Source: Nitrosopumilus sp. K4 (GTDB lineage: Archaea; Thermoproteota; Nitrososphaeria; Nitrososphaerales; Nitrosopumilaceae). Taken from it: a stretch of 64,000 nucleotides of DNA. Of the stretch, positions 1 through 64,000 are shown in pieces. The first letter of the stretch is position 1; every line of letters starts with the position of its first letter. The translations under genes were made by a program, and so were the position numbers. The notes below the pieces were generated by a model. That model was not told the origin of the DNA. It did no database searches and worked only from the letters and a program-made list of their open reading frames with translations. The DNA is taken from NCBI RefSeq assembly GCF_018128925.1, contig NZ_CP067007.1:1-64000 (forward strand), written 5' to 3'.

Positions 1-1247
1 TCTCCATTTCCGTTGAACTTCCAATGTATTTTGAAAAATCTGATGAGCAACAAATCACAATTACTGCAACTGAAGATAAAACACAAAACAATGCAAAAAA
101 TGTAACCTTTCTCATAGGACTGTTCCATCAAAATGAGATGGTTTTTAGAAACTACTTTTTTGCTGAAGATGGAATTCTCAAAATCAAAGTAAAACCTACT
201 AGTGAAGGAGAACTGCAAATTCATGGAGAACAAGATTCGCTTCTTGGCGCATGGCATGGCACTGAATCAAAACCTATAGAGATTTCAGGCCCCATATTCA
301 ATTCTGGTGGCTTGTACAATTTTGAAATTGAAGTTAGGACAATTGATGAGCCTACAAACATAATTGAAGACTCTGGGATTTACTATGCAGATCTATCGTT
401 AGTTGAGACAACTGAGCACATCCAACAAGATGAGCAAGGAAATGACGTCAAATTCCGTCTCAAGTCATACTTTGATAAAATATCCAATCTTAAGTACGAT
501 CCCGTGGCTAGAGAAGTATCATTTGAGATGCCATTTGACTGGAGTGAAAGCCAAATGTCTCATATTCCTGTAGTTCATGAGGAAGTCCATTTTCCAAAAC
601 ACTTTACTGAATTTTTGTACCCTAGTTATACTGGAAAAGTAAATGGCATTGATTTGTTTAAAGCATCTGTAACAATTGATGATTACACTGAAGAAGATGA
701 ACGAATTGTACATTTCGTTTTGCTGCAAGATCATATTAGATTCATAAAAAACCAAATGAAAAAAACAGATGAGCCACTTCCTGACAAAATGATCTTTACT
801 TTATCTGCAAGTGAAAAAGTAGAGTTTCCATTAACTGCATACACTAGAAGTGAAGACTTTCAAGTAGATTTGTCATGGGATCCAGTTGATATTTTGCCAA
901 GTCAACAAACAAAATTTATCCTAACTATTAGAGACGGAGCAACAGGTGAACCGATGAGAAATTCCGATTACACTTTTGTAATAATACAAAATGGAAAAGA
1001 AATTCACAGAACTAATGGATTTGCTCAAGTTGGAGGTGATTTTCAAGCATATGAATTTGGAGAAGATCAAACAGGTCCAACAGTAATTCGTTTTGAAAAC
1101 ATTAGAAATACTGGACAAGAAACAGAATTTGGTGTTGTAGTTGCACCAGAATTTGGCTCTATTGCAGTTTTGATTTTAGTTGTATCAATTATAGCAGTTG
1201 TATTTGTTACAAAAAAGAACTCGTTTGCTTTGAAAGCAAATTGCTAA
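1..1247 (+). CDS. Exported PEFG-CTERM protein of the GHG family (5' end cut by window)
   Basis: The reading frame is open from base 3, so the ATG at 24 is internal and the true start lies outside the window. The protein aligns by eye with the products at 9547 and 11505: all three share a block after about 170-200 residues containing FDMPF/FEMPF..W followed by VVHEEV..PK. Those two relatives start with a signal peptide and a GHG motif, which would be the part missing here. The C terminus is a PEFG motif, a hydrophobic segment and a basic tail, the PEFG-CTERM sorting signal known from thaumarchaeal surface proteins. It lacks the WWA modules of its relatives. Function unknown; a cell-surface location is inferred. 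The stop overlaps the stop of the convergent regulator gene by 4 bases. Confidence 0.75.
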   Translation, partial: SISVELPMYFEKSDEQQITITATEDKTQNNAKNVTFLIGLFHQNEMVFRNYFFAEDGILKIKVKPTSEGELQIHGEQDSLLGAWHGTESKPIEISGPIFNSGGLYNFEIEVRTIDEPTNIIEDSGIYYADLSLVETTEHIQQDEQGNDVKFRLKSYFDKISNLKYDPVAREVSFEMPFDWSESQMSHIPVVHEEVHFPKHFTEFLYPSYTGKVNGIDLFKASVTIDDYTEEDERIVHFVLLQDHIRFIKNQMKKTDEPLPDKMIFTLSASEKVEFPLTAYTRSEDFQVDLSWDPVDILPSQQTKFILTIRDGATGEPMRNSDYTFVIIQNGKEIHRTNGFAQVGGDFQAYEFGEDQTGPTVIRFENIRNTGQETEFGVVVAPEFGSIAVLILVVSIIAVVFVTKKNSFALKANC

Positions 1248-1633
1248 AGTGCTACTAGTTTTACTGTATCCATATTCTTGTTTGTCTGAAAGTCCCTTGT
1301 CATAGTTGATACCTTTTCTGCATCTCCATCAATTACAAACAACTCCATGCATTTTTCTTTCTCGATTTTACTGTGCAGATGAGTTGTTATCAAATCTTCA
1401 AAATTATGAGTAATTCCTGAAACAATATGATCAAACTCGTCGTTGTGCACTACAAGTAAGATTGCATGTATGTTACCTTCAAGATTTGATTTCTGTTTTT
1501 CTTCAGAAACAAATGTCCTGATGCCTGCCCTAATTGCCTCAGATCTTCCAGAAAATCCCATTGATGACTGTAATTTGTCTAATTCAGATAGGATTTCATC
1601 ATTTAGGGATATTGAGACAATTGGCATACGCAT
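1244..1633 (-). CDS. NikR-like ribbon-helix-helix metal regulator
   Basis: The N terminus (about residues 4-45) has the strand-helix-helix pattern of CopG/NikR DNA-binding domains (ISLNDEILSELDKL..GFSGRSEAIRAG). The rest resembles the ACT-like metal-binding domain of NikR, with His76, His85, His87 and Cys95. The HxH-to-Cys spacing is two residues longer than in E. coli NikR, so the metal may not be nickel. The gene is divergent from the metal importer at 1719, its probable target. The start is ATG at 1633 or the second ATG at 1627; the palindrome CTTATAAG at 1649-1656 is centred about 26 nt before 1627, which favours the shorter form as a leaderless message. Family call is firm; the metal is inferred. 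Confidence 0.82.
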   Translation of the reverse strand: MRMPIVSISLNDEILSELDKLQSSMGFSGRSEAIRAGIRTFVSEEKQKSNLEGNIHAILLVVHNDEFDHIVSGITHNFEDLITTHLHSKIEKEKCMELFVIDGDAEKVSTMTRDFQTNKNMDTVKLVAL

Positions 1634-1648
1634 AATGTTATTAATTAT

Positions 1649-1699
1649 CTTATAAGTTTAGCAATTATTTTTATTAAGATTTTGTAACTTTATTAATAA
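1649..1699. promoter_or_regulatory. Divergent promoter region between metal regulator and metal importer
   Basis: The 85-base intergenic region is very AT-rich. CTTATAAG (1649-1656) sits about 26 nt before the second ATG of the minus-strand regulator. CTTTATTAATAA (1688-1699) is centred about 25 nt before the GTG start at 1719. These are the expected positions for archaeal TATA boxes of leaderless transcripts. I could not pick out a convincing longer inverted repeat that would be the regulator's operator. Confidence 0.5.
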
Positions 1700-1718
1700 T
1701 TCTAATTCAGAGGTTTGC

Positions 1719-2639
1719 GTGACTAGTCAAGTAAAGATGGCGATAATTGCTATTATCATTGTAATTCCGCTTACTTCTTTTGTAGTATATGCAACTGATT
1801 CAAAAATCCAACAGGAAAATGTAAATGACAAACTAACAGTAATGTCATCATTTTACCCATTACATGAATTTGCAAAAAAAATTGGACAAGATAAAGTTGA
1901 TGCAGAACTTCTTGTACCGGTGGGGGTTGAACCACATGAGTGGGAACCAACAATACAAGACATACAACGAATGCAAAAAGCTGATCTGATCATAATTAAC
2001 GGAATAGGTTTTGAAAATTGGGTTAAGCATTTAGAAGAAATAAACTTTCAAGGAAATATTGTAGACACCAGTAGTGGAATTACAATCAAAGAAAATGTAG
2101 GAATTGAAACATTTCAATCTAAAGATGAACATGATTTTGGAGATCCTCATATTTGGCTAAATCCGGTATTGGTAAAAACCCAAGTTCAAAACATGGCAAA
2201 TGCATTTTCAAATTCTGATCCACAAAATGAAAAATTTTACCAAAACAATGCAAAAAATTTCAAAGATGAATTGGATTTACTTGATAGAAATATACGAAAT
2301 GATCTTTCAAGTTGCAATCGTGATTTTATTGCATTCCATAATGCATTTTCATATTTTGCAGATGAATATGATTTGAATCAACACACAATTATATCTACAA
2401 ATGATCCTCATTCAGAACCAACCGCAAGAACATTGGAAAACGTGATTAACACTGCACGTGAATTAAATTTAAAAATTATTTTTACCGAGGAAACTGCTGA
2501 TCCTAGAACATCGCAAATTATTGCTGATGAAATTGGCGGAAAGATCCTAGTGTTGTCTCCAATTGAAATTGGAAATGATAAGAGCTATGTTACTAGAATG
2601 ACTGAAAATCTAAACAATCTCAAGGAGGCATTGTGTTGA
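1719..2639 (+). CDS. znuA: Metal ABC transporter substrate-binding protein (ZnuA/TroA family)
   Basis: Extracellular metal-binding lipoprotein-like component of a zinc or manganese importer. An N-terminal hydrophobic segment (residues 7-25) is a signal or anchor. The metal ligands of the cluster A-I family are all visible: His in PHEWEPT, His in DPHIWLNP, His in AFHNAFSYFAD, and the acidic residue in TEETADPR. The His-rich loop typical of many zinc-specific ZnuA proteins is absent, so manganese or another metal cannot be excluded. The start is GTG with a TATA-like box 25 nt upstream. The stop overlaps the start of the ATPase gene, giving a three-gene operon (binding protein, ATPase, permease). 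Confidence 0.88.
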   Translation: MTSQVKMAIIAIIIVIPLTSFVVYATDSKIQQENVNDKLTVMSSFYPLHEFAKKIGQDKVDAELLVPVGVEPHEWEPTIQDIQRMQKADLIIINGIGFENWVKHLEEINFQGNIVDTSSGITIKENVGIETFQSKDEHDFGDPHIWLNPVLVKTQVQNMANAFSNSDPQNEKFYQNNAKNFKDELDLLDRNIRNDLSSCNRDFIAFHNAFSYFADEYDLNQHTIISTNDPHSEPTARTLENVINTARELNLKIIFTEETADPRTSQIIADEIGGKILVLSPIEIGNDKSYVTRMTENLNNLKEALC

Positions 2640-3355
2640 AAGTTGTAGAGATTGAGCATCTTACAGTAGAATATCCAGGCGTAAAAGCCTTGGATGATGT
2701 AAGCTTTGCAGTAAATGAAGGGGATTTTTTGGGAATAATAGGCCCTAACGGTGCTGGAAAATCAACCTTATTTGCATCAATACTTGGATTGAACACAAAA
2801 TACAAAGGGACAATCAAATTTTTTGGTAAGGACATAAAAAAATCAAAAGACTATCTAAAACAAATTGGGTATGTTCCACAAAAACCAATCTTTGAAAAAA
2901 ATTTTCCAGCTACTGTAAATGATATAGTCAGAATGGGTTTGAGAAGAGAATCAGATGAAAGTAAAATCGATGAAATTCTTCAACAACTATGGATTCATGA
3001 GCTAGGAAACAGAAGAATAGGCGAGCTATCTGGTGGTCAACAGCAACGTGTCTTTATTGCAAAGGCTTTAGTAAATAACCCGAAACTTTTGATTCTTGAC
3101 GAACCAGTAACAGGAATTGATCAACAAAGTATTGAATTGTTTTACAGTATTCTAAAAGAATTAAACTCGAAACAGAACATCACCATAATTTGGTCATCAC
3201 ATGATCTTGATGCAGTAAATAGACTTGTAAATCATGTTGCATGTTTGAACCGTACTCTGTTTTTCCATGGTGAGTCTGACAAATTTTTTGAAAATGATGA
3301 ACTTGTTAAACAATATTCAGAGGCATCGATGCAGGAACACATGCATCACCATTAA
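2633..3355 (+). CDS. znuC: Metal ABC transporter ATPase (ZnuC type)
   Basis: ATP-hydrolysing subunit of the metal importer. Walker A (GPNGAGKST), signature motif (LSGGQQQR), Walker B (LLILDEP) and H-loop (SSHD) are intact. The C terminus ends in a His-rich tail (HMHHH), which may bind metal. An AAGGAGG Shine-Dalgarno sequence lies at 2622-2628 inside the preceding gene. The start may be GTG at 2633 or TTG at 2636; the latter gives the more usual 7-nt spacing. This is one of the few clear Shine-Dalgarno sites in the window, as expected for an internal operon gene. Confidence 0.9.
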   Translation: MLKVVEIEHLTVEYPGVKALDDVSFAVNEGDFLGIIGPNGAGKSTLFASILGLNTKYKGTIKFFGKDIKKSKDYLKQIGYVPQKPIFEKNFPATVNDIVRMGLRRESDESKIDEILQQLWIHELGNRRIGELSGGQQQRVFIAKALVNNPKLLILDEPVTGIDQQSIELFYSILKELNSKQNITIIWSSHDLDAVNRLVNHVACLNRTLFFHGESDKFFENDELVKQYSEASMQEHMHHH

Positions 3356-3357
3356 CC

Positions 3358-4173
3358 ATGACTCTTGAAATTCTTTCTTTTGGATTTATGCAAAGAGGTC
3401 TTGTCTCTGGTATTGCAATTGCAATTTTGTGTTCTGTTGTTGGACTGTTTCTTGTTTTAAGAAGGTACTCTCTTTTTGGCGATGCAATTGCCCACTCTTC
3501 TTTTGGTGGAATTGCGCTTGGTTTGATGTCAGGTGTGTATCCACTTTGGACTGCATATGGTGTATCTTTGGTAAGCGCACTGATAATTACCAGGCTAAAA
3601 GACCGATTCAATATTTCTGGTGATGCATCAGTTGCAGTTTTGCTGTCATCAGGCATTGCAGTTGGTCTTGTAGTGATAGGGTTATCGGGTGGGTTTACAA
3701 TTGATATCTTTAGTTTTCTTTTTGGAAGCATTTTGCTTGTTAGTGTAGATGACACAATAATGATTCTAGCATTAACTGGAATCATCCTTATCATAATTTT
3801 GGCAATGTATAGGCAGTTACTCTATTCTACATTTAATGAGGAACAAGCCAAAGTCAGTGGAATTCCAGTTGAAAAAATAAACTATCTGATTGTATTTCTT
3901 GCAGGAATCACTGTTGTTACTTCCATACAACTAGTCGGGGTTTTGTTGATTTCTGCACTTTTTGTAATTCCAAATGTTACTGCCATAATGTATGGAAAAG
4001 GATTCAAACAAACTGCTCTTATCTCAATTGGCTTTTCCGTATTTTCAGTGATTGCAGGAATTCTTGTTTCCTATGTGTTTGATATTACTCCTGCTGGAAC
4101 AATTGTGTTATTGTCAATTGGATTGTTTGCTGGAACTATGGGTATTAGATCTATGGGAATTCTCAAGACTTGA
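3358..4173 (+). CDS. znuB: Metal ABC transporter permease (ZnuB type)
   Basis: Membrane channel subunit of the metal importer. The 271-residue product is hydrophobic throughout, with about eight predicted spans, and carries typical ABC-3 family patterns: LGDAIAHSSFGGIALG-like near residue 40 and LVGVLLISALFVIPNVTA near residue 200. It follows the ATPase gene by two bases, so the two are cotranscribed. Its 3' end overlaps the convergent CopC-CopD gene by 11 bases. Confidence 0.9.
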   Translation: MTLEILSFGFMQRGLVSGIAIAILCSVVGLFLVLRRYSLFGDAIAHSSFGGIALGLMSGVYPLWTAYGVSLVSALIITRLKDRFNISGDASVAVLLSSGIAVGLVVIGLSGGFTIDIFSFLFGSILLVSVDDTIMILALTGIILIIILAMYRQLLYSTFNEEQAKVSGIPVEKINYLIVFLAGITVVTSIQLVGVLLISALFVIPNVTAIMYGKGFKQTALISIGFSVFSVIAGILVSYVFDITPAGTIVLLSIGLFAGTMGIRSMGILKT

Positions 4174-6943
4174 TTAGAGAATCAATTCTCCTTTTGTCTT
4201 TAACATTTTTTACAAAAAACAACGATGTGGCAATAATCCCCAATGCAATTAATGGGGATGCTATCTCTGTGTATTTTAGATCAATTTTCTGGGACTGTTC
4301 TGCGGCTTGAGCAACACCTGGAATTTCAGTTAATTTTATCATCCCTAGTTTATTTCCGCGCTGTTCTACAAACCATACATTGTTGTCATTGTCTGATGTA
4401 GTAAATTGTGCAAAAGATGTCTCAGTTGGAATTGGAATCTCAATTAATTCATCATTATCTGGATCATATGCCCCGATACTATCTACTGTGTGTTGTGCAA
4501 ACCATACATTACCAAATCTGTCAAATGACATTCCATATGGTAACGCTTCTTGATTTGGAACTGATATTCTCTCAAAAGTCTCTATGATTGGATTAAACTT
4601 TACAATTGCCAGTCCTGTGTGCTCTGCTATCCATACATTTCCCTCCTCATCAATTAACAATGCTTCAGGAGCTCCTAGTGGCGTCTTTGGAGTAAATTCT
4701 TTGAGATTGTTATTTTTTGGATCTATGTAGCCTATCTTACCTACTGCAGATTCTGTAAACCAAACCTTTCCATCTGGATCAATAGATAATGCAAATGGCA
4801 ATGACTCTTTTTGTGGCAATCGTATCTCTTCAAAAGACTTGTTTATTTGATCATACTTTAGAATAACATCTTTGTTTACTACTGCTATCCAAATATTTCC
4901 GTCAAAGTCTGACTGAACAAATGTTGGTGTATTCTTTGAAATTACTGGCTGAATTTCTGGTAAAGTAATTTTTGTTACTTGATCAGTCTCTGGATCAATA
5001 AATCCAATCTGGTTTGCTGGAGTATCAGTAAACCAAATCTTGCCGTCATTATCTTTTGTAAGTATCATTGACGTTAATCCGTCAAACGAGAAAGATTCAA
5101 ACTCTTTTGTTTCTAAATCAAATCTCCATATTTTTGGTGCGGAGGGATCACTTACCCAAATTGCATTGTTTCCGTCATACAATGGATACAATGGCTTTGA
5201 TTCTTCTGGTAATTCAAACTCTATGATTTCTACCTTAAGATCAGATAATCTTGGCTTTACAAGTAGCATGAGCGTTACAGATTCATTTGCATTTTCTGTT
5301 CTCTGTGCTTCCACTTCAACTTGCCACTCTCCTGAAAACCCAAATGTTAACTCACCTTTGAATTCCGTTGGACCATCTTCTTCCTGCGTCATCTCCATGG
5401 GAACTTCTATTGGCGAAATACCCCTTTGTGGATTTGAAATTTTTACCTTCAACTCATCAGAATCTGCAAGCCGATTGTTACTAAAGTCGCTTACCTTGAC
5501 AAAAACAGAATTTGTTCCGCTACTAAAAGGTGTGATTTCAATATCGAATCTGATATTTTCTGAGTATTCTATTGTCCTAAATCCATATGATGTGTCTAGT
5601 GCATCTGCCTTCTGAATCTCCCCTGCTGGCAATGTTCCATTTGTTAGTAAGGCTACAACTCCTAACAAAATAATTCCTAACACCGCATCAATCTTCAATG
5701 ATCTCTTTAGGCTATTATGAACTGATACTGAACTTGATTTAATCTTGTTTTCATTTGGTTTTTGAATTTTGAATTGAATCAAACCTCCAAGTCCAACCAT
5801 AATTGCTGCAATCGCTATCTTTGCAAAAATTATTTTACCATATGTTGATTCTGTAATTAGTCCTACATCACTTTCTAAAAGCCACATTAGAGTAGGTCCT
5901 GAAATTATTACTATTCCTACTGCAATGATAAATGCAATAGAAAATCTTGGAATCATCACTAGTGACATTTTCTCCATTTTTGATTTTTCTAATCTGGAAA
6001 ATGTTGGCATCAAAGCAAATGCAAAATAAATAATTCCCCCAATCCAAACGGCTGCAACAAAATTATGTACATAATCTAATGCAATTGCTGCAATTTGCTC
6101 ACTTGCTGCACCATGACCAACCATAGTTGAAGTTCCAATTAGGATTAACGATAATACTAACATCGGAATATGGTGGAATTTTCCAATCTGTTTTTTTCTA
6201 TCCATCCAAAACCAAATCCCAAGAAGAATGATGGTAATAGTCATTCTAATTATCCACGTTGTACCAAAAGTTGTTTGGATTGCATCTATTGCAGAGGTTT
6301 CTAATCTTAGAGTTTGAACTGCTAAAACTATTATGTTTGATGCAAAAACTAGCATTAATCCAATACCTGTTATGGACATGAATTTTCCATGATGTACTAC
6401 GTTAATCTTCTCAATCTCTTTTCGAATGATCTCTTTGTTTTGTGTTCCCCAGATCAACATTGATGCAATTACTGCTCCTAGAACAATTGTTTCACCAACA
6501 AATCCTGGAAATCTAGCTCCCGCTTCAGGGAAAAATAACAATTCTGATGTAGACTTTGTTTCTAAATTCCCAACATCAAGCTTGATGTCTCCTACTGCAA
6601 AAATGAATGCACCATCTACAAGATGTCCATCAACTTTTGAAAGAACTTTACTTGTACCTGTGTAAACTCCTTCTTGTAATGGCGGTGTTGTTACAATTAA
6701 TGATGATTCACCTTGATAATATTTTGTATCTTTATTGTCAATCTGATTACCATTACTATCATAGATTTTTAGTGAACTAAAATCAATCTCTACTGGTTCT
6801 GAAAATATAACATATACCTGTGTAATTCCTACTGGAGCATTTTGTGAAGAATTAGGGTTAGTTTCTTCTGTAAATGGATGAGCAGAGGCATATGGTATAC
6901 CAATTAGTGAAATCAAAATCAAAACAAATAGGAATTTTCTCAT
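4163..6943 (-). CDS. CopC-CopD fusion with C-terminal Vgb/NHL-like beta-propeller
   Basis: A three-part membrane protein of 926 residues. After a signal peptide cleaved near residue 21, the mature N terminus begins with His, a known copper ligand of CopC; the CopC-like domain runs to about residue 125 and ends in a VDGHLVDGAFIF motif. A CopD-like region with about eight membrane spans follows (about 140-430). Next comes a beta-sandwich stretch and then, from about 590 to 880, six or seven repeats of the form G.(I/V)WF(T/A)(D/E)....IG.(I/Y)DP, as in virginiamycin-B-lyase-like propellers. A last membrane span and basic tail end the protein. Copper import or homeostasis at the cell surface is inferred. 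A TATA-like box at 6966-6975 lies about 27 nt before the ATG. Confidence 0.85.
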   Translation of the reverse strand: MRKFLFVLILISLIGIPYASAHPFTEETNPNSSQNAPVGITQVYVIFSEPVEIDFSSLKIYDSNGNQIDNKDTKYYQGESSLIVTTPPLQEGVYTGTSKVLSKVDGHLVDGAFIFAVGDIKLDVGNLETKSTSELLFFPEAGARFPGFVGETIVLGAVIASMLIWGTQNKEIIRKEIEKINVVHHGKFMSITGIGLMLVFASNIIVLAVQTLRLETSAIDAIQTTFGTTWIIRMTITIILLGIWFWMDRKKQIGKFHHIPMLVLSLILIGTSTMVGHGAASEQIAAIALDYVHNFVAAVWIGGIIYFAFALMPTFSRLEKSKMEKMSLVMIPRFSIAFIIAVGIVIISGPTLMWLLESDVGLITESTYGKIIFAKIAIAAIMVGLGGLIQFKIQKPNENKIKSSSVSVHNSLKRSLKIDAVLGIILLGVVALLTNGTLPAGEIQKADALDTSYGFRTIEYSENIRFDIEITPFSSGTNSVFVKVSDFSNNRLADSDELKVKISNPQRGISPIEVPMEMTQEEDGPTEFKGELTFGFSGEWQVEVEAQRTENANESVTLMLLVKPRLSDLKVEIIEFELPEESKPLYPLYDGNNAIWVSDPSAPKIWRFDLETKEFESFSFDGLTSMILTKDNDGKIWFTDTPANQIGFIDPETDQVTKITLPEIQPVISKNTPTFVQSDFDGNIWIAVVNKDVILKYDQINKSFEEIRLPQKESLPFALSIDPDGKVWFTESAVGKIGYIDPKNNNLKEFTPKTPLGAPEALLIDEEGNVWIAEHTGLAIVKFNPIIETFERISVPNQEALPYGMSFDRFGNVWFAQHTVDSIGAYDPDNDELIEIPIPTETSFAQFTTSDNDNNVWFVEQRGNKLGMIKLTEIPGVAQAAEQSQKIDLKYTEIASPLIALGIIATSLFFVKNVKDKRRIDSLIKS

Positions 6944-6965
6944 TTAACTTTCATTTTACAACTCT

Positions 6966-6976
6966 TAATTTAAACA
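6966..6976 (-). promoter_or_regulatory. TATA-like box of the CopC-CopD gene
   Basis: Read on the minus strand the sequence is GTTTAAATTAAG, centred about 27 nt upstream of the ATG at 6943. This is the position of an archaeal TATA box for a leaderless mRNA. Confidence 0.5.
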
Positions 6977-7046
6977 ATTTACATTTTATTCGATAGTTGT
7001 ACTAAATCAAGTAAAGATAATAACATGTAATTGTACAACGATACTC

Positions 7047-7682
7047 GTGAAGGTTCTAATTTTTGGATTAATTTCATTATTAATTTTTTCAGGAATTTCG
7101 TCACAAGCTTTTGCACATACGACCGTTGAGATTGAACCGTATGAAATTGAAGTTGGATGGGGGATAGAACCACCAATCGTTGGATATAGAAATGATTTTG
7201 TTTTTGAAATAAGTGAGCCTGGAGATAATCCCGGAGTAAAAACAGGCGTGATTAACGCTTTCAAAAATATTGAAGTTACTGCAAAATTTGGTGGATTAAC
7301 TAAAATTTTAGATGTTGGATCTGATCCAAGACCTGGGCATTATTTTTCACATGTAATTCCTACAAAGACCGGTACAATCTCAATAACGTTACAGGGGGAT
7401 ATCAATGGAGTTCCTGTTGACATTGAAATTCCTGTTGAGGATGTAGAGACTACTGCCGTATTGGACTTTCCTCCAACTAGCGGTTCTTCTTCTGATCAGG
7501 ATGTTGTCGCTCTGAAAAACGCAGTATCTGAACTACAAAGAAATGTCTTAGAGATAAAATCTGGCTCTGGAATTGACGTCAAGTCTGATACTGGTGCAGC
7601 ATATGATTTTGCAGTACTTGGATTATCGATTGCTGCAGCAGCTATAATCTTGGCAGTTATTGCTCTAGTAAAAAGAAAATAG
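7047..7682 (+). CDS. Exported membrane-anchored protein, function unknown
   Basis: GTG start followed by a signal peptide (residues 1-23, ending SQAFA) and a mature N terminus beginning HTT. The body (about 25-145) is a predicted beta-sandwich with a conserved-looking YEIEVGWGIEPP stretch, followed by a short coiled coil (about 155-180) and a C-terminal membrane span with a basic end (VKRK). It is divergent from the CopC-CopD gene and lies upstream of the cupredoxin gene. A His right after the cleavage site recalls CopC-like and other copper proteins, so a copper role is possible but not shown. Confidence 0.7.
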   Translation: MKVLIFGLISLLIFSGISSQAFAHTTVEIEPYEIEVGWGIEPPIVGYRNDFVFEISEPGDNPGVKTGVINAFKNIEVTAKFGGLTKILDVGSDPRPGHYFSHVIPTKTGTISITLQGDINGVPVDIEIPVEDVETTAVLDFPPTSGSSSDQDVVALKNAVSELQRNVLEIKSGSGIDVKSDTGAAYDFAVLGLSIAAAAIILAVIALVKRK

Positions 7683-7697
7683 AAAAAGAGTGGATTC

Positions 7698-8558
7698 CTA
7701 AAATCTTGGAATGACTCTAGATTTTGCTGTTACTGCGACAATGCTTATGATTGCAACTGCTAGTATCATCATTGCAATTGTTCCAAATTCAGGAACAACC
7801 TTTGAGAATTTTACTACTTCACCAATTGGTCCAGTCTTTGGATCATCTACACCATAACCTTGGAAGGTAATAGTGATGTCTACTGGATCAGATGAACTAA
7901 GAGCTTTTGTCATATGTGCTCCTTTTCCATCGTGGTGATGTGCACCCATATCATTTAGTACAGTGTTTCCATTTTGTGTGACTTTGATGTCATGATTGAC
8001 ATGCTCTGCACCTTCGAATTCAACATTGATCTCCATCATTTCCCCTTTTGTTGGGACTGAAGTCCAAATTGATACTTTGGTACCATCAGACAACATTCCT
8101 GTTGCTGTTGCATCGCCTTCCATGTTCATCATTTCGCCTTCGTGTTCATCCATTGCTTCTTCAGCACCTGCTTCTTGAACTACAACAACTCCTTCCATCC
8201 ATGGATGTACCATACAGAAGTAAGGATATGTTCCTGCAGTGTCAAACTTGTGTGAGAATGTTGCACCTGCCATGAACAAGCTACTGTCAAATACGCCAGA
8301 TGGTCCATCATTGGCGCTTCCACCTGTGACTGTGTGAGCTGCAGTGTCGTCATTTGACCATGTAACTTCACCACCAACATCAATTGTCACTTCATGAGGA
8401 ATGTAACACTCGTTGGTTTCTTCACAGCCTGGAACTGAAGAACCTGCAGGGAGACTAACACTGGCAGTTGCATGATCTGCAAATGCAGGATTAGTTGCGG
8501 TTACTCCAGCTACAATAGCGAGTAATACGAAGAGAGAGCCTATAGCTATAGTCTTCAT
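7698..8558 (-). CDS. Exported blue-copper (cupredoxin) PEFG-CTERM protein
   Basis: Signal peptide to about residue 27, then a plastocyanin-like domain (about 28-130) with the full type-1 copper ligand set: His75, Cys115, His118 and Met121. A Met/Glu/His-rich linker follows (about 133-148), then a second beta domain with a GAHHHDGKGAHM cluster that may also bind metal. PEFG at 256-259, a hydrophobic segment and a basic tail form a PEFG-CTERM anchor. Such proteins are proposed electron carriers in thaumarchaeal ammonia oxidation; that role is inferred from the family. A TATA-like element (about 8582-8589, minus strand) is 28 nt before the ATG. Confidence 0.88.
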   Translation of the reverse strand: MKTIAIGSLFVLLAIVAGVTATNPAFADHATASVSLPAGSSVPGCEETNECYIPHEVTIDVGGEVTWSNDDTAAHTVTGGSANDGPSGVFDSSLFMAGATFSHKFDTAGTYPYFCMVHPWMEGVVVVQEAGAEEAMDEHEGEMMNMEGDATATGMLSDGTKVSIWTSVPTKGEMMEINVEFEGAEHVNHDIKVTQNGNTVLNDMGAHHHDGKGAHMTKALSSSDPVDITITFQGYGVDDPKTGPIGEVVKFSKVVPEFGTIAMMILAVAIISIVAVTAKSRVIPRF

Positions 8559-8619
8559 TGAGACTTGTACTTGCTCGGATACATAAAAACCTCACTGGGA
8601 TTTTCAGAAAAGGTATCTT

Positions 8620-9441
8620 CTATTTTCGTTTAAACTGGTACAACTTTAGAATTCCAAATACAGGAACGCCTACATACATTCCAATGTTTAGTAAAACTAT
8701 AGAGATACCGTAACCAAGAACCTCTTGCTCAGAATCCATGTTTACGTGATTTAAAATTGATAATGATGAAAGCATTGGGGTTAGTGTTACTTTCATAACT
8801 TCTTTGAATAATGGTTGCTCTCTTTCAAGATCTGCAATTGTTGGTGAGAATGAATAATAGAATTGATTGAATGTGTTGATAAATGAAGCTCCTGATTCTG
8901 TTTGCAATAATTTGGTATCTCGTAACTCACGTAATTGCTGTACTTGTGGTGCCAACTCAGAGCCATACGTTGCAGTTGCAATGAGACAACCACCACCATT
9001 TTCATTTGAACCGTCATTTACTGGGATTGATGGTTGTGCATTGGCTTCTCCAACTCTTATGTTAAATGAAACCGTTTCCATGGGAATTGGTTGAAATAAA
9101 ATTCCCTCGATCTCAAAGTCTACTGAATAAATCCCCTCTTCAGGAAATTCTACAGGAATTTTTACAGAACCAAGTGATGTGTGTGTAAGTGGTATTGGGC
9201 CAAAAACAGTTTTGCTATTTTTGGAAACTGATAACTTGTAGTCAATATGCTCTTGAATTTTTTGAGTTTGAGGATTGATAAAATCAATATTTAGTCTTGT
9301 TTGATCTCCTGGAGAAATGTCTTCATAGGCCAACTTTACATTTAATGTTCCTTTATCAGTTGGCAAAGTTTCAGAATTTGTTTGCGCAAATGCCGGTGTA
9401 ATTAAAAATGGAATCAATAATAAAACAAGAAAATATTTCAT
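8620..9441 (-). CDS. Exported CFI-box-CTERM-like protein with C-terminal membrane span
   Basis: The frame opens at 9477, but I place the start at the ATG at 9441, where a good signal peptide begins (MKYFLVLLLIPF..AFAQ); a TATA-like box on the minus strand at 9461-9470 is about 25 nt upstream. After an Ig-like beta domain there is GGGCLIATATYGSEL, then L..LRELRD, and a Y.FSP..A motif. This order matches the CFI-box C-terminal region seen in many secreted archaeal and bacterial proteins, whose function is unknown. A membrane span and basic tail follow. Surface-anchored; substrate or partner unknown. Confidence 0.75.
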   Translation of the reverse strand: MKYFLVLLLIPFLITPAFAQTNSETLPTDKGTLNVKLAYEDISPGDQTRLNIDFINPQTQKIQEHIDYKLSVSKNSKTVFGPIPLTHTSLGSVKIPVEFPEEGIYSVDFEIEGILFQPIPMETVSFNIRVGEANAQPSIPVNDGSNENGGGCLIATATYGSELAPQVQQLRELRDTKLLQTESGASFINTFNQFYYSFSPTIADLEREQPLFKEVMKVTLTPMLSSLSILNHVNMDSEQEVLGYGISIVLLNIGMYVGVPVFGILKLYQFKRK

Positions 9442-9516
9442 GTGGCATCTTTGTATATTACTAAATAAAAATTGCACTATTTTTTAAAAAATTCACAGCA
9501 GAAATTCTATGCCATC

Positions 9517-9524
9517 TTTAAATA
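9517..9524 (+). promoter_or_regulatory. TATA box fixing the TTG start of the 9547 gene
   Basis: TTTAAATA is centred about 26 nt upstream of a TTG codon at 9547. The same box-to-TTG arrangement occurs at 11474-11481 before the paralogous gene, which also starts TTG TAC AAG. Confidence 0.65.
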
Positions 9525-9546
9525 TGGTACACCTCTAAAAATATTA

Positions 9547-11229
9547 TTGTACAAGTATTCCTTATTCTTTGCACTTTTTGTGGTGGCATGTTTACCTTTT
9601 ATTGCATCTGATGCATTTGGTCATGGACTGGGAGGTGATCAAGCACCAGCGCTAACTTTTGGTGACATGAAAGTTACTGTTAGAACAGAACTTTCTCCAT
9701 CTGACATTACTGTTGGTGAACTTGATGACATTAACATGAAAATTCGTTTCTTTGACACACTAACTGATGAAAATCTTGACAAAGTTACATACAGAATTGA
9801 AGTTTGGCAAAGTGGTGAGCTTTTAGCTAGAAACTTGTTTTATGATCCAGATGGAACATTAGATGTTGAGATTAGACCAAAAGCAAATTGTAATGAAGCA
9901 GAATTGTGGAAATGTACTGTATATGGTGGTTCTGAACATATTAGTGCTCCAGGTGCATTATATGTTGAAGGCGAAGGAAGACCAACAATCACTGGTCCAA
10001 TATTTGTAAAAGGTGGGTTATACAATATTCGAGTCGATATTGAAGGTGCAACAAGTCCTAGAACTGCACTTGCTACATTGTTAAGTTATGATACCTTTGT
10101 AAGCGTTGCACAAGAACAAAATTTCTTTATACAGACTGCAAATGCTCAAGAAGTTCCAGTAACTGTGAAAACCTACTATGATGAAATTGACAATTTCAAA
10201 TTCGATAAATCAGATAAATCAATCTCTTTTGATATGCCATTTAATTGGGATCCAAACTATGTTGATTTGGTACAGGTAGTTCATGAAGAAGTCAGAGTTC
10301 CTAAATCATATGCTCCTTATGCTGAGGGCAAACAATTCAAAGGATATGTAAATGGTGTAGAAATTGATCAAAGAGCGTTACTAAATGATCCCTATTCTTA
10401 TGAAGATACAAACATTGTTCACTTTTTAATTACAAATGCAGAACTTAAAAAAATCAATGATGCATTAGGACCTAATAATCAAGATAGCGACATAATGAAA
10501 CTAAAACTTGTTCCACAAGATGAAGTTTCAAAAAGCTCAACTGAATTCTATCTAGTGGATACTACAAACTATGAACAGGTCCCAACAACTGTAAACATCT
10601 CTTGGGATGGTAGTTTTGGTGCAGGAGACGAAGTTCCATTTGAAATAACTTTCTTTGATGAAAACAAAAATCTGATTCGAGATATTAGATATGCAGTTTC
10701 TTTTATTGATGAAAATAATCAAGAACTAGAAAGATTTACTGGTGATGATCCACAGAATCCAGGAATTGTTGCTATAGAGGGATTAGATGTTCAGAAAATC
10801 TTCATTCCATCTCAAGGCCAATATAGAATTGATGTTCTAGTTTATGGAACAGGATTGGATTATAATGCAAAGTATGCAGGAATTGGTTCTGGAATTGTTG
10901 AAATCGGCCCAAGCCTTCCAAAGACAACTCCTAGTAAGTCTGATGCACCTCCTGCTGCAATACCTGCATGGATAAAGAACAACGCAGGCTGGTGGGCAGA
11001 CGGTTCTATTGATGATAACTCCTTTGTTCAGGGAATACAGTACTTGATTAAAGAAGATATTTTGAAAATTCCTCCAACGACACAAGGTACTGGCTCTGGC
11101 TCTAATGAAATACCTGCATGGATAAAGAACAACGCAGGCTGGTGGGCAGACGGTTCTATTGATGATAACTCCTTTGTTCAGGGAATACAGTACTTGATTA
11201 AAGAAGGAATCATGAAGATCCAGTCATAG
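9547..11229 (+). CDS. Exported GHG-family protein with two WWA modules
   Basis: The frame is open back to an ATG at 9472, but the start is more likely TTG at 9547: it matches the paralogue at 11505 (TTG TAC AAG), leaves a clean signal peptide ending SDAFG, and has a TATA box 26 nt upstream. The mature protein begins near [10 protein letters not shown]. The middle contains FDMPFNWDP and [10 protein letters not shown], shared with the products at 1 and 11505. The C terminus has two WWA modules (pattern WIKxxAxWWAxGxIxD) encoded by a perfect 98-bp direct repeat. There is no PEFG tail. Cell-surface location inferred; function unknown. Confidence 0.82.
10959..11206 (+). repeat. Perfect 98-bp direct repeat encoding WWA modules
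   Basis: Bases 10959-11056 and 11109-11206 are identical by eye over 98 bp, at a 150-bp offset. Each copy encodes one C-terminal WWA module of the surrounding gene. Identity at synonymous sites as well points to a recent duplication or ongoing gene conversion. Confidence 0.9.
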
Positions 11230-11259
11230 ATTTTTAAATAAACTCAGTGTAATAGTATC

Positions 11260-11466
11260 ATGAAAGACATCAACGATATCTTGCCAAAGGTTCCAAACAT
11301 GAGATGGGGAGCTTTGATGAACAGACCTCCAACAAATGAAAAAGTTGAAGAGATGAACAAAATATTTCCAGACAATGGAAAATGGCATACTGTCTTTGAA
11401 GAAAAAGATTCAGTTACAATTGATGGAAAGCAAATTTGGAAAAAAGATCCAACAAAGTGGACTTAA
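11260..11466 (+). CDS. Small hydrophilic protein, unknown
   Basis: A 68-residue cytoplasmic-looking protein rich in Lys, Asp, Trp and Pro, with no signal peptide or membrane span. TTTAAATA at 11233-11240 lies about 24 nt before the ATG, giving it its own likely leaderless promoter. It sits between two GHG-family genes on the same strand. I recognise no domain. Confidence 0.65.
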   Translation: MKDINDILPKVPNMRWGALMNRPPTNEKVEEMNKIFPDNGKWHTVFEEKDSVTIDGKQIWKKDPTKWT

Positions 11467-11473
11467 TCTAGAT

Positions 11474-11481
11474 TTTAAATA
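11474..11481 (+). promoter_or_regulatory. TATA box of the 11505 gene
   Basis: TTTAAATA centred 27-28 nt upstream of the TTG start at 11505, consistent with a leaderless transcript. No Shine-Dalgarno sequence precedes the TTG. Confidence 0.65.
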
Positions 11482-11504
11482 GACATACTAAGAACAAAAA
11501 TTAC

Positions 11505-13058
11505 TTGTACAAGAAATTCTTTATTTTCATTTTCGCTGTAGTTTTAGCTTCACTAACAATTGAAAATTCCTATGGACATGGAGTAGGAAGCGAAACATTT
11601 CCTCCTGTTAAGTTAGATGGAAAACTTGTGACACTGGAGGTTTCATCATCAACAAACAATCCAAATGAAATAGATGATCAACAAATTTCTATTTCTATGA
11701 TTGATTTTGACTCTAAGGTTACATTAAGAGATGTTACTTTTCAAATTAAATCAGAACGTGGAGAGCAATTTCTTTTTGAAAAAGAATTCAAAGCAGATAA
11801 TGGATTCTTGGTCTTCAACTTTGTATCAGAAGATACTGAGAAAATAATCATTGAAGAAGAAAATGCTGGTGGACTATTTGGCTCTATGTTGGGTCTTGAA
11901 AGCAGAAAAATCAATGTAAAAGGACCTAATCTGAGTGAAGGAGGACTGTACAAATTTGATATTAGCATACTGACTGCTGATAGTTATTCAAACAAACTTG
12001 ATGAACCTCTTGTATTTAATGCGGGAATATCAATAGCACAAACCACTAAGCATACAATCAATGATCCTAATTTTGGAGAACAGACAATCCATGTTATAAC
12101 CTTCTATGATGAAATTAGTAATTTCAATTATAATTCAAATTCCAAAGAAATTACATTCTCTATGCCTTTTGAATGGACAGAATCTAATGTAAATCAAACA
12201 TCAGTCGTTCATGAAGAATTGATAATTCCAAAAGCATTTGGTGATTTGTTAGTTTCTGGATTTTCAATGTATGTTAATGACATCAAGCTTTCTGATAACA
12301 TTGTAACAATTGATGATTTTTTTTCAGATGGAAGAGTTGTTCATTTTATAATCAATCAAAAAGAATTATGGAAAATTTTTGAAAAATATGAAAATCAAAA
12401 TGGGATGGACTTTGTAATAAAACCTAGTAAAGAAAAAACACAACTTAGCTCTGTGACTGAAAACGGGCAATTCCGTATTCTTGTATCTTGGGAACCAGAA
12501 ACTCTAAAGTCAAACTCTGATGCAAAAATAATCTTTGATGTTACTGACATTTTTCTTAAAAATACCCCAATTGCAGTAAATTATGATTTAACAATTACAC
12601 AAGACCAAAAAACCATCTATCAACAAAGTGGGATGAGTTCTGATTCTAGAGATAATCACAACATTGCTGAATTCACAATACCTAAAGACGTAACCGGAAT
12701 ACTTCATCTTAACTTTGAAAATTTGGCAGGAAATGATCTTGCAAGAACATCAATTCCTATAGTGATTGATCCTGTAATTTCTAAAAATGAACTCTCTATA
12801 CCTGAGTGGATTAGAAGCAACGCTGCATGGTGGGCAGAAGGACAAATTGATGATGCTACATTCATTCAAGGAATTGAATATCTTATTCGAAATGGAATTA
12901 TTCTAATTCCAAGTACTCCTCAATCTGATTCTGAAACAAAAGAAATTCCTTCCTGGATTAGAAGCAACGCTGCATGGTGGGCAGAAGGACAAATTGATGA
13001 CGAAACATTTGTCCAAGGACTACAGTATTTAATTCAAAAAGGGATCTTGCGTGTTTAA
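11505..13058 (+). CDS. Exported GHG-family protein with two WWA modules
   Basis: Third member of the family in the window. TTG start (TTG TAC AAG), signal peptide ending near NSYG, then GHGVGSETFPP. The middle carries FSMPFEWTE and VVHEELIIPK, matching the other two. Two C-terminal WWA modules (pattern WIRSNAAWWAEGQIDD) share a perfect 47-bp DNA identity (12807-12853 and 12954-13000). No PEFG tail, so the WWA modules may replace it as the retention device, which is inference. Function unknown. Confidence 0.82.
   Translation: MYKKFFIFIFAVVLASLTIENSYGHGVGSETFPPVKLDGKLVTLEVSSSTNNPNEIDDQQISISMIDFDSKVTLRDVTFQIKSERGEQFLFEKEFKADNGFLVFNFVSEDTEKIIIEEENAGGLFGSMLGLESRKINVKGPNLSEGGLYKFDISILTADSYSNKLDEPLVFNAGISIAQTTKHTINDPNFGEQTIHVITFYDEISNFNYNSNSKEITFSMPFEWTESNVNQTSVVHEELIIPKAFGDLLVSGFSMYVNDIKLSDNIVTIDDFFSDGRVVHFIINQKELWKIFEKYENQNGMDFVIKPSKEKTQLSSVTENGQFRILVSWEPETLKSNSDAKIIFDVTDIFLKNTPIAVNYDLTITQDQKTIYQQSGMSSDSRDNHNIAEFTIPKDVTGILHLNFENLAGNDLARTSIPIVIDPVISKNELSIPEWIRSNAAWWAEGQIDDATFIQGIEYLIRNGIILIPSTPQSDSETKEIPSWIRSNAAWWAEGQIDDETFVQGLQYLIQKGILRV
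12807..13000 (+). repeat. 47-bp direct repeat within WWA modules
   Basis: Bases 12807-12853 and 12954-13000 are identical by eye, offset 147 bp. Each encodes the Trp-rich core of a WWA module. The flanking parts of the modules have diverged, unlike the 98-bp repeat in the gene before. Confidence 0.85.
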
Positions 13059-13120
13059 TGATGTATTAATTCAAGAACAAACCATTTCCTTTAAATCTCT
13101 AAAAATATGATTTTTCTTGC

Positions 13121-14383
13121 ATGTTTAGATCTGAGACCGTAGTTGAAAATAATTCTGTTTTATCTTCTATTGTAGTTGCCGGGGTGATTACAAGTCTCTC
13201 TTTAATTTTATTTCCTACAATTACATATGCTGATGTATTTGTTCCTGAAAATGAATACGTTGGTTACTATGACTACGAGGGCGTTTTTACCGTAGTAGGA
13301 AACGTGAAAAATCAAAATGATTTTGCATTAATCCCAACTTTGACAATATCTGTAATTGATGATGGAACAAGAATTACCAAGATCCTTCATCACGTTCCAA
13401 TCCCTGCAATGACTGACATTCCTTTCAAACTAAAATTCCCTGAAGTTCAAAGTGAAAACCTCGAAGTGTTAAAAGCGGAACTAAAATTTGTAAAAACCAA
13501 AAAAAATCCTGTTCCAATTCAGATTATCTACGATAAAACTCTGATAACACATGACGATGGACATGTTACTGGGAGAATTCAAAATGTTGGAAACTATACA
13601 GTCTATAATCCTAAAGTGTATGCAATAGTTCATGGCATTGAGAACTATGTTCTCGATGTTGCTCACAATATTTCCCTTATTGAGAAAATAAAACCTGGGG
13701 AAATACTGAATTTTACGATATATCCCGATCCATCTATTTCTGAAACAGTTCGCTTTTACTCGTGTTTTGCACCTGTAGACACAACTGTTATTCCTATTTC
13801 TACAAAGAAAAATGATGGAAACTTTGATTTCAGATATGATTCTGGTGCATGGTTTTCAGCAGCAAAATTCAATGAGGATGGAACAGAAATGATAATTCGG
13901 GGATACAACAGCTATCCTCTTGAGACATATGCAAATTTTGAGTTCCCTCCAATCTCCGGTGAGGAAAAATTTGATGTTACAGTGGATGATCAACCAATAG
14001 AATTCATACAAAGCATTGATGAGATGGGACAATGGCATGTTGCTTTTCTAATAGAACCAAGATTCCAAGCTGTTGTAAAAATATCTGGATTTGAAAAGGG
14101 ATTACCTCCAGAAGTTCCAAAGATTCCTCAGTGGATAAAAACAAATGCTGAATGGTGGGCAACTGATCAAATTCCAGATTCAGAGTTTCTTGAGGGAATT
14201 GATTTTTTGTTTAAAAAAGGAGTCGTTTTTGTATCCGGCAAGCAACTGGCAGTAGAATCTGCATGGGAAATTCCTTCATGGATCAAAACACCCGCATCTT
14301 GGTGGGCAGAAGGAAAAATCTCAGATGACGAATTTCTTAATGCAATTGAAAATCTTGTAAAACGAGAGATTATTGTAATTTAA
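13121..14383 (+). CDS. Exported protein with FxLYD-like domains and two WWA modules
   Basis: An N-terminal hydrophobic segment (about residues 15-37, ending TYA) is a signal peptide. Two beta domains follow, each around a G.V.N....(F/Y) pattern (GNVKNQNDF near 58 and GRIQNVGNYTV near 150), as in FxLYD-type domains of secreted archaeal proteins. Unlike the GHG family it has no VVHEE block, yet it ends with two WWA modules (about 340-380 and 385-420). CTTTAAATC at 13089-13097 is about 27 nt before the ATG. Surface protein of unknown function. Confidence 0.75.
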   Translation: MFRSETVVENNSVLSSIVVAGVITSLSLILFPTITYADVFVPENEYVGYYDYEGVFTVVGNVKNQNDFALIPTLTISVIDDGTRITKILHHVPIPAMTDIPFKLKFPEVQSENLEVLKAELKFVKTKKNPVPIQIIYDKTLITHDDGHVTGRIQNVGNYTVYNPKVYAIVHGIENYVLDVAHNISLIEKIKPGEILNFTIYPDPSISETVRFYSCFAPVDTTVIPISTKKNDGNFDFRYDSGAWFSAAKFNEDGTEMIIRGYNSYPLETYANFEFPPISGEEKFDVTVDDQPIEFIQSIDEMGQWHVAFLIEPRFQAVVKISGFEKGLPPEVPKIPQWIKTNAEWWATDQIPDSEFLEGIDFLFKKGVVFVSGKQLAVESAWEIPSWIKTPASWWAEGKISDDEFLNAIENLVKREIIVI

Positions 14384-14468
14384 TTCTGACATATTCAAAG
14401 GATATGCCCAATTTTTATTCCATACTGAATAATCTTATTATACAATTTTCATCGAAACTAGTCATCTA

Positions 14469-15245
14469 ATGTTTCCACTACGAGACGAGAACCCACACCC
14501 ACCAGGATTCAAACCAAGAGTTACTCAGGCACTAATTGTTATTAACATAGTTGTATTTTTCATCGAAGTTGTCATTACTGGGCAATTTTTTGATTTTACT
14601 AACCAAAATGCATTTAATTTATTTTACAATTGGGGTGCAGTACCTAGTTGTATTACTGGTGGTAGTGTACTGAATATTGATTTTGGTGCAGGACCATTAC
14701 GTGTCTCTTGTCCTGATGTACCATACATCTCACTTCTAAGTTCTATTTTCTTACATGGTGGACTAATGCATCTTGGAGGAAACATGTTGTTCTTGTGGAT
14801 CTTTGGGGATAACATTGAACAAAAATTTGGCAAAGCAAAGTATCTTGGAATTTATTTGATGTGGGGCGTCTTGGCAGGATTGATTCACATTTATGGTGAT
14901 ACAAATAGTGCAATTCCAGCAGTTGGTGCATCAGGTGCCATCTCGGGTATACTTGGTGCTTATCTTGTAATTTTCCCTAGAGCCAGAATTCAGACATTCA
15001 TGATGATGGGGTTCTTTTGGAGAATGATGCGTATCCAAGCAAAATGGTTCTTGCCTTTCTGGTTAGTCTTTCAAAACCTTCTACCGTTTTTTATTGGGGG
15101 ATTTGGTGTTGCAGGCGGTGGAGTAGCTTATCTTGCTCATATTGGAGGATTTGTTGTTGGACTTGCAACAGGTTATCTTTACAAAAAAACACATGGTTCA
15201 GAATTTACTTATGGCACTAGATATGGCTATAGGCCAGATTATTAG
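14469..15245 (+). CDS. Rhomboid-family intramembrane serine protease
   Basis: A 258-residue membrane protein with about six spans. The catalytic Ser155 lies in GASG and the partner His224 in LAHIGG, the Ser-His dyad of rhomboids. An HGGLMHLGGNM stretch (about residues 96-106) matches the conserved HxxxxHxxxN-like loop of the family, with the asparagine in place. It would cut membrane proteins within or next to their spans. Its position just after four exported-protein genes makes surface-protein processing a fair guess only. Confidence 0.9.
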   Translation: MFPLRDENPHPPGFKPRVTQALIVINIVVFFIEVVITGQFFDFTNQNAFNLFYNWGAVPSCITGGSVLNIDFGAGPLRVSCPDVPYISLLSSIFLHGGLMHLGGNMLFLWIFGDNIEQKFGKAKYLGIYLMWGVLAGLIHIYGDTNSAIPAVGASGAISGILGAYLVIFPRARIQTFMMMGFFWRMMRIQAKWFLPFWLVFQNLLPFFIGGFGVAGGGVAYLAHIGGFVVGLATGYLYKKTHGSEFTYGTRYGYRPDY

Positions 15246-15282
15246 TTTAAAGAATAAATCAACCACCTTCTGAAAATTATTC

Positions 15283-15459
15283 ATGCCCTTGATCACAGTA
15301 TCAATGTACCCTGGAAGATCACAAGAACAAAAAGACGAATATGCAAAAGCTATCACAAAAGCTGCAGTAGATATTCTAAAAACAAAAGAAAGTCACGTCA
15401 TTGTTGTTTTTGATGAAAATCCAAAAGAAAACTGGTTTCAAGCTGGAAACCCTCTCTAA
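15283..15459 (+). CDS. 4-oxalocrotonate tautomerase-family small protein
   Basis: A 58-residue ORF. It begins MPLITVSMYPGRS, so Pro2 becomes the N-terminal catalytic proline after Met removal, as in all tautomerases. The following alpha helix (QEQKDEYAKAITKAAVDIL) and the strand HVIVVFDENPKENW match the family pattern of about 60 residues per subunit. Substrate unknown. GTTTAAAGAATA near 15245-15256 may be its TATA box. Confidence 0.85.
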   Translation: MPLITVSMYPGRSQEQKDEYAKAITKAAVDILKTKESHVIVVFDENPKENWFQAGNPL

Positions 15460-15475
15460 TTATTTTTAAAAAACA

Positions 15476-15496
15476 GACTGGACTTTCCCTCCAGTC
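15476..15496 (+). terminator. Small hairpin downstream of the tautomerase gene
   Basis: GACTGGA (15476-15482) and TCCAGTC (15490-15496) form a perfect 7-bp stem with a 7-base loop, starting 17 bases after the tautomerase stop. No T-run follows, so it is not a classical terminator; an mRNA 3'-end structure is the simplest reading. Confidence 0.35.
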
Positions 15497-15595
15497 AAAG
15501 GTAAGGACATACACACAATGGTCTGTAATTGATATTAAACAAAATCAGATAATAACAAAATGGTACATTTGATGCATGTGCCGCAATTTTTTGTG

Positions 15596-15605
15596 TATAT
15601 TTTTA
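15596..15605 (+). promoter_or_regulatory. TATA box of the nitrilase-family gene
   Basis: TATATTTTTA is centred about 29 nt before the ATG at 15630, consistent with a leaderless or near-leaderless mRNA. Confidence 0.5.
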
Positions 15606-15629
15606 TTCTAACCTGAAATTAGAAAATCA

Positions 15630-16436
15630 ATGAAGGCTGCAGTTGTACAATTCAAGGCATCAACTAAAAAAAATGTAAATCTAAAAAAAATTCTAGATTA
15701 TATCAAAAGGGCAGCAAAAAACAAAGCTACACTTGTTGCATTTCCAGAATTTATGATGTTTTACACAAATTCATCACAAACTCCAAAACAGCTTGCAGAT
15801 TTAGCTGAAAACATTAACGGCGATTTTGTTTCAGCAATTGCACAATGTGCAAAAGAAAATCACATTCAAGTTGTAGGTTCATTTTACGAGAAAAGCAAAA
15901 AGAAAGACAGAGTGTATGACACTTCATTTGTGATTGATAAAACAGGTAAAGTAATATCTACTTACAGAAAGATCCACCTCTATGATGCATTAGGCTTTAA
16001 AGAATCAGACAAAATGATGTCAGGTTCAAAGATTGCAAAACCAGTAAGGACATCCATTGGAAAGATTGGTATGATGATTTGTTATGACCTAAGGTTCCCT
16101 GAGATGTCACGTTCACTTGCATCTTCTGGTTCTGAAATACTAGTTGCTCCATCTGCATGGGTTAGAGGTAACATGAAAGAAGAACACTGGATAACAATTA
16201 ACAAAACACGTGCAATTGAAAATGGTTGTTATGTTATTGCTCCAGATCAGGTAGGAAACATTTACTGTGGTAGAAGCGTTGTAGTTGATCCATATGGCAA
16301 AATACTCCTTGATATGAAAAAGAAACAAGGGATTGGTTATGTTAACATTGAATTAAAAAAAATAAAAGATATACGAAAAGTTTTACCTTTACTAAAAAAC
16401 AGAAGAACAGATATCTATCCTACTTTGAAGGCTTAG
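15630..16436 (+). CDS. Carbon-nitrogen hydrolase (nitrilase superfamily, Nit/omega-amidase-like)
   Basis: Hydrolyses a carbon-nitrogen bond, most likely a small amide. The catalytic triad is present: Glu40 (FPEF), Lys114 (YRKIHLYD) and Cys151 (CYDLRFPE). The 268-residue length and the CYDLRFPE motif resemble the Nit1/Nit2 branch (deaminated glutathione amidase, omega-amidase) more than aliphatic nitrilases. Substrate not determined by sequence. The 3' end overlaps the convergent zinc-finger gene by 17 bases. Confidence 0.88.
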   Translation: MKAAVVQFKASTKKNVNLKKILDYIKRAAKNKATLVAFPEFMMFYTNSSQTPKQLADLAENINGDFVSAIAQCAKENHIQVVGSFYEKSKKKDRVYDTSFVIDKTGKVISTYRKIHLYDALGFKESDKMMSGSKIAKPVRTSIGKIGMMICYDLRFPEMSRSLASSGSEILVAPSAWVRGNMKEEHWITINKTRAIENGCYVIAPDQVGNIYCGRSVVVDPYGKILLDMKKKQGIGYVNIELKKIKDIRKVLPLLKNRRTDIYPTLKA

Positions 16437-16887
16437 GCTTTCTGCTTTCACAATTAAAGTTTGAACATTGTCTAGTCCACTTTTGTTTTTTTGAATATCT
16501 AAAAATTACCATTGGCCATTTGCAAACCTCACATGGCGTCTTTATTGCACGCAGTCTTGCTTTTTGTAATAACGGCGATGATGCTTTGCATCCTCCGTAA
16601 TAATTTGAGCAACCCATGAATCTTTTCCTAGTTGTTCTTGAACGAATTATCATCAGTTGTCCTAGTTTACATTCAGGACATTGAACAAGTCCCTTCTTTG
16701 GGGTGTTTGTTCCCAAGATGATGTATTTTTTGTCTTTTGATGACCAAGAAAGAAAGCCATTTGCATCAAGATATTGTGTGATCTCTTTTCTCAAAGTATT
16801 GGTTCTTGTCTTTGTAGTTTTTACAACATGCCTGTTTGTTTTCTTTCTGACCTGGATAGATTGAAGCTGAGATTTTTTTGCCGGCAT
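16420..16887 (-). CDS. Topoisomerase-type C4 zinc-finger protein
   Basis: The frame is open to 16941, but the ATG at 16887 (MPAKKSQLQ) is the likelier start: the extra 18 residues look uncharged and unlike the rest. A basic N terminus is followed by two zinc fingers of the type found at the end of bacterial topoisomerase I: CPECKLGQLM...FMGCSNYYGGC and CEVCKWPMVIF...CSNFNC. A nucleic-acid-binding role is inferred. It is divergent from the thiolase gene and seems to share its promoter region. Confidence 0.75.
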   Translation of the reverse strand: MPAKKSQLQSIQVRKKTNRHVVKTTKTRTNTLRKEITQYLDANGFLSWSSKDKKYIILGTNTPKKGLVQCPECKLGQLMIIRSRTTRKRFMGCSNYYGGCKASSPLLQKARLRAIKTPCEVCKWPMVIFRYSKKQKWTRQCSNFNCESRKPKPSK

Positions 16888-16912
16888 TTCTAATGATGGA
16901 TTTACTAAAACG

Positions 16913-16922
16913 ATTTTTATAG
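16913..16922. promoter_or_regulatory. Possible shared bidirectional TATA element
   Basis: TTTTTATA on the plus strand (16914-16921) is about 27 nt before the GTG start at 16944; the complement TATAAAAA is about 31 nt before the minus-strand ATG at 16887. One AT box may thus serve both divergent genes, so that only one could be bound at a time. Confidence 0.45.
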
Positions 16923-16943
16923 GGAATCGGGTCAGCCACATTT

Positions 16944-18098
16944 GTGGAAAAGGTTTGCGTTCTTGGTGCAGGTAGCACCAAATATGGAAAATTAGCCGAT
17001 AGTATTGCAGATATTACTACCCAGGCCTCCGTTGACGCCATTGAAAGCGCCGGAATTGATCCCAAAGAAGTCAAAGCAGCATACATCTCAAACGTATTTG
17101 GTGTGGCTGACAAGCAGGTTCATTTGGGACCAGTTTTGATGAGCAACCTTGGAATTTCAGATAAACCTTCATTATCAATTGAATCCGCATGTGGAAGCGG
17201 TTCAGTATCATTTAGAGAAGCATATGCAAATGTTGCAGCAGGATTCTATGACTGTCTTGTTGTTACCGGTGTTGAAAAAGTAACTCATACTGGAACAGAA
17301 TGGACAACAACATACTTTGCATATTGTTCAGACTTTTTCTATGAGGGACAAGCTGGTGCATCATTTCCTGGTTTGTTTGCATCAATGGCAAGAGCTTACC
17401 TGACAGAATTTAATGCAACAGAGGAAGACTTTGCAAGAGTTGCAGTAAAGAATCATGAAAATGGTGTACTAAATCCAAAAGCTCACTTGCAAAAGAAAAT
17501 CACAGTTGATGATGTAATGAACTCTGCAGTAGTTGCAAGTCCACTAAAACTTTATGATTGCTGTCCATTTTCAGATGGTGCAAGTTCAGTAATTCTTTGT
17601 TCTGAAAAGTTTGCAAAAGAACACGGCGGTGATTACATTGAAGTAATTGGCTCTGGCAGAGGTGGTTCACCAGCTGCATTACAGGGTCGTGAACACATGA
17701 CAACAATTCCAAGTACAAAGATTGCAGCTGAAGCTGCATACAAGATGGCAGGAATAACTGCAAAAGATATAGATTTTGCAGAAGTGCATGACTGCTTTAC
17801 CATTGCAGAAGTTGTAGACACTGAAGACTTGGGATTCTTTGAAAAAGGAAAAGGTGTTGAAGCTGTTCGTGAAGGAAGAACAAGATTAAACTCAGACCTT
17901 TCGATAAATCCATCAGGTGGTCTTAAATCAAAAGGTCATCCAATTGGCGCAACAGGTGTTGGACAAGTAGCTGAAGTATTTGATCAGTTAACCGGAAAAG
18001 CTGGCGCAAGAACTGTAAAGGATGCAAAAATTGGATTAACTCATAACTTTGGTGCAACTGGTGCAAGTTGTGCTGTTCATATATTCCAAAGTGTGTAA
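16944..18098 (+). CDS. Thiolase-family protein (acetyl-CoA acetyltransferase/SCP2 type)
   Basis: Carries the thiolase catalytic residues: Cys83 in ESACGSGS, His in the C-terminal GGLKSKGHPIGATG motif, and an HDCFT motif in place of the usual NEAF. This HDxF form marks the SCP-2/archaeal branch, which works together with a small DUF35 protein, here encoded two bases downstream. In thaumarchaea thiolases cleave acetoacetyl-CoA at the end of the hydroxypropionate/hydroxybutyrate cycle; some archaeal homologues are instead acetoacetyl-CoA thiolases of the mevalonate pathway. Start GTG, with a TATA box 27 nt upstream. Confidence 0.88.
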   Translation: MEKVCVLGAGSTKYGKLADSIADITTQASVDAIESAGIDPKEVKAAYISNVFGVADKQVHLGPVLMSNLGISDKPSLSIESACGSGSVSFREAYANVAAGFYDCLVVTGVEKVTHTGTEWTTTYFAYCSDFFYEGQAGASFPGLFASMARAYLTEFNATEEDFARVAVKNHENGVLNPKAHLQKKITVDDVMNSAVVASPLKLYDCCPFSDGASSVILCSEKFAKEHGGDYIEVIGSGRGGSPAALQGREHMTTIPSTKIAAEAAYKMAGITAKDIDFAEVHDCFTIAEVVDTEDLGFFEKGKGVEAVREGRTRLNSDLSINPSGGLKSKGHPIGATGVGQVAEVFDQLTGKAGARTVKDAKIGLTHNFGATGASCAVHIFQSV

Positions 18099-18100
18099 AA

Positions 18101-18466
18101 ATGTCAATAAAAGAACAACTTATTGAAAAAGCAAAAGAAGGCAAAGTCCTTGCACACAAATGCACAAAATGCGGACATTTGCATCTCTCAACTGTCTACT
18201 TTTGCCAAAAATGTGGCAGTAAAGGATTTGAAGACGCTATTTTGGAAGGTACAGGTACAGTTGCCACTTATACAATCATTACAGTAGCCCCTGCAGGCTT
18301 TGAAAAATATACCCCGTATGCATTTGTAGTCCTTCAGCTAGACAATTCAGACCTTAGAATATCTGGATTTATGGGAGGAATTGCAACTCCAGCAGATCTT
18401 CCGGTTGGAACCAGAGCAAAAATCACTGGTTTTGATGAACGCGGAATATTGATGGAAAAACAGTAA
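18101..18466 (+). CDS. DUF35/OB-fold zinc-ribbon partner of thiolase
   Basis: The ATG at 18101, two bases after the thiolase stop, is the start; an in-frame upstream ATG at 18068 lies inside the thiolase gene and is unlikely. Zinc ribbon near residues 21-41 (CTKCGHLHLS..FCQKCG), then an OB-fold DUF35 domain to residue 121. In archaea such proteins bridge thiolase and HMG-CoA synthase and channel acetoacetyl-CoA. No HMG-CoA synthase gene is in this window. Confidence 0.88.
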   Translation: MSIKEQLIEKAKEGKVLAHKCTKCGHLHLSTVYFCQKCGSKGFEDAILEGTGTVATYTIITVAPAGFEKYTPYAFVVLQLDNSDLRISGFMGGIATPADLPVGTRAKITGFDERGILMEKQ

Positions 18467-18474
18467 TTTTTTTT
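18467..18474 (+). terminator. T-run terminator after thiolase operon
   Basis: Eight Ts directly after the stop codon of the DUF35 gene. Runs of this kind are sufficient for archaeal RNA polymerase termination. Confidence 0.5.
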
Positions 18475-18536
18475 GTTTGAATTATTAAAAAAATTCATAA
18501 TCGATTCTTAATTATTTTGTATTCCCGATCATTTTC

Positions 18537-18698
18537 ATGTCTGTTGAAGTAACCTGTGGAAAATGTGGAGAAAAGATCACAAACATGAAGATGCTAAAAG
18601 CATTGAAAGATGTAATGAATCCTTACAATGGAAAGTGTCCATCTTGTGGACAAAAGCTATCAACCTCAGAATTTTCTCTTGATGTACAAGAAAACTGA
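18537..18698 (+). CDS. Small zinc-ribbon protein
   Basis: A 53-residue ORF starting ATG at 18537. Two CxxC knuckles (CGKCGEKI and CPSCGQKL, about residues 7-10 and 34-37) form a zinc ribbon separated by a short helix. It has no signal peptide. Role unknown; it sits between the thiolase operon and the ribonucleotide-reductase locus. Confidence 0.65.
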   Translation: MSVEVTCGKCGEKITNMKMLKALKDVMNPYNGKCPSCGQKLSTSEFSLDVQEN

Positions 18699-18779
18699 TC
18701 TAAATGCTTTTTGTGTTTGCTCTTGTAAATCTGAAATGTTACATATGGGCTTTGTTCAAAATTGAAAACTGATCTAAAT
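18690..18779 (+). repeat. 16-bp direct repeat upstream of the NrdD-like gene
   Basis: GAAAACTGATCTAAAT occurs at 18690-18705 and again at 18764-18779, 74 bp apart. The first copy overlaps the end of the zinc-ribbon gene. Both lie upstream of the HTH/NrdD-like gene, in a region rich in GATC. Confidence 0.7.
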
Positions 18780-18798
18780 ACTTTGCTTTTCAGATCAT

Positions 18799-18859
18799 GT
18801 TTTGATCCAAACTTGTGATCCAAATTGATGGAATATGATCTAGTCACAAGTCTTATTTA
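18799..18859 (+). promoter_or_regulatory. Promoter and probable operator of the NrdD-like HTH gene
   Basis: An inverted repeat, ACTTGTGA (18811-18818) and TCACAAGT (18844-18851), has arms 33 bp apart centre to centre, about three helical turns. The second arm abuts the TATA-like CTTATTTA (18852-18859), which is about 26 nt before the ATG at 18882. GTTTTGATC lies at 18799-18807. A protein on these arms would cover the site of TFB. The same CACAAGT abuts the TATA box of the ribonucleotide reductase gene. Confidence 0.6.
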
Positions 18860-18881
18860 CTCCTAATTTAATGAACAAATC

Positions 18882-20975
18882 ATGGAATTGAGTGAGGGAG
18901 TAGCAGAACCAAAACGAAGTGGAATCCTTCAATCAACATCAAAACGTGTTAGAATGATCTTTTCTGTAATGGCGAGTCCTAACAGAATCGATATCTTAAG
19001 AATCCTTAATTCCAAAGGACCTCTGACTTATTCAGAATTAAAATCTCTTGCTGGATTCAAATCCAAAAAAGAAAGCGGAAAATTTGCATACCATCTCAGA
19101 AAACTATTGAGACAATCTCTTGTTGCATTAAACAAATCTGAAAGAAGATACACAATCACAAATCTTGGAAAACTTGTCCTAAGTCTAGCAAGACAGATCG
19201 AAGAGCGTTCAATTATTGAAAGTGGAAAGATGTATGTTAGAACATCGCATGAATCCATTGAGGAATTTAATTCTCATAAAATCATACAATCATTAGTTAG
19301 GGAAGGAAGCCTTCCATTAGAATTAGCACAAAAAATTACTGAAGAAGTAGAAAACAGAATTTACAAATATCAGACTACATACCTCACAGGCTCATTAATT
19401 CGAGAAATGGTTAATTCTGTATTATTAGAGCATGGTCATGAAGAATACCGAAACAAATTGGCACGCCTAGGCCTGCCTGTATTTGATGTTCAAGAAATGC
19501 TCACAAACCTAGATAATGTAGATAATGGAGCCGAGGGACTGTTATTTAATACAGGTCAGAGAGTTTTCGCTGAACATCTATTAACAAATATTCTGCCAAA
19601 AGATGTAGCAGACTCTCATCTTTCAGGAGATTTGCATATAACAAATCCGGGAGTGTGGTCAATGATTCCTGATACAATATTTGTTAATGTTAAAGAACTA
19701 ATTGATGATGGAGTTGATCTTGGAGGAAAATATCTTGACGTATCAAGAATCCCTGCATCAAAATCACTTGATGAAATAACTTCTGCATTATCTGTAATTA
19801 TTTCACTTCTTTCAAAAGAAGCTTCACAAGAAATTGTTTTAGATGGTGTAACACAATTATTTACAAAACATTCAAAGAATCTTGAAGAATTAGAACAAAA
19901 ACTTGCAAATGCATTTGCCACTGCATCCACTACATCAAAATACAATAAAACAAGCACTCGTGTTTCAATTAGATTACAACTAGGTTCTGATACAAAAATT
20001 ATTAATTCAATTATCAACGCATACAAAAATTACACAAAGATTACACCAGTACCAAAAATTGGTTTGATTGTTGATTATGAAAAAGGCAAAGTTTCCGATG
20101 TATCTGAAGCATTAGCAGAAATAATTTCAATTGGTGGAAATGTAATGTTTGCAAAAGGACAAACATCAAGTTATGGAATTACAAATCCAACAACAAAGAA
20201 TTCCGGTCCATTATCTATTGCACTACAATCTGTCTCAATTAATCTTCCAAGGCTTGCATTTGAATCAAACAAAGATGAGACATACTTTAGAGCAAGACTT
20301 GCATTACTTATGAAACCAGCACTTGCTTCTATGGCATTAAGAAAGAAAGACATATCAGATCTTACAAGACGGGGTCTCAATCCAATCCTTGCAAAGAATA
20401 CTCAATACATGCAAAGAAGTTCCGTGTCTCTAAATGTCAATCTTGTAGGTCTCAAAGAAGCAGTTTACAATATACTTGGTTTCCAAGATAACAAAGAGGG
20501 TAAGGAAATTCTCCACAAAGTAATTGAAACTGCCGTAGATGTTGGAGCTAAAAAAGGAAAGGAAATTGGTGATCCTGTAGCTATATCTATGATTGAGACT
20601 GAAGGCGCTACTAGATTTACTAATCTTGATGGCGAAAAATATGGTAAAAACTCAGCTCTAAACACCATGGAAGATGACTCTTATTCTCAGGGTGTAGTGA
20701 TTAATGCCTCAGAAATTACCGAATTTACGAACAAAAGCGAGCCTATTTCAGAGTGCAACAAACTAGCAAAGACGCTCAATGGAGGTCTGTTGATTAAATT
20801 ACAAATTGACAAGGATGCCAAGCCTGCAGATATCAAAAAATCCATTGAAAAGGCTGCAGATTTGACTAATTCATTCAAACCTGAAAAGAAAGTTGCAATT
20901 TGTGGTGAATGTGGATTTAAGGATGAGCCATTTGAGGACAAGTGTCCTAAATGTAAGTCACCTTATGTTGTCTGA
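18882..20975 (+). CDS. HTH/ATP-cone/NrdD-like protein lacking the glycyl-radical site
   Basis: Residues about 18-95 are an ArsR-like winged helix (SPNRIDILRILNSKGPLTYSEL). Residues about 108-190 resemble an ATP cone, the nucleotide sensor of ribonucleotide reductases. The rest looks like the body of anaerobic reductase NrdD (DLHITNPG, SVSLNVNLVGLKEAV). It ends in a zinc ribbon (Cys674, 677, 688, 691) only six residues before the stop; the glycyl-radical motif RVxGY that follows the zinc site in true NrdD is absent. I therefore infer a nucleotide-sensing regulator rather than an enzyme. The next gene is class II ribonucleotide reductase. Confidence 0.8.
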   Translation: MELSEGVAEPKRSGILQSTSKRVRMIFSVMASPNRIDILRILNSKGPLTYSELKSLAGFKSKKESGKFAYHLRKLLRQSLVALNKSERRYTITNLGKLVLSLARQIEERSIIESGKMYVRTSHESIEEFNSHKIIQSLVREGSLPLELAQKITEEVENRIYKYQTTYLTGSLIREMVNSVLLEHGHEEYRNKLARLGLPVFDVQEMLTNLDNVDNGAEGLLFNTGQRVFAEHLLTNILPKDVADSHLSGDLHITNPGVWSMIPDTIFVNVKELIDDGVDLGGKYLDVSRIPASKSLDEITSALSVIISLLSKEASQEIVLDGVTQLFTKHSKNLEELEQKLANAFATASTTSKYNKTSTRVSIRLQLGSDTKIINSIINAYKNYTKITPVPKIGLIVDYEKGKVSDVSEALAEIISIGGNVMFAKGQTSSYGITNPTTKNSGPLSIALQSVSINLPRLAFESNKDETYFRARLALLMKPALASMALRKKDISDLTRRGLNPILAKNTQYMQRSSVSLNVNLVGLKEAVYNILGFQDNKEGKEILHKVIETAVDVGAKKGKEIGDPVAISMIETEGATRFTNLDGEKYGKNSALNTMEDDSYSQGVVINASEITEFTNKSEPISECNKLAKTLNGGLLIKLQIDKDAKPADIKKSIEKAADLTNSFKPEKKVAICGECGFKDEPFEDKCPKCKSPYVV

Positions 20976-21085
20976 ATTCCGTAATTGAAAAACTAGTTCC
21001 GATCTTTTTTAGAAAACTTTTTGATCCATTTCAGATGTACGATCATCGTCAGCTGTTATCAATATTATGCCAATATGAAGTTCAT

Positions 21086-21113
21086 AGGAGTGGTGTAAAA
21101 AATATTGACTCCT
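21086..21113 (+). repeat. Stem-loop in ribonucleotide reductase upstream region
   Basis: AGGAGT (21086-21091) and ACTCCT (21108-21113) can pair around a 16-base AT-rich loop. It lies upstream of the probable TATA box, so it is more likely a DNA-binding site or chance than a leader RNA. Confidence 0.25.
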
Positions 21114-21124
21114 GAAAGCGACAA

Positions 21125-21156
21125 GATCAAAACTTTTCGAGCACACAAGTTATATC
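21125..21156 (+). promoter_or_regulatory. Promoter and probable operator of ribonucleotide reductase
   Basis: GATCAAAAC (21125-21133) is the reverse complement of the GTTTTGATC upstream of the NrdD-like gene. CACAAGT (21144-21150) abuts TTATAT (21150-21155), the likely TATA box. Transcription would start near 21178; a GGGGAG at 21178-21183 could serve as Shine-Dalgarno for the TTG at 21191. The rest of the 215-base intergenic region shows no gene. Confidence 0.55.
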
Positions 21157-21190
21157 CCAAATGTTCTTACCCTCTTCGGGGAGATTATAA

Positions 21191-23842
21191 TTGGATAATT
21201 CACAAATAGAAAATACTATCAATGAGATCCGTAAGCGCAGTGGCGCAGTAACGGCTTTCAATAAAGATAAGATTTCAAATGCCATTTACCGGGCATTAGC
21301 AGCCACATCTAAAGCCGATCGTGAGCTTGCAGATCAACTAGCAGACAAAGTTGTTGATAAATTAGTAGAGCAAGGATTTACAAGTACTAGAACGCCTAGT
21401 GTTGAGGACATTCAAGATATTGTAGAGTCTACTTTGATTGATAGTGGCCACAGTGATATTGCAAAGGCCTACATTGTCTATAGACATGAGAGAAGAAAAC
21501 TTAGAGACGAAAAAATGAAAGTCTTAAACTCAAAGGCCTTAGATCCAGTTTCTAAGAAATTTGATCTTAATTGCTTAAGAGTTCTCGCATCAAGATATCT
21601 GTTCAGAAACGGAAAGAACGAGATTACTGAAACACCTACTCAGATGTTTGAGAGAGTCGCAATTCTGGTTGGAATTGGTGATCTTTTGTATGATGCACAA
21701 GTATTTGACAAGTCAGGAAACATTACACAAAATATCGAAGAAGCACAATCATATCTTGAAAAACTAGATAATTTTGATTACAAATTCAAAATTGGAGAGT
21801 ATTTCTTAAACAAATGGCATTTCAGATCATTGATCAACCACTATGTTACTCTGGCAAACAAAGGTCAGATGAAAGTAAGCTTCAAAGATCTTTTGACTCT
21901 GATTGCTGCAAAGAAATTAGACAACTATGCAGACAAAATTTCTGAATACTTTGAACTGATGACTAGCCAAGACTTTCTACCAAATTCACCAACAATGATG
22001 AATGCAGGTGGAAGGCTTGGTCAATTATCAGCATGCTTTGTTCTTGGAATGGAAGATGGCATGGAAGAAATCATGAAATCCACTTCAGATGCGGCATTAA
22101 TTTTCAAATCCGGTGGTGGAGTTGGAATCAACTACTCTGATCTTCGTGAAGAAGGTGACATTGTAGCATCTACATCTGGTGTTGCATCAGGACCAGTATC
22201 CTTCATGAATATTATCAATACAGTCACTGAAGTTGTAAAACAAGGCGGCAAGAGAAGAGGCGCCAACATGGGGATCATTGAAGCATGGCATCCTGATGTT
22301 GAAAAATTCATTACAAACAAGACCCAACCAGGAATTCTTGAGAACTTTAATGTCAGCGTTGGAGTTTGGGAAGACTTTTGGCATTCTCTCGTAAATACTG
22401 AAGACGGAAAATATATTCTACGAAGCCCACGTGATAGAAAACCAGTAAAAGAAATCAATGCACATCAACTAATTGATCTAATTGCACTGTCAGCATGGAA
22501 AAGTGCAGAACCTGGTTTGATCTTCTTTGATCAAATTAACAAATACAATGTATTTGCAAAAGCAAGACAAGCTCCTCTAAGAGCAACTAATCCTTGTGGT
22601 GAACAAAGCCTCTATCCATACGAATCATGCAATCTTGGTTCTATCAACTTGGTAAATCTTGTTAAACGAAAAGCCGATGGTGGATACGAATTTGATTGGC
22701 AAAGATATGAAGAGACAATCAGAAAGACTACCAGATTCTTGGATAATATCATTGATGTAAATCATTACCCAGTACCAGAAATCAATGTAGCATCAAAAGA
22801 ATCAAGAAGAATCGGATTAGGTGTAATGGGAGTTGCAGATCTATTGTACAAACTAAGAATACCATACAACTCCAAAGAAGGATATGAGCTACAATCAAAA
22901 TTATCTGAAGCTCTGACATATTATTCCATGGAAGAAAGTGTGGCACTTGCAAAATCTCGTGGTGAGTTCCCACTGTGCTCAAAGACAGAATACCCAGAAG
23001 GAAAAATCCCTGTTGCTGGATATTATGAAAAACCAAAAGAGATGCATTCTTACGAATGGGATGCACTAATTGAGAAAATCAAAAAGCATGGAATCCGAAA
23101 TGTTCTAACCACAACTGTTGCTCCAACAGGTACATTGTCAATGATTGCAGATTGTTCTAATGGAATGGAACCTGCATTTGCACTTGTATTTGAGAAGAGA
23201 GTAACTGTTGGAAGATTCTTCTATACTAACAAAATCGTTGAAGAAGTCCTAAAAGAAAATGGTCTATACACTGATGAAATACTGGCAAAGATTGCGGATA
23301 ACTATGGTTCACTCAAAGGAATTCCAGAAATTCCAGAGTGGATGCAACAAGTCTTTGTCACTGCAATGGATATTCATTGGGCAGACCATCTCATGGCACA
23401 AGCCGTATGGCAGGACTGGATTGGAAATGCAATTGCAAAAACAATCAACATGCCATATGATGTAACTGCAGATGATGTTAAATCTGCATATCTATTGGCA
23501 CATGAATTAGGTCTAAAAGGAATCACAGTTTATCGCGATGGTTCTAGACACACCCAAGTACTTCACATGACAAGTGAAAATGCAGAAAAAACATTTGATG
23601 TATCACCAAGCGAGCATATCACAGAATATGTTACAACTAACATAACAAATCAATACATCAAATCCCAAGTTAATGCTGCACTTGCATTAAAGGTACATGA
23701 TGAAGAAATCAAATCAGAACCACATCAACCTGAGGAAATTTCAGAAGATCGTCTATGTCCAACATGCAAAAACAATCTTGTGTTTGTAGAAGGTTGCAGT
23801 ATCTGTATCGAATGTGGATACAGTGGTTGTACTTCTGGATGA
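21191..23842 (+). CDS. nrdJ: Adenosylcobalamin-dependent ribonucleotide reductase (class II)
   Basis: Converts ribonucleotides to deoxyribonucleotides for DNA synthesis. An ATP cone covers about residues 10-100. Cys282 (SACFVLG) and the radical-site loop N467-P-C469-G-E471 are the family's active-site residues; YPYESCNLGSINL follows. A C-terminal zinc-ribbon-like Cys cluster (CPTC..CSICIECGYSGC) supplies the reducing thiols. No NrdB small subunit is nearby, as expected for class II. Start TTG. Thaumarchaea make their own cobalamin, which fits. The adjacent NrdD-like HTH gene and shared promoter motif suggest common regulation. Confidence 0.92.
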   Translation: MDNSQIENTINEIRKRSGAVTAFNKDKISNAIYRALAATSKADRELADQLADKVVDKLVEQGFTSTRTPSVEDIQDIVESTLIDSGHSDIAKAYIVYRHERRKLRDEKMKVLNSKALDPVSKKFDLNCLRVLASRYLFRNGKNEITETPTQMFERVAILVGIGDLLYDAQVFDKSGNITQNIEEAQSYLEKLDNFDYKFKIGEYFLNKWHFRSLINHYVTLANKGQMKVSFKDLLTLIAAKKLDNYADKISEYFELMTSQDFLPNSPTMMNAGGRLGQLSACFVLGMEDGMEEIMKSTSDAALIFKSGGGVGINYSDLREEGDIVASTSGVASGPVSFMNIINTVTEVVKQGGKRRGANMGIIEAWHPDVEKFITNKTQPGILENFNVSVGVWEDFWHSLVNTEDGKYILRSPRDRKPVKEINAHQLIDLIALSAWKSAEPGLIFFDQINKYNVFAKARQAPLRATNPCGEQSLYPYESCNLGSINLVNLVKRKADGGYEFDWQRYEETIRKTTRFLDNIIDVNHYPVPEINVASKESRRIGLGVMGVADLLYKLRIPYNSKEGYELQSKLSEALTYYSMEESVALAKSRGEFPLCSKTEYPEGKIPVAGYYEKPKEMHSYEWDALIEKIKKHGIRNVLTTTVAPTGTLSMIADCSNGMEPAFALVFEKRVTVGRFFYTNKIVEEVLKENGLYTDEILAKIADNYGSLKGIPEIPEWMQQVFVTAMDIHWADHLMAQAVWQDWIGNAIAKTINMPYDVTADDVKSAYLLAHELGLKGITVYRDGSRHTQVLHMTSENAEKTFDVSPSEHITEYVTTNITNQYIKSQVNAALALKVHDEEIKSEPHQPEEISEDRLCPTCKNNLVFVEGCSICIECGYSGCTSG

Positions 23843-23854
23843 CAGAATCACAAC

Positions 23855-23875
23855 TTTTTTACTTTCTTTCATTTT
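23855..23875 (+). terminator. T-rich tract after ribonucleotide reductase
   Basis: Two T-runs (23855-23860 and 23872-23876) with pyrimidine-rich sequence between them follow the nrdJ stop; likely archaeal terminator. Confidence 0.4.
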
Positions 23876-23884
23876 TGAGTCCAT

Positions 23885-25003
23885 GTGGATAAGAAATTTG
23901 TTGGAATAGGCATAGGAATTGCAGTAATTGTTGCAATAATAGCTGCTGCAACAATGATAGATTCAGAGCCTGCTATGACCCAAAAGACTAATGAAAAAAT
24001 TGGTCTAGTCATAAATCCACCAACTCAATCTGTCTCATTACAACAAATTGATGAAATCTTTTTTGATGCATCATCTTCTGGAATTGGCCGAAGCAATGTC
24101 TATCTATTTTGGAATATGATTGAACCACAAAGAGGCGAATTTGACTGGAGTCAATCTGATGTGTTGATGGGACTCAATGAAAAAAATAATCTCAAAGTTA
24201 CACTCTACTTTTCAGTAATTAATGGTGAAACACTTGGACCATTCCCTGATTGGATTGGCAATCCGTCTCTTAATGCAATTGGTGAAGACCGACTGACAAA
24301 TGTTCTTGATGCAATTTTGATGCGTTATCATATTGTTGATACTGTAATTATTGCTGGAGAAACAGAATCACAATTCCGTTACTATGAACAAAACATTCCT
24401 GTCTACAAAGAACTATACAACTCAGTATATAATAAACTAAAAACTAAATATCCTGATGTAAAGTTTGGGAATTCATTTGCATTGCATCATGTTTTGAATA
24501 AAGATCTACAAAATATTGTTCATGAATTAGCTATAGGTGATTTTGTTGCATTTTCATATTCTCCAGTAGATAGCCTAAATGATATTGTAAAAACTCCCGA
24601 TGATGCAATAGAGGATCTCTATGCCGCATTTGAGCTTATTCCAGATAAAAAAGTAGGGTTTTTTGAGATTAGCTGGAGTACCTCTGATTTTGTAGGTGGA
24701 AATAATACTTCTCAGAAAGAATTTGTTGAAAAAACATTTGATTTCTATTCGGAAAACGAGTCGGAGGTAGAATTTTTGACATGGTATAGACAGTATGATA
24801 GACCAGAAGGAACGTGTGTTTCAGCCACTCAAAACATTGGAGATGAAAAAATTAGCGTTGGTGGAGGATCTGGATTAGGTAGTAGCGAACATGTAATTGA
24901 AAGACTGAACCATTACATATGTAATGCAGGAATGAAGGATGTTGATGGAAATTCAAAACCTGCATGGGATGAATTTAAAAATCAAATAGAAATGATCAAT
25001 TGA
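23885..25003 (+). CDS. Membrane-anchored TIM-barrel glycoside-hydrolase-like protein
   Basis: GTG start, N-terminal membrane anchor (residues 5-24), then a domain with an N-terminal pattern of clan-A glycosidases: GIGRSNVYLFWNMIEPQRGEFDW places a substrate-facing strand early. Two Glu-containing strand ends, IIAGETESQF and KVGFFEISWS, would be the acid/base and nucleophile about 115 residues apart, as in GH5/GH10/GH53-like barrels. I cannot assign a family or substrate. The last codons overlap the Nep1 gene by 4 bases. Confidence 0.65.
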   Translation: MDKKFVGIGIGIAVIVAIIAAATMIDSEPAMTQKTNEKIGLVINPPTQSVSLQQIDEIFFDASSSGIGRSNVYLFWNMIEPQRGEFDWSQSDVLMGLNEKNNLKVTLYFSVINGETLGPFPDWIGNPSLNAIGEDRLTNVLDAILMRYHIVDTVIIAGETESQFRYYEQNIPVYKELYNSVYNKLKTKYPDVKFGNSFALHHVLNKDLQNIVHELAIGDFVAFSYSPVDSLNDIVKTPDDAIEDLYAAFELIPDKKVGFFEISWSTSDFVGGNNTSQKEFVEKTFDFYSENESEVEFLTWYRQYDRPEGTCVSATQNIGDEKISVGGGSGLGSSEHVIERLNHYICNAGMKDVDGNSKPAWDEFKNQIEMIN

Positions 25004-25674
25004 ATATGGTCTCTTTAATTTTAGCTGAATCTTCTTTGGAATTAATTCCCACAGAATTGAAATCACATCCTTCTGTAGTTTCACATGCACAAAAGCTTGG
25101 AAAAATACCCTCTGAAATACTTCTTGATAACTCATGGCACTATGCAGCAATGAAAGGAATATCAAATGAAATTAAACGAGGCAGACCTGATATAGCTCAC
25201 TTTAGTATTTTAGAAGCAACAACAATTCCATTATTTTTTCAAAATAAAATCAAACTTTTTGTTCATACAATTAATGACAAGGTGATTTCTTTTGGTGAAA
25301 ATGTGCATGTTCCAAAATCATATCATAGATTTGCAGGATTAATTGAAAAATTATTCCAAGAAAAATCTGTTATGGTAGAAAATAACGAATTGTTATCACT
25401 CAAAGATCAATCCTTTTCTGAATTAATTAAACAGATAAACCCATCAAACATTATTGGATTATCTACTACAGGAAAACAAAGTACCTTTGAAAAAATTGGT
25501 TCTGGTCTAAATGATGATTCGTGTATTGTTGTTGGCGGATTTCAGAAAGGTCATTTTTCTGATTCTATTAAAAATAAAGTCACTAACCTATTCTCCGTAG
25601 GCAACACATCACTAGAAGCACATGTAGTTGTTTCAAGAATGCTCTACGAATATGAAAAAACCATTTTTATGTAG
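25000..25674 (+). CDS. nep1: Nep1/Emg1 rRNA pseudouridine N1-methyltransferase
   Basis: SPOUT-class enzyme that methylates a conserved pseudouridine in small-subunit rRNA during ribosome assembly. Signature stretches are RGRPDIAHF, KLFVHTIND and VVGGFQKGHFS, the last forming the trefoil-knot SAM site. Length 224 fits the family. The start is TTG at 25000, overlapping the preceding stop, or the ATG two codons on (25006). It is followed by tRNA-Gly, Rpr2 and eS19, an information-processing neighbourhood. Confidence 0.88.
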   Translation: MNMVSLILAESSLELIPTELKSHPSVVSHAQKLGKIPSEILLDNSWHYAAMKGISNEIKRGRPDIAHFSILEATTIPLFFQNKIKLFVHTINDKVISFGENVHVPKSYHRFAGLIEKLFQEKSVMVENNELLSLKDQSFSELIKQINPSNIIGLSTTGKQSTFEKIGSGLNDDSCIVVGGFQKGHFSDSIKNKVTNLFSVGNTSLEAHVVVSRMLYEYEKTIFM

Positions 25675-25696
25675 GACATAGAGTTTGAATTCTTGT

Positions 25697-25770
25697 GCAG
25701 TCATAGTATAGCCTGGTTAGTATTCGGGGTTTCCAACCCTGTGACGCGGGTTCGAATCCCGCTGACTGCA
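25697..25770 (+). tRNA. tRNA-Gly (anticodon TCC)
   Basis: GCAGTCA (25697-25703) pairs with TGACTGC (25763-25769), with discriminator A at 25770. The anticodon arm CGGGG-TTTCCAA-CCCTG has a 7-base loop with anticodon TCC. A standard T arm is present (GCGGG-TTCGAAT-CCCGC). No intron, and the 3' CCA is not encoded. Confidence 0.92.
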
Positions 25771-25819
25771 TGTTTTCCTTAAAGACAACCAATTTTTAGA
25801 CCTAGATCCAATTATTCTC

Positions 25820-26122
25820 ATGAAGCCTGCAGTAAGAAAAATTGCACTTGAAAGAATGCAAATTCTAATTGATAATGCAATTTCTAATGCAGTAACAAAC
25901 CCAGAACTTTCAGAACGTCAAGCATCACTTGCTAGAAAAATTAGCATGAGACATAAAATTAGAATGCCTTACGACCTCCGAATTGTTTTCTGTAAAAAAT
26001 GCAAGTCCTTTATTGCGCCTGGAATAAATTCAAGAATTCGTCTTGGCAGGACATCAGTCAAGTCGATCAGAGTCACTTGTAGCTTGTGTGGGCATACCTA
26101 TCGCAAAATAATAGCTCAATGA
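25820..26122 (+). CDS. rnp4: RNase P protein component 4 (Rpr2/Rpp21)
   Basis: Protein subunit of archaeal RNase P, which trims tRNA 5' ends. Two N-terminal helices (residues 1-45) are followed by a zinc ribbon, CKKC and CSLC, separated by a basic stretch (SRIRLGRTSVKSIRVT). The 100-residue length is typical. It lies directly after a tRNA gene and before eS19. Confidence 0.88.
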   Translation: MKPAVRKIALERMQILIDNAISNAVTNPELSERQASLARKISMRHKIRMPYDLRIVFCKKCKSFIAPGINSRIRLGRTSVKSIRVTCSLCGHTYRKIIAQ

Positions 26123-26130
26123 TTTATAAG
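26123..26130 (+). promoter_or_regulatory. TATA box of the eS19 gene
   Basis: TTTATAAG is centred 27-28 nt before the ATG at 26154. Confidence 0.55.
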
Positions 26131-26153
26131 ACGATTATCGATTTTTTGTCTTC

Positions 26154-26606
26154 ATGGCAAAGGTATACGATGTTCCCGCTGATGTATTAATTGCAAAACT
26201 AGCTGAAACTCTCAAAGGTGAGGATATCCCTGCTCCATCATGGATTCCGTTTGTAAAAACTGGAGCTCATGCAGACAAACCTCCTCAAGATAGAGAATGG
26301 TGGCATACTAGATGTGCATCAATTTTAAGAAAAATTTACCTTCATGGTCCAATTGGAATTAACGAATTACGAAAAGAGTATGGTGGTGGTAAGCCATCAG
26401 GATATGGAGCTGCTCATCATAAAGATGCGGGTGGTGCAATAATTCGTAATGCAATTCATGGATTAGAAAAACTTGGTTATGTAGAAAAAATTGAGAAGAA
26501 AGGTCGTGTGGTTTCAAAACAAGGAATGCAAAAACTAGATAGATTAGCAACAGAAATTCTCAAAGAACTTGTAGCTGAAAATTCACAGCTCAAAGTATAT
26601 TCTTAG
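26154..26606 (+). CDS. rps19e: Ribosomal protein eS19
   Basis: Small-subunit ribosomal protein shared by archaea and eukaryotes. Hallmarks are the N-terminal VYDVPADVLI, PPQDREWWHTRCASILRKIY and the glycine-rich turn YGGGKPSGYGAAHH, then GLEKLGYVE. Length 150 is usual. Followed eight bases later by PDCD5, an arrangement common in archaea. Confidence 0.95.
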   Translation: MAKVYDVPADVLIAKLAETLKGEDIPAPSWIPFVKTGAHADKPPQDREWWHTRCASILRKIYLHGPIGINELRKEYGGGKPSGYGAAHHKDAGGAIIRNAIHGLEKLGYVEKIEKKGRVVSKQGMQKLDRLATEILKELVAENSQLKVYS

Positions 26607-26613
26607 ATCTAAA

Positions 26614-26922
26614 ATGAGTTTTCCTGATTCTAATGATTATCAGGACAATCAAGATAATCAAAACAATCAAGATAATCAAAACAATCAAGACTTTTCTGCA
26701 CAAAAAGAACAGATCCTAAAACAAATTCTAGCACCTGAAGCAAGAATGCGATTAAACAATATCAAAATGGTAAAACCTGAATTAGCTGATCTTGTTGAAC
26801 AATATCTGATTGGAATGGCATCTCAAGGAAAGATGCACTCCCAAATTACAGATGAACAGTTCAAACAAATACTATTGTCAATTCAGCAACCTAAACGAGA
26901 TTTTAAGATAAATCGCATCTGA
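26614..26922 (+). CDS. DNA-binding protein of the PDCD5/TFAR19 family
   Basis: Helical-bundle protein of 102 residues. QILAPEARMRLNNIKMVKP and LADLVEQYLIGMA are the conserved core. The N terminus is a low-complexity Asp-Asn-Gln run of short repeats (about residues 7-27), encoded by near-identical 18-bp units, in place of the usual charged helix. Archaeal members bind DNA; cellular role unclear. Confidence 0.88.
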   Translation: MSFPDSNDYQDNQDNQNNQDNQNNQDFSAQKEQILKQILAPEARMRLNNIKMVKPELADLVEQYLIGMASQGKMHSQITDEQFKQILLSIQQPKRDFKINRI

Positions 26923-26930
26923 TCTCAGAT

Positions 26931-26942
26931 AAAATATAATTA
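26931..26942 (+). promoter_or_regulatory. TATA box of the zinc-dehydrogenase gene
   Basis: AAAATATAATTA is centred about 28 nt before the ATG at 26965. Confidence 0.5.
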
Positions 26943-26964
26943 TGGGCAAAGCTCCGTCCTACTT

Positions 26965-28044
26965 ATGAAAGCCGTAGTATACAATGAATACGCACCAGAT
27001 GATAATTTTGCTAAAATCCTTAAAGTCCAGGATATAGATGAACCAAAACCAAAAGCAGATGAGGTTGTTTTCAAGGTCAAAGCAGCAGCTCTGAATTATA
27101 ATGATATTTGGGGAATGCGAGGACAACCAGTCCCAGTACCATTACCACACGTATCAGGTTCTGACGCCGCAGGAGATGTAATCGCTGTAGGTGAGGACGT
27201 TAAAAATATCAAAGTAGGAGACAGAGTTGTTTCCCACTCTAACATGTCTTGTAGAGTTTGTAAAGCATGTACTGATGGTAGAGAATTTGACTGTGTCAAT
27301 AGAATAATTTGGGGATTCCAAACTGGTCCAACATGGGGAGCTTATCAGGAAGTTACCCACCTTCCAGAAGTTAATATCTCAAAAATCCCTGAAGGTGTTT
27401 CTTATGATGAAGCAGCAGCTGCATCAATGACATTACTAACTTCATGGCACATGTTAGTTGGCAGAGCTAAAATCACACCAGGACAAACCGTCTTGATCAT
27501 GGGAGGTGGTTCTGGAGTCGGCAGCTTTGGAATTCAAATTGCAAAACTGTACAACTGTGATGTTATTGCAACTGCAAGTCCTGACAAACTTGACAAATGT
27601 CTAGAACTTGGAGCTGATTATGCAGTAGATCATAGAAAAGATGACTGGCATAAAGAAGTAAGAACAATTACAAAAGAATTAGCCAAGAAGAAAGGTGAAG
27701 TACCAGGAATTGATGTTTCATTTGATCACATTGGTGAAACTCATTGGAACAAACAACTAACCTTGCTGAAATATGGTGCAACACTAGTTTCATGTGGGGC
27801 AACGACTGGTTATGATGCCAAAACTGACCTAAGACATATCTTCTTTAAAGGAACAAACATCTTGGGTTCAACACAAGGAACCAAAGCTGAACTTGATCAA
27901 GGTCTTTATTGGATGGGTCAAGGAAAAATTAAAGCTGCAATAGACTCTGTCTATTCATTTGAACAAGCAGCAGAGGCACATACCAAGATGTTGACTGGAA
28001 AAGGCCTCTTTGGCAAAATCTTAATGAAGCCAGAGGGCGCATAG
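26965..28044 (+). CDS. Zinc-containing alcohol dehydrogenase/enoyl reductase (MDR superfamily)
   Basis: Medium-chain dehydrogenase with a GroES-like N domain and a Rossmann domain (GGGSGVGSFGIQIAKLY near residue 190). A structural-zinc lobe is present (CRVCKACTDGREFDC near residue 92). The MDR branch with LNYNDIWGMRG resembles quinone oxidoreductases and acryloyl/crotonyl-CoA reductases, so a role in the 3-hydroxypropionate part of carbon fixation is possible but not proven. The next gene is a CitE-like lyase seven bases downstream. Confidence 0.85.
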   Translation: MKAVVYNEYAPDDNFAKILKVQDIDEPKPKADEVVFKVKAAALNYNDIWGMRGQPVPVPLPHVSGSDAAGDVIAVGEDVKNIKVGDRVVSHSNMSCRVCKACTDGREFDCVNRIIWGFQTGPTWGAYQEVTHLPEVNISKIPEGVSYDEAAAASMTLLTSWHMLVGRAKITPGQTVLIMGGGSGVGSFGIQIAKLYNCDVIATASPDKLDKCLELGADYAVDHRKDDWHKEVRTITKELAKKKGEVPGIDVSFDHIGETHWNKQLTLLKYGATLVSCGATTGYDAKTDLRHIFFKGTNILGSTQGTKAELDQGLYWMGQGKIKAAIDSVYSFEQAAEAHTKMLTGKGLFGKILMKPEGA

Positions 28045-28051
28045 TCATTTA

Positions 28052-28909
28052 ATGACTCGGCTTTTTCGAAGTCTCATTTTTGTTCCTGGAAACAATTCGA
28101 GATTTCTAGAAAAGGCAAAGTCATTAAAAGCAGACATTGTATGTTTTGATTTAGAGGATTCTGTGCCTGATTTAGAAAAACAAAATGCAAGAAAACTAAT
28201 CAAGACTGCACTCAAATCAAGATCATCATATCTCTCATCCATTTTTGTTAGAACAAATTCTCCATCTTCAGGTAGGATTCCTGATGATCTAAAAGAAATT
28301 GTTCAAAAGGGAATTGATGGAATAGTTATTCCCAAAGTCAACAACACTGCTGAATTGAAAAAAATTGAAAAAAACCTTTCTAAATTAGAAAAGACAAGAA
28401 AACTAAAACCAATTCAATTAATCCCCTCAATTGAATCTGCTGAGGGCGTAGTTAACACATACGACATTGCTTCATTTGATAAGAGAGTTTGCGCAGTTGT
28501 ATTTGGTGTCTTTGATTTATTAAATGACATGGGAATTGAATATGCCAAAAATGCAGAAGGCGGAAAATATTCACGTGCAAAAATTCCTGTAGATGCAAAA
28601 GCAGCAGGAGTTGTTGCAATTGATGCAATTTGGCAAGATCTAAAAGATTCTAAGGGTTTAGAAAAAGACTGTAAAATTGGAAAAAGTCTAGGATATGCAG
28701 GAAAAAGCATTATTCATCCTGACCAAATAGAAACTACTCACAGACTCTTTCATCCAAGTAAAACTGAAATTCAATGGGCACAAAAAGTTTGTAAAATATA
28801 CCTTAATTCTGTCAAAAAAGGAAAAGGTGCAACAACTGTGGATGGAAAAATGATTGATGAAGTACACTACAAACAAGCAAAGGCTGTCTTAGATTTAATA
28901 AAAAAATGA
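28052..28909 (+). CDS. HpcH/HpaI aldolase, CitE-like CoA-ester lyase
   Basis: TIM-barrel lyase of the citrate lyase beta-subunit family. Motifs are SLIFVPGNN, CFDLEDSVPDLEK (Mg-binding acidic residues), PSIESAEGVVN and SIIHPDQIE. The length of 285 fits malyl-, citramalyl- or methylmalyl-CoA lyases rather than the full citrate lyase complex, and no alpha or gamma subunit is nearby. It is likely cotranscribed with the zinc dehydrogenase upstream. Confidence 0.85.
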   Translation: MTRLFRSLIFVPGNNSRFLEKAKSLKADIVCFDLEDSVPDLEKQNARKLIKTALKSRSSYLSSIFVRTNSPSSGRIPDDLKEIVQKGIDGIVIPKVNNTAELKKIEKNLSKLEKTRKLKPIQLIPSIESAEGVVNTYDIASFDKRVCAVVFGVFDLLNDMGIEYAKNAEGGKYSRAKIPVDAKAAGVVAIDAIWQDLKDSKGLEKDCKIGKSLGYAGKSIIHPDQIETTHRLFHPSKTEIQWAQKVCKIYLNSVKKGKGATTVDGKMIDEVHYKQAKAVLDLIKK

Positions 28910-28912
28910 TTT

Positions 28913-29512
28913 TTAGGTAAAACCATTCATTGATGAACTTTTTTCAAGTATTTTTTTGTCAACTATGCAGACTAGTTCAACCTTGTCTTTGTTCATTTTT
29001 GTTTTTATTTCATTAAAACAACATCTGTACTTTGAAATCCTTTTGCTGTCACTACGAATACGTCCAGTTTCAATCAATACTCCATTTAGAATAAGATTTT
29101 CAATCTTTCTATATCCTGAAGTCTTTGGAACTTTGGATTTTTTTAAAATATCTGGTATTGTTAATTCGGTTTCAAGCAACGACAATATGATTTCCCTTGA
29201 TTCAAAATCTCCCAAAAATCCTAAAATAGAGTTTACTAGTTCATTATTGAGTATTTTAATTACATGCCTGTCATCCAAATTTTTAATTTTTATATTTTTT
29301 ACAATGATCTCTTTTTGAATTTTTTTTGCATCTAATAATGAATTTGTTTTTAATATACTAAGAAATTTTTCAAAATGTTCAATTGAAAGTTTTATTGACA
29401 TTCCGTGCTTGAGAAACAATTCTCTTTCAACTTTTTTTAATAAATCTTTTTCAAGAACGTTTTTTATCGATTCAGAAAGGCACGAAGAAAGTAATCTGTC
29501 GATGCCAGCCAT
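28913..29512 (-). CDS. Transcriptional regulator with C-terminal winged helix
   Basis: The C-terminal half (about residues 100-165) has an ArsR-like winged helix: SREIILSLLETELTIPDILKKS followed by a recognition helix (SGYRKIENLI) and wing (GVLIETGR). The N-terminal 50 residues (LSSCLSESIKNVLEKDLL) resemble the thaumarchaeal NitrOD5-type helical domain, a tentative match. It is divergent from a response-regulator gene with a 54-base gap, suggesting a functional pair. Lys-rich overall. Confidence 0.65.
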   Translation of the reverse strand: MAGIDRLLSSCLSESIKNVLEKDLLKKVERELFLKHGMSIKLSIEHFEKFLSILKTNSLLDAKKIQKEIIVKNIKIKNLDDRHVIKILNNELVNSILGFLGDFESREIILSLLETELTIPDILKKSKVPKTSGYRKIENLILNGVLIETGRIRSDSKRISKYRCCFNEIKTKMNKDKVELVCIVDKKILEKSSSMNGFT

Positions 29513-29566
29513 TGTTAGTTCAAGTTAATACAAAATATTAAAGCATAATAAGGTAATTATGATTAT

Positions 29567-29911
29567 ATGACAAAATCAGTTATCGTTATAGATGATGACA
29601 AGGATACTGTCCGTCTGTTTAGTGAATTCTTAGAAGAAAAAGGCATTGATGTTATTGGAAGAGGATATGATGGTGTTTCTGCGGTAAAATTGTATAAAGA
29701 AAAGAAACCTGATGTTGTTTTAATTGATCTTAACATGCCTAACGGAACAGGAATTTATGCAATAAAAAAGATCCAAAAAATCAATTCAAAAGCAAAAATA
29801 ATTGCAGTTACTGCAGATGGTAGCTCATCAACAGAAGAAAAATTAGAAAAACTTCAAGTTCCAATTATCCAAAAACCCTTTAAAATGGAACAAGTGATCT
29901 CCCAACTCTAA
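29567..29911 (+). CDS. Stand-alone response regulator receiver domain
   Basis: A single CheY-like domain. Acidic pocket IDDDKD, phospho-acceptor Asp in VLIDLNMPNG, Thr in AVTADG and Lys in QKPFK are all present. No output domain and no histidine kinase gene is in the window. It is related to the receiver domain encoded at 50782-51147. It may act with the divergent winged-helix regulator next to it. Confidence 0.88.
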   Translation: MTKSVIVIDDDKDTVRLFSEFLEEKGIDVIGRGYDGVSAVKLYKEKKPDVVLIDLNMPNGTGIYAIKKIQKINSKAKIIAVTADGSSSTEEKLEKLQVPIIQKPFKMEQVISQL

Positions 29912-29946
29912 ACTAAATTCCCATTTGTGGAACTTTTGAGACAATG

Positions 29947-29954
29947 TTATATTA
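29947..29954 (+). promoter_or_regulatory. TATA box of the small RHH-like gene
   Basis: TTATATTA is centred about 28 nt before the ATG at 29979, which supports the short ORF as a gene. Confidence 0.5.
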
Positions 29955-29978
29955 AGATCTTCATATTTCAACATTAGA

Positions 29979-30122
29979 ATGAGCAAGCGTGTTACCATAA
30001 TGATTGACGATGATCTTGACAAAAAAATAAGAATGCGTCAAGCTAAATTGATTCAAACAGAACAAGCATCATATAGCTATTCCAAAGTACTAAATGACAC
30101 ACTAAGGAAAGTTTTGAAATAG
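29979..30122 (+). CDS. Small ribbon-helix-helix-like protein
   Basis: A 47-residue ORF. KRVTIMIDDDLDKKIRMRQ followed by a second helix (SYSKVLNDTLRKVLK) fits the strand-helix-helix of MetJ/Arc-type DNA-binding domains. A properly placed TATA box supports expression. Target unknown; it could regulate neighbours. Confidence 0.6.
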   Translation: MSKRVTIMIDDDLDKKIRMRQAKLIQTEQASYSYSKVLNDTLRKVLK

Positions 30123-30188
30123 TAAAATTTTCTTTTAATTTCTATACAAAGAATAAAGGTAATGAAAACCTATTACTGTTGATTAATC

Positions 30189-30905
30189 TTGGTTAATTTA
30201 CTTGATCCAACAAATGTAATCACAAGAATGTTTGAAGCAAGAAAATATGAGGACATGTTTGAATATTGCAAAAAATTACTTGAGAAAAATCCAAATGACT
30301 TGCTTGGACTACAAAATGCTGGCTTGGCTCTATTACATCTAGATAAATTTGAAGAAGCGATATCTTTTTGTGAAAAGGTTTTAGACATTAAAAATTCTGA
30401 TTCTTATGCTTTAAAAAATAAAATCTATGCACTTGAGAGTCTTAAAAAATACAATGAAGCAATAGAATGCTGTAACATAATTCTACAATCTAATCCTAAA
30501 GATGTCTGGGCACTCAATAGCATGGGATTATCTCTAAATGAGTTAGACAGACACGATGAGGCAATAGAATTTTACAATAAAGTGCTGGAATTAGATGAAA
30601 ACGATACTACGGCACTTATGAATAAGGCAATTTCACTTACTCATCTTAAAAAATTCCATGAATCCATTCAATTTTATGATAAAGCTCAAACCTCAGACTC
30701 AAGCCTCAAAGAAGCAGCTATTGCCAAATCAAGACTATTTCAGAAATTAGGACTAGAGGATGAAGCCTTTTTGTCGGCCCAAGGTGTTTTGCTAAAAGAT
30801 TTTGATAAAATTAAGAATGATGCAAAGAACAACAAATGCTCAGTTTTTCACCAATTTTGTGAAAATGAATATGAATTGTTAGAATCAAAAACAACATCTG
30901 ACTAA
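30189..30905 (+). CDS. Tetratricopeptide-repeat protein
   Basis: Soluble protein of 238 residues built of about five TPR units with the typical pattern N..AL..L....EAI.....(L/V)..... (for example FEEAISFCEKVLDIKNSDSYALKN and DEAIEFYNKVLELDENDTTALMN). TTG start. Probably a protein-interaction scaffold. It lies just upstream of, and codirectional with, the riboflavin genes, but a TATA box before ribE suggests separate transcription. Confidence 0.82.
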   Translation: MVNLLDPTNVITRMFEARKYEDMFEYCKKLLEKNPNDLLGLQNAGLALLHLDKFEEAISFCEKVLDIKNSDSYALKNKIYALESLKKYNEAIECCNIILQSNPKDVWALNSMGLSLNELDRHDEAIEFYNKVLELDENDTTALMNKAISLTHLKKFHESIQFYDKAQTSDSSLKEAAIAKSRLFQKLGLEDEAFLSAQGVLLKDFDKIKNDAKNNKCSVFHQFCENEYELLESKTTSD

Positions 30906-30910
30906 ATCAA

Positions 30911-30918
30911 TTTATAAA
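30911..30918 (+). promoter_or_regulatory. TATA box of the riboflavin synthase gene
   Basis: TTTATAAA is centred 24-25 nt before the ATG at 30939. No leader long enough for an FMN riboswitch exists. Confidence 0.55.
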
Positions 30919-30938
30919 AGAATTTTTCACAAAAAGTA

Positions 30939-31523
30939 ATGTTTACTGGTATTGTAGAAGGAATTGGAAAAGTTGAAAAAATTTCTAAAGCTACCAAAAA
31001 TCGCAGCGCAATTCAAATGACAGTAAATTTGGGAAAGCATTCTAAAGGTCTCAAAATTGGTCAAAGTGTTGCATTAAATGGTGTATGTCTAACTGTGACA
31101 AAATTATCAAAACCAAATTGTATTTTTGAAATGATAGAAGAAACTACAAAAAAGACAGATCTTGGAAATCTTAAACCTGGTGGAATAGTAAACATTGAAC
31201 GAAGTTTAAAAGCAGGGGATAGACTTGAAGGTCATTTTGTTTTAGGCCATGTAGATGGTGTGGGAACTATCAAAAAAATCCAAAAGAAACCAAAAGAGGT
31301 TCAAGTTTGGTTTGAAGTTCCAAAAAATCTTGCAAAATATGTTGTAAAGAAAGGCTCGATCGCAATAGATGGAATTAGTTTAACGGTTGTAGATGTAAAA
31401 AAGAATCTTGCCTCAGTATGTTTAATCCCTCACACAATTGATGTCACAAATTTTCAAACAAAAAAAGTTGGCGACAAAATTAATATTGAAACTGATATTC
31501 TTGGAAAATACATTCTCAAATAA
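30939..31523 (+). CDS. ribE: Riboflavin synthase, alpha-subunit type
   Basis: Dismutates two 6,7-dimethyl-8-ribityllumazines to riboflavin. Two lumazine-binding barrel repeats are visible: MFTGIVEGIG..(V)SLNGVCLTV and HFVLGHVDGVG..SIAIDGISLTVV. Length 194 is standard. This is the bacterial/eukaryotic enzyme type; most other archaea use the unrelated RibC, so an old replacement in this lineage is implied. Confidence 0.93.
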   Translation: MFTGIVEGIGKVEKISKATKNRSAIQMTVNLGKHSKGLKIGQSVALNGVCLTVTKLSKPNCIFEMIEETTKKTDLGNLKPGGIVNIERSLKAGDRLEGHFVLGHVDGVGTIKKIQKKPKEVQVWFEVPKNLAKYVVKKGSIAIDGISLTVVDVKKNLASVCLIPHTIDVTNFQTKKVGDKINIETDILGKYILK

Positions 31524-31568
31524 ATTATAATTTACCACTTTTTTGGTAATTACCAATATTTTAGTAAA

Positions 31569-31577
31569 CTTTATAAT
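31569..31577 (+). promoter_or_regulatory. TATA box of ribB
   Basis: CTTTATAAT is centred about 30 nt before the ATG at 31603. It argues for starting ribB at 31603 and not at the in-frame 31543. Confidence 0.55.
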
Positions 31578-31602
31578 TAGAACAAAGCCGATTTTTTTGT
31601 AC

Positions 31603-32268
31603 ATGACACTAGAATCTGCACTTCAATCGTTAAAACGAGGCGAATTTGTACTGTTATTTGATTCAGCAGGCAGAGAAAATGAAATTGATATGGTAGTTGC
31701 AGCAGAATTTGTTACTCCAGAACATGTTGCAAGAATGAGACAACATGCAGGTGGTCTTTTATGTATAGCAATTGATAATGCATTTGCAAATTCTCTAGGA
31801 TTACGATATATGCATGAAATTTTAGATGAATCTAATATTTCAAATAAAGAAATGATTATGGGGCTGGCTCCCTATGGGGATCATCCAACATTTTCGATTT
31901 ATGTTAATCATTATCAGACATACACTGGAATTACTGACAAAGACAGATCCTTGACAATTACTGAAATGGCAAATCTTTACAATGTTGAAAACAAAAAGAA
32001 AAAATTTGTATCTTCATTCAAAACCCCTGGACATATTCCCCTCTTAATTGCCTCCAAGGGATTAATCAAATCAAGACAAGGACATACTGAAATGTCTGTT
32101 TATCTTGCTCAAATTGCAGGATTGACTCCTGTAACTGCTATTTGTGAAATGATGGATGCAGAAACTTATACTGCATTATCTGTTGATAAGGCAGAAAAAT
32201 ATGCAAAACAAAATGGAATTCCATTAATTGATGGGAAAGAGCTTTTAGAATACGCAAAGGTGCATTAA
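31603..32268 (+). CDS. ribB: 3,4-dihydroxy-2-butanone 4-phosphate synthase
   Basis: Makes the four-carbon unit of riboflavin from ribulose 5-phosphate. Motifs: GRENEIDMV (Mg-binding acidic residues), RQHAGGLLCIA, TGITDKDRSLTI and SRQGHTEMSVYLA. The frame opens at 31543, but the preceding 20 residues are not part of the family, and the TATA box fits the ATG at 31603 (222 residues). First gene of a tight five-gene run ribB-ribH-arfA-amidohydrolase-arfC. Confidence 0.93.
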   Translation: MTLESALQSLKRGEFVLLFDSAGRENEIDMVVAAEFVTPEHVARMRQHAGGLLCIAIDNAFANSLGLRYMHEILDESNISNKEMIMGLAPYGDHPTFSIYVNHYQTYTGITDKDRSLTITEMANLYNVENKKKKFVSSFKTPGHIPLLIASKGLIKSRQGHTEMSVYLAQIAGLTPVTAICEMMDAETYTALSVDKAEKYAKQNGIPLIDGKELLEYAKVH

Positions 32269-32270
32269 TT

Positions 32271-32687
32271 TTGAATATTGCAGTAGTGGTCTCGGAATTT
32301 AATGAAAAAGTGACATCTAGGATGTTATCTGTTGCAGAAGAAAAAGCTGAAAAATTGAAGTTAAAAATAAAGTATACCTGTAGTGTCCCAGGAGCATATG
32401 ATATGCCGATTATAGTGAATGCATTATTACAAAAAAAGGATGTTGATGGAGTTGTCACATTGGGTGCAATCATCAAAGGACAGACAAAACATGATGAAGT
32501 TATTGCACATTCAACAGCAAAGGCATTGACAGATCTTTCTATAAAATATGAAAAACCTGTCTCATTGGGAATTACTGGACCAGGTATGCAAGAAAGACAT
32601 GCATATGCTAGAATACGCCCAGTAGCTGAAAGAGCAGTAGAGGCTATTTTGAAAATTACAGGAGAACTTGATAGAATAAAAAAATGA
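32271..32687 (+). CDS. ribH: 6,7-dimethyl-8-ribityllumazine synthase
   Basis: Condenses the butanone phosphate with the pyrimidine intermediate to lumazine. Motifs: VVSEFNEKVT (substrate loop), SVPGAYDMP, and GAIIKGQTKHDEVIAH with the catalytic His. TTG start two bases after ribB. The stop overlaps the next ATG (ATGA), giving translational coupling. Confidence 0.93.
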   Translation: MNIAVVVSEFNEKVTSRMLSVAEEKAEKLKLKIKYTCSVPGAYDMPIIVNALLQKKDVDGVVTLGAIIKGQTKHDEVIAHSTAKALTDLSIKYEKPVSLGITGPGMQERHAYARIRPVAERAVEAILKITGELDRIKK

Positions 32688-33436
32688 TTCAACTAAGTAT
32701 TCTAAAAATTAATGGATATGGTCCTTGGACTCTCACATTAGGGAGCGATAGAGAGCATGAACTACAAATGCTACAGGCATCATTATACAAGGAAGTGCAA
32801 AGACTATTTTCTCAAAAAAATTGCCTGGTTTTCTTGAACCGAGCTGATGAATTCTTTGTAGTTACAAATGGTCTGAGCCTTGATGATCATATTGAGATTC
32901 AAAAATCACTGGAAAAATCATTTGATATACGATTATCCGTATCCATCGGATACGGAAATTCCCCGTTTGAGGCTAATCTCAAAGCATATGATGGAAAGAA
33001 AAATCAGGTAATTCTAAGTAAAGAACACAATATTTTTGGATATGTTGCCAATGATTCTGAGAAATCTGTCACAATAATGCATCTTGATGTGGATGATCTA
33101 ACTTCAAGGAGAAAAACAAATTCACCTTATGAAATTTCCTCAATCATCTTTAATCTCTATGCAAAAATGTCAAAATATTTTCTTGACAAAAACTCTCTGA
33201 CATTTTTTATGGGCGGTGATAACTTTATGGTTGTAGCAAGTGAAGATGCAAAGAATTCAACTCAAGAATTCATTAATTCAATAAAAAATAATGATGAAAT
33301 AATTTTGAATTGTGGTATAGGTAATGCAAAAACAGGTAGAGATGCAGTTAAGCTTGCTACAAAATCTCTTGATACAATTAGAGAGATAAGAGATTCAGGC
33401 AAAAAAAAGCCTGAAGTTTATGAATTATCATGTTAA
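32684..33436 (+). CDS. arfA: GTP cyclohydrolase III
   Basis: Archaeal first enzyme of riboflavin (and F420) synthesis, opening the ring of GTP to the formylamino-pyrimidine. Two GGDEF-like halves: the first with FLNRADEFFVV, the second with MHLDVDDLT and FFMGGDNFMVV, the metal- and nucleotide-binding loops. Length 250 matches MJ0145-type enzymes. Overlaps ribH by 4 bases and the amidohydrolase gene by 7. Confidence 0.9.
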   Translation: MIQLSILKINGYGPWTLTLGSDREHELQMLQASLYKEVQRLFSQKNCLVFLNRADEFFVVTNGLSLDDHIEIQKSLEKSFDIRLSVSIGYGNSPFEANLKAYDGKKNQVILSKEHNIFGYVANDSEKSVTIMHLDVDDLTSRRKTNSPYEISSIIFNLYAKMSKYFLDKNSLTFFMGGDNFMVVASEDAKNSTQEFINSIKNNDEIILNCGIGNAKTGRDAVKLATKSLDTIREIRDSGKKKPEVYELSC

Positions 33437-34620
33437 TAAAAAATATCAGTGTCTTACTAGGAAAAGAGTTAGATTTTATTTCAAATACTAATATCAAAAT
33501 ACAAAATCAAAGATTCAAAAGAATTCAACCAAACATTGGTCCAAGTTCAAAAGAAGAAACCTTGGACTGTGAAGGTCTTTTAATGATACCTGGCTTTGTG
33601 AATTGCCATACTCATATTGGTGATTCTGTTGGAAAAGACATTACTCTAAACAGCACAGTTGACAAAAGAATTCATCCTGTTTTTGGAGCAAAATCTAAAA
33701 TTCTAAAAAATACAGATAAAGAAATTCTTGCAAACTATATGAAAAATTCAGTTACTTCTATGGTACAAAAAGGCATTACTACATTTGTCGATTTTAGAGA
33801 AGGTGGCATTGATGGTGTTTTACTTTTAAAAAATATTTTAAAAAATTCTCCAATACGTTCTGTGATTTTAGGAAGATTGGATTATTATCAAACAACTAAT
33901 GAAATTCGAAAAAACATTCCATTTCCTAAATCAAAATTGTCCGAATTAGAACAACTTCTAAAGAAATGTGATGGTCTTGGAGTAAGCGGGGCAAATGAAA
34001 ACAGCAATGCAGTTCTACGTCAATACTCGAAAACCTCTAAAATTAGAGCAATTCATTCATCAGAAACAAAACAAAGCGTCTCAGCCTCCAAAAAAATGAC
34101 TGGAAGATCTGAAACTATTAGATCTCTGAACCTAAAACCACATTTTCTCGTACATATGACCCATGCCTCCATGGGTGATCTTAATTCAGCCGCAAAAAGA
34201 ACACGAGGAATCGTGATATGTCCTAGAGCAAATGCCTCACTTGCAGAAGGCATCCCGGATATAGAAAATATGAAAAAATCTGGTTGCACGATTGCATTGG
34301 GAACTGATAACATTATGATCAATTCTCCTGATATGTTTAGAGAAATGGATTATCTGTGGAAAGCAACCATGGGAATTCACAAAAAACGAATCAATCCAAA
34401 AGAAATTCTAAAAATGGCTACTGTAAATGGTGGTAAACTTTTGAGAAAAGACATTGGAGTTATAGAAAATGGCAAAATTGCTGACTGTATATTTATTGAA
34501 AAACATGCATTAGATTTAGAACCGATGCATAATCCTCATGCGTCAATTGTTCATAGGGCATCAGAATCATCTATACGTGCAGTTATGATCGGAGGGAAAG
34601 TAGTTCATGGTAAAATCTAA
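33430..34620 (+). CDS. Amidohydrolase-superfamily protein in the riboflavin operon
   Basis: Metal-dependent hydrolase barrel of the cytosine/guanine deaminase-chlorohydrolase branch. Metal ligands visible: HxH in NCHTHIGDS, His in IRAIHSSE, His in FLVHMTHAS, and Asp in LGTDNIM. The C-terminal composite domain (DIGVIENGKIADCIFIE) is typical. It overlaps GTP cyclohydrolase III by 7 bases and the reductase gene by 14, so it is tightly coupled to riboflavin synthesis. I infer that it performs a pathway step (deamination or deformylation) with no other assigned gene here. Confidence 0.85.
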   Translation: MLIKNISVLLGKELDFISNTNIKIQNQRFKRIQPNIGPSSKEETLDCEGLLMIPGFVNCHTHIGDSVGKDITLNSTVDKRIHPVFGAKSKILKNTDKEILANYMKNSVTSMVQKGITTFVDFREGGIDGVLLLKNILKNSPIRSVILGRLDYYQTTNEIRKNIPFPKSKLSELEQLLKKCDGLGVSGANENSNAVLRQYSKTSKIRAIHSSETKQSVSASKKMTGRSETIRSLNLKPHFLVHMTHASMGDLNSAAKRTRGIVICPRANASLAEGIPDIENMKKSGCTIALGTDNIMINSPDMFREMDYLWKATMGIHKKRINPKEILKMATVNGGKLLRKDIGVIENGKIADCIFIEKHALDLEPMHNPHASIVHRASESSIRAVMIGGKVVHGKI

Positions 34621-35263
34621 ACTGCATGTAATTCTTAGTGCAGCAATTTCAATTGATGGAAAGATTGCAACTTATACTGGTGATTCAAAACTATCTTCAA
34701 AAGAAGATTCTATTAGATTGCATAAACTAAGATCTAAAGTTGATGCAATATTAGTTGGTAAAAACACTGTTGATCGTGATGATCCATTACTTACTGTGAG
34801 GCACTCAAAAGGAAAAAATCCTATTAGAATAGTTTTAGATTCACAAGGAAAAATTTCACAAAAATCCAAAATTATCAAAACATGCAAACACATTCCTACA
34901 ATTTTAGCAGTATCAAAACAAATAACCAAGAAAAATTTTGAGCTATTAAAAAAACATCCATTGGATATAGTTGTGTGCGGACAATCATCTGTAAATATAA
35001 AATCACTTTTAAAACAACTTGAAAGTCAAGGAATAACATCACTTCTTGTAGAAGGTGGCGGAACCATTAATTGGGAATTTATTAAATTAGATTTGTTTGA
35101 TGAAATTATAATAACAATATCGCCATTCCTAATTGGGGGAACCAATGCAATTAGTTTTGTTCAGGGAGGTGGATTTGCAAAAATTAGGGAATCTCCAAAT
35201 ATAAAATTAAACTCTGTAAGAAGGCTCAAAAATCACCTTGTTTTACACTATATCAAAGTGTAA
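34607..35263 (+). CDS. arfC: 2,5-diamino-6-ribosylamino-pyrimidinone phosphate reductase (ArfC/RIB7 type)
   Basis: NADPH-dependent reductase turning the ribosyl side chain into ribityl. Dihydrofolate-reductase fold with LSAAISIDGKIAT, LRSKVDAILVGKNTVDRDDPLLTVR and LLVEGGGTINWEF. There is no N-terminal deaminase domain, unlike bacterial RibD, so deamination must be done by another protein. Last gene of the operon. Confidence 0.9.
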   Translation: MVKSKLHVILSAAISIDGKIATYTGDSKLSSKEDSIRLHKLRSKVDAILVGKNTVDRDDPLLTVRHSKGKNPIRIVLDSQGKISQKSKIIKTCKHIPTILAVSKQITKKNFELLKKHPLDIVVCGQSSVNIKSLLKQLESQGITSLLVEGGGTINWEFIKLDLFDEIIITISPFLIGGTNAISFVQGGGFAKIRESPNIKLNSVRRLKNHLVLHYIKV

Positions 35264-35299
35264 GTTATTATACTTAATTTAGAATAAGATTTCAAGAAA

Positions 35300-35590
35300 T
35301 TGGCAGCAAAAAAGAAAGCTACAACAAAAAGAAAAACAGCAACCAAAAGAAAAGTTGCTGCAAAAAAGAAATCTACATCAAAAAGAAAACCTACCACTAA
35401 AAGTGCTAGTAAAAAAACAAAATCATCTAAATCAAAATCTGGTAAAAAAGCATTTGGTGGTTATGCAATTAGCTTTGCTGGACGCAAAGAAACTGTAGAG
35501 CAAGTTTTTGGTAAGAAACCTATTGCCCCAAGCGAAATGACCAAGAAGATCTGGGCATTCGTAAAAGCAAAAAGCCTTTCCAATCGTTAA
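35300..35590 (+). CDS. Lys-rich basic protein with SWIB-like C-terminal motif
   Basis: TTG start. The first 50 residues are Lys, Thr, Ser and Ala repeats of the histone-H1-tail type (KKKATTKRKTATKRK). The last 45 residues are ordered and include APSEMTKKIWAFVKAKSLSNR-like sequence, resembling the first helix of SWIB/MDM2 domains, though too short for a whole domain. A DNA- or nucleoid-binding role is inferred from charge. The stop is followed by a GTTAACG hairpin. Confidence 0.7.
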   Translation: MAAKKKATTKRKTATKRKVAAKKKSTSKRKPTTKSASKKTKSSKSKSGKKAFGGYAISFAGRKETVEQVFGKKPIAPSEMTKKIWAFVKAKSLSNR

Positions 35591-35598
35591 AACAAATG

Positions 35599-35620
35599 GT
35601 TAACGTATAGAATCGTTAAC
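35599..35620. terminator. GTTAACG inverted repeat
   Basis: GTTAACG (35599-35605) and CGTTAAC (35614-35620) form a perfect 7-bp inverted repeat with an 8-base spacer, 8 bases after the stop of the Lys-rich gene. Pyrimidine-rich sequence follows. It may be a terminator or a protein site upstream of the hemerythrin-like gene. Confidence 0.4.
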
Positions 35621-35690
35621 TAATTCTATCTTTTCATTATTTAACTAAAAATAAAAAAGATATAGATACCGCATTTTTTTCTTAAACAAT

Positions 35691-36248
35691 ATGTCTACAG
35701 CATCATTACGAAAAGATCACGAACTTATTGAAAAAGTAATCAAAGCTATGGAATCAACTGTTCAATTACTTTCTGATGGGAAACAAATTCCTGAATCTAT
35801 TTTGTTACCTGTAATTGATTTTTCAAAAAATTTTACAGATGTATGTCATCATAGTAAAGAAGAAAATTCTTTGTTTCCTGCATTAGAACAAGCAGGAATG
35901 CCACGAAATATGGGACCAATTGCTATGATGCTAATGGATCATGAACGTTCAAGAGAAATTGGAAAAAGCATGGAAACATCAGCAAAAGAGTATCTTTCAT
36001 CAGGAAATTCTGGAAATCTAATTAATGATATGAAGCAGTATGTTGACCATATTACAGAACATTTGTGGAAAGAAAATAATAGATTGTTTATGATGGCAGA
36101 AGCTCGTCTACAATATGTATCTGAGAAAGTCGATAAAGAACTAAATGAAATTGAGGATTCAAAACTAAAAGAAATTGGAAAAGCTAGAGATCATTATGAA
36201 AAACTAGCAGAGAACCTGGCCAAAGATGTATCTGAACAAGGAAGTTAA
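35691..36248 (+). CDS. Hemerythrin-like HHE-domain protein
   Basis: Four-helix bundle with spaced His/Glu ligands of a di-iron site: KDHELIE near residue 10, CHHSKEEN near 54, MDHERS near 82, and HITEHLWKENN near 119. A charged helical tail follows. It could sense or carry oxygen, nitric oxide or iron; the sequence does not decide. Shortly followed by a small acidic gene two bases downstream. Confidence 0.85.
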   Translation: MSTASLRKDHELIEKVIKAMESTVQLLSDGKQIPESILLPVIDFSKNFTDVCHHSKEENSLFPALEQAGMPRNMGPIAMMLMDHERSREIGKSMETSAKEYLSSGNSGNLINDMKQYVDHITEHLWKENNRLFMMAEARLQYVSEKVDKELNEIEDSKLKEIGKARDHYEKLAENLAKDVSEQGS

Positions 36249-36250
36249 GA

Positions 36251-36526
36251 TTGGCACATAGTATATTTGGTGAAGTAGTAGGAGTACGAAAATTTACAAA
36301 TGGGGATATTGAGATTGATTTCTTTCATGAGGATGAAATCACTGAATACCGTTATTCTTCAGATCCTAGTAGATTGAGTAATTTTCCAAAAGAACTAGCT
36401 GAGACTCTGGCATCGACATTGGCATCTGATATTTGCGTTGAAATATACTTTGAAGATGATGGAACTCCATCTTATGTTGAATTAGAAGAATGTGATTATG
36501 ATGAAGACGATGATGAGGACGATTAA
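36251..36526 (+). CDS. Small acidic protein, unknown
   Basis: TTG start two bases after the hemerythrin-like gene, so probably cotranscribed. The 91-residue product has a beta-rich front (SIFGEVVGVRKFTNGDIEIDFF) and a C-terminal run of Asp/Glu (last 12 residues almost all acidic). No signal peptide and no recognised domain. A partner of the HHE protein is possible. Confidence 0.65.
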   Translation: MAHSIFGEVVGVRKFTNGDIEIDFFHEDEITEYRYSSDPSRLSNFPKELAETLASTLASDICVEIYFEDDGTPSYVELEECDYDEDDDEDD

Positions 36527-36551
36527 CTCCTCAAAATCTAGTTAAATTAGA

Positions 36552-37943
36552 TCATTCAACATAGTGATGATGAGTTAGATTATCATAAAATCTAACTGAT
36601 TTGATATTTACAAATTCTAGCATTCCGTATCTTGATAACTCTCTTCCAAATCCACTGTGCTTTATTCCTCCAAATGGGATTCTAGGATCAGAAATTACTA
36701 CATTATTTACGCTGACTATTCCTGATTCAATTCTTCTAGACATTTTTTCAGCTTTTGCCAAATCTTTTGTCCAAATGCTTGCACCTAGTCCAAACTCTAT
36801 ATCATTTGCAAGTTTTATTGCTTCACTTTCATTTTCGACAATTGTGATTGGGGCAACAGGACCAAATGTCTCTTCCTTTGCAATTCTCATATCTGGCTTT
36901 ACATTTGTGAGGATAGTGGGTTTGTAAAAATACCCTTTACCTTCAATTTCTGATCCTCCCAAAAGAATTTCAGCTCCTTTTTGTTTTGCATCTTCAACTA
37001 TTCCTGAAATGGTATCTAAACTATCTTTGCTAGATAATGGTCCTATATCAGTTTCAATTGACATTGGATCGCCTACCTTTAGTTCAGATGCCTTTTTGAT
37101 AAACAATTCAATAAAGTCTTTAGCAATATTTTTTCCAACAAAAAATCTTTTTGAGGCTACACAACTCTGACCACAGTTTATGAATCGCCCTTTAACTGCA
37201 CCTTCTGCTGCTTTTTCAATAATTGCATCATCAAGAACAATGAAAGGATCACTTCCTCCTAATTCCAAAACACATTTTTTCAAATTAAGAGCCGCTCTTT
37301 CACCAACTTTGGCACCTGCATTTGTACTTCCCGTAAATGTAACCGCATTAACATCTGAATCAATAAGGTGATTTGCTGAATCTACACTTCCAACAACTGT
37401 TTGAAATATTCCATCAGGAATGCCTGATTCGGCAAATGCTTTCTCAATTTCTATTCCTGATTGCATTGTTACGCGAGATGGTTTCATTACAATGACATTT
37501 CCTGCCATCAGGCATGGTGCGGCAAATCTAAGTGCCTGCCAGTATGGAAAATTCCATGGCATGATTGAACCGATAACCCCAAGTGGCTCAAATGTTAGAA
37601 AGCTTTTTCGTGCATCTGTATTTAGTACCTCGTCTGAAAGAAAACTATCTCCATGGTCTGCATAAAACTCCAAAGCCCAGGCACATTTTTCAACTTCTCC
37701 GATTGACTCTTTGAGCGCTTTACCCATTTCAGAAGTAGCAATTTTTGCAAGATGTGTTTTGTTCTTTTTTAGATATTCAACTAAATTGTAAATGTAACTT
37801 CGTCTTTTTTCATAATCTTTCTTCCATTCTGGAAATGCTCTTTTTGCTTTTCCAACCAGCTCAAATACCTGATCTTTTGACATTGCATCGTATTTTGCAA
37901 TCTCTTCTTCAGTTGCTGGGTTTACTGTTGCAATTTGACTCAA
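36552..37943 (-). CDS. Aldehyde dehydrogenase (succinate-semialdehyde type)
   Basis: NAD(P)-dependent dehydrogenase of 463 residues. Catalytic Cys in NCGQSCVASKRF, general base Glu in LELGGSDPF, and cofactor-binding GSTNAGAKVGE. The IMPWNFPYWQALRFAAP stretch is typical of the succinate-semialdehyde branch. In thaumarchaea such enzymes oxidise or, in the reverse sense, handle C4 and C3 semialdehydes of the carbon-fixation cycle; which one is not clear from sequence. Confidence 0.88.
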   Translation of the reverse strand: MSQIATVNPATEEEIAKYDAMSKDQVFELVGKAKRAFPEWKKDYEKRRSYIYNLVEYLKKNKTHLAKIATSEMGKALKESIGEVEKCAWALEFYADHGDSFLSDEVLNTDARKSFLTFEPLGVIGSIMPWNFPYWQALRFAAPCLMAGNVIVMKPSRVTMQSGIEIEKAFAESGIPDGIFQTVVGSVDSANHLIDSDVNAVTFTGSTNAGAKVGERAALNLKKCVLELGGSDPFIVLDDAIIEKAAEGAVKGRFINCGQSCVASKRFFVGKNIAKDFIELFIKKASELKVGDPMSIETDIGPLSSKDSLDTISGIVEDAKQKGAEILLGGSEIEGKGYFYKPTILTNVKPDMRIAKEETFGPVAPITIVENESEAIKLANDIEFGLGASIWTKDLAKAEKMSRRIESGIVSVNNVVISDPRIPFGGIKHSGFGRELSRYGMLEFVNIKSVRFYDNLTHHHYVE

Positions 37944-38034
37944 GGACTTATCAACAAGTTCCTCCTTATTTATTTTGTAACCTATTTTTCAAAAATTGGT
38001 AAATTTCTGATCATCTTGATTGTTCAAAAATCCT

Positions 38035-38538
38035 TTACTTTACTATCATTACAGGAGATTTGGCCTTATGGATGACATAGTTTGAAACACTTCCCAAAAG
38101 TATCTCTGTTGTTGGGCCTTTTCCCCTTGAACCAATAACTATCATGCCGATTTTGTTCTTTTTAGAATTCGAAAATTTCACAATATCGCTTCCTGGATTT
38201 CCTTTTATCACTTGACCTGAAAATCTTATTTTATTTTGCATACAAATCTCTTTAGCCTTTGCAATTATTTTTTCGCCATATTTGATAATTCTTTTCTGAA
38301 ATCCTGCTGGTTTCAATGAAGATAATGGCTGAATGATTTCTATTAATGGAAGCGATGAAATATCACTTGGTATGACATAGATTCCGACTATTTGAGACTC
38401 TGTGTATTTTGCTAAATTGATTGTCTCTTCTAATGCTCTAAAAGAATTTTTTGAACCATCTAATGGAACTAGTATTTTTTTAATTGCTTTTTTTGGTATT
38501 TTTTTACTTGATTGTTTTTTACTAACCACACTAATCAT
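38035..38538 (-). CDS. UspA-family universal stress protein
   Basis: Single Usp domain after a Lys-rich N terminus. KILVPLDGSKNSFRALEE opens the fold, and GSRGKGPTTEILLGSVS is the ATP-binding loop (G2xG9xS pattern). Last gene of the minus-strand run hflX-trm56-tfe-usp; the tfe stop is eight bases upstream. Confidence 0.88.
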   Translation of the reverse strand: MISVVSKKQSSKKIPKKAIKKILVPLDGSKNSFRALEETINLAKYTESQIVGIYVIPSDISSLPLIEIIQPLSSLKPAGFQKRIIKYGEKIIAKAKEICMQNKIRFSGQVIKGNPGSDIVKFSNSKKNKIGMIVIGSRGKGPTTEILLGSVSNYVIHKAKSPVMIVK

Positions 38539-38546
38539 CTTTAAAT

Positions 38547-39062
38547 TTAGAATGTTTGTTGCATATCTTTTTTGATCTCATCGATTTTCTTTGAATATGC
38601 TTTCTTTGATTTGTCATTCTTTTTTAAATTCAAAACATTGCCACAAGATGGACATTTGAACATACCTTCTAATGCATCCTCAAATGTTACTCTTGGACAA
38701 TCTTCATTTCCACAATGGTAAAAATCTGAAGCGTTCTCATAATCTAATCTTTGCTGTAGTCTCTCTGTGATTTTCTTTTTTTGATTTTCAATAAAATTCT
38801 CTACCTCTTCTCTTCTTGTTCTCCATCTATAAACAAACCATCCCTTTCTTTCATCTTTGACTCTGATTCCAGTGATTAACGATTTTCCAAATAGATCATA
38901 GAGAACTTTTCTGACCATGTTGATTCTCAATCCTGTGGAGCTGGCAATTTCCTCATCTGTTGCATCTTCAGCTTTCAAAAGTGATCTAGCTACTTTGAGA
39001 TACTCATCTCCCCCAATCATGGATGCTATTCGAACAAAAGGATCCTCGTATTTGTCTACCAA
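38547..39062 (-). CDS. tfe: Transcription initiation factor E alpha subunit (TFE)
   Basis: Helps open promoters with archaeal RNA polymerase. An extended winged helix (residues about 10-95, DEEIASSTGLRINMVRKVLYDLF and KGWFVYRWRT) is followed by a coiled-coil linker and a zinc ribbon (CGNEDCPRVTFEDA...CPSCG). Length 171 is typical. Confidence 0.93.
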   Translation of the reverse strand: MVDKYEDPFVRIASMIGGDEYLKVARSLLKAEDATDEEIASSTGLRINMVRKVLYDLFGKSLITGIRVKDERKGWFVYRWRTRREEVENFIENQKKKITERLQQRLDYENASDFYHCGNEDCPRVTFEDALEGMFKCPSCGNVLNLKKNDKSKKAYSKKIDEIKKDMQQTF

Positions 39063-39088
39063 CTCTAATGAGTCCTGATTTTCTACTA

Positions 39089-39634
39089 TTAATCCCTTGT
39101 TTCGTTAACTAGGACATTTTTGCCTTTTTTTGTAGGTATGATCTTTCTTGTGCCTCCAGAAAAATCAGCCTTAAACTGCTCTCCTCTCTGAATCCTGTCT
39201 AAAAGTACTGCAAGAGCACTAATCTCTGAATGGGGTTGGCTGCCAACCCCCACATTATAGTCAGATAATTCGTAAATCTCCCTGGGAACTTTTTCTGCCC
39301 CCACCACAATAAGCAATTTTTCTTCATTTTCTAGTTCCTTTTGAGCGGCATTGATGCTTTCTCCATACATGGTAAGATGGACAATCTTGAATTTTTCTTC
39401 TTTTTTCATTTTTACAATTGATCTCCAACTATCAATAAATTCCACTAAAAATTTCCCTCCCCATGTTTTATTTATTTTCTCAATAGTGTCTCTAATTTCT
39501 GGATTGACTTCTGTCATAAAGATCTTTGATGCCCCAAAGGCACGTGCAACTAGTGCTACATGTGTTGTCACTCTGTCATCTCTTACAATCCTTTGGCCGA
39601 TTCTTACAACTTCAATTTCCATATGATGCTTCAA
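39089..39634 (-). CDS. trm56: tRNA (cytidine-56) 2'-O-methyltransferase
   Basis: SPOUT enzyme specific to archaea. [25 protein letters not shown] at the N terminus, [15 protein letters not shown] and [21 protein letters not shown] form the SAM knot and active site. The start may be the ATG at 39634 or at 39622 (MEIEVVRIG); the latter shortens the overlap with hflX to 11 bases and fits the family better. Confidence 0.92.
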
Positions 39635-40721
39635 ACTCCGTTTTAATTTTGGGGGAATTTTGATTTTCTATAATATTTTTAATTAGTATTTTTAATTCAT
39701 TTACATTCTCTCCTGTTTTTGAGGATACAGAAATTGTTTTTTTATTATCTTTGAGATTTAATATTTCTGTTTTTTCATCAATCTGTTCTTGTTGCATTAG
39801 ATCTGATTTATTTAAAACAAAAATTATTCTATCTCTTTCAACTTCTAATTCACTTAATGTTCTTATACAGCTTGAAAATTTTTTCTTCAAATCAAATATT
39901 GAATCACTAACATCAATTACAAGAATAATAACGTCTGTGTGAAGCAATTCTTCAAGAGTTGATTTGAATGCATCAATCATGTATGCAGGAAGTTTGCTAA
40001 TGAAACCCACAGTATCTGAAATTAAAAACGGCTCACGATCAATTGTTACTCTTCTAGTGGTGGTTGAAAGTGTAGTAAATAATTCCTTACTCTGTTGCCT
40101 TGTTTCACCTGTTAATCTGTTGAACAATGTTGTTTTGCCTGCAGATGTATATCCTGCAAGTGAAATTGTCTTAAATCCTTGTCTTTTTCTCCCTTGTCTG
40201 TGTAGTTCTCTTTGTTTTCCAGCTTTTTCAAGCTTTGATCTTATGGTCTGCATTCTATGTTTGATGTCATTATAGTAAACATCTACCTCAAACTTTCCAA
40301 TTCCCATAAATCCTGGTTGTTCACCCATACTTGATAGACGAACCTTTTCTTTTGCTCTTGCCATCTCATATCGTAATTGAGCTAACTTTACCTGTAGCTT
40401 TGATTCTGCACTTGATGCCCTTCTCTCAAAAATTTCTAAAATCAGTGCTTCTCTGTCTAAAATCTCTCTGTGTAAAATCGATGCCAAGTTATAATTTTGA
40501 TGCGGCTTTAGAATTTCATCAAAAATTATAACATCTGGTCTTAGTTTTTCTACGACTTCTTGTAATCTTTCTAAAACCCCCTCACTAATTCCATATTTTG
40601 GTTTTTTAAGAAAATCTTGCTTTATTGTATGGACAATCTCATATCCTGCTGCATCACATAGGCCTACTGCCTCTGTAATGGCATCTTCTTTGTCATAAGT
40701 GATTAAAATCGCTGAATTCAT
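39612..40721 (-). CDS. hflX: GTPase HflX
   Basis: Ribosome-associated GTPase. The N-terminal domain has [28 protein letters not shown], followed by a coiled coil with [28 protein letters not shown]-domain motifs: G1 [11 protein letters not shown]3 DTVGF, G4 NKSD. First gene of the minus-strand run including trm56, tfe and usp. Confidence 0.93.
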
Positions 40722-40776
40722 TTAACTAATTCTCCATCAAAATAGCGGTTTAAACTTCTATCTTATTTCAACAAAA

Positions 40777-41823
40777 TCAGTTATTTCTCTTCAAAGTCTT
40801 TTCAATGTTCATATTTAGAACAATTTCTGCAATATCACTGGCATACTCTGAAATCCTTCTGATGTTTTCTGTAATTCGTCTTATCCTGTAAATCTCTTCA
40901 TCATCTTTGAGTGATTTTGATGCATCTCTTACTTTTTTCTCAAATTTTGTGATTTGGGTTGTTTTTTCAATTGTTTTTTCAGCCTGAACATAATCCTCTT
41001 TGAATAAAGCAAGGCATGAATCATCTAAAACTGAAAGAGAAAATTCATTCATTTCTTGAATTCTATTAATAATTTCCTTTTTGATTGGTTTTTTGAATTC
41101 TATGATGTCTTTTGCTACAAATGCTGCATGATCTCCTGTCCTTTCAATGTTTTTTACCACCAGTCTGTATCCTAAACAATCTCTTGGATTTCTAAATCCC
41201 ATTTCATTTAACATGTGTTCATTTTGAATTGCAATTTTTAGTTGACGAATAATATAGAATCCAAATCTATCAACTTCATCATCAGTGTTTATTACTTCTT
41301 CGGCAAGCTCCAAATTATTTTCTTTTACTGCAAGAATTGCATCACTGGACATTGATTTTGCAAGATGGATCATTCTCTTAAATGCTCCATCAACTGATAA
41401 TTCAAGCAGATTTACTAGAACCTGAACTGTAATCCCAGTGGTTGAATCTGAAATTATTTCAGAACCCATGAGCATTCTTTTTACTGCTTCTTTTACTATG
41501 GTTCTCTGGTTTGGATTCAGTCTTCCTGTCTTTGGTTTGACATTAATTGTTTTGAATCCCAAAAAGTACAATGAAATTAATTTTCTTACAATTGAGGAAG
41601 CTATCTCTTCAGCATCTATCTCAATAGTTGCATCTTCCTTCTTCTGGGCTCTAGTCTCAAATTTTGGAGGATACAACTCAAGAGTAGATGATCCTTTTCT
41701 GACCATCCTGATTTGATCTCCTTGTTTCAAACCCAAATCAGTAATCCATTGTTTTGGTAATGAAACTATGTATGATGACTTGCCTGTAAATTGAATTTTC
41801 CTTGTTTCCTCTCTTTCTTCCAT
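40777..41823 (-). CDS. PhoU-like regulator with N-terminal AbrB-type domain
   Basis: Residues about 8-50 form a SpoVT/AbrB swapped-hairpin DNA-binding domain (IQFTGKSSYIVSLPKQWITDLGLKQGDQI). The rest is two PhoU three-helix repeats (about 120-340) with DDEVDRFGFYIIRQL and RTGDHAAFVAKDI metal-binding-like motifs. This fusion is common in archaea as a phosphate-uptake regulator. No phosphate transporter gene is in the window, so the target is unknown. Confidence 0.88.
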   Translation of the reverse strand: MEEREETRKIQFTGKSSYIVSLPKQWITDLGLKQGDQIRMVRKGSSTLELYPPKFETRAQKKEDATIEIDAEEIASSIVRKLISLYFLGFKTINVKPKTGRLNPNQRTIVKEAVKRMLMGSEIISDSTTGITVQVLVNLLELSVDGAFKRMIHLAKSMSSDAILAVKENNLELAEEVINTDDEVDRFGFYIIRQLKIAIQNEHMLNEMGFRNPRDCLGYRLVVKNIERTGDHAAFVAKDIIEFKKPIKKEIINRIQEMNEFSLSVLDDSCLALFKEDYVQAEKTIEKTTQITKFEKKVRDASKSLKDDEEIYRIRRITENIRRISEYASDIAEIVLNMNIEKTLKRNN

Positions 41824-41914
41824 AAAATACGGTTTAATTTGCTATCTATATAGTTAAAGATTCAAAATATATGGCTCCATTGAACTAATATTTAGAATAG
41901 ATCGCACTACTGTC

Positions 41915-42388
41915 ATGGATCAACATCTAAAGTTGAAGTATACAATAGATGCACTGTTTGGAAATGGAGTTTCAAAATTTTTACCAAAAGATATTGAGAT
42001 GACTTTTTCAAGAAAGAATGGTAGAATTAAAACAGTTTCCCATAAAGGAAAACTATTGTGCACTTTGAGAATTGATGGTGGTTTAGCAATCAGTCCTTAT
42101 TTTGCGCAACTTTTACTGCAAAGCAAAAAATTCAAAGAAAACTGTTTAGAAGTTAACCAAGATGCTGCCCCATTTGTTGAAGAAGGAAGATCTGTTTTCT
42201 GCAAACATGTAACTTGGGTTGGAAAAAATATCCAAATCTCTTCAGATACGCCGGTTTTGTACAAAAACAAAGTAATTGCTGTTGGAAAAGCCGTTTTGTC
42301 CTCAGATATGATTTTAGATTTTAAACATGGAATGGCAATCAAAGTCAGAGATAGTTTAAAAAGTCGTAAGGAGAAGTTATCATCATGA
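41915..42388 (+). CDS. PUA-domain protein resembling the archaeosine TGT C-terminal domains
   Basis: A stand-alone 157-residue protein. The N-terminal part (KLKYTIDALFGNGVSKFLP, SRKNGRIKTVSHKGKLLCTLR) and the PUA domain (NQDAAPFVEEGRSVFCKHV.....VIAVGKAVLSSDMI) match the order seen in the C-terminal C2/C3/PUA region of archaeal tRNA-guanine transglycosylase, but the catalytic domain is not present. RNA binding is inferred. It overlaps the NAC gene by ATGA, an arrangement suggesting a translation link. Confidence 0.8.
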   Translation: MDQHLKLKYTIDALFGNGVSKFLPKDIEMTFSRKNGRIKTVSHKGKLLCTLRIDGGLAISPYFAQLLLQSKKFKENCLEVNQDAAPFVEEGRSVFCKHVTWVGKNIQISSDTPVLYKNKVIAVGKAVLSSDMILDFKHGMAIKVRDSLKSRKEKLSS

Positions 42389-42726
42389 TGCGTGGCGGTA
42401 ATCGCGAAATGCGAAGAATGATGGACAAGATGGGACTTGATATGAAAGAGATCCCAAATGTTCAAGAAGTCATCATCAAGACTGACAAAAAAGAGATCAT
42501 TTTATCAAAACCCTCCGTTACAGAAATGAAAGCCAAAGATAACTCAATTTTTACAGTAACTGCAGATTCTTACGAAGAAAGAGAATTGGAGGTGCCTGTA
42601 TTTTCTGATGAAGACATTCAACTAGTTAGCCAACAAGCAGGAGTTGATGAAGAAAAGGCAAAAAGTGCTCTGGAAGAATCTAAAGGTGATCTAGCAAGGG
42701 CGATCTTGTTGCTAACCACTGGATAA
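42385..42726 (+). CDS. nac: Nascent polypeptide-associated complex protein (aNAC)
   Basis: Homodimeric archaeal NAC that binds nascent chains at the ribosome exit. RMMDKMGLDMKEIPNVQEVIIKTDKKEIIL is the NAC domain; a C-terminal UBA domain follows (DIQLVSQQAGVDEEKAKSALEESKGDLARAILLL). The start may be either of two adjacent ATG codons at 42385 and 42388. Confidence 0.93.
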   Translation: MMRGGNREMRRMMDKMGLDMKEIPNVQEVIIKTDKKEIILSKPSVTEMKAKDNSIFTVTADSYEERELEVPVFSDEDIQLVSQQAGVDEEKAKSALEESKGDLARAILLLTTG

Positions 42727-42807
42727 TCTTGTAGCTTCTAAATTGAAAATCTGCTAAACTGAATTGCTTGTTGACCTGTTTGGAGTCTAAATTTTGGAAA
42801 AAAGAGA

Positions 42808-43353
42808 TTATGCTGGCGGCCTTTCAACAGTAAATGTAAATTCTACTGGTTCGCCAGATTTCTTTTTGTTCTCAAATGGCTGATATATTACTCTGATTTT
42901 TTCAAAATTCAGAGAGATGTTTTCTGTAAGCCTATCTTCTCCACTAGAGCCTCCAGTTGAGACACTAGTGATTAAAACATTTTCTAGAGTATATGTCAAG
43001 TAAGCTTCATTTCCAGAGTAATCTCTATCCACTACAGATATTTCTGCACTACCAATATGTTTTCCAATTGTAAGTGATTTAAACAAAATTGGAGTTGATT
43101 TATCAATGAATTTTGTTACAAACACATCTTGTACATTGACCTTTCCTCCTCCAGTGGGAGATGAACTAGATTGTGATGCTCCCCATGACCATGCCAAAAC
43201 ATCGATTTCGTCTTTATGCTTCTTGTCTTGCGATTCGCCTTCTATGCCATCAATTTTCATGAACATATCTACTGCTGCAAATGCATTGTCATACATGATC
43301 CCGCCCAAAAGAATAGAACTTACTAGAATTCCAGCCAAAATAGTTTTCGTCAT
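42808..43353 (-). CDS. Secreted Hcp-fold protein (type VI tube-protein family)
   Basis: A signal peptide (residues 1-26, ending NAFA) precedes a domain with the clear Hcp signature: DMFMKIDGIEGESQDKKHKDEIDVLAWSWGASQ, then VQDVFVTKFIDKSTPILFK and a closing beta strand FTFTVERP. In bacteria Hcp forms the type VI secretion tube and is not Sec-exported. No other type VI component is here. A secreted ring- or tube-forming surface protein is inferred; T-like use as a phage-tail relic is an alternative. Confidence 0.82.
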   Translation of the reverse strand: MTKTILAGILVSSILLGGIMYDNAFAAVDMFMKIDGIEGESQDKKHKDEIDVLAWSWGASQSSSSPTGGGKVNVQDVFVTKFIDKSTPILFKSLTIGKHIGSAEISVVDRDYSGNEAYLTYTLENVLITSVSTGGSSGEDRLTENISLNFEKIRVIYQPFENKKKSGEPVEFTFTVERPPA

Positions 43354-43482
43354 TATGATTATGAATTTAAGAAATTAATTAAATCTGATCCTATTTTGCG
43401 ATCAATTTGTCGACTGTTCTGTTTTTTGATATGTTTTGACTTGAGTGAATGATTTAAGTAATGGATTTAAAGAATTTGAGGC

Positions 43483-43818
43483 ATGAGTAGCATGGCTGAA
43501 TCAAAGGTTACTGGCATTATCCAGTCCCTAAATGGTCTAGAAGATGACTTAGATTCACTAAACAGCAAAGTAGCTGACATGAAAAAACAACTGAACACCA
43601 AAGCACAAAACGAGGTTGAAAAACTACTTGAAAAAACCCGAGAAATGGCTACAAAAGAGGCTGAGGTAATAATCAATGCCTCTAAAGAAAAGGCTAATGC
43701 AGAATCAGCAAAAATTGCTCATGATGGTGAATCAAAATTGGCTGAAATTCAATCAAAGATCAATGATAACTTTGATGAAGCAGTGAATCATGTCGTGTCA
43801 ACTGTTTTGAAGGCATAA
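43483..43818 (+). CDS. Coiled-coil protein resembling A-type ATP synthase subunit H
   Basis: Almost entirely heptad-like helix from residue 10 to 95, rich in Ala, Glu and Lys (KLLEKTREMATKEAEVIINASKEKANAE), as in the peripheral-stalk EG/H subunits of archaeal ATP synthases. The ATG at 43483 or at 43492 may be the start. No other ATP synthase gene is present in the window, so the assignment rests on helix pattern and size only. Confidence 0.6.
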   Translation: MSSMAESKVTGIIQSLNGLEDDLDSLNSKVADMKKQLNTKAQNEVEKLLEKTREMATKEAEVIINASKEKANAESAKIAHDGESKLAEIQSKINDNFDEAVNHVVSTVLKA

Positions 43819-44038
43819 ACCTAAATCTAAGATTTTATCATCAAAAATTATCGATCCATTACTTAATACTCGTATTGGAATTGCGACCACGTATGGCAAA
43901 CCCTATTATAGATTTTCAAATTCTCTTAAGATCCTAAATCTCACATTTGATTCTATTTTACCAAAAGACATTCCAAATTATTGGGGGCATCTGGTATTAA
44001 CAACCAGAAAGGAAGCGCCATTTGAATGCAAAAAACCA

Positions 44039-44503
44039 ATGTTACATGAAGAGATTTTTGAACAACATCCAACCGTAATTAGAGGATTGATGATTCAAAA
44101 ACTCGATTTGGGGTTTGATCAGGAAGAACTTGTGATAGGGATAGATCCTGGTCAAAGAATTGGACTGTCTATATTCTATTTTGGGCGAGAAATAGAGAGC
44201 TCATTTCATTCCTCTGTGGATAATGTAGTGATGCATATTATTCGAGTATTGGGAGGGTTGAGGGCAAAAAGGAAAATTGTCAAAATTGGTGATGGAAACA
44301 TGAATGTTGCAAAGCAAATTGGAAACTTGCTCAATCTAAAATTTTGCTCCTCTTTTGAATTAGAATTTGTTGATGAGAGAAAAACTAGTCCTAAAATCAA
44401 AAATTTCAATCAAAGAGGGAAACGAGATATGCTTTCTGCAAAATACATCTCACAAAGAGATGGATATCGACATTCCATCTTGCCTCTTTCTATTACCGGT
44501 TAA
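44039..44503 (+). CDS. RNase H-fold, RuvC-like uncharacterised protein (true start likely upstream)
   Basis: IGIDPGQRIGLSIFYFG is the first strand pair of an RNase H/RuvC-like fold with its catalytic Asp. KIGDG, then ELEFVDERK and KRDMLSA would supply the later acidic residues. The family may be a nuclease or resolvase, but it is not a recognised RuvC or Hjc. The first ATG is at 44039, yet the frame is open back to 43811 and those 76 codons read like protein (NTRIGIATTYGKPYYRF and YWGHLVLTTRKEAPF). They hold no ATG, GTG or TTG. An ATT start, a frameshift or a damaged start is possible. Confidence 0.6.
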   Translation: MLHEEIFEQHPTVIRGLMIQKLDLGFDQEELVIGIDPGQRIGLSIFYFGREIESSFHSSVDNVVMHIIRVLGGLRAKRKIVKIGDGNMNVAKQIGNLLNLKFCSSFELEFVDERKTSPKIKNFNQRGKRDMLSAKYISQRDGYRHSILPLSITG

Positions 44504-44799
44504 CAATATTATTCTAAAAATATGTTTTGATGAATATATGATTTTATTATATTTTTTACATCTTTTTAGATAAAAGATGAAATTTTTGTTCAAACGACTA
44601 TATTGCTATGTGTTAATTTTTGAAAAAATCCAACCATACAATAAGCTATACATATTTATTGAAGATTTTTTCGTTTTCATTAAAACAAATCATGATGATC
44701 GATTAAAAAATTAAAATTATTACAAGTAATTAGAACAAATTCTCTAAAAATTATCGATCCATCCTTATATACTTATGAATTCTATATTAGACTACAAAG
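44504..44799. other. AT-rich intergenic region without a gene
   Basis: Nearly 300 bases, very AT-rich, with several oligo-T and oligo-A runs. I find no ORF with family resemblance. TTATATAC at 44764-44771 is about 32 nt before the ATG at 44800 and may be the TATA box of the zinc-finger gene. A 17-base stretch (44746-44762) repeats one at 43843-43859. Confidence 0.5.
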
Positions 44800-45249
44800 A
44801 TGACTTGTAAAGGAATTTGTGTAAGATATAAGGCTCAAAAGCCCGTAGGAACCGGAAGATATGCTTCTGGACAACGTCGATGCCAAATTTGTGAAATATT
44901 CATCAAATGGGAAGGTCTTTGGTGTCCATGCTGTGGATACAGACTCCGAACAAAGCCACGTAATCTGAAATACAAGGCTAAACTTCGTGCTAGAGTTGAG
45001 GCTGATTCTATTGAAGCAAAAGCAATTGCTGAATCACCTGAAATTGAAGAAGTTGCAGAGGTTAAAACAAAATCAAAAGCAAAGACTTCAAAACCTAAAA
45101 CAGCAAAGAAAACCAAAGCAAAAACTGCATGTCAGTATTGTGACAAATTGTTTGTAAATAAAGACAAGCATGAAAATCGTTGCAAGAAAAATCCAAATGC
45201 TGAAGTTAAAGCCTCTCCAGAGACTGAATCAATAGCAATAAAAGCATAA
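44800..45249 (+). CDS. Zinc-finger protein with two metal knots and a Lys-rich linker
   Basis: Residues 1-52 have a Cys-rich domain (CKGIC, CQICEIF, CPCCGYRL). A linker from about 75 to 110 is rich in Lys, Ala and Thr (KSKAKTSKPKTAKKTK). Near residue 111 there is a C2HC-type finger (CQYCDKLFVNKDKHENRC). Nucleic-acid binding is inferred. I do not recognise a named family for the N-terminal domain. Confidence 0.7.
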   Translation: MTCKGICVRYKAQKPVGTGRYASGQRRCQICEIFIKWEGLWCPCCGYRLRTKPRNLKYKAKLRARVEADSIEAKAIAESPEIEEVAEVKTKSKAKTSKPKTAKKTKAKTACQYCDKLFVNKDKHENRCKKNPNAEVKASPETESIAIKA

Positions 45250-45266
45250 GATTTGTTCAAAGTTTA

Positions 45267-45605
45267 TTGAACTCTCCAAATGGGTTTTGTCAAAAAACCG
45301 TCAATTTGGAGGGCCGTAGTTTTTCTTTACAGATCCAAAAATTTGAAAATGGATTTTTTGTATCTATTTCAGAAGGGCCTAGTAGATTAGGCTCTATGGT
45401 AGTTTCATTGTCTGGTGGACCCACTCCTGTTACGACAACCGTAATTCCATCTAGAAGCGAATCACTTTTCTTAAAACTAACTGCTGAACGGATTAGCAGC
45501 AGGATAAAAGGAATTGCCATAGTGTCCTCATTTGTGCAAAAAGAATTAGAGACTGATACTGCAAAAGCCTTAATGTCAGAAATTATGGAGATGATTGAGA
45601 AATGA
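45267..45605 (+). CDS. Conserved-looking small protein, unknown
   Basis: TTG start, 112 residues. Mostly beta strand for the first 75 residues (GRSFSLQIQKFENGFFVSIS, GGPTPVTTTVIPSRS), then an amphipathic helix to the end. The shape recalls PAC3/PAC4-like proteasome-assembly folds, but I cannot support that from motifs. The stop overlaps the UbiD start by 4 bases, indicating cotranscription. Confidence 0.65.
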   Translation: MNSPNGFCQKTVNLEGRSFSLQIQKFENGFFVSISEGPSRLGSMVVSLSGGPTPVTTTVIPSRSESLFLKLTAERISSRIKGIAIVSSFVQKELETDTAKALMSEIMEMIEK

Positions 45606-46933
45606 CTGATTTACGGAATTATATGGCAATTATCAAAAAAAATCATGAATTAAAGACTGTAAAAAAACCCGTATCTATAAAATACGAAATTGCTGGTATC
45701 ACTGCAAAATTAGATGGCTCACATGCAGCTTTGTTTGAAAATATCAAAGAAAGCAAATTTCGCCTTGTTTCAAATTTAGTTGGAACTAGAAAAAGATTTG
45801 CTCTTGCAGTAAGCAGTAAAGAAGAAACAATTCATGAAAATATGATCAAAGCTATTAAAAAAGCAAAAAAACCAAAAATCATCTCTTCTGGGAAATTTAT
45901 GGAAAATAAATCAAGGGATTTGTCCATCCTTCCAATCGTTACACATTTTGAGAAAGAATCTGGTCCATTCATCACTTCTTCTATAGCATATGCAAAAAAT
46001 CCTGAAACTGGTAAACAAAATTCTTCTTTTCATAGAATGATGCCTATTGACAAAACCCATTTTTCAATTAGAATGGTTGAAGGGCGGCATTTGCATCGCT
46101 GCTTTATTGATGCAAAAGAACATGGTGAGGATCTTAAAATTGCCATTACTGTTGGCGTACACCCTGCTGTGTCAATTGCTGGAGCATATCAAGCTGAATG
46201 GGGAAAAGACGAAATTGACATTGCAAATTCCCTTTTGGAAGGAAAACTCACTCTTGCTAAACTCCCCTTCACAGGTTTGAATGTACCTTCTGGTGCAGAA
46301 ATTGTTATGGAGGGAAAAATTCTCAAAGACAAAACACATCCTGAATGGATGGTTGAAATGCTTCAAACATACGACCATCATCGCCCTCAACCTGTTTTCG
46401 AATTAGAAAATTTGTTTTTTAGAAACAACCCTATTTTCCATGATGTCCTGTCTGGTTTTTCAGAGCATCGCTTACTGATGGGAATGCCTATTGAATCAAA
46501 ACTGAATGGAGATTTGAAAAAGGCATTTTCTCAGACAAAACAAGTTTCAATGACTAACGGCGGTTGTAATTGGCTTCATGCAGTAGTTCAAATAAAAAAG
46601 AAATCTGAAAGCGATCCAAAAAAAATTATCAAAAAAACATTCGAGTCTCATCGATCACTCAAGCAGGTAACTGTTGTTGATGAAGATATTGATCCTAACA
46701 ATGCTGAATCAGTAGAATATGCCATGGCCACAAGATTTCAAGCAGACAAAGACCTTGTAATCATCAAAAATGTGAGAGGCTCAAGCCTAGATCCTTCAAG
46801 TGATCAAAAGAAACTACAAACAGCAAAAATGGGAATAGATGCCACACGCTCTCTCACAAAGAGGCCCGAGGGATTCGAGTTGGCAAAAATTCCTAAAATT
46901 GATAAAATAAAATTAGAAAATTATTTCAAATAA
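45602..46933 (+). CDS. UbiD-family decarboxylase
   Basis: Prenyl-FMN-dependent decarboxylase of 443 residues. Family hallmarks: RMVEGRHLHRCFIDAKEHGEDLKIAIT, GVHPAVSIAGAY, LPFTGLNVPSGAEIVMEG and the late VVDEDIDPNN motif with its catalytic Glu/Asp. In archaea one UbiD branch is anhydromevalonate-phosphate decarboxylase of the modified mevalonate pathway; that role is plausible here. No UbiX-type flavin prenyltransferase gene is in the window. Confidence 0.87.
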   Translation: MTDLRNYMAIIKKNHELKTVKKPVSIKYEIAGITAKLDGSHAALFENIKESKFRLVSNLVGTRKRFALAVSSKEETIHENMIKAIKKAKKPKIISSGKFMENKSRDLSILPIVTHFEKESGPFITSSIAYAKNPETGKQNSSFHRMMPIDKTHFSIRMVEGRHLHRCFIDAKEHGEDLKIAITVGVHPAVSIAGAYQAEWGKDEIDIANSLLEGKLTLAKLPFTGLNVPSGAEIVMEGKILKDKTHPEWMVEMLQTYDHHRPQPVFELENLFFRNNPIFHDVLSGFSEHRLLMGMPIESKLNGDLKKAFSQTKQVSMTNGGCNWLHAVVQIKKKSESDPKKIIKKTFESHRSLKQVTVVDEDIDPNNAESVEYAMATRFQADKDLVIIKNVRGSSLDPSSDQKKLQTAKMGIDATRSLTKRPEGFELAKIPKIDKIKLENYFK

Positions 46934-46980
46934 TCTGCTAGACTGATTAGATTAAATGGGATGGTTCCCATTGTATTTTA

Positions 46981-47403
46981 ATGGAGAACAAATCTGAAGA
47001 TTATTTTAAGAAATATTTGAAAAATGTCACAAAAGAACAATTAACTCAATTTTATGAGGATGTTGAATGGACTCCATTTCCAGTGTTAGTTATTGAAGAA
47101 TACCAACGAAGATTTGATATCCAAGATAAAAAAGAAGCAGCAAAAAAATTAAAAATTGCTCAGCTCGCAAAAGAAAAAACTAGAGAACTTAGAACCTTGG
47201 CAAAAAAACGAGGTTCAGACGTTTCAAAAATCCTACGTACTGAGAGTGGAAAAATATCAAAATCTGTAGAAAATACAAAACGACTAGTAAACTCTGAAAA
47301 AAATCTCTTAATTTTGGAAAAACTAGGAGAATTAAACAAAAAAGGAATTATCAGCAATAAAGAATTTCAAGACAAGAAAAAGGAGATACTAAAACGAATC
47401 TAA
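46981..47403 (+). CDS. SHOCT-domain protein
   Basis: Charged, helical 140-residue protein. The last 30 residues (LEKLGELNKKGIISNKEFQDKKKEIL) match the short SHOCT oligomerisation motif found at protein ends. The N-terminal half (KNVTKEQLTQFYEDVEWTPFPVLVIEEYQRRF) is unrecognised. Followed two bases later by the thioesterase gene. Confidence 0.72.
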   Translation: MENKSEDYFKKYLKNVTKEQLTQFYEDVEWTPFPVLVIEEYQRRFDIQDKKEAAKKLKIAQLAKEKTRELRTLAKKRGSDVSKILRTESGKISKSVENTKRLVNSEKNLLILEKLGELNKKGIISNKEFQDKKKEILKRI

Positions 47404-47404
47404 A

Positions 47405-47896
47405 ATGTCAAATGAAAACACAATAAAATCAGAAAAAAGCCCTGACGAATCTCATGCTGAAGTAATTGTCAGAATGTTTCCTTCTGATGCCAATCCTGCA
47501 GGAAATGTCTTTGGTGGAGAAATTTTAAAACATATAGACATGGTTGCAGGAATTGTTGCCCAGAGACATTCGCAATCCAATGCAGTAACAGTTAGCATGG
47601 ATAGTGTGAATTTCATAAAGCCCGTTTATGTTGGAAATGTCTTGAAACTAAATGCACGAATTAATTATGTTCACAACTCCTCAATGGAGATTGAAGTGAG
47701 AGCCGAAGCTGAAGATATTGTTTCTGGAATGAGAACAATTACTGGTACTGCATTTGTGACTTTTGTTGCCCTTGACAAAGATGGTAGACCTACTCATGTC
47801 CCAAAACTTTTACTGAGAACCGATGATGATAGAGCCAAATTTGAAGAGGGAAAGCAGAGAATGCAAGAACGATTGAAAAATCGAAAGAAGGCATAA
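47405..47896 (+). CDS. Acyl-CoA thioesterase (hotdog fold)
   Basis: Hydrolyses acyl-CoA thioesters. DANPAGNVFGGEILKHIDMVAGIVA is the hotdog active-site helix with its catalytic Asp, and FIKPVYVGNVLKLNARI the following strands. Length 163 fits the YciA/BACH-like branch. Substrate chain length unknown. Likely cotranscribed with the SHOCT gene. Confidence 0.87.
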   Translation: MSNENTIKSEKSPDESHAEVIVRMFPSDANPAGNVFGGEILKHIDMVAGIVAQRHSQSNAVTVSMDSVNFIKPVYVGNVLKLNARINYVHNSSMEIEVRAEAEDIVSGMRTITGTAFVTFVALDKDGRPTHVPKLLLRTDDDRAKFEEGKQRMQERLKNRKKA

Positions 47897-47912
47897 CTGG
47901 GTTTAAAGGAAT

Positions 47913-47921
47913 AATTTAAGA
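47913..47921 (+). promoter_or_regulatory. TATA-like box of the phasin-like gene
   Basis: AATTTAAGA is centred about 28 nt before the ATG at 47945. Confidence 0.4.
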
Positions 47922-47944
47922 GTCGCAATATGCCTTAAACAGTA

Positions 47945-48358
47945 ATGTCTGAAGAAAATTCAAATGAATGGGATTCTCTGTGGCAAGAATATTCTAAATC
48001 TCTAGAAAACTGGAAGAAACTTTTCGAGCAAATGCAAAGTGCAAGTAATGACATGCAAGCCAAGTTTAATGAGGTTTGGGAAAAAGCTACCAAAGAATCC
48101 AGTGCTGAGACCATGAAACTATTTGGAGAAAACTGGCAAAATGCCCTCACCGAGGCTGGTATGAAATCATACAAAGAATTTGGTGAAGCTTGGCAAAAAG
48201 CACTAAACGATTCAAACACAGCAGCATTCAAACAATTTGCAGAAAACTGGCAAAAAACTCTTAGCTCGTCTGGAATGGATCAAATGCAAGCTTATGGCGA
48301 AATGATGAAAAAATTTGCCGAAACTTGGAACTCCATGTGGCCAAAATCTCAATCTTGA
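47945..48358 (+). CDS. Phasin-like Trp-rich helical protein
   Basis: 137 residues, no signal peptide, with repeated short helices each containing W, F and E/K: NWKKLFEQMQSA, FNEVWEKATKE, GENWQNAL, FGEAWQKALND, FAENWQKTL, FAETWNSMW. The period of about 22-25 residues between the Trp positions suggests a repeat bundle. It resembles phasin proteins that coat polyhydroxyalkanoate granules; a related protein is encoded at 53183-53674. Confidence 0.7.
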   Translation: MSEENSNEWDSLWQEYSKSLENWKKLFEQMQSASNDMQAKFNEVWEKATKESSAETMKLFGENWQNALTEAGMKSYKEFGEAWQKALNDSNTAAFKQFAENWQKTLSSSGMDQMQAYGEMMKKFAETWNSMWPKSQS

Positions 48359-48536
48359 CATAAATTGAGAAAAAAAATCTCCTCTTTCTTTGTACATATA
48401 CAATTGAAAACATGATTACTTTTGGAGTACAACTTATTTTTAACTAAATCACCTTTTAAAATAATTAAAAACTCACTTTATTTTCAGAAATGATAATTTG
48501 AACTGATTTAATATCTCACTTCTTGGAAACCTAACC

Positions 48537-48668
48537 ATGTCAGAAGATAACGAAACTGAGAAAGCACAGAAAAAAGCAGAACAAGAGGAAATGAAAGAAG
48601 AAGCTCATCAGCTTGAATTAAAATCAAATTATGAATCTGATGAAGAATATGAAGAATCAGAAGACTAG
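48537..48668 (+). CDS. Small acidic protein
   Basis: A 43-residue ORF starting ATG at 48537. It is rich in Glu, Asp and Lys (EKAQKKAEQEEMKEEAHQ) and ends with DEEYEESED. It would be a charged single helix. The surrounding intergenic DNA gives no strong promoter clue, so expression is uncertain. Confidence 0.5.
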   Translation: MSEDNETEKAQKKAEQEEMKEEAHQLELKSNYESDEEYEESED

Positions 48669-48687
48669 AAATTTTATGTTTTGATTT

Positions 48688-48885
48688 CTATCTTACTGAA
48701 GCGCGTTTTTTTGTTACTTTTCTAGCAGGCCTGGCAGGCTTTGCCTTTTTTGACTTTGATTTATCCGTTGCAATACTTTTACCTTTTTTCTGTGCTTTCC
48801 GTCTAGCTGAATTTCTTGTTTTTTCAACTTTTTGCAGTTTTTCTAATTCCTCAGAATCGATTTTTCGGGTTTTGCTTGTTGCCAT
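48688..48885 (-). CDS. Small basic Lys/Arg-rich protein
   Basis: 65 residues, about 40 percent Lys plus Arg, with a helical centre (SEELEKLQKVEKTRNSARRKAQKK) and a tail of KPARPARKVTKKRA type. Likely nucleic-acid binding by charge. It is transcribed towards the acidic small gene, with both ends close together. Confidence 0.65.
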   Translation of the reverse strand: MATSKTRKIDSEELEKLQKVEKTRNSARRKAQKKGKSIATDKSKSKKAKPARPARKVTKKRASVR

Positions 48886-48946
48886 GAGATGTAAGTGTCA
48901 TTGAAATTTATAAGATTTTAACAAAATTCTGTAAAAGAATTAAAAC

Positions 48947-49633
48947 ATGCTCAATTTGGTAGATATTGTGCAAAATCAATGTTTTATAGAATTGTCTAGC
49001 TTTAATGATTTTGCTAGATTTGTTTGTGCGTTTAGGGAATATCCTCTTAGAGTATTTTCCCATGATCTTAATGGCACTCGTGTTCTATCAAGTAATTTGA
49101 CCTTAGCAAACACCCTTGTTTTGTTTTATACTCCTATGGCAAAATTTGGCCGATACATTTCATATCAAGTTTCATTACGAAATGAAATATGTGATATCGT
49201 TGAATCTACCAAAAATGTCTCTACATATGCTCCGATAATTCACATGGAAAATGATGTGTCTCCTTTAACAACTGATGACACTACCCCTGATGTGTTTCAT
49301 CCAGTTAGGGTTCAGGATTTAGGAAGCCTGGCTCGACTAACATATAATCCTGAATTTCCTGAAGAGCCAAATCTTACACTGTATGCTCTGCCACATAATA
49401 ATTCCTGGATATTAGGATACATTACCTCAATTGACATGGATGAAGTATATTACCAATTCAATTATGTTGAATTGGATTCTGAACCACTAAAGCCCTTTGT
49501 AAAATATCAAGGACATTTGGGAAAGGATCCAGAATTTTCGGACTCCTTTGAACATGGATTTTCTTATATGCCAATCATCAAAATAAAATCTGAGCATAAA
49601 ATTTTTGGATTTGAAAACAAAGATTCTGATTAA
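48947..49633 (+). CDS. Hypothetical protein
   Basis: 228 residues, no signal peptide or membrane span. Contains mixed alpha/beta sequence with many aromatic residues (FRVFSHDLNGTRVLSSN-like start and a YALPHNNSWILGYITSIDMDEVYYQF block). I recognise no family and see no catalytic motif. It is convergent with the gene at 49640-50320, with a six-base gap. Confidence 0.65.
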   Translation: MLNLVDIVQNQCFIELSSFNDFARFVCAFREYPLRVFSHDLNGTRVLSSNLTLANTLVLFYTPMAKFGRYISYQVSLRNEICDIVESTKNVSTYAPIIHMENDVSPLTTDDTTPDVFHPVRVQDLGSLARLTYNPEFPEEPNLTLYALPHNNSWILGYITSIDMDEVYYQFNYVELDSEPLKPFVKYQGHLGKDPEFSDSFEHGFSYMPIIKIKSEHKIFGFENKDSD

Positions 49634-49639
49634 TACAAA

Positions 49640-50320
49640 TTATTTCCACTGAGTCATTTCCTGGATTTTTTTTAATGAATCTGTACAAATCCTTCTAAGA
49701 ACTGGAATGTATATCTCAGACAAATATGCAATTTCGTATTCTTTTTGATTTATCTGAACAAAGGTTGAAGCAGTAACTTGTTTTTCATTTATTTTTGGCT
49801 CATTTTTTGTTACTCTCTTGTGATTTATAACCTCCAGAAAAACTGGCATATTTCTTTTCATTTCTATTTCCAGCTCTTCTTTAGATCTTATCTTTCCATT
49901 TGCTAAATTAACTAAAATCTCTTGATTTGGATCATCTGAATAACGTTCTTTAGATCTCATCATGATTTTCATTTTTGGCATTTTCTTGAATTTGTTTGCA
50001 AATTCTATAACTTCTCTCATAAACTGAGGATATGGATTTTTGTGTTCTTCATCCATTTTATTTTCAAACCAATTTACAAAATCCAAAGCTTTATGATCTT
50101 TTTTCTGAATTGCTTTTTCTTTAAATTTCTCCTTGTTGATCTCACCTGATACAAATAATCCAAAATCATTATTTGCTTCTTCAAAAATTTTATTGTATAC
50201 TGTTCCTATTGATTTTACAAATAAATTAAAAAAATGCTCTACATAAAATGGATCAGGATCAAAATGCTTTATTTGGTTTAAGTTGTATTTGCATTCATTG
50301 ATTCTGTCTTCTATATTCAT
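49640..50320 (-). CDS. Hypothetical protein, second gene of a two-gene operon
   Basis: 226 residues, soluble, largely helical in the first 140 (DPFYVEHFFNLFVKSIGTVYNKIFEE, KALDFVNWFENKMDEEHKNPYPQFMREV). Its ATG overlaps the stop of the gene upstream by one base. No recognised family. Low GC and Lys/Glu bias as in the rest of the window, so no sign of recent transfer from composition alone. Confidence 0.65.
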   Translation of the reverse strand: MNIEDRINECKYNLNQIKHFDPDPFYVEHFFNLFVKSIGTVYNKIFEEANNDFGLFVSGEINKEKFKEKAIQKKDHKALDFVNWFENKMDEEHKNPYPQFMREVIEFANKFKKMPKMKIMMRSKERYSDDPNQEILVNLANGKIRSKEELEIEMKRNMPVFLEVINHKRVTKNEPKINEKQVTASTFVQINQKEYEIAYLSEIYIPVLRRICTDSLKKIQEMTQWK

Positions 50321-50694
50321 TATTCTTTAGTCGCATTTAGAAATTTTGATTGTTTTTTCAAAGTATGTGATAATTCTTTAAAAATTTCATTAACACTCAC
50401 ATCAACAAGATTTATTGTGGCATTTTCAATAACGATCTGTCTTTCAAACTTTTCTTTTATTGCAAATGAAACTGATGACCAATGTAGTGTCCCTTTTAGT
50501 TGTTCTTCCACAGTAGTGTTTGTTGTTGGAAAATTTGCAGGCGAAAAAACAATTCCATTAGTCCACTGCATAGTTGGAATTGCCCCTCCTGATGACCTTG
50601 TACTAAATGCAATCTGCTTTACCCAATCATCAAATTTGTATTCGATTACTTCGTGAATAACTAATTTTTTCCATGGTTCTATAGAAATTTCCAA
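50320..50694 (-). CDS. Hypothetical protein, first gene of a two-gene operon
   Basis: 124 residues with beta-rich character (WVKQIAFSTRSSGGAIPTMQWTNGIVFSPANFP) and a C-terminal helix. The stop codon shares one base with the next gene, so translation is coupled. No recognised family. The pair with the larger protein looks like an accessory two-component unit. Confidence 0.6.
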   Translation of the reverse strand: MEISIEPWKKLVIHEVIEYKFDDWVKQIAFSTRSSGGAIPTMQWTNGIVFSPANFPTTNTTVEEQLKGTLHWSSVSFAIKEKFERQIVIENATINLVDVSVNEIFKELSHTLKKQSKFLNATKE

Positions 50695-50781
50695 TTCACT
50701 TTCAAATCCTAAAAACCAATTATAATCTTATTTGTATCAGTTAATGATTGAATTTTGGGCTTTTGATATGTGGTTTTTCTA

Positions 50782-51147
50782 TCAATTTCCAAAAATACTT
50801 GAAATTGTATTTTTTAGAACATCTATTGAAAATGGCTTGTAAATTACACCATGAATTCCAGCATTATCTAATTTTTCCTTTGTAGTGTTTGACAGATCTG
50901 CTGTAACTGCAACAATTTTTGCCTGCGAATTTAACCCTTTAATTTTTTCAATAACATAGAATCCATCAAACTCTGGCATCATAATGTCTGTAAAAATTAC
51001 ATTTGGCTTTAATTTTTCATATATTTCCACTCCGTCTTTTCCATTGAAAGCTGTTCCTATCACGTCCACTCCTATTGTTTCAAGTAACTCTTTGAATATC
51101 TCCATGATTAACTCATCGTCTTCTATTACTATTGCCCTTGGATTCAT
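50782..51147 (-). CDS. Stand-alone response regulator receiver domain
   Basis: CheY-like domain of 121 residues. VIEDDELI acidic pocket, phospho-acceptor Asp in VIFTDIMMPEFDG, Thr in AVTADLS and Lys in YKPFS. It is closely related to the receiver encoded at 29567-29911, sharing VDVIG and ADL/ADG features. Again no kinase or output domain is nearby. Confidence 0.88.
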   Translation of the reverse strand: MNPRAIVIEDDELIMEIFKELLETIGVDVIGTAFNGKDGVEIYEKLKPNVIFTDIMMPEFDGFYVIEKIKGLNSQAKIVAVTADLSNTTKEKLDNAGIHGVIYKPFSIDVLKNTISSIFGN

Positions 51148-51308
51148 ACTGTGTGTGAAATTTTATCTATATTTATGAGAATCTCTTAACATCATACTTT
51201 TGTTATTTTCAAATATTACATTTAGGTTAGCCAAATATCATTTCTACCCCGATTTGCATCAATAATGTCTCATTGCTTATTTACTAGGAATTCATCAGTT
51301 CTTTTTGT

Positions 51309-52805
51309 ATGGTCAAGTGGGCAGATTATCTCATTTCTGAAGTAAGTTATGATTCTGCTCATTTGATTTCCAGGGCTAAGAGACACAAGGATTCTGAAAA
51401 AGGAGTTGAACACGGAAAAGTAGTTGATAGATTAACTATTGCATCAGATATTAAAAATGGATTAGATTACATTACAATTTACAATAATAATTCTACTTGG
51501 AAACGAGGACGTAAAATACGTACATTTAGAATCAAAGGCGAACCGTACGTCCGAATAGATGAAAACAAGGTTGAATTAGATAATTTAGGTGACATCCCAG
51601 AGGTTCTTTCTGTAGATGAATCCCAACCACAAGAGGAAGAGGCCACACCAGAGCAACTAGCCAGACTGGAGCAACTAGAAAAACAAATCCAAGAACTAGA
51701 ATCACAACCAGAAAAACCAACTCCTAGTCCCAGAGGCACTCTGCCAAAACAGACAGCAGAAGAACTTCCCCAGGAATTAGACCTTGCACCAGAACCTGTA
51801 TCAGAACCTGTATCAGAACCTGTAACAGAACCACAAGAGGAAGAGGCCACACCAGAGCAACTAGCCAGACTGGAGCAACTAGAAAAACAAATCCAAGAAC
51901 TAGAATCACAACCAGAAAAACCAACTCCTAGTCCCAGAGGCACTCTGCCAAAACAGACAGCAGAAGAACTTCCCCAGGAATTAGACCTTGCACCAGAACC
52001 TGTAACAGAACCTGTATCAGAACCACAAGAGGAAGAGGCCACACCAGAGCAACTAGCCAGACTGGAGCAACTAGAAAAACAAATCCAAGAACTAGAATCA
52101 CAACCAGAAAAACCAACTCCTAGTCCCAGAGGCACTCTGCCAAAACAGACAGCAGAAGAACTTCCCCAGGAATTAGACCTTGCACCAGAACCTGTAACAG
52201 AACCTGTAACAGAACCTGTAACAGAACCTGTAACAGAACCACAAGAGGAAGAGGCCACGCCAGAGCAATATCAGAAACTATCTGATCTGCAAAATCAAAT
52301 TGATGAGCTTGAAAATGTATTGTCTATTGCACAAAAACAAACCGAATCATATGTTTCACCATCACAAGAGGAAGAGGCCACACCAGAGCAATATCAGAAA
52401 CTATCTGATCTGCAAAATCAAATTGATGAGCTTGAAAATGTATTGTCTATTGCACAAAAACAAACCGAATCTACAGAAGAACAACTAAAACGCATAAAAG
52501 AACTAGAAAAAGAAATTGAAAAAGTAGAGGCTGCAGATATTGAACATGAAATCATTCAAACTCTACGTAGACAGAATCAAAAATTAGATGATATTGAAAA
52601 AAGAATTCATGAAGAAAAGCCTTCAAAAAGCAAAGAAATCACTCCAAGCATTCCAGAAGCATATTGTGTAAAATGTAAAACTAAACGCATCATAAACAAC
52701 CCTGAAGAAACAATCATGAAAAATGGTCGTCCTGCAATTAAGGGAAGATGTTCAGTATGTAATTGTAAAGTGTTTAGAATAGGAAAACTAAGGAAAGATT
52801 TGTAA
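51309..52805 (+). CDS. DUF3892-like protein with tandem Pro/Glu coiled-coil repeats and zinc ribbon
   Basis: Residues 1-95 resemble DUF3892 (SYDSAHLISRAKRHK, DIKNGLDYITIYN, PYVRIDENKV). Residues about 107-310 are three near-identical repeats of about 64-72 residues, each with a coiled coil (LARLEQLEKQIQELESQ) and a Pro/Glu linker of variable PVSE/PVTE count. Two further 41-residue coiled-coil repeats follow (LQNQIDELENVLSIAQK). The C terminus has a four-Cys knot (YCVKCKTK...CSVCNCKV) of DUF5679 type. Scaffold or spacer function is inferred. Confidence 0.78.
   Translation: MVKWADYLISEVSYDSAHLISRAKRHKDSEKGVEHGKVVDRLTIASDIKNGLDYITIYNNNSTWKRGRKIRTFRIKGEPYVRIDENKVELDNLGDIPEVLSVDESQPQEEEATPEQLARLEQLEKQIQELESQPEKPTPSPRGTLPKQTAEELPQELDLAPEPVSEPVSEPVTEPQEEEATPEQLARLEQLEKQIQELESQPEKPTPSPRGTLPKQTAEELPQELDLAPEPVTEPVSEPQEEEATPEQLARLEQLEKQIQELESQPEKPTPSPRGTLPKQTAEELPQELDLAPEPVTEPVTEPVTEPVTEPQEEEATPEQYQKLSDLQNQIDELENVLSIAQKQTESYVSPSQEEEATPEQYQKLSDLQNQIDELENVLSIAQKQTESTEEQLKRIKELEKEIEKVEAADIEHEIIQTLRRQNQKLDDIEKRIHEEKPSKSKEITPSIPEAYCVKCKTKRIINNPEETIMKNGRPAIKGRCSVCNCKVFRIGKLRKDL
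51627..52238 (+). repeat. Three tandem copies of a 192-216 bp coding repeat
   Basis: Units begin at 51627, 51831 and 52023 and end at 52238, with lengths 204, 192 and 216 bp. The cores are identical by eye. The length differences are multiples of 12 bp, caused by different numbers of a CCTGTAACAGAA-type 12-bp unit in the linker. Confidence 0.9.
52240..52471 (+). repeat. Two near-identical 109-bp coding repeats
   Basis: 52240-52348 and 52363-52471, offset 123 bp, differ by a single base (52259). They encode the second coiled-coil repeat type of the protein. Confidence 0.9.
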
Positions 52806-52832
52806 ACATTTATCCATTTTGTATGAACTAAC

Positions 52833-53192
52833 TTGAAAAAATTTATTGTACTAGTTTTGTCTGCAATTAGCATTACAGGAATTATTGGAATTCCTATGGG
52901 TGATCCAAAATTTTTTCTTCAGGCAATTAGTCTTGAATCTGCTTTTGTTGCTTTAACTATACTTTCTTTGAAAAAAATTAGATATGCACTAATCCCCAAT
53001 ATTGTAATTGGAATTATAGTAATAACTGGAAATACTGTCTCCCCTCAACATATTGATATTATGACAACTCTTGACCCTATAGGAAATGCAGTAGTATTGA
53101 TAATTGGAGGTTATGTTTTACAGACACTACTTGTGTCTTTTAGTATTGTTTATCTAAAAAATCTTAAAAATAAAAAAATCTCTCATATCTGA
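52833..53192 (+). CDS. Small membrane protein, unknown
   Basis: TTG start, 119 residues with about four hydrophobic spans (VLVLSAISITGIIGIP, LESAFVALTILSL, ALIPNIVIGIIVITGN, AVVLIIGGYVLQTLLVSFSIVYL) and a Lys-rich C terminus. No recognised family. Its 3' end overlaps the convergent phasin-like gene by 10 bases. Confidence 0.65.
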   Translation: MKKFIVLVLSAISITGIIGIPMGDPKFFLQAISLESAFVALTILSLKKIRYALIPNIVIGIIVITGNTVSPQHIDIMTTLDPIGNAVVLIIGGYVLQTLLVSFSIVYLKNLKNKKISHI

Positions 53193-53674
53193 CTTGTTTG
53201 CCACGCTTCATTGAATTTTTTTATTGCTTCCTGATACGCTTTAATCGAGTCATCTCCTGATGTTTTGAGAAATCTTTCCCACTGATCATTGAATTTTTTT
53301 ATTGACTCGATGTTAGTTTCCTTGAAAATATTTTCAATCATTTTTGTTTGCTGTTTAATGTATTCAGGCCCAATCTCTTCCCATGTTTCTTCCCAACTTG
53401 AACTGACCTTTTTGAGTAGTTCTGCATCTGATTCTAATGCTCTTTGGCAAGCATCATGATATGTCATGAGTGTCTCATTTGTGGCCTTTTGCCATTGTGC
53501 CAGGGATTCTTTCCATACACTCAATGCAGAATTGTATTCTCTCCAGGCTTTCTCAAACTCTGGCTTTGAAGATTTTGGTTTTGCCTTGGTTGTGGTTTTT
53601 TTTACAGCTTTTTTTGCAGTTTTCGCCTTTGGCTGCTTTTTTGTAGTCTTTTTTGATGTCTTTTTAACTGCCAT
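53183..53674 (-). CDS. Phasin-like protein with Lys-rich N-terminal tail
   Basis: 163 residues. The first 38 are Lys, Thr and Ala repeats (KKTSKKTTKKQPKAKTAKK). The rest is Trp-containing helix like the product at 47945: EFEKAWREYNSALSVWKESLAQWQK, SWEETWEE, FNDQWERFLKTSG, FNEAWQTS. Granule-coating or structural role inferred; the basic tail could bind DNA or a polyanion, as in some bacterial phasins. Confidence 0.7.
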   Translation of the reverse strand: MAVKKTSKKTTKKQPKAKTAKKAVKKTTTKAKPKSSKPEFEKAWREYNSALSVWKESLAQWQKATNETLMTYHDACQRALESDAELLKKVSSSWEETWEEIGPEYIKQQTKMIENIFKETNIESIKKFNDQWERFLKTSGDDSIKAYQEAIKKFNEAWQTSQI

Positions 53675-53733
53675 ATTTCAAATTCAAAAAGGTAGATGTT
53701 AAATCTTTCAATAATTCTTGACATATGAAATGC

Positions 53734-53895
53734 CTATTTTTTGAACTTTGAGGCACGAGAAAAACTAGGCTTGTATTCTTCTTCTTTATTTATGAACAAT
53801 TTGTAGTGCTGTTCACAAAGATTCCTTTTTTCTCTGAAACTAATCTTTACTGTTTGGACTGCCTTCATCTTGCATTCTGAAATACTGCATTGCAC
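53734..53895 (-). CDS. Small Cys/His protein, possible zinc knuckle
   Basis: A 53-residue ORF starting GTG at 53895. It contains CSISEC and, 19 residues later, CEQH, which together could bind one zinc, and then a basic tail. A TATA-like AGTATAATTT on the minus strand near 53930-53940 would start transcription about 13 nt before the GTG. It fills the otherwise empty region before hisI. Confidence 0.5.
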   Translation of the reverse strand: MQCSISECKMKAVQTVKISFREKRNLCEQHYKLFINKEEEYKPSFSRASKFKK

Positions 53896-53995
53896 AATTA
53901 CATCTGAGTCTATACGCTAATAAAATTTTGAAATTATACTATTACCTTCAACTCTAAATGAAAAAAGTCAATAAGCCCAAAATCTCAGTTTTGAC

Positions 53996-54322
53996 ATGAA
54001 CAAATCAATTGATGATATAGATTTTGAAAAAAGTGGCGGATTGGTTCCTGTGATTGTTCAGGATGCAAATACAAAGGATGTTCTTACCTTGGCATATTCA
54101 AACAAGGAATCACTTGAGCTTGCAAAAAAAACAGGCAATTCCTGGTTTTGGAGTCGTTCGCGAAACAAACTTTGGATGAAGGGAGAAGAATCTGGCAACA
54201 CTCAAAAAATCAAAGAAATTCTAGTTGATTGTGATTCAGATGCAATAATCTATCTTGTTGAACCATCAGGCCCTGCATGTCATCTGGGCAAACGTGTTTG
54301 TTTTCACAATAATTTAGATTAG
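53996..54322 (+). CDS. hisI: Phosphoribosyl-AMP cyclohydrolase
   Basis: Third step of histidine biosynthesis, opening the adenine ring of phosphoribosyl-AMP. Motifs: LTLAYSNKESLELA, WSRSRNKLWMKGEESGN, DCDSDAIIYLV and the zinc ligands in GPACHLGKRVCF. Length 108 is the single-domain form. No other his genes are in the window. Confidence 0.93.
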   Translation: MNKSIDDIDFEKSGGLVPVIVQDANTKDVLTLAYSNKESLELAKKTGNSWFWSRSRNKLWMKGEESGNTQKIKEILVDCDSDAIIYLVEPSGPACHLGKRVCFHNNLD

Positions 54323-54925
54323 CTAACAAACTGGTTTTGTGTAACTGTCTTCATCTCCTGGAAGAATTTGATCAGTTATTTCAAATTTCAAATTTGGATA
54401 ATCTGTTCCCCTAAAAACAACTGTCCAGTTCCCTATGATGTCATCTGCTGAACATATTCCTCTTGTTTTGGACAATTGTGGTGAAATATAGTAATTGAAT
54501 ACATTTTTCTTTGCTCCATCAAATGGGATTGTTTGGTATACTGAATAATGAGTATCATTTAATGGTCTTAAAAAAGCGACTTGGCCTTTTTCTTGATAAT
54601 CCAATCCTCCAATTACTAGAAATATTTTTTCACCAAGCACATACTTGCTTCTATCTATCTGAAATGGTCCTGAGGTGATCCACTCTCTTGGAGCAGGAGA
54701 ATATTCATTTTCATCTACTATTTTTTCAATCTCGTCTAGCTTTTCCTGAACTTCTGGTGTGATTTCTTCTTCTGGTCTCAATTCCCTGTCTAAGACATCC
54801 TCAACTTCCATAGAACCAGAATCTTGGCTTGTTGCAAAAATAATTCCTAAAATTATGATAGTAATTCCTATTCCTCCGGAAATCCCAACTATGGATGACT
54901 TTTTCATATCTGTTGCTTTTATCAA
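54323..54925 (-). CDS. Membrane-anchored extracellular protein, unknown
   Basis: Start ATG at 54925 or 54907 (MKKSSIVGI). N-terminal membrane anchor (about residues 12-32), an acidic helical linker (EVEDVLDRELRPEEEITPEVQEKLDEI), then a beta-sandwich domain (SGPFQIDRSKYVLGEKIFLVIGGL and GNWTVVFRGTDYPNLKFEI). It ends with a Cys. Similar exported beta domains occur in other thaumarchaeal surface proteins. It is convergent with hisI, the two stops being adjacent. Confidence 0.7.
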   Translation of the reverse strand: MIKATDMKKSSIVGISGGIGITIIILGIIFATSQDSGSMEVEDVLDRELRPEEEITPEVQEKLDEIEKIVDENEYSPAPREWITSGPFQIDRSKYVLGEKIFLVIGGLDYQEKGQVAFLRPLNDTHYSVYQTIPFDGAKKNVFNYYISPQLSKTRGICSADDIIGNWTVVFRGTDYPNLKFEITDQILPGDEDSYTKPVC

Positions 54926-55102
54926 AATCTCTAAAAACCTTGCTTATTTTTAAAATATTTACAAAAAATCAATTATTCTAAAATTTTTCTCTGAATTCTT
55001 TGCATATCTGGAGATTTTTTGGATAATAGAACAATTTTTTCATTATATTTTTTATATGGTAAAGTTTAGTATTACTTAACTTGATATTAGGATTTTTTAT
55101 GT

Positions 55103-56341
55103 ATGCTCTACGAGGAACAATTGATCTTGACTAGAACATCATTGCAATGCCGAGAATGCAAAAAACAGTATGATACTGCATTCAAGTATATCTGCGATGA
55201 CTGCTTTGGCCCGCTGGATGTAAAGTATGATTTTCCCTCACTTTCAAAGGATACCTTTTCTAACCGTGAGCACACATACTGGAGATATTTTGAATTATTG
55301 CCAATAGAAAACAAATCAAATATTGTATCAATTGATGCTGGGATGACGCCGTTAACAAAGGCTGAAAATCTTGGCAAAAAATTAGGCCTAAACAACCTTT
55401 ACATCAAAAACGATTCTGTAAATCCAACATTTTCATTCAAGGACAGACCAGCTGGTGTTGCAATCTCCAAGGCAAAGGAATTTGGATTGTCTGCAGTTGG
55501 ATGTGCATCAACTGGCAATCTGGCATCAGCTACTGCTGCACATGCTGCAAAAGGAGGATTCCCATGTCATGTATTTGCTCCAAGCAATATTGAGATGGCA
55601 AAAATTACACAAGCTCTCTCTTATGGTGCAAACTATATCGCAGTTGATGGGACATATGATGATGCAAACAGAATTGCAGCTCAGATTGGCGATTCCAAAG
55701 GAATTGGAATTGTAAATATTAACATGAGATCACACTATGTTGAAGGATCTAAAACTTTGGCCTTTGAGGTTGCAGAGCAACTTGACTGGCAAGTGCCAGA
55801 CCAACTTATTGTTCCTGTAGGCAGTGGTGCAATGCTAAATGCAATATGTAAGGGATTTGAAGAACTACAGTCCGTGTCTTTGCTAGGTGATGTATCTAAC
55901 ATGCACATGATTGCAGCACAACCACATGGATGCGCTCCAGTAGTTGACGCATTTAAGAAAAACTCCAAGGACGTGATCCCCGTTGAGAATCCTGATACCA
56001 TTGCAAAGAGTCTTGCAATTGGCGATCCTGGCGATGGACGCTATGTCCTAAAGAGACTGGCACAATACAACGGATTTGCCGAAGAATCAAACAACAAGGA
56101 AATCTTAGATGCAATATTATTACTTGCAAAGACAGAAGGAATATTCACAGAGCCTGCAGGAGGCGTATCTGTAGCAGTATTGCAAAAGATGGTAGAGCAG
56201 GGCAAAATCGACAAAAATGACAAGGTGGTCTGCTATGTCACCGGAAACGGCCTCAAGGCAACTGAATCCATCATGGAAGTACTGCAAAAACCTCAGATTA
56301 TGAAGGCAGACATTAATGAAATCTCGGCGGTAGTAAGCTAG
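55103..56341 (+). CDS. thrC: Threonine synthase
   Basis: PLP enzyme turning O-phosphohomoserine into threonine. An N-terminal zinc-ribbon-like Cys set (CRECKKQY, CDDCFG) is typical of the archaeal form. PLP-binding Lys113 in FSFKDRPAG, then GCASTGNLASATAAHAAKGG and VPVGSGAML. Length 412. Only one base separates its stop from the next start, so it is cotranscribed with the E1-like gene. Confidence 0.92.
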   Translation: MLYEEQLILTRTSLQCRECKKQYDTAFKYICDDCFGPLDVKYDFPSLSKDTFSNREHTYWRYFELLPIENKSNIVSIDAGMTPLTKAENLGKKLGLNNLYIKNDSVNPTFSFKDRPAGVAISKAKEFGLSAVGCASTGNLASATAAHAAKGGFPCHVFAPSNIEMAKITQALSYGANYIAVDGTYDDANRIAAQIGDSKGIGIVNINMRSHYVEGSKTLAFEVAEQLDWQVPDQLIVPVGSGAMLNAICKGFEELQSVSLLGDVSNMHMIAAQPHGCAPVVDAFKKNSKDVIPVENPDTIAKSLAIGDPGDGRYVLKRLAQYNGFAEESNNKEILDAILLLAKTEGIFTEPAGGVSVAVLQKMVEQGKIDKNDKVVCYVTGNGLKATESIMEVLQKPQIMKADINEISAVVS

Positions 56342-56342
56342 A

Positions 56343-57683
56343 ATGGCAAATATCATATTTACAATTCCATCTGTCCTAAATTCTGGAGGAGGAGAGAAAA
56401 AGACTGACATTTCAGCTGACTCTTTACAAGACGCATTTGCAAAAATCTCAGAAATAATGGGAGATGACTTTAAGCGCAGAGTACTGGAAGGTGACGGGAC
56501 ACCTCGCTCTCTGATTAACATCTACATCAATGGCAAGAATGCAAAATTCTCTGATGGAATGAACACTGCACTCAATGACGGTGATGAGGTGTATATCTTG
56601 CCTGCAGTTGCCGGCGGTTCTGAAGAACTATCAAAAAAGGAGCTGGACAAATTTTCCCGTCAGGTAATGCTTGAGGAGATTGGGTATCAGGGACAGCTAA
56701 AACTAAAGAATGCAAAGATCTGCGTTGTTGGAACAGGCGGTCTTGGCAATCCAATAACATCAAGACTTGCTGCAATGGGTGTTGGAACTCTGAGAATAGT
56801 TGACAGAGATGTCATAGAACTATCAAACCTGCACAGACAGACAATGTTTGATGAGGACGATGTGGGCCAGGTCAAAGTAGAGGTTGCTGCAAAGAAACTG
56901 CAGAAACTAAACCCTGATTGCAAGATTGAGGCACTGGCAGTATCTGTTAATGACTATACAGCACTTGAAGTAGTTGAAGGATGCGATGTTGTAGTTGATG
57001 CACTAGATAGCGTCAATGCAAGATATGCACTGAACAAGGCCTGTGTAAAGTTTGGAATTCCATTTGTCACTGGCGCTGCAGTTGGAGTATCAGGCCAGAT
57101 ATTTACCATATTGCCTGGCACCAGCGCATGTTACCATTGCATGTTTCCTGCACTTGATGAGGACACAATGCCTACGTGCAGCATTGAAGGCGTTCATCCA
57201 TCCATCTTGTCCATTGTTGGAGGAATCGAGGTTGCCGAAGCCGTCAAGGTTGTGATGGGAAAAAAGCCAAGCTTGTCTGATAAGATACTGCATGTTGACA
57301 TTGAGAATCTGGACTTTACCACTACTCGCACATTTAGGGCAGAAGAATGTCCCGTATGTGGATCTGGCAAATCAGAAGAGGCTGTAAAAGAGGAATTACT
57401 CCTAGAGGAATTATGTGGCAGGAATCGCGGCAAGAGAACATTTTCAATTACACCAACTAGCACATTTGATCTTGATGTTGATACGGTAACTGACATTGCA
57501 AAACAAAAGGGGTTCTTGGTTGAAAATCAAGGAGAGATGGGACTGTCACTTCGTACAAATGAGATGTCTGTTAGCTTTATGAAAAAGGGCTCTGCAGTAG
57601 TTGTTGGCCCAAAAGACGAGCAAGAGGCAATATCATTATACAACGAGCTGCTCGGAAAAGAGACAATCAAAACGGCAAATTAA
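56343..57683 (+). CDS. E1-like adenylyltransferase (MoeB/ThiF type) fused to an N-terminal ubiquitin-like domain
   Basis: Residues 1-92 form a MoaD/ThiS-like beta-grasp domain ending AVAGG (G91-G92) but continuing without a break into the enzyme. Residues about 105-340 are an E1-like domain: ATP-binding GTGGLGNP near 130, RDVIELSNLHRQ, catalytic Cys279 in MPTCSIEGV, and zinc CxxC pairs (CYHC and CPVC). A C-terminal domain of about 90 residues, possibly a second beta-grasp fold, follows. Sulfur transfer for a cofactor or amino acid is inferred; the thrC link hints at methionine or homocysteine chemistry. Confidence 0.85.
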   Translation: MANIIFTIPSVLNSGGGEKKTDISADSLQDAFAKISEIMGDDFKRRVLEGDGTPRSLINIYINGKNAKFSDGMNTALNDGDEVYILPAVAGGSEELSKKELDKFSRQVMLEEIGYQGQLKLKNAKICVVGTGGLGNPITSRLAAMGVGTLRIVDRDVIELSNLHRQTMFDEDDVGQVKVEVAAKKLQKLNPDCKIEALAVSVNDYTALEVVEGCDVVVDALDSVNARYALNKACVKFGIPFVTGAAVGVSGQIFTILPGTSACYHCMFPALDEDTMPTCSIEGVHPSILSIVGGIEVAEAVKVVMGKKPSLSDKILHVDIENLDFTTTRTFRAEECPVCGSGKSEEAVKEELLLEELCGRNRGKRTFSITPTSTFDLDVDTVTDIAKQKGFLVENQGEMGLSLRTNEMSVSFMKKGSAVVVGPKDEQEAISLYNELLGKETIKTAN

Positions 57684-57709
57684 TTATCTAGCTCTTTTCA
57701 AATTCTTTT

Positions 57710-58150
57710 ATGAACAAGCTGGTGTTGTTGTCATTTGCAATACTTTTGATTCCGATTGGAACCTCCTTTGGCGCAACACAAACCGAACTTGGCGATGATA
57801 TCTTTGTCTTTGTTCAGACAACTGTCAGAAATTCTGATGGAACGCTGCTAGTTTATCTTGAATCAACGAAATTCACGGATCTTAATATGTCTGCATTAGA
57901 ATCCTTTTTGAATTTTGAGGCATCACGCGGAAACGATCCTGTAATTACAATTGATGGGGAGAAATTCCAGGTGATTAGAAGAGTACAATCACAAGAGTTT
58001 GACTCTGATGGTTTGGTTGCAAGCACCATACTGTCTGATGTTGTAGATGGCAAACCTACTGTCCTTGCCAGATTTGCACACGACGGATATACTGTGGAAT
58101 CAGGTGACACACTAGAATCGATGTGGACCTTTGTCAGGCCTGTCGCTTAG
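57710..58150 (+). CDS. Exported protein, unknown
   Basis: Signal peptide (residues 1-21, ending SFGA), then a 125-residue mostly beta domain (DDIFVFVQTTVRNSDGTLLVYLEST, ARFAHDGYTVESGDTLESMWTF). No anchor visible, so it could be secreted free or held by partners. No recognised family. Its 3' end overlaps the convergent membrane-protein gene by 17 bases. Confidence 0.7.
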   Translation: MNKLVLLSFAILLIPIGTSFGATQTELGDDIFVFVQTTVRNSDGTLLVYLESTKFTDLNMSALESFLNFEASRGNDPVITIDGEKFQVIRRVQSQEFDSDGLVASTILSDVVDGKPTVLARFAHDGYTVESGDTLESMWTFVRPVA

Positions 58151-59345
58151 ATAACAACACTCCGACTCCCATTGCAAAGAATACTATCAACGGCACAAAC
58201 CTGTATGGCTGGTTTGTCTGAGTTGTAAATCCAGTAAGTATTGGCGCAATTAACAGCATCCCTGAGATTAGAACCATTATAGATTCTGCATGCCTGATTC
58301 CCTTTCTTGATGCAATGAACAGTCCTACCATCAGTGGTATCATAAACAGCATTACCAGACCGTCTGACTTTAGCTGGTATGCAAATGACGTGAATCCCAT
58401 CTGAAATTCTTTTGCATCAAATGCTTCTTGTGTTCCTTGAGTTGGGGAAAGACTTCCAGCAGCTGCCAGTCCACCTATTAGAATAATTCCTGCAGTGATT
58501 GCTGATACGATGATTTTTTGCTTTCTTGGAATACTGCTGCGCAAGATAAAGTAAATTGACATTGGTAGAAATGCAGCAGTCAATGCCTTTGATGGTATGG
58601 ATAATAGATATGATACTGGCGATAGTGGCCAAAAGCGGTACACAAAATACAATGACAGAAGATAAAACAGGATCCAAAAGTTTGTGTAAGATACTGAAGT
58701 GTCATATGTCAGAAACACGGAGCTTTGCAATACAATTACTGTTGCGACAATTCCTGCAAACCTTTTCTTGGCAATTGTTGATGTAATCAGATATGTCGTG
58801 ACTATTAGCGCAATGCTTGCAAGAAATGCACCTGCCTTGTAGCTTCCAAATACATTCATTGATGCAGACAATAGTGCGTATCTTACATGAGGCTCAAATG
58901 ATGATATGGTATCAGGAGACCAGGTCTCTAGCCTTTTTTCTACTCCCTTGTAGTCTTCGTATTTTTCCTGTACTGATATTTCACCGGCTGATCCTGCGAT
59001 GTAGATTATCAAAAGTATTGCAAGTACAATGAGTGATGTCTTTTTTGATATCTCAAATGAAAATATTTTTTCAAACAATTTGGACAGTTTTGGTATCTTT
59101 TTTTTGTAATGGAGATATGTTAAACCAAATACTATGATGCTTGAAGCTATTACTCCTCCAGACCATACACCAGATTCGTATGGATCAGGCGTTACTGGCT
59201 GTATTCCCGGGATGGTTACAGTATCTGATGCCAGGATTAGTGCCGGAAATACAACTGAGACAAAGCTGATAAGCACCATTGATATGGAAAACAAAAACAC
59301 AATCCATGGGATCACTCCATTTGTGCCTAATTTTTGCCCTGTCAA
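58134..59345 (-). CDS. Multi-spanning membrane protein, GT-C glycosyltransferase-like
   Basis: 403 residues with about ten membrane spans. An extracellular loop after span three (EISVQEKYEDYKGVEKRLETWSPDTISSFEPHVRYALLSASM) contains the acidic and aromatic residues expected of GT-C type transferases that use polyprenyl-phosphate sugars, but there is no clear DxD or WWDYG motif. It begins a run of sugar-metabolism genes, which supports a glycosylation role without proving it. Confidence 0.65.
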   Translation of the reverse strand: MTGQKLGTNGVIPWIVFLFSISMVLISFVSVVFPALILASDTVTIPGIQPVTPDPYESGVWSGGVIASSIIVFGLTYLHYKKKIPKLSKLFEKIFSFEISKKTSLIVLAILLIIYIAGSAGEISVQEKYEDYKGVEKRLETWSPDTISSFEPHVRYALLSASMNVFGSYKAGAFLASIALIVTTYLITSTIAKKRFAGIVATVIVLQSSVFLTYDTSVSYTNFWILFYLLSLYFVYRFWPLSPVSYLLSIPSKALTAAFLPMSIYFILRSSIPRKQKIIVSAITAGIILIGGLAAAGSLSPTQGTQEAFDAKEFQMGFTSFAYQLKSDGLVMLFMIPLMVGLFIASRKGIRHAESIMVLISGMLLIAPILTGFTTQTNQPYRFVPLIVFFAMGVGVLLSKRQA

Positions 59346-59465
59346 GCCTATTTTTTGAATCTCATACCTGCATAAAATTTGAACGGTAATGAATTTACAG
59401 CTTATTTTGGCTCATATTTTGTAATTCGTAATTATTAATTTTAACAAAATCCTCTATTACATGCG

Positions 59466-59582
59466 TTGCCAGTGGAACTGTCAAGAAAAAAGATCGCAGG
59501 AATTAGAAAGAAGATAGAAAAGAAAAACCCATCTGGCCTTTTCAGTCGGTATTCTAAACTGTTTTCTAATCTCTGGATTTAA
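59466..59582 (+). CDS. Possible small basic amphipathic peptide
   Basis: A 38-residue ORF with TTG start at 59466. TATTAATT at 59433-59440 is centred about 29 nt upstream, matching a leaderless start. The peptide has LSRKKIAGIRKKIEKK then LFSRYSKLFSNLWI, a strongly basic amphipathic helix. It overlaps the 3' end of the glycosyltransferase gene by 17 bases. No support by homology, so this is tentative. Confidence 0.35.
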   Translation: MPVELSRKKIAGIRKKIEKKNPSGLFSRYSKLFSNLWI

Positions 59583-60735
59583 GGACATCATTATACATCT
59601 TGATTAAATTCTCATAGAATAGTTGCTGGTTGTATTTTTCCTTTAGAATCTTGTTTCCTTCTCTTCCCATCTCATCGGAAATTTGTGGGTTCTTGACTAG
59701 TCCGATGATTTGCTCTGCCCATTTTTTCTCATCGTTAGGATCAATTATCAACCCTGTCTTGTTGTGTTCTATGATGTCTGACATTGGAGGAATGTCTGAT
59801 GCTAATACGGGACGTTTTTGCTGCCAGGACTCTAACATCACTAATCCAAAACCCTCCATTAGACTTGGGAATAGTAATGCATTTGACTCTGCTAGTATCA
59901 CTTTTTTTTCATCTGAATTTACGTGCCCCCTAAAGACTATGTTTTTATCTATTTTCAAACCTCTTGATAATTTCTGGAGTGATTCTTTGTGTGGTCCATC
60001 TCCTGCAATTACTAGTTTGGCATCAGGAAATTCTTTTGATATTATTTTAAATGCGTTTAGTACTACTTCGAGATTTTTATAAAATACTAATCTTCCAATA
60101 CATGCAAACTGTCTTGGTTTTGTTTTTGTAGCTATTTGTACTTCGTCTTGTATACAGTTTGGAATTACTATTATTGGTTTTTTTGTACCAAGTTTTTGAA
60201 TGTCGTCTTTTGTTGCATCACTTACTGTATGGATACGGTCTATCTTGAGATTCATCATAATTTTTTCAAAAAGTGGCACCAGTCTTGCATTTGTGTGTGA
60301 AACATTTGACTGCCTTGCCCATTTCTTCCAGAACTCTTTGTCGTATATAGAGAATATGTCATGAACCGTGGTTATGTGGTGTATCTTTGTAAAATATGAC
60401 AGCAGAGAACCTGCCAGTGCAGGAGAAAAATTATTGGAATGGATAATGCTGATTTCTTCATTTTTTATGATCTCTTTTGCCTTTTTGTAGGCATTTAGAA
60501 CGTATCTTATGTTGTCAAGAAAACTAGGTGGAAGCCCTCCCTTATACTGCAGTGTGGGCTCTACTCTTAGGATCTTGAGATTCTCTGACTCTTGATATTT
60601 TTCTCCTGAAACATTGTTTGTGATTACCCATACCTTGTGATTGTTCTTTTCTAACGAATCTGCAATTGTTCTAAATACATATTCTCCTCCACCTTTTGTT
60701 GTTGAGAAAAACTGTGAAAGAAGAAGTACGTTCAA
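59566..60735 (-). CDS. Glycosyltransferase family 4
   Basis: GT-B fold, two Rossmann domains. N-terminal GGGEYVFRTIADSLEKNNHKVWVIT binds acceptor; C-terminal IGRLVFYKNLEVVLNAF, GDGPHKESLQKL and FPSLMEGFGLVMLESWQ with the E-x7-E nucleotide-sugar motif. Length 389 is usual. Likely a mannosyl- or glucosyltransferase of surface glycan assembly, donor unknown. Confidence 0.88.
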   Translation of the reverse strand: MNVLLLSQFFSTTKGGGEYVFRTIADSLEKNNHKVWVITNNVSGEKYQESENLKILRVEPTLQYKGGLPPSFLDNIRYVLNAYKKAKEIIKNEEISIIHSNNFSPALAGSLLSYFTKIHHITTVHDIFSIYDKEFWKKWARQSNVSHTNARLVPLFEKIMMNLKIDRIHTVSDATKDDIQKLGTKKPIIVIPNCIQDEVQIATKTKPRQFACIGRLVFYKNLEVVLNAFKIISKEFPDAKLVIAGDGPHKESLQKLSRGLKIDKNIVFRGHVNSDEKKVILAESNALLFPSLMEGFGLVMLESWQQKRPVLASDIPPMSDIIEHNKTGLIIDPNDEKKWAEQIIGLVKNPQISDEMGREGNKILKEKYNQQLFYENLIKMYNDVLKSRD

Positions 60736-60813
60736 TGTCTTCAGTTCCTCTGGGAATCATAATAGCATGTCGGTGTGACAAATCATTATATTGAAAACTC
60801 TTGATATTTCTAC

Positions 60814-61830
60814 ATGTTACCTTCTTTAGACTTTGAGAAATATGATCCTAGTGGAATGCATATAATTTACAATCAATGGCCACAAATTGCTAAAAACGCG
60901 TATGAATCAAACACAAAAAAATTAATTCGTAAAGATATCAAACATGTTGTATTTGCTGGCATGGGTGGTTCAGGCTCAATCTGTGATCTGTTTAATTCTA
61001 TTTTCTCTCAATCAAAAATCCATGTAGATGTAGTAAAAGGATATCATCTCCCCTCTTCAACTACAAAAAATTCTATTGTCATACCAATCAGTGTTTCTGG
61101 AAACACTGTCGAAACTATATCTGTTTTAAAAGAGGCTATACCTGTGGGTTGTAAAATTATTGCATTCTCATCTGGCGGAAAAATGGAAAAAATTTGCCAA
61201 AAAAACCATATCGACTTCCATAATATAGATATGATTCATTCTCCCAGAGCATCTTTTGTAAAGTATGTTTATTCAATGCTTAAAATTCTTGAATCTATTA
61301 TTCCTATAAAAAGATCTGACGTCTATAATTCCATATCTAAATTAAATGAGTTATCTTTACAAATTAATTCTGATCAAATTTCATCACAAAACCCCTCATT
61401 AAAACTAGCACATTGGATTACATCAATCCCTTTAATTTATTATCCGTGGGGACTACATACAGCTGCAATAAGATTTAAAAATTCACTTCAAGAAAATGCA
61501 AAAATTCATGTGATGGTTGAAGATGTAATTGAAGCATGTCATAATAATATTGTAGCATGGGAGAATACATCAGATGTAAAACCAATTTTAATTAGAGGGA
61601 TAGATGATTATAAAAAAACTAAAGAACGATATGAGATTCTAAAAAAATATTTTTTGCAAAATAATATTTCATATTATGAATTATATTCTGTTAAGGGGGA
61701 TATACTCTCAAAAATTGTTAATCTTGTTTATCTATTAGATTATGTGTCTATATACTGCGCAATACTTCGTCAAACTGATCCCACTATAGTGTCTTCGATA
61801 GATTTTGTAAAAAGTCAACTTAATTTGTGA
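60814..61830 (+). CDS. Bifunctional phosphoglucose/phosphomannose isomerase
   Basis: Interconverts glucose 6-phosphate, fructose 6-phosphate and mannose 6-phosphate, feeding sugar-nucleotide synthesis. Two SIS domains: GMGGSGSICDLFNS and PISVSGNTVETISVLKEA in the first. HTAAIRFKNSLQENAKIH in the second carries the catalytic Glu/His pattern of archaeal PGI/PMI. Length 338 fits. Confidence 0.88.
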   Translation: MLPSLDFEKYDPSGMHIIYNQWPQIAKNAYESNTKKLIRKDIKHVVFAGMGGSGSICDLFNSIFSQSKIHVDVVKGYHLPSSTTKNSIVIPISVSGNTVETISVLKEAIPVGCKIIAFSSGGKMEKICQKNHIDFHNIDMIHSPRASFVKYVYSMLKILESIIPIKRSDVYNSISKLNELSLQINSDQISSQNPSLKLAHWITSIPLIYYPWGLHTAAIRFKNSLQENAKIHVMVEDVIEACHNNIVAWENTSDVKPILIRGIDDYKKTKERYEILKKYFLQNNISYYELYSVKGDILSKIVNLVYLLDYVSIYCAILRQTDPTIVSSIDFVKSQLNL

Positions 61831-61911
61831 ATTGTAAATTTCATTTGCATGTGTGGATTTGCTACTGAAAACATTAAAGTTATAGCCAGTAACAAAATTT
61901 TATGAGATATT

Positions 61912-62679
61912 TTGAAAGCTGTAATACTTGCAGGTGGTATGGGGACTAGAATTAGTGAAGAAACGACCGTTAAACCTAAACCATTAGTTGAAATCGGAGG
62001 TATGCCAATTCTTTGGCATCTTATGAAAATATATTCTGCACATAACATTACTGATTTTGTTATCTGTTTGGGATATAAGGGATATATGATAAAAGAATAT
62101 TTTTCAAATTATTTTCTTCATATGTCCGATGTCACAATTGATCTTGTTAATAATAAAATGAATGTACATCAAAAATTTAGCGAACCTTGGAAAATCACTC
62201 TGGTAGATACTGGCAATAATACTATGACTGGCGGTAGACTAAAACGAGTACAAAAATATGTTGGTGATGAAACCTTTTGTTTTACATATGGTGATGGTCT
62301 GAGTGATGTTGATATTTCTAAACTTGTGAACTTTCATAAATCACAGAATACTAAAGCAACTCTAACTGCAGTACAACCTCCCGGGAGATATGGTGCATTG
62401 GCCATTGATGAATACAAAGTTAAGCGATTTTGTGAAAAACCTGAAGGTGATGGTGCATGGATAAACGGTGGATTCTTTGTACTTGAGAAGGATGTGTTTG
62501 ACTATATTGAAAATGATTCGACTATATGGGAACGAGAACCTTTGGAAAAATTAGCAAATGAAGGCAATCTTTCTGCATTTAAACACGATGGATTCTGGCA
62601 ACCTCTAGACACATTACGTGATAAAAACACTTTAGAATCTTTTTGGAGTTCTGGAAATGCTAAATGGAAAGTTTGGTGA
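61912..62679 (+). CDS. rfbF: Glucose-1-phosphate cytidylyltransferase
   Basis: Makes CDP-glucose from CTP and glucose 1-phosphate. AGGMGTRISEETTVKPKPLVEIGGMPILWHLMKIY is the nucleotidyltransferase signature of this subfamily; FTYGDGLSDVDI, KRFCEKPEGDGAWINGGFFVL and DGFWQPLDTLRD follow. TTG start. Length 255 agrees with RfbF enzymes. It opens the CDP-sugar branch; no CDP-glucose dehydratase is seen before the window ends. Confidence 0.92.
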   Translation: MKAVILAGGMGTRISEETTVKPKPLVEIGGMPILWHLMKIYSAHNITDFVICLGYKGYMIKEYFSNYFLHMSDVTIDLVNNKMNVHQKFSEPWKITLVDTGNNTMTGGRLKRVQKYVGDETFCFTYGDGLSDVDISKLVNFHKSQNTKATLTAVQPPGRYGALAIDEYKVKRFCEKPEGDGAWINGGFFVLEKDVFDYIENDSTIWEREPLEKLANEGNLSAFKHDGFWQPLDTLRDKNTLESFWSSGNAKWKVW

Positions 62680-62767
62680 CATCACAAACTCAAAACTTCT
62701 AAATTTTTGTTAACATTCTGTTGAATTATTATTTTCTATGATGACTGTTTTTCTATGCTGTCAAAAA

Positions 62768-63769
62768 TTATAACTGAATTTTATTTTCTTGTACTAACCA
62801 CTTGAGGTATGCCACTCTATAGAAATTTTTATCTCTGAATTCTTTTTCTGTAAATTCTTTATCTTTGATTGCATCATAGAATTGCTTAATTCCGTCCTTT
62901 AACTTCCATTTTGTTTTATAATGTAGATTGTTTTTTATCTTATCAAAATTTACCCTGTATGATCTTGCATCTTTGCTTGCTTTTGAAGAAAAAGTAACTT
63001 TTGATTCTGGTACTGTTTCTTCTACTAACTCTGCAATATCTTTTACTTTATAATTTTCATCAGTGGATCCTACATTGAATATCTCTCCGGAAACTTTGTC
63101 TTCATCAGCTTTTAGACATTTGATAAAAGCTGATGCCATGTCTTCAATATGTAAAAGTGGTCTCCATGATGTTCCGTCGCTTAATAACTCCACCTTACCA
63201 GTTGTATATGCAGAACATGTTAGATTATTCACTACTAGATCAAGTCTTTGACTTTGTGAAAGACCATATACTGTTGCATTTCTCAGCATAACCGGACAAA
63301 ATGTATCATCTTTTAATTTTAACAACTCTTTTTCAGAATTTACTTTTGATTTTGCATATGCAGTTAATGGTTCCAAATTTGAATATTCGTCTACAAAATC
63401 ACTATTAACCCCATATGTTGAACACGATGATGAAAAAATAAATCGTCCTACGCCAGCTTTCTTTGCATTTTCAGCCAAATTGACAGTTGCTCGAAAATTG
63501 ACTTCCTCAGTAATTCTTGGATTGATTTCTCCTAAAGGATCATTTGATAAACCTGCAAGATGTATTACTGCGTCACAACCTTTCAAGTCTTCGCCAGAAA
63601 CATCTCGGATATCTTTTTTTAAGGATGGAACCTCTTTGAAATTTCTTTTGATGAATCCTTGAGGATAATACTCCAAATCACAACCCAACACATCAAAATT
63701 TTCTTTTAGAAGTGAATCTGTCATTACATTTCCAACATAACCCTTGTGGCCAGTTAAAAAGACCTTCAT
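62768..63769 (-). CDS. NAD-dependent epimerase/dehydratase (extended SDR)
   Basis: Rossmann motif TGHKGYVGNV at the N terminus, AVIHLAGLSNDPLG, SSSCSTYGV (catalytic Ser) and YAKSK (Tyr/Lys pair), then WRPLLHIEDMASAF and FNVGSTDENYKVKDIA. It acts on a nucleotide sugar; the exact reaction (4-epimerase, dehydratase or reductase) cannot be told. It is convergent with rfbF and sits beside an RfbC-like gene. Confidence 0.88.
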   Translation of the reverse strand: MKVFLTGHKGYVGNVMTDSLLKENFDVLGCDLEYYPQGFIKRNFKEVPSLKKDIRDVSGEDLKGCDAVIHLAGLSNDPLGEINPRITEEVNFRATVNLAENAKKAGVGRFIFSSSCSTYGVNSDFVDEYSNLEPLTAYAKSKVNSEKELLKLKDDTFCPVMLRNATVYGLSQSQRLDLVVNNLTCSAYTTGKVELLSDGTSWRPLLHIEDMASAFIKCLKADEDKVSGEIFNVGSTDENYKVKDIAELVEETVPESKVTFSSKASKDARSYRVNFDKIKNNLHYKTKWKLKDGIKQFYDAIKDKEFTEKEFRDKNFYRVAYLKWLVQENKIQL

Positions 63770-63940
63770 AAAATTTGGGCATATGCTTCCCTATAAAACT
63801 CATTAAAATCAAATTGAAAATTATTAAACCATTGATTATAGGTTAAATTCAATAGAATATTTGTTGTCTGTTGCTCTATTGAACTATGTTTGTTGTAAAA
63901 TGATAAGATTTAATTGCATATTTTTAAAATTTGAAATGTC

Positions 63941-64000
63941 GTGATTTTTACAAAAACCTCTTTACCTGATGCATTTGTAATTGAACTTGATAAGAAAGAA
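63941..64000 (+). CDS. RfbC-like nucleotide-sugar 3,5-epimerase (3' end cut by window)
   Basis: Frame from GTG at 63941 to the window end; a TGA at 63932 excludes an earlier start. The 20 visible residues (IFTKTSLPDAFVIELDKK) match the first strands of dTDP-4-dehydrorhamnose 3,5-epimerase-type proteins. Its neighbour genes make sugar nucleotides, which fits. Too short to be sure. Confidence 0.55.
   Translation, partial: MIFTKTSLPDAFVIELDKKE

Follow-up and report, generated by a model that had tools for sequence, protein, structure and literature searches.

Organization of the gene A-nrdJ locus

The DNA analyzed here, referred to below as the window, comprises the first 64 kb of the 1.65-Mb single-contig genome of Nitrosopumilus sp. 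K4, a member of the Nitrosopumilaceae. The features of interest, together with related ones from further loci, are compiled in Table 1. The central gene, which we call gene A, is followed on the same strand by nrdJ, and GATC sites are clustered 5′ of both. A sequence-only reading of the window had proposed that the gene A product represses itself and nrdJ through a CACAAGT motif adjoining the TATA box of each gene, as an archaeal counterpart of NrdR, the bacterial repressor of ribonucleotide reductase (RNR) genes. All strings that it cited upstream of the two genes were found at the positions given for them; the TATA boxes at gene A and nrdJ are predictions from sequence. Just 5′ of the GATC array of gene A we also observed a short zinc-ribbon-like ORF of about 52 AA with two CxxC pairs (window 18540-18698), and the same coding pattern occurs upstream of gene A in distant relatives, e.g., L104-L108.

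Table 1. Positions of genes, domains and promoter features considered in this work. Coordinates refer to the window unless another source is named.
Feature	Position	Strand	Basis or remark
GATC array 5′ of gene A (starts 18771, 18793, 18804, 18817, 18837)	18771..18840	.	Enrichment and helical spacing across relatives
Left arm ACTTGTGA of reported inverted repeat	18811..18818	-	Not conserved
Conserved element GTCACAAGTCTTATTTA, CACAAGT abutting gene A TATA box	18843..18859	+	Conservation; genome-unique
Gene A, predicted HTH + ATP-cone + catalytically dead NrdD-like protein, 697 AA	18882..20975	+	Pfam, hhalign, Foldseek, residue alignment
HTH region of gene A, residues about 26-100	18957..19181	+	Near invariant across ammonia-oxidizing archaea
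ATP-cone of gene A, residues 117-189	19230..19448	+	PF03477, E 8e-8
C-terminal zinc ribbon of gene A (C674, C677, C688, C691)	20901..20954	+	Retained from NrdD
GATC triple (21001, 21023, 21041) after gene A stop codon, 5′ of nrdJ	21001..21044	.	Most relatives displayed
nrdJ element GATCAAAACTTTTCGAGCACACAAGTTATATCCC, CACAAGT abutting TATA	21125..21158	+	Nearly identical in a subset of relatives; genome-unique
nrdJ, adenosylcobalamin-dependent class II RNR with its own ATP-cone	21191..23842	+	TIGR02504 722 bits, PF03477
Ultraconserved GATC element GGATCGATCAATTC...GATCAATTGATC between rfcS and GINS-type gene	K4 genome C1:1266706-1266802, outside window
Four GATC within 56 bp, intergenic beside cdc6	K4 genome C1:1539370-1539425		Observed in this genome
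Orphan Dam-family methylase gene, directly beside amo genes	L165:4980-5840

Gene A encodes a predicted inactive relative of class III RNR

The order of HTH, ATP-cone and NrdD-like region read from the sequence was confirmed by Pfam, which placed HTH_20 at residues 30-82, the ATP-cone at 117-189 and NRDD at 442-693. The HTH scored over the cut-offs of general profiles (HTH_20, 32.9 bits vs. 27; DUF7347, 40.8 vs. 27.6), and its score with the ArsR/SmtB metalloregulator profile NF033788 (23.7 bits) was below the cut-off of 55. Homology to NrdD was upheld by hhalign, which aligned residues 111-695 with true NrdDs over 562 columns with a probability of 99.9, and by Foldseek, in which the best matches of the gene A model were all class III RNRs (E 5e-13); as the AlphaFold model is weak (mean pLDDT 56, and below 50 in the N-terminal third), only the match of the barrel was taken from it. 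The equivalog profile of class III RNR, TIGR02487, was not reached (83 bits vs. cut-off 326).

What the earlier reading had missed is that every catalytic residue of class III RNR is absent. The first active-site (partner) Cys, the finger-loop Cys and the glycyl Gly are replaced or missing in 16/16 family members aligned, and alignment with true NrdDs showed that the glycyl-radical loop after the C-terminal zinc ribbon has been lost from the gene A protein. In the same alignment the neighboring true NrdDs retain the Cys residues and, where the C-terminus is complete, also RVTGY/RITGY; the true NrdD of L158 ends, in its frame, before the glycyl motif. The zinc ribbon and the NLPR motif are retained in nearly all members of the gene A family. 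Nucleotide binding by the gene A ATP-cone is uncertain because it carries VRTS instead of the canonical VxKRDG signature.

Identity of the segment comprising the HTH and the ATP-cone is 97-100% for most Nitrosopumilaceae and 86-91% for most Nitrososphaeraceae, and this segment stays conserved while the identity of the whole protein drops to 45-56%. Within the protein, conservation is highest in the HTH and its linker, and divergence of the barrel is much more rapid. Judged by these alignments, the gene A product is a predicted catalytically dead class III RNR carrying an almost invariant HTH. Many orthologues (L035, L038-L042, L045 and others) are also extended at the N-terminus by an Asp-rich, low-complexity stretch that precedes the HTH.

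Gene A is linked to RNR genes of two classes

The gene A family was present in 118/119 good Nitrosopumilaceae genomes and in 34/36 good genomes of Nitrososphaeraceae, and it is widespread in the phylum. Among Nitrosopumilaceae loci of sufficient length, nearly all have nrdJ directly 3′ of gene A, and the same gene order occurs in Nitrososphaeraceae and Nitrosocaldus-like genomes. Two contigs labelled Phycisphaerales and Proteobacteria (L038, L090) hold a Nitrosopumilus-like locus and are probably misbinned. Among more distant relatives, a true RNR gene on the same strand directly follows the gene A homologue in 7/51 loci, namely nrdD in L148, L149, L158, L284, L289 and L290 and a class II gene in L279; in the remaining 44 no RNR gene was found within the stretch around the homologue. 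As either nrdD or a class II gene can follow, gene A tracks RNR genes of two classes, and its linkage to RNR genes thus proved stronger than the sequence-only reading had claimed.

The absence of NrdR, also part of that reading, held in a search with TIGR00244: no protein scored over the curated cut-off in any of 61 genomes, Nitrosopumilus sp. K4 included, and nine bacterial controls were positive. To our knowledge, archaea mostly lack NrdR. We found no description of the gene A protein family or of its promoter in open-access papers.

A conserved element abuts the TATA box of gene A

Upstream of gene A, perfect 8-bp arms 25 nt apart, ACTTGTGA (18811-18818) and TCACAAGT (18844-18851), form an inverted repeat that had been taken for an operator. 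The left arm was seen in the window only and is not conserved in relatives, and the inverted repeat was rejected as an operator. The right arm, with CTTATTTA directly after it, was kept by evolution together with the TATA box. Comparison of 84 distinct gene A promoters from Nitrosopumilaceae showed TCAYAAGTCTTAWTTA to be gene-specific and nearly free of variation, amid surroundings that drift; a matrix built from these promoters scored 46.7 bits at gene A, and its next site (13.7 bits) lies inside a gene. The element occupies the exact BRE and TATA position and runs on through the TATA box. An element of this kind, deeply conserved, unique in the genome and next to the TATA box of the gene itself, fits autoregulation.

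Deeper genera keep the element with small changes. Most Nitrososphaeraceae examined have TTTACAAAGTAGTTTTAAT at gene A, again abutting the TATA box, and Nitrosocaldus-like genomes have TTTTACAAAGGTACTTTAAT or a sequence close to it in the same position; one Nitrososphaeraceae genus and L143 are exceptions to the Nitrososphaeraceae-type element. A search for the Nitrososphaeraceae-type pattern in four genomes gave no excess over control. Two of these genomes have the pattern without mismatch, and in both gene A was the sole full match; in the other two, gene A was among several sites with three mismatches. In one Nitrososphaeraceae genus (L244-L247, L251, L255), palindrome-like TTGACCTTTTGGTCAA or close variants stand upstream of gene A where Nitrosopumilaceae have GATC arrays.

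CACAAGT is a lineage-restricted feature of nrdJ promoters

At nrdJ, CACAAGT (21144-21150) is followed by TATAT. The promoters of this gene fall into two types at the same place. Type A, found in the window, carries GATCAAAAYTTTTCGAGCACACAAGTTATATCC, which is nearly identical across genera and genome-unique (54.2 vs. 12.1 bits); type B lacks CACAAGT. The alignment of promoters across relatives thus bore out the conserved element at gene A and not a general link to nrdJ, since CAYAAGT-TATA was present in only 20/75 distinct nrdJ promoters, and in Nitrososphaeraceae no CACAAGT was seen at nrdJ. More distant genera show partial likenesses, such as GTCACGGTTATAT or CTCAATCTTTATTTAACTCC. By eye, the C/T variant of the gene A motif did not covary with the type of nrdJ promoter. 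The mirrored strings GTTTTGATC (18799-18807) and GATCAAAAC (21125-21133) are present in the window and are not a conserved feature. In type B promoters (e.g., L035, L046) we observed a near-palindromic TGTCAATATTATTGAAC-like element in the intergenic region between gene A and nrdJ; it has no strong match in the genome of Nitrosopumilus sp. K4.

By count, the motif is at chance level. CACAAGT occurs 10 times in the window vs. 9.7 expected, and TCACAAGT 52 times in the genome vs. 47 for a reversed control, and a wide regulon based on either was rejected for want of enrichment. Its position is distinctive: within 110 nt upstream, only three of 1,694 ORFs have an intergenic, sense-strand CACAAGT, and it abuts a TATA-like box only at gene A and nrdJ. 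The proposed genome scan for the motif beside TATA therefore singled out these two promoters by position and not by raw counts. When the genome was scanned with matrices of the gene A and the nrdJ element, each gave one strong site. With a flank-weighted gene A matrix nrdJ ranked 20th of 779 promoters, so that the part shared by the two genes is just the heptamer; as a finder of nrdJ this matrix was discarded.

Phased GATC arrays precede gene A, nrdJ and replication genes

Sites for GATC are 16-17 fold enriched upstream of gene A (226 vs. 13.9 expected in 67 regions of 110 bp) and also abundant in the gene A-nrdJ intergenic region (285 vs. 53 expected), with 2.8-fold enrichment in the nrdJ coding control. 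The triple after the gene A stop codon was seen in most, not all, of the relatives displayed, and with both types of nrdJ promoter. Upstream of gene A, counting from the motif, site starts are most frequent at -27/-28, -17/-18 and -7, and the distances between sites have maxima at 10-11, 19-21 and 39-42 bp. With a period of 10.5 bp, phasing reached R 0.48 (0.43 after thinning similar sequences) vs. 0.07-0.09 in simulations (P≤0.0005), which place sites independently in each region, so that shared ancestry inflates the significance even after thinning. By eye, GATC arrays were seen only in Nitrosopumilaceae. As a putative cis feature shared by gene A and nrdJ, the helically phased GATC arrays are more widespread than CACAAGT.

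Ranking of 897 intergenic regions by GATC density placed that between rfcS, encoding the small subunit of RFC, and a GINS-type (Sld5-domain) gene first, gene A second and nrdJ fifth. The rfcS and GINS-type genes form a divergent pair, and the element between them is kept in 29/30 Nitrosopumilaceae loci (L331-L360), with 185 GATC vs. 21.9 expected. The genome has only about 10 places with four GATC within 70 bp; gene A, rfcS/GINS and an intergenic region linked to cdc6 are among them, and others of the dense clusters are intragenic or close to genes of unknown role. The cdc6 cluster is about 13 kb from the cumulative GC-skew maximum, and repeated sequences in this intergenic region look like origin boxes. 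Ranking of promoters by AT-flanked GATC pairs also singled out gene A, but gave no clean regulon.

An orphan Dam-family methylase is encoded across Nitrosopumilaceae

The K4 genome encodes a Dam-family methylase (TIGR00571, 294.7 bits, over the cut-off of 114.85) beside genes that we take to be amoC, amoX and amoA, and no restriction gene was seen nearby. Among proteins of solved structure, it is closest to DpnM (E 3.5e-62), followed by E. coli Dam (about 1e-34), and these two enzymes are GATC-specific. PF02086 was found in 24/25 Nitrosopumilaceae genomes searched and in few other genomes of the order sample. In Nitrosarchaeum BD3 (locus L046 here), m6A was reported at 9,446/9,618 GATC sites (98.2%), and the methylase of this strain is unpaired, without a cognate restriction partner (PMC6329791).

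Discussion

We consider it rather likely, from the comparisons above, that gene A encodes an RNR-derived regulator of itself and of RNR genes, which would work like NrdR and stand outside the NrdR family. Such a protein would descend from a class III RNR and combine an ArsR-like winged HTH with an ATP-cone and a NrdD barrel with its zinc ribbon. The ATP-cone, possibly along with the old effector site of the RNR, may sense nucleotide levels. The conserved (T)CAYAAGT element would then be the binding site of the protein, which would sit next to or on the TATA box of its own gene and, in some lineages, also at nrdJ; this binding would adjust the level of gene A itself and the supply of RNR, presumably by repression. 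We favor ACAA(A)GT as the protein's own site because it is shared at gene A by Nitrosopumilaceae and Nitrososphaeraceae; the GATC arrays may be left for another factor or for methylation. Against the proposed regulator stands the finding that nrdJ lacks CACAAGT in most relatives although the HTH is nearly unchanged. The rank of nrdJ with the flank-weighted matrix, the divergent ATP-cone signature and the 44/51 distant loci with no RNR gene found nearby also count against it.

Like NrdR, the gene A protein has an ATP-cone and a DNA-binding domain, here a predicted one, and shares with it the linkage to RNR genes, probable autoregulation and sites, putative for gene A, that overlap the promoter. 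Helical phasing matters for NrdR boxes (PMC12051234). The two proteins differ in that NrdR has a zinc ribbon where gene A has an N-terminal winged HTH, the zinc ribbon of gene A being C-terminal and NrdD-derived; gene A also has a full, dead NrdD barrel and no family match at the NrdR cut-off. With class III NrdD (PF13597, TIGR02487) it shares the ATP-cone, barrel and C-terminal zinc ribbon, but it lacks the catalytic cysteines and the glycyl radical site and has an extra N-terminal HTH. It resembles ArsR-like winged-HTH regulators (HTH_20, DUF7347) in its HTH fold, by profile, and differs from them in the fusion of this HTH to RNR domains.

The same observations can be explained in other ways. 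The protein could be an RNR accessory, that is, a dead paralogue that binds NrdJ/NrdD or dNTPs and uses its HTH for dimerization, which would suit the neighborhood of RNR enzyme genes and the retained barrel and NLPR motif; as the pattern of conservation, strongest in the HTH and linker and with a much faster diverging barrel, argues against it, we regard this as very unlikely. At the level of DNA, what is conserved near the TATA box might be an unusual core promoter (BRE/TATA), or another factor might bind there. If these sequences were just strong or atypical core promoters, read by TFB/TBP with no regulator of their own, this would explain why the element lies exactly at the BRE and TATA position and extends through the TATA box. 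One would, however, expect a general core promoter to recur, and the element is found once in the K4 genome, its Nitrososphaeraceae version showing no excess over control, which makes this explanation a somewhat improbable one. Coincidence between two AT-rich promoters is a possible, if doubtful, source of the shared CACAAGT: the heptamer count, the low rank of nrdJ with the flank-weighted matrix and the lack of the motif at nrdJ in most relatives point that way, whereas its restriction to the TATA boxes of two neighboring, functionally linked genes, its place within a 30-bp nrdJ element nearly identical across genera and the occurrence of GATCAAAA 18 bp before the nrdJ motif, matching the -17/-18 GATC peak of gene A, speak against chance.

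The GATC arrays suggest a different kind of control, in which methylatable clusters govern the gene A, nrdJ and rfcS/GINS promoters. Dam-type methylation, or hemimethylation after passage of the fork, would direct a GATC-binding factor and couple precursor and replication genes to chromosome replication, with gene A as a target and perhaps the reader. The enrichment at gene A and before nrdJ relative to the coding control, the helical phasing, the conserved rfcS/GINS element, the dense clusters that include cdc6, the orphan methylase of nearly all Nitrosopumilaceae searched, with DpnM as its closest solved relative, and the methylation of almost all GATC in Nitrosarchaeum BD3 (PMC6329791) are consistent with it. 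At 98% methylation, however, only a transient hemimethylated state could carry information, and some dense clusters are found within genes or next to genes with no known role; we entertain this explanation tentatively.

In E. coli, GATC clusters of the Dam/SeqA type occur at oriC and at the dnaA promoter. The K4 arrays are similar in that methylatable GATC sites lie near replication genes in a genome with an orphan Dam-family methylase, and unlike in that they belong to archaeal promoters. Combined with the proposed regulator, they could form a system in which a dead-RNR transcription factor and Dam-methylated, phased GATC arrays keep dNTP synthesis, by way of gene A and nrdJ, in step with the chromosome cycle of ammonia-oxidizing archaea, together with replication genes at rfcS/GINS and perhaps in the cdc6 region; we consider this scheme unlikely as a whole.

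The strongest result is the putative regulator family itself, in which a dead RNR carries an HTH and is encoded next to RNR genes. Of the new leads, the phased, methylatable GATC arrays at genes for dNTP supply and replication lend themselves best to testing. Together with the family-wide orphan Dam methylase, these arrays make replication-linked epigenetic control directly testable in an archaeon. Re-use of a dead RNR as the sensor of a regulator would clearly exemplify the conversion of an enzyme into a transcription factor, here in archaea that rank among the most abundant in the sea, and the conservation of the gene A control region suggests a home-grown sensor-switch for DNA-precursor supply in ammonia-oxidizing archaea.
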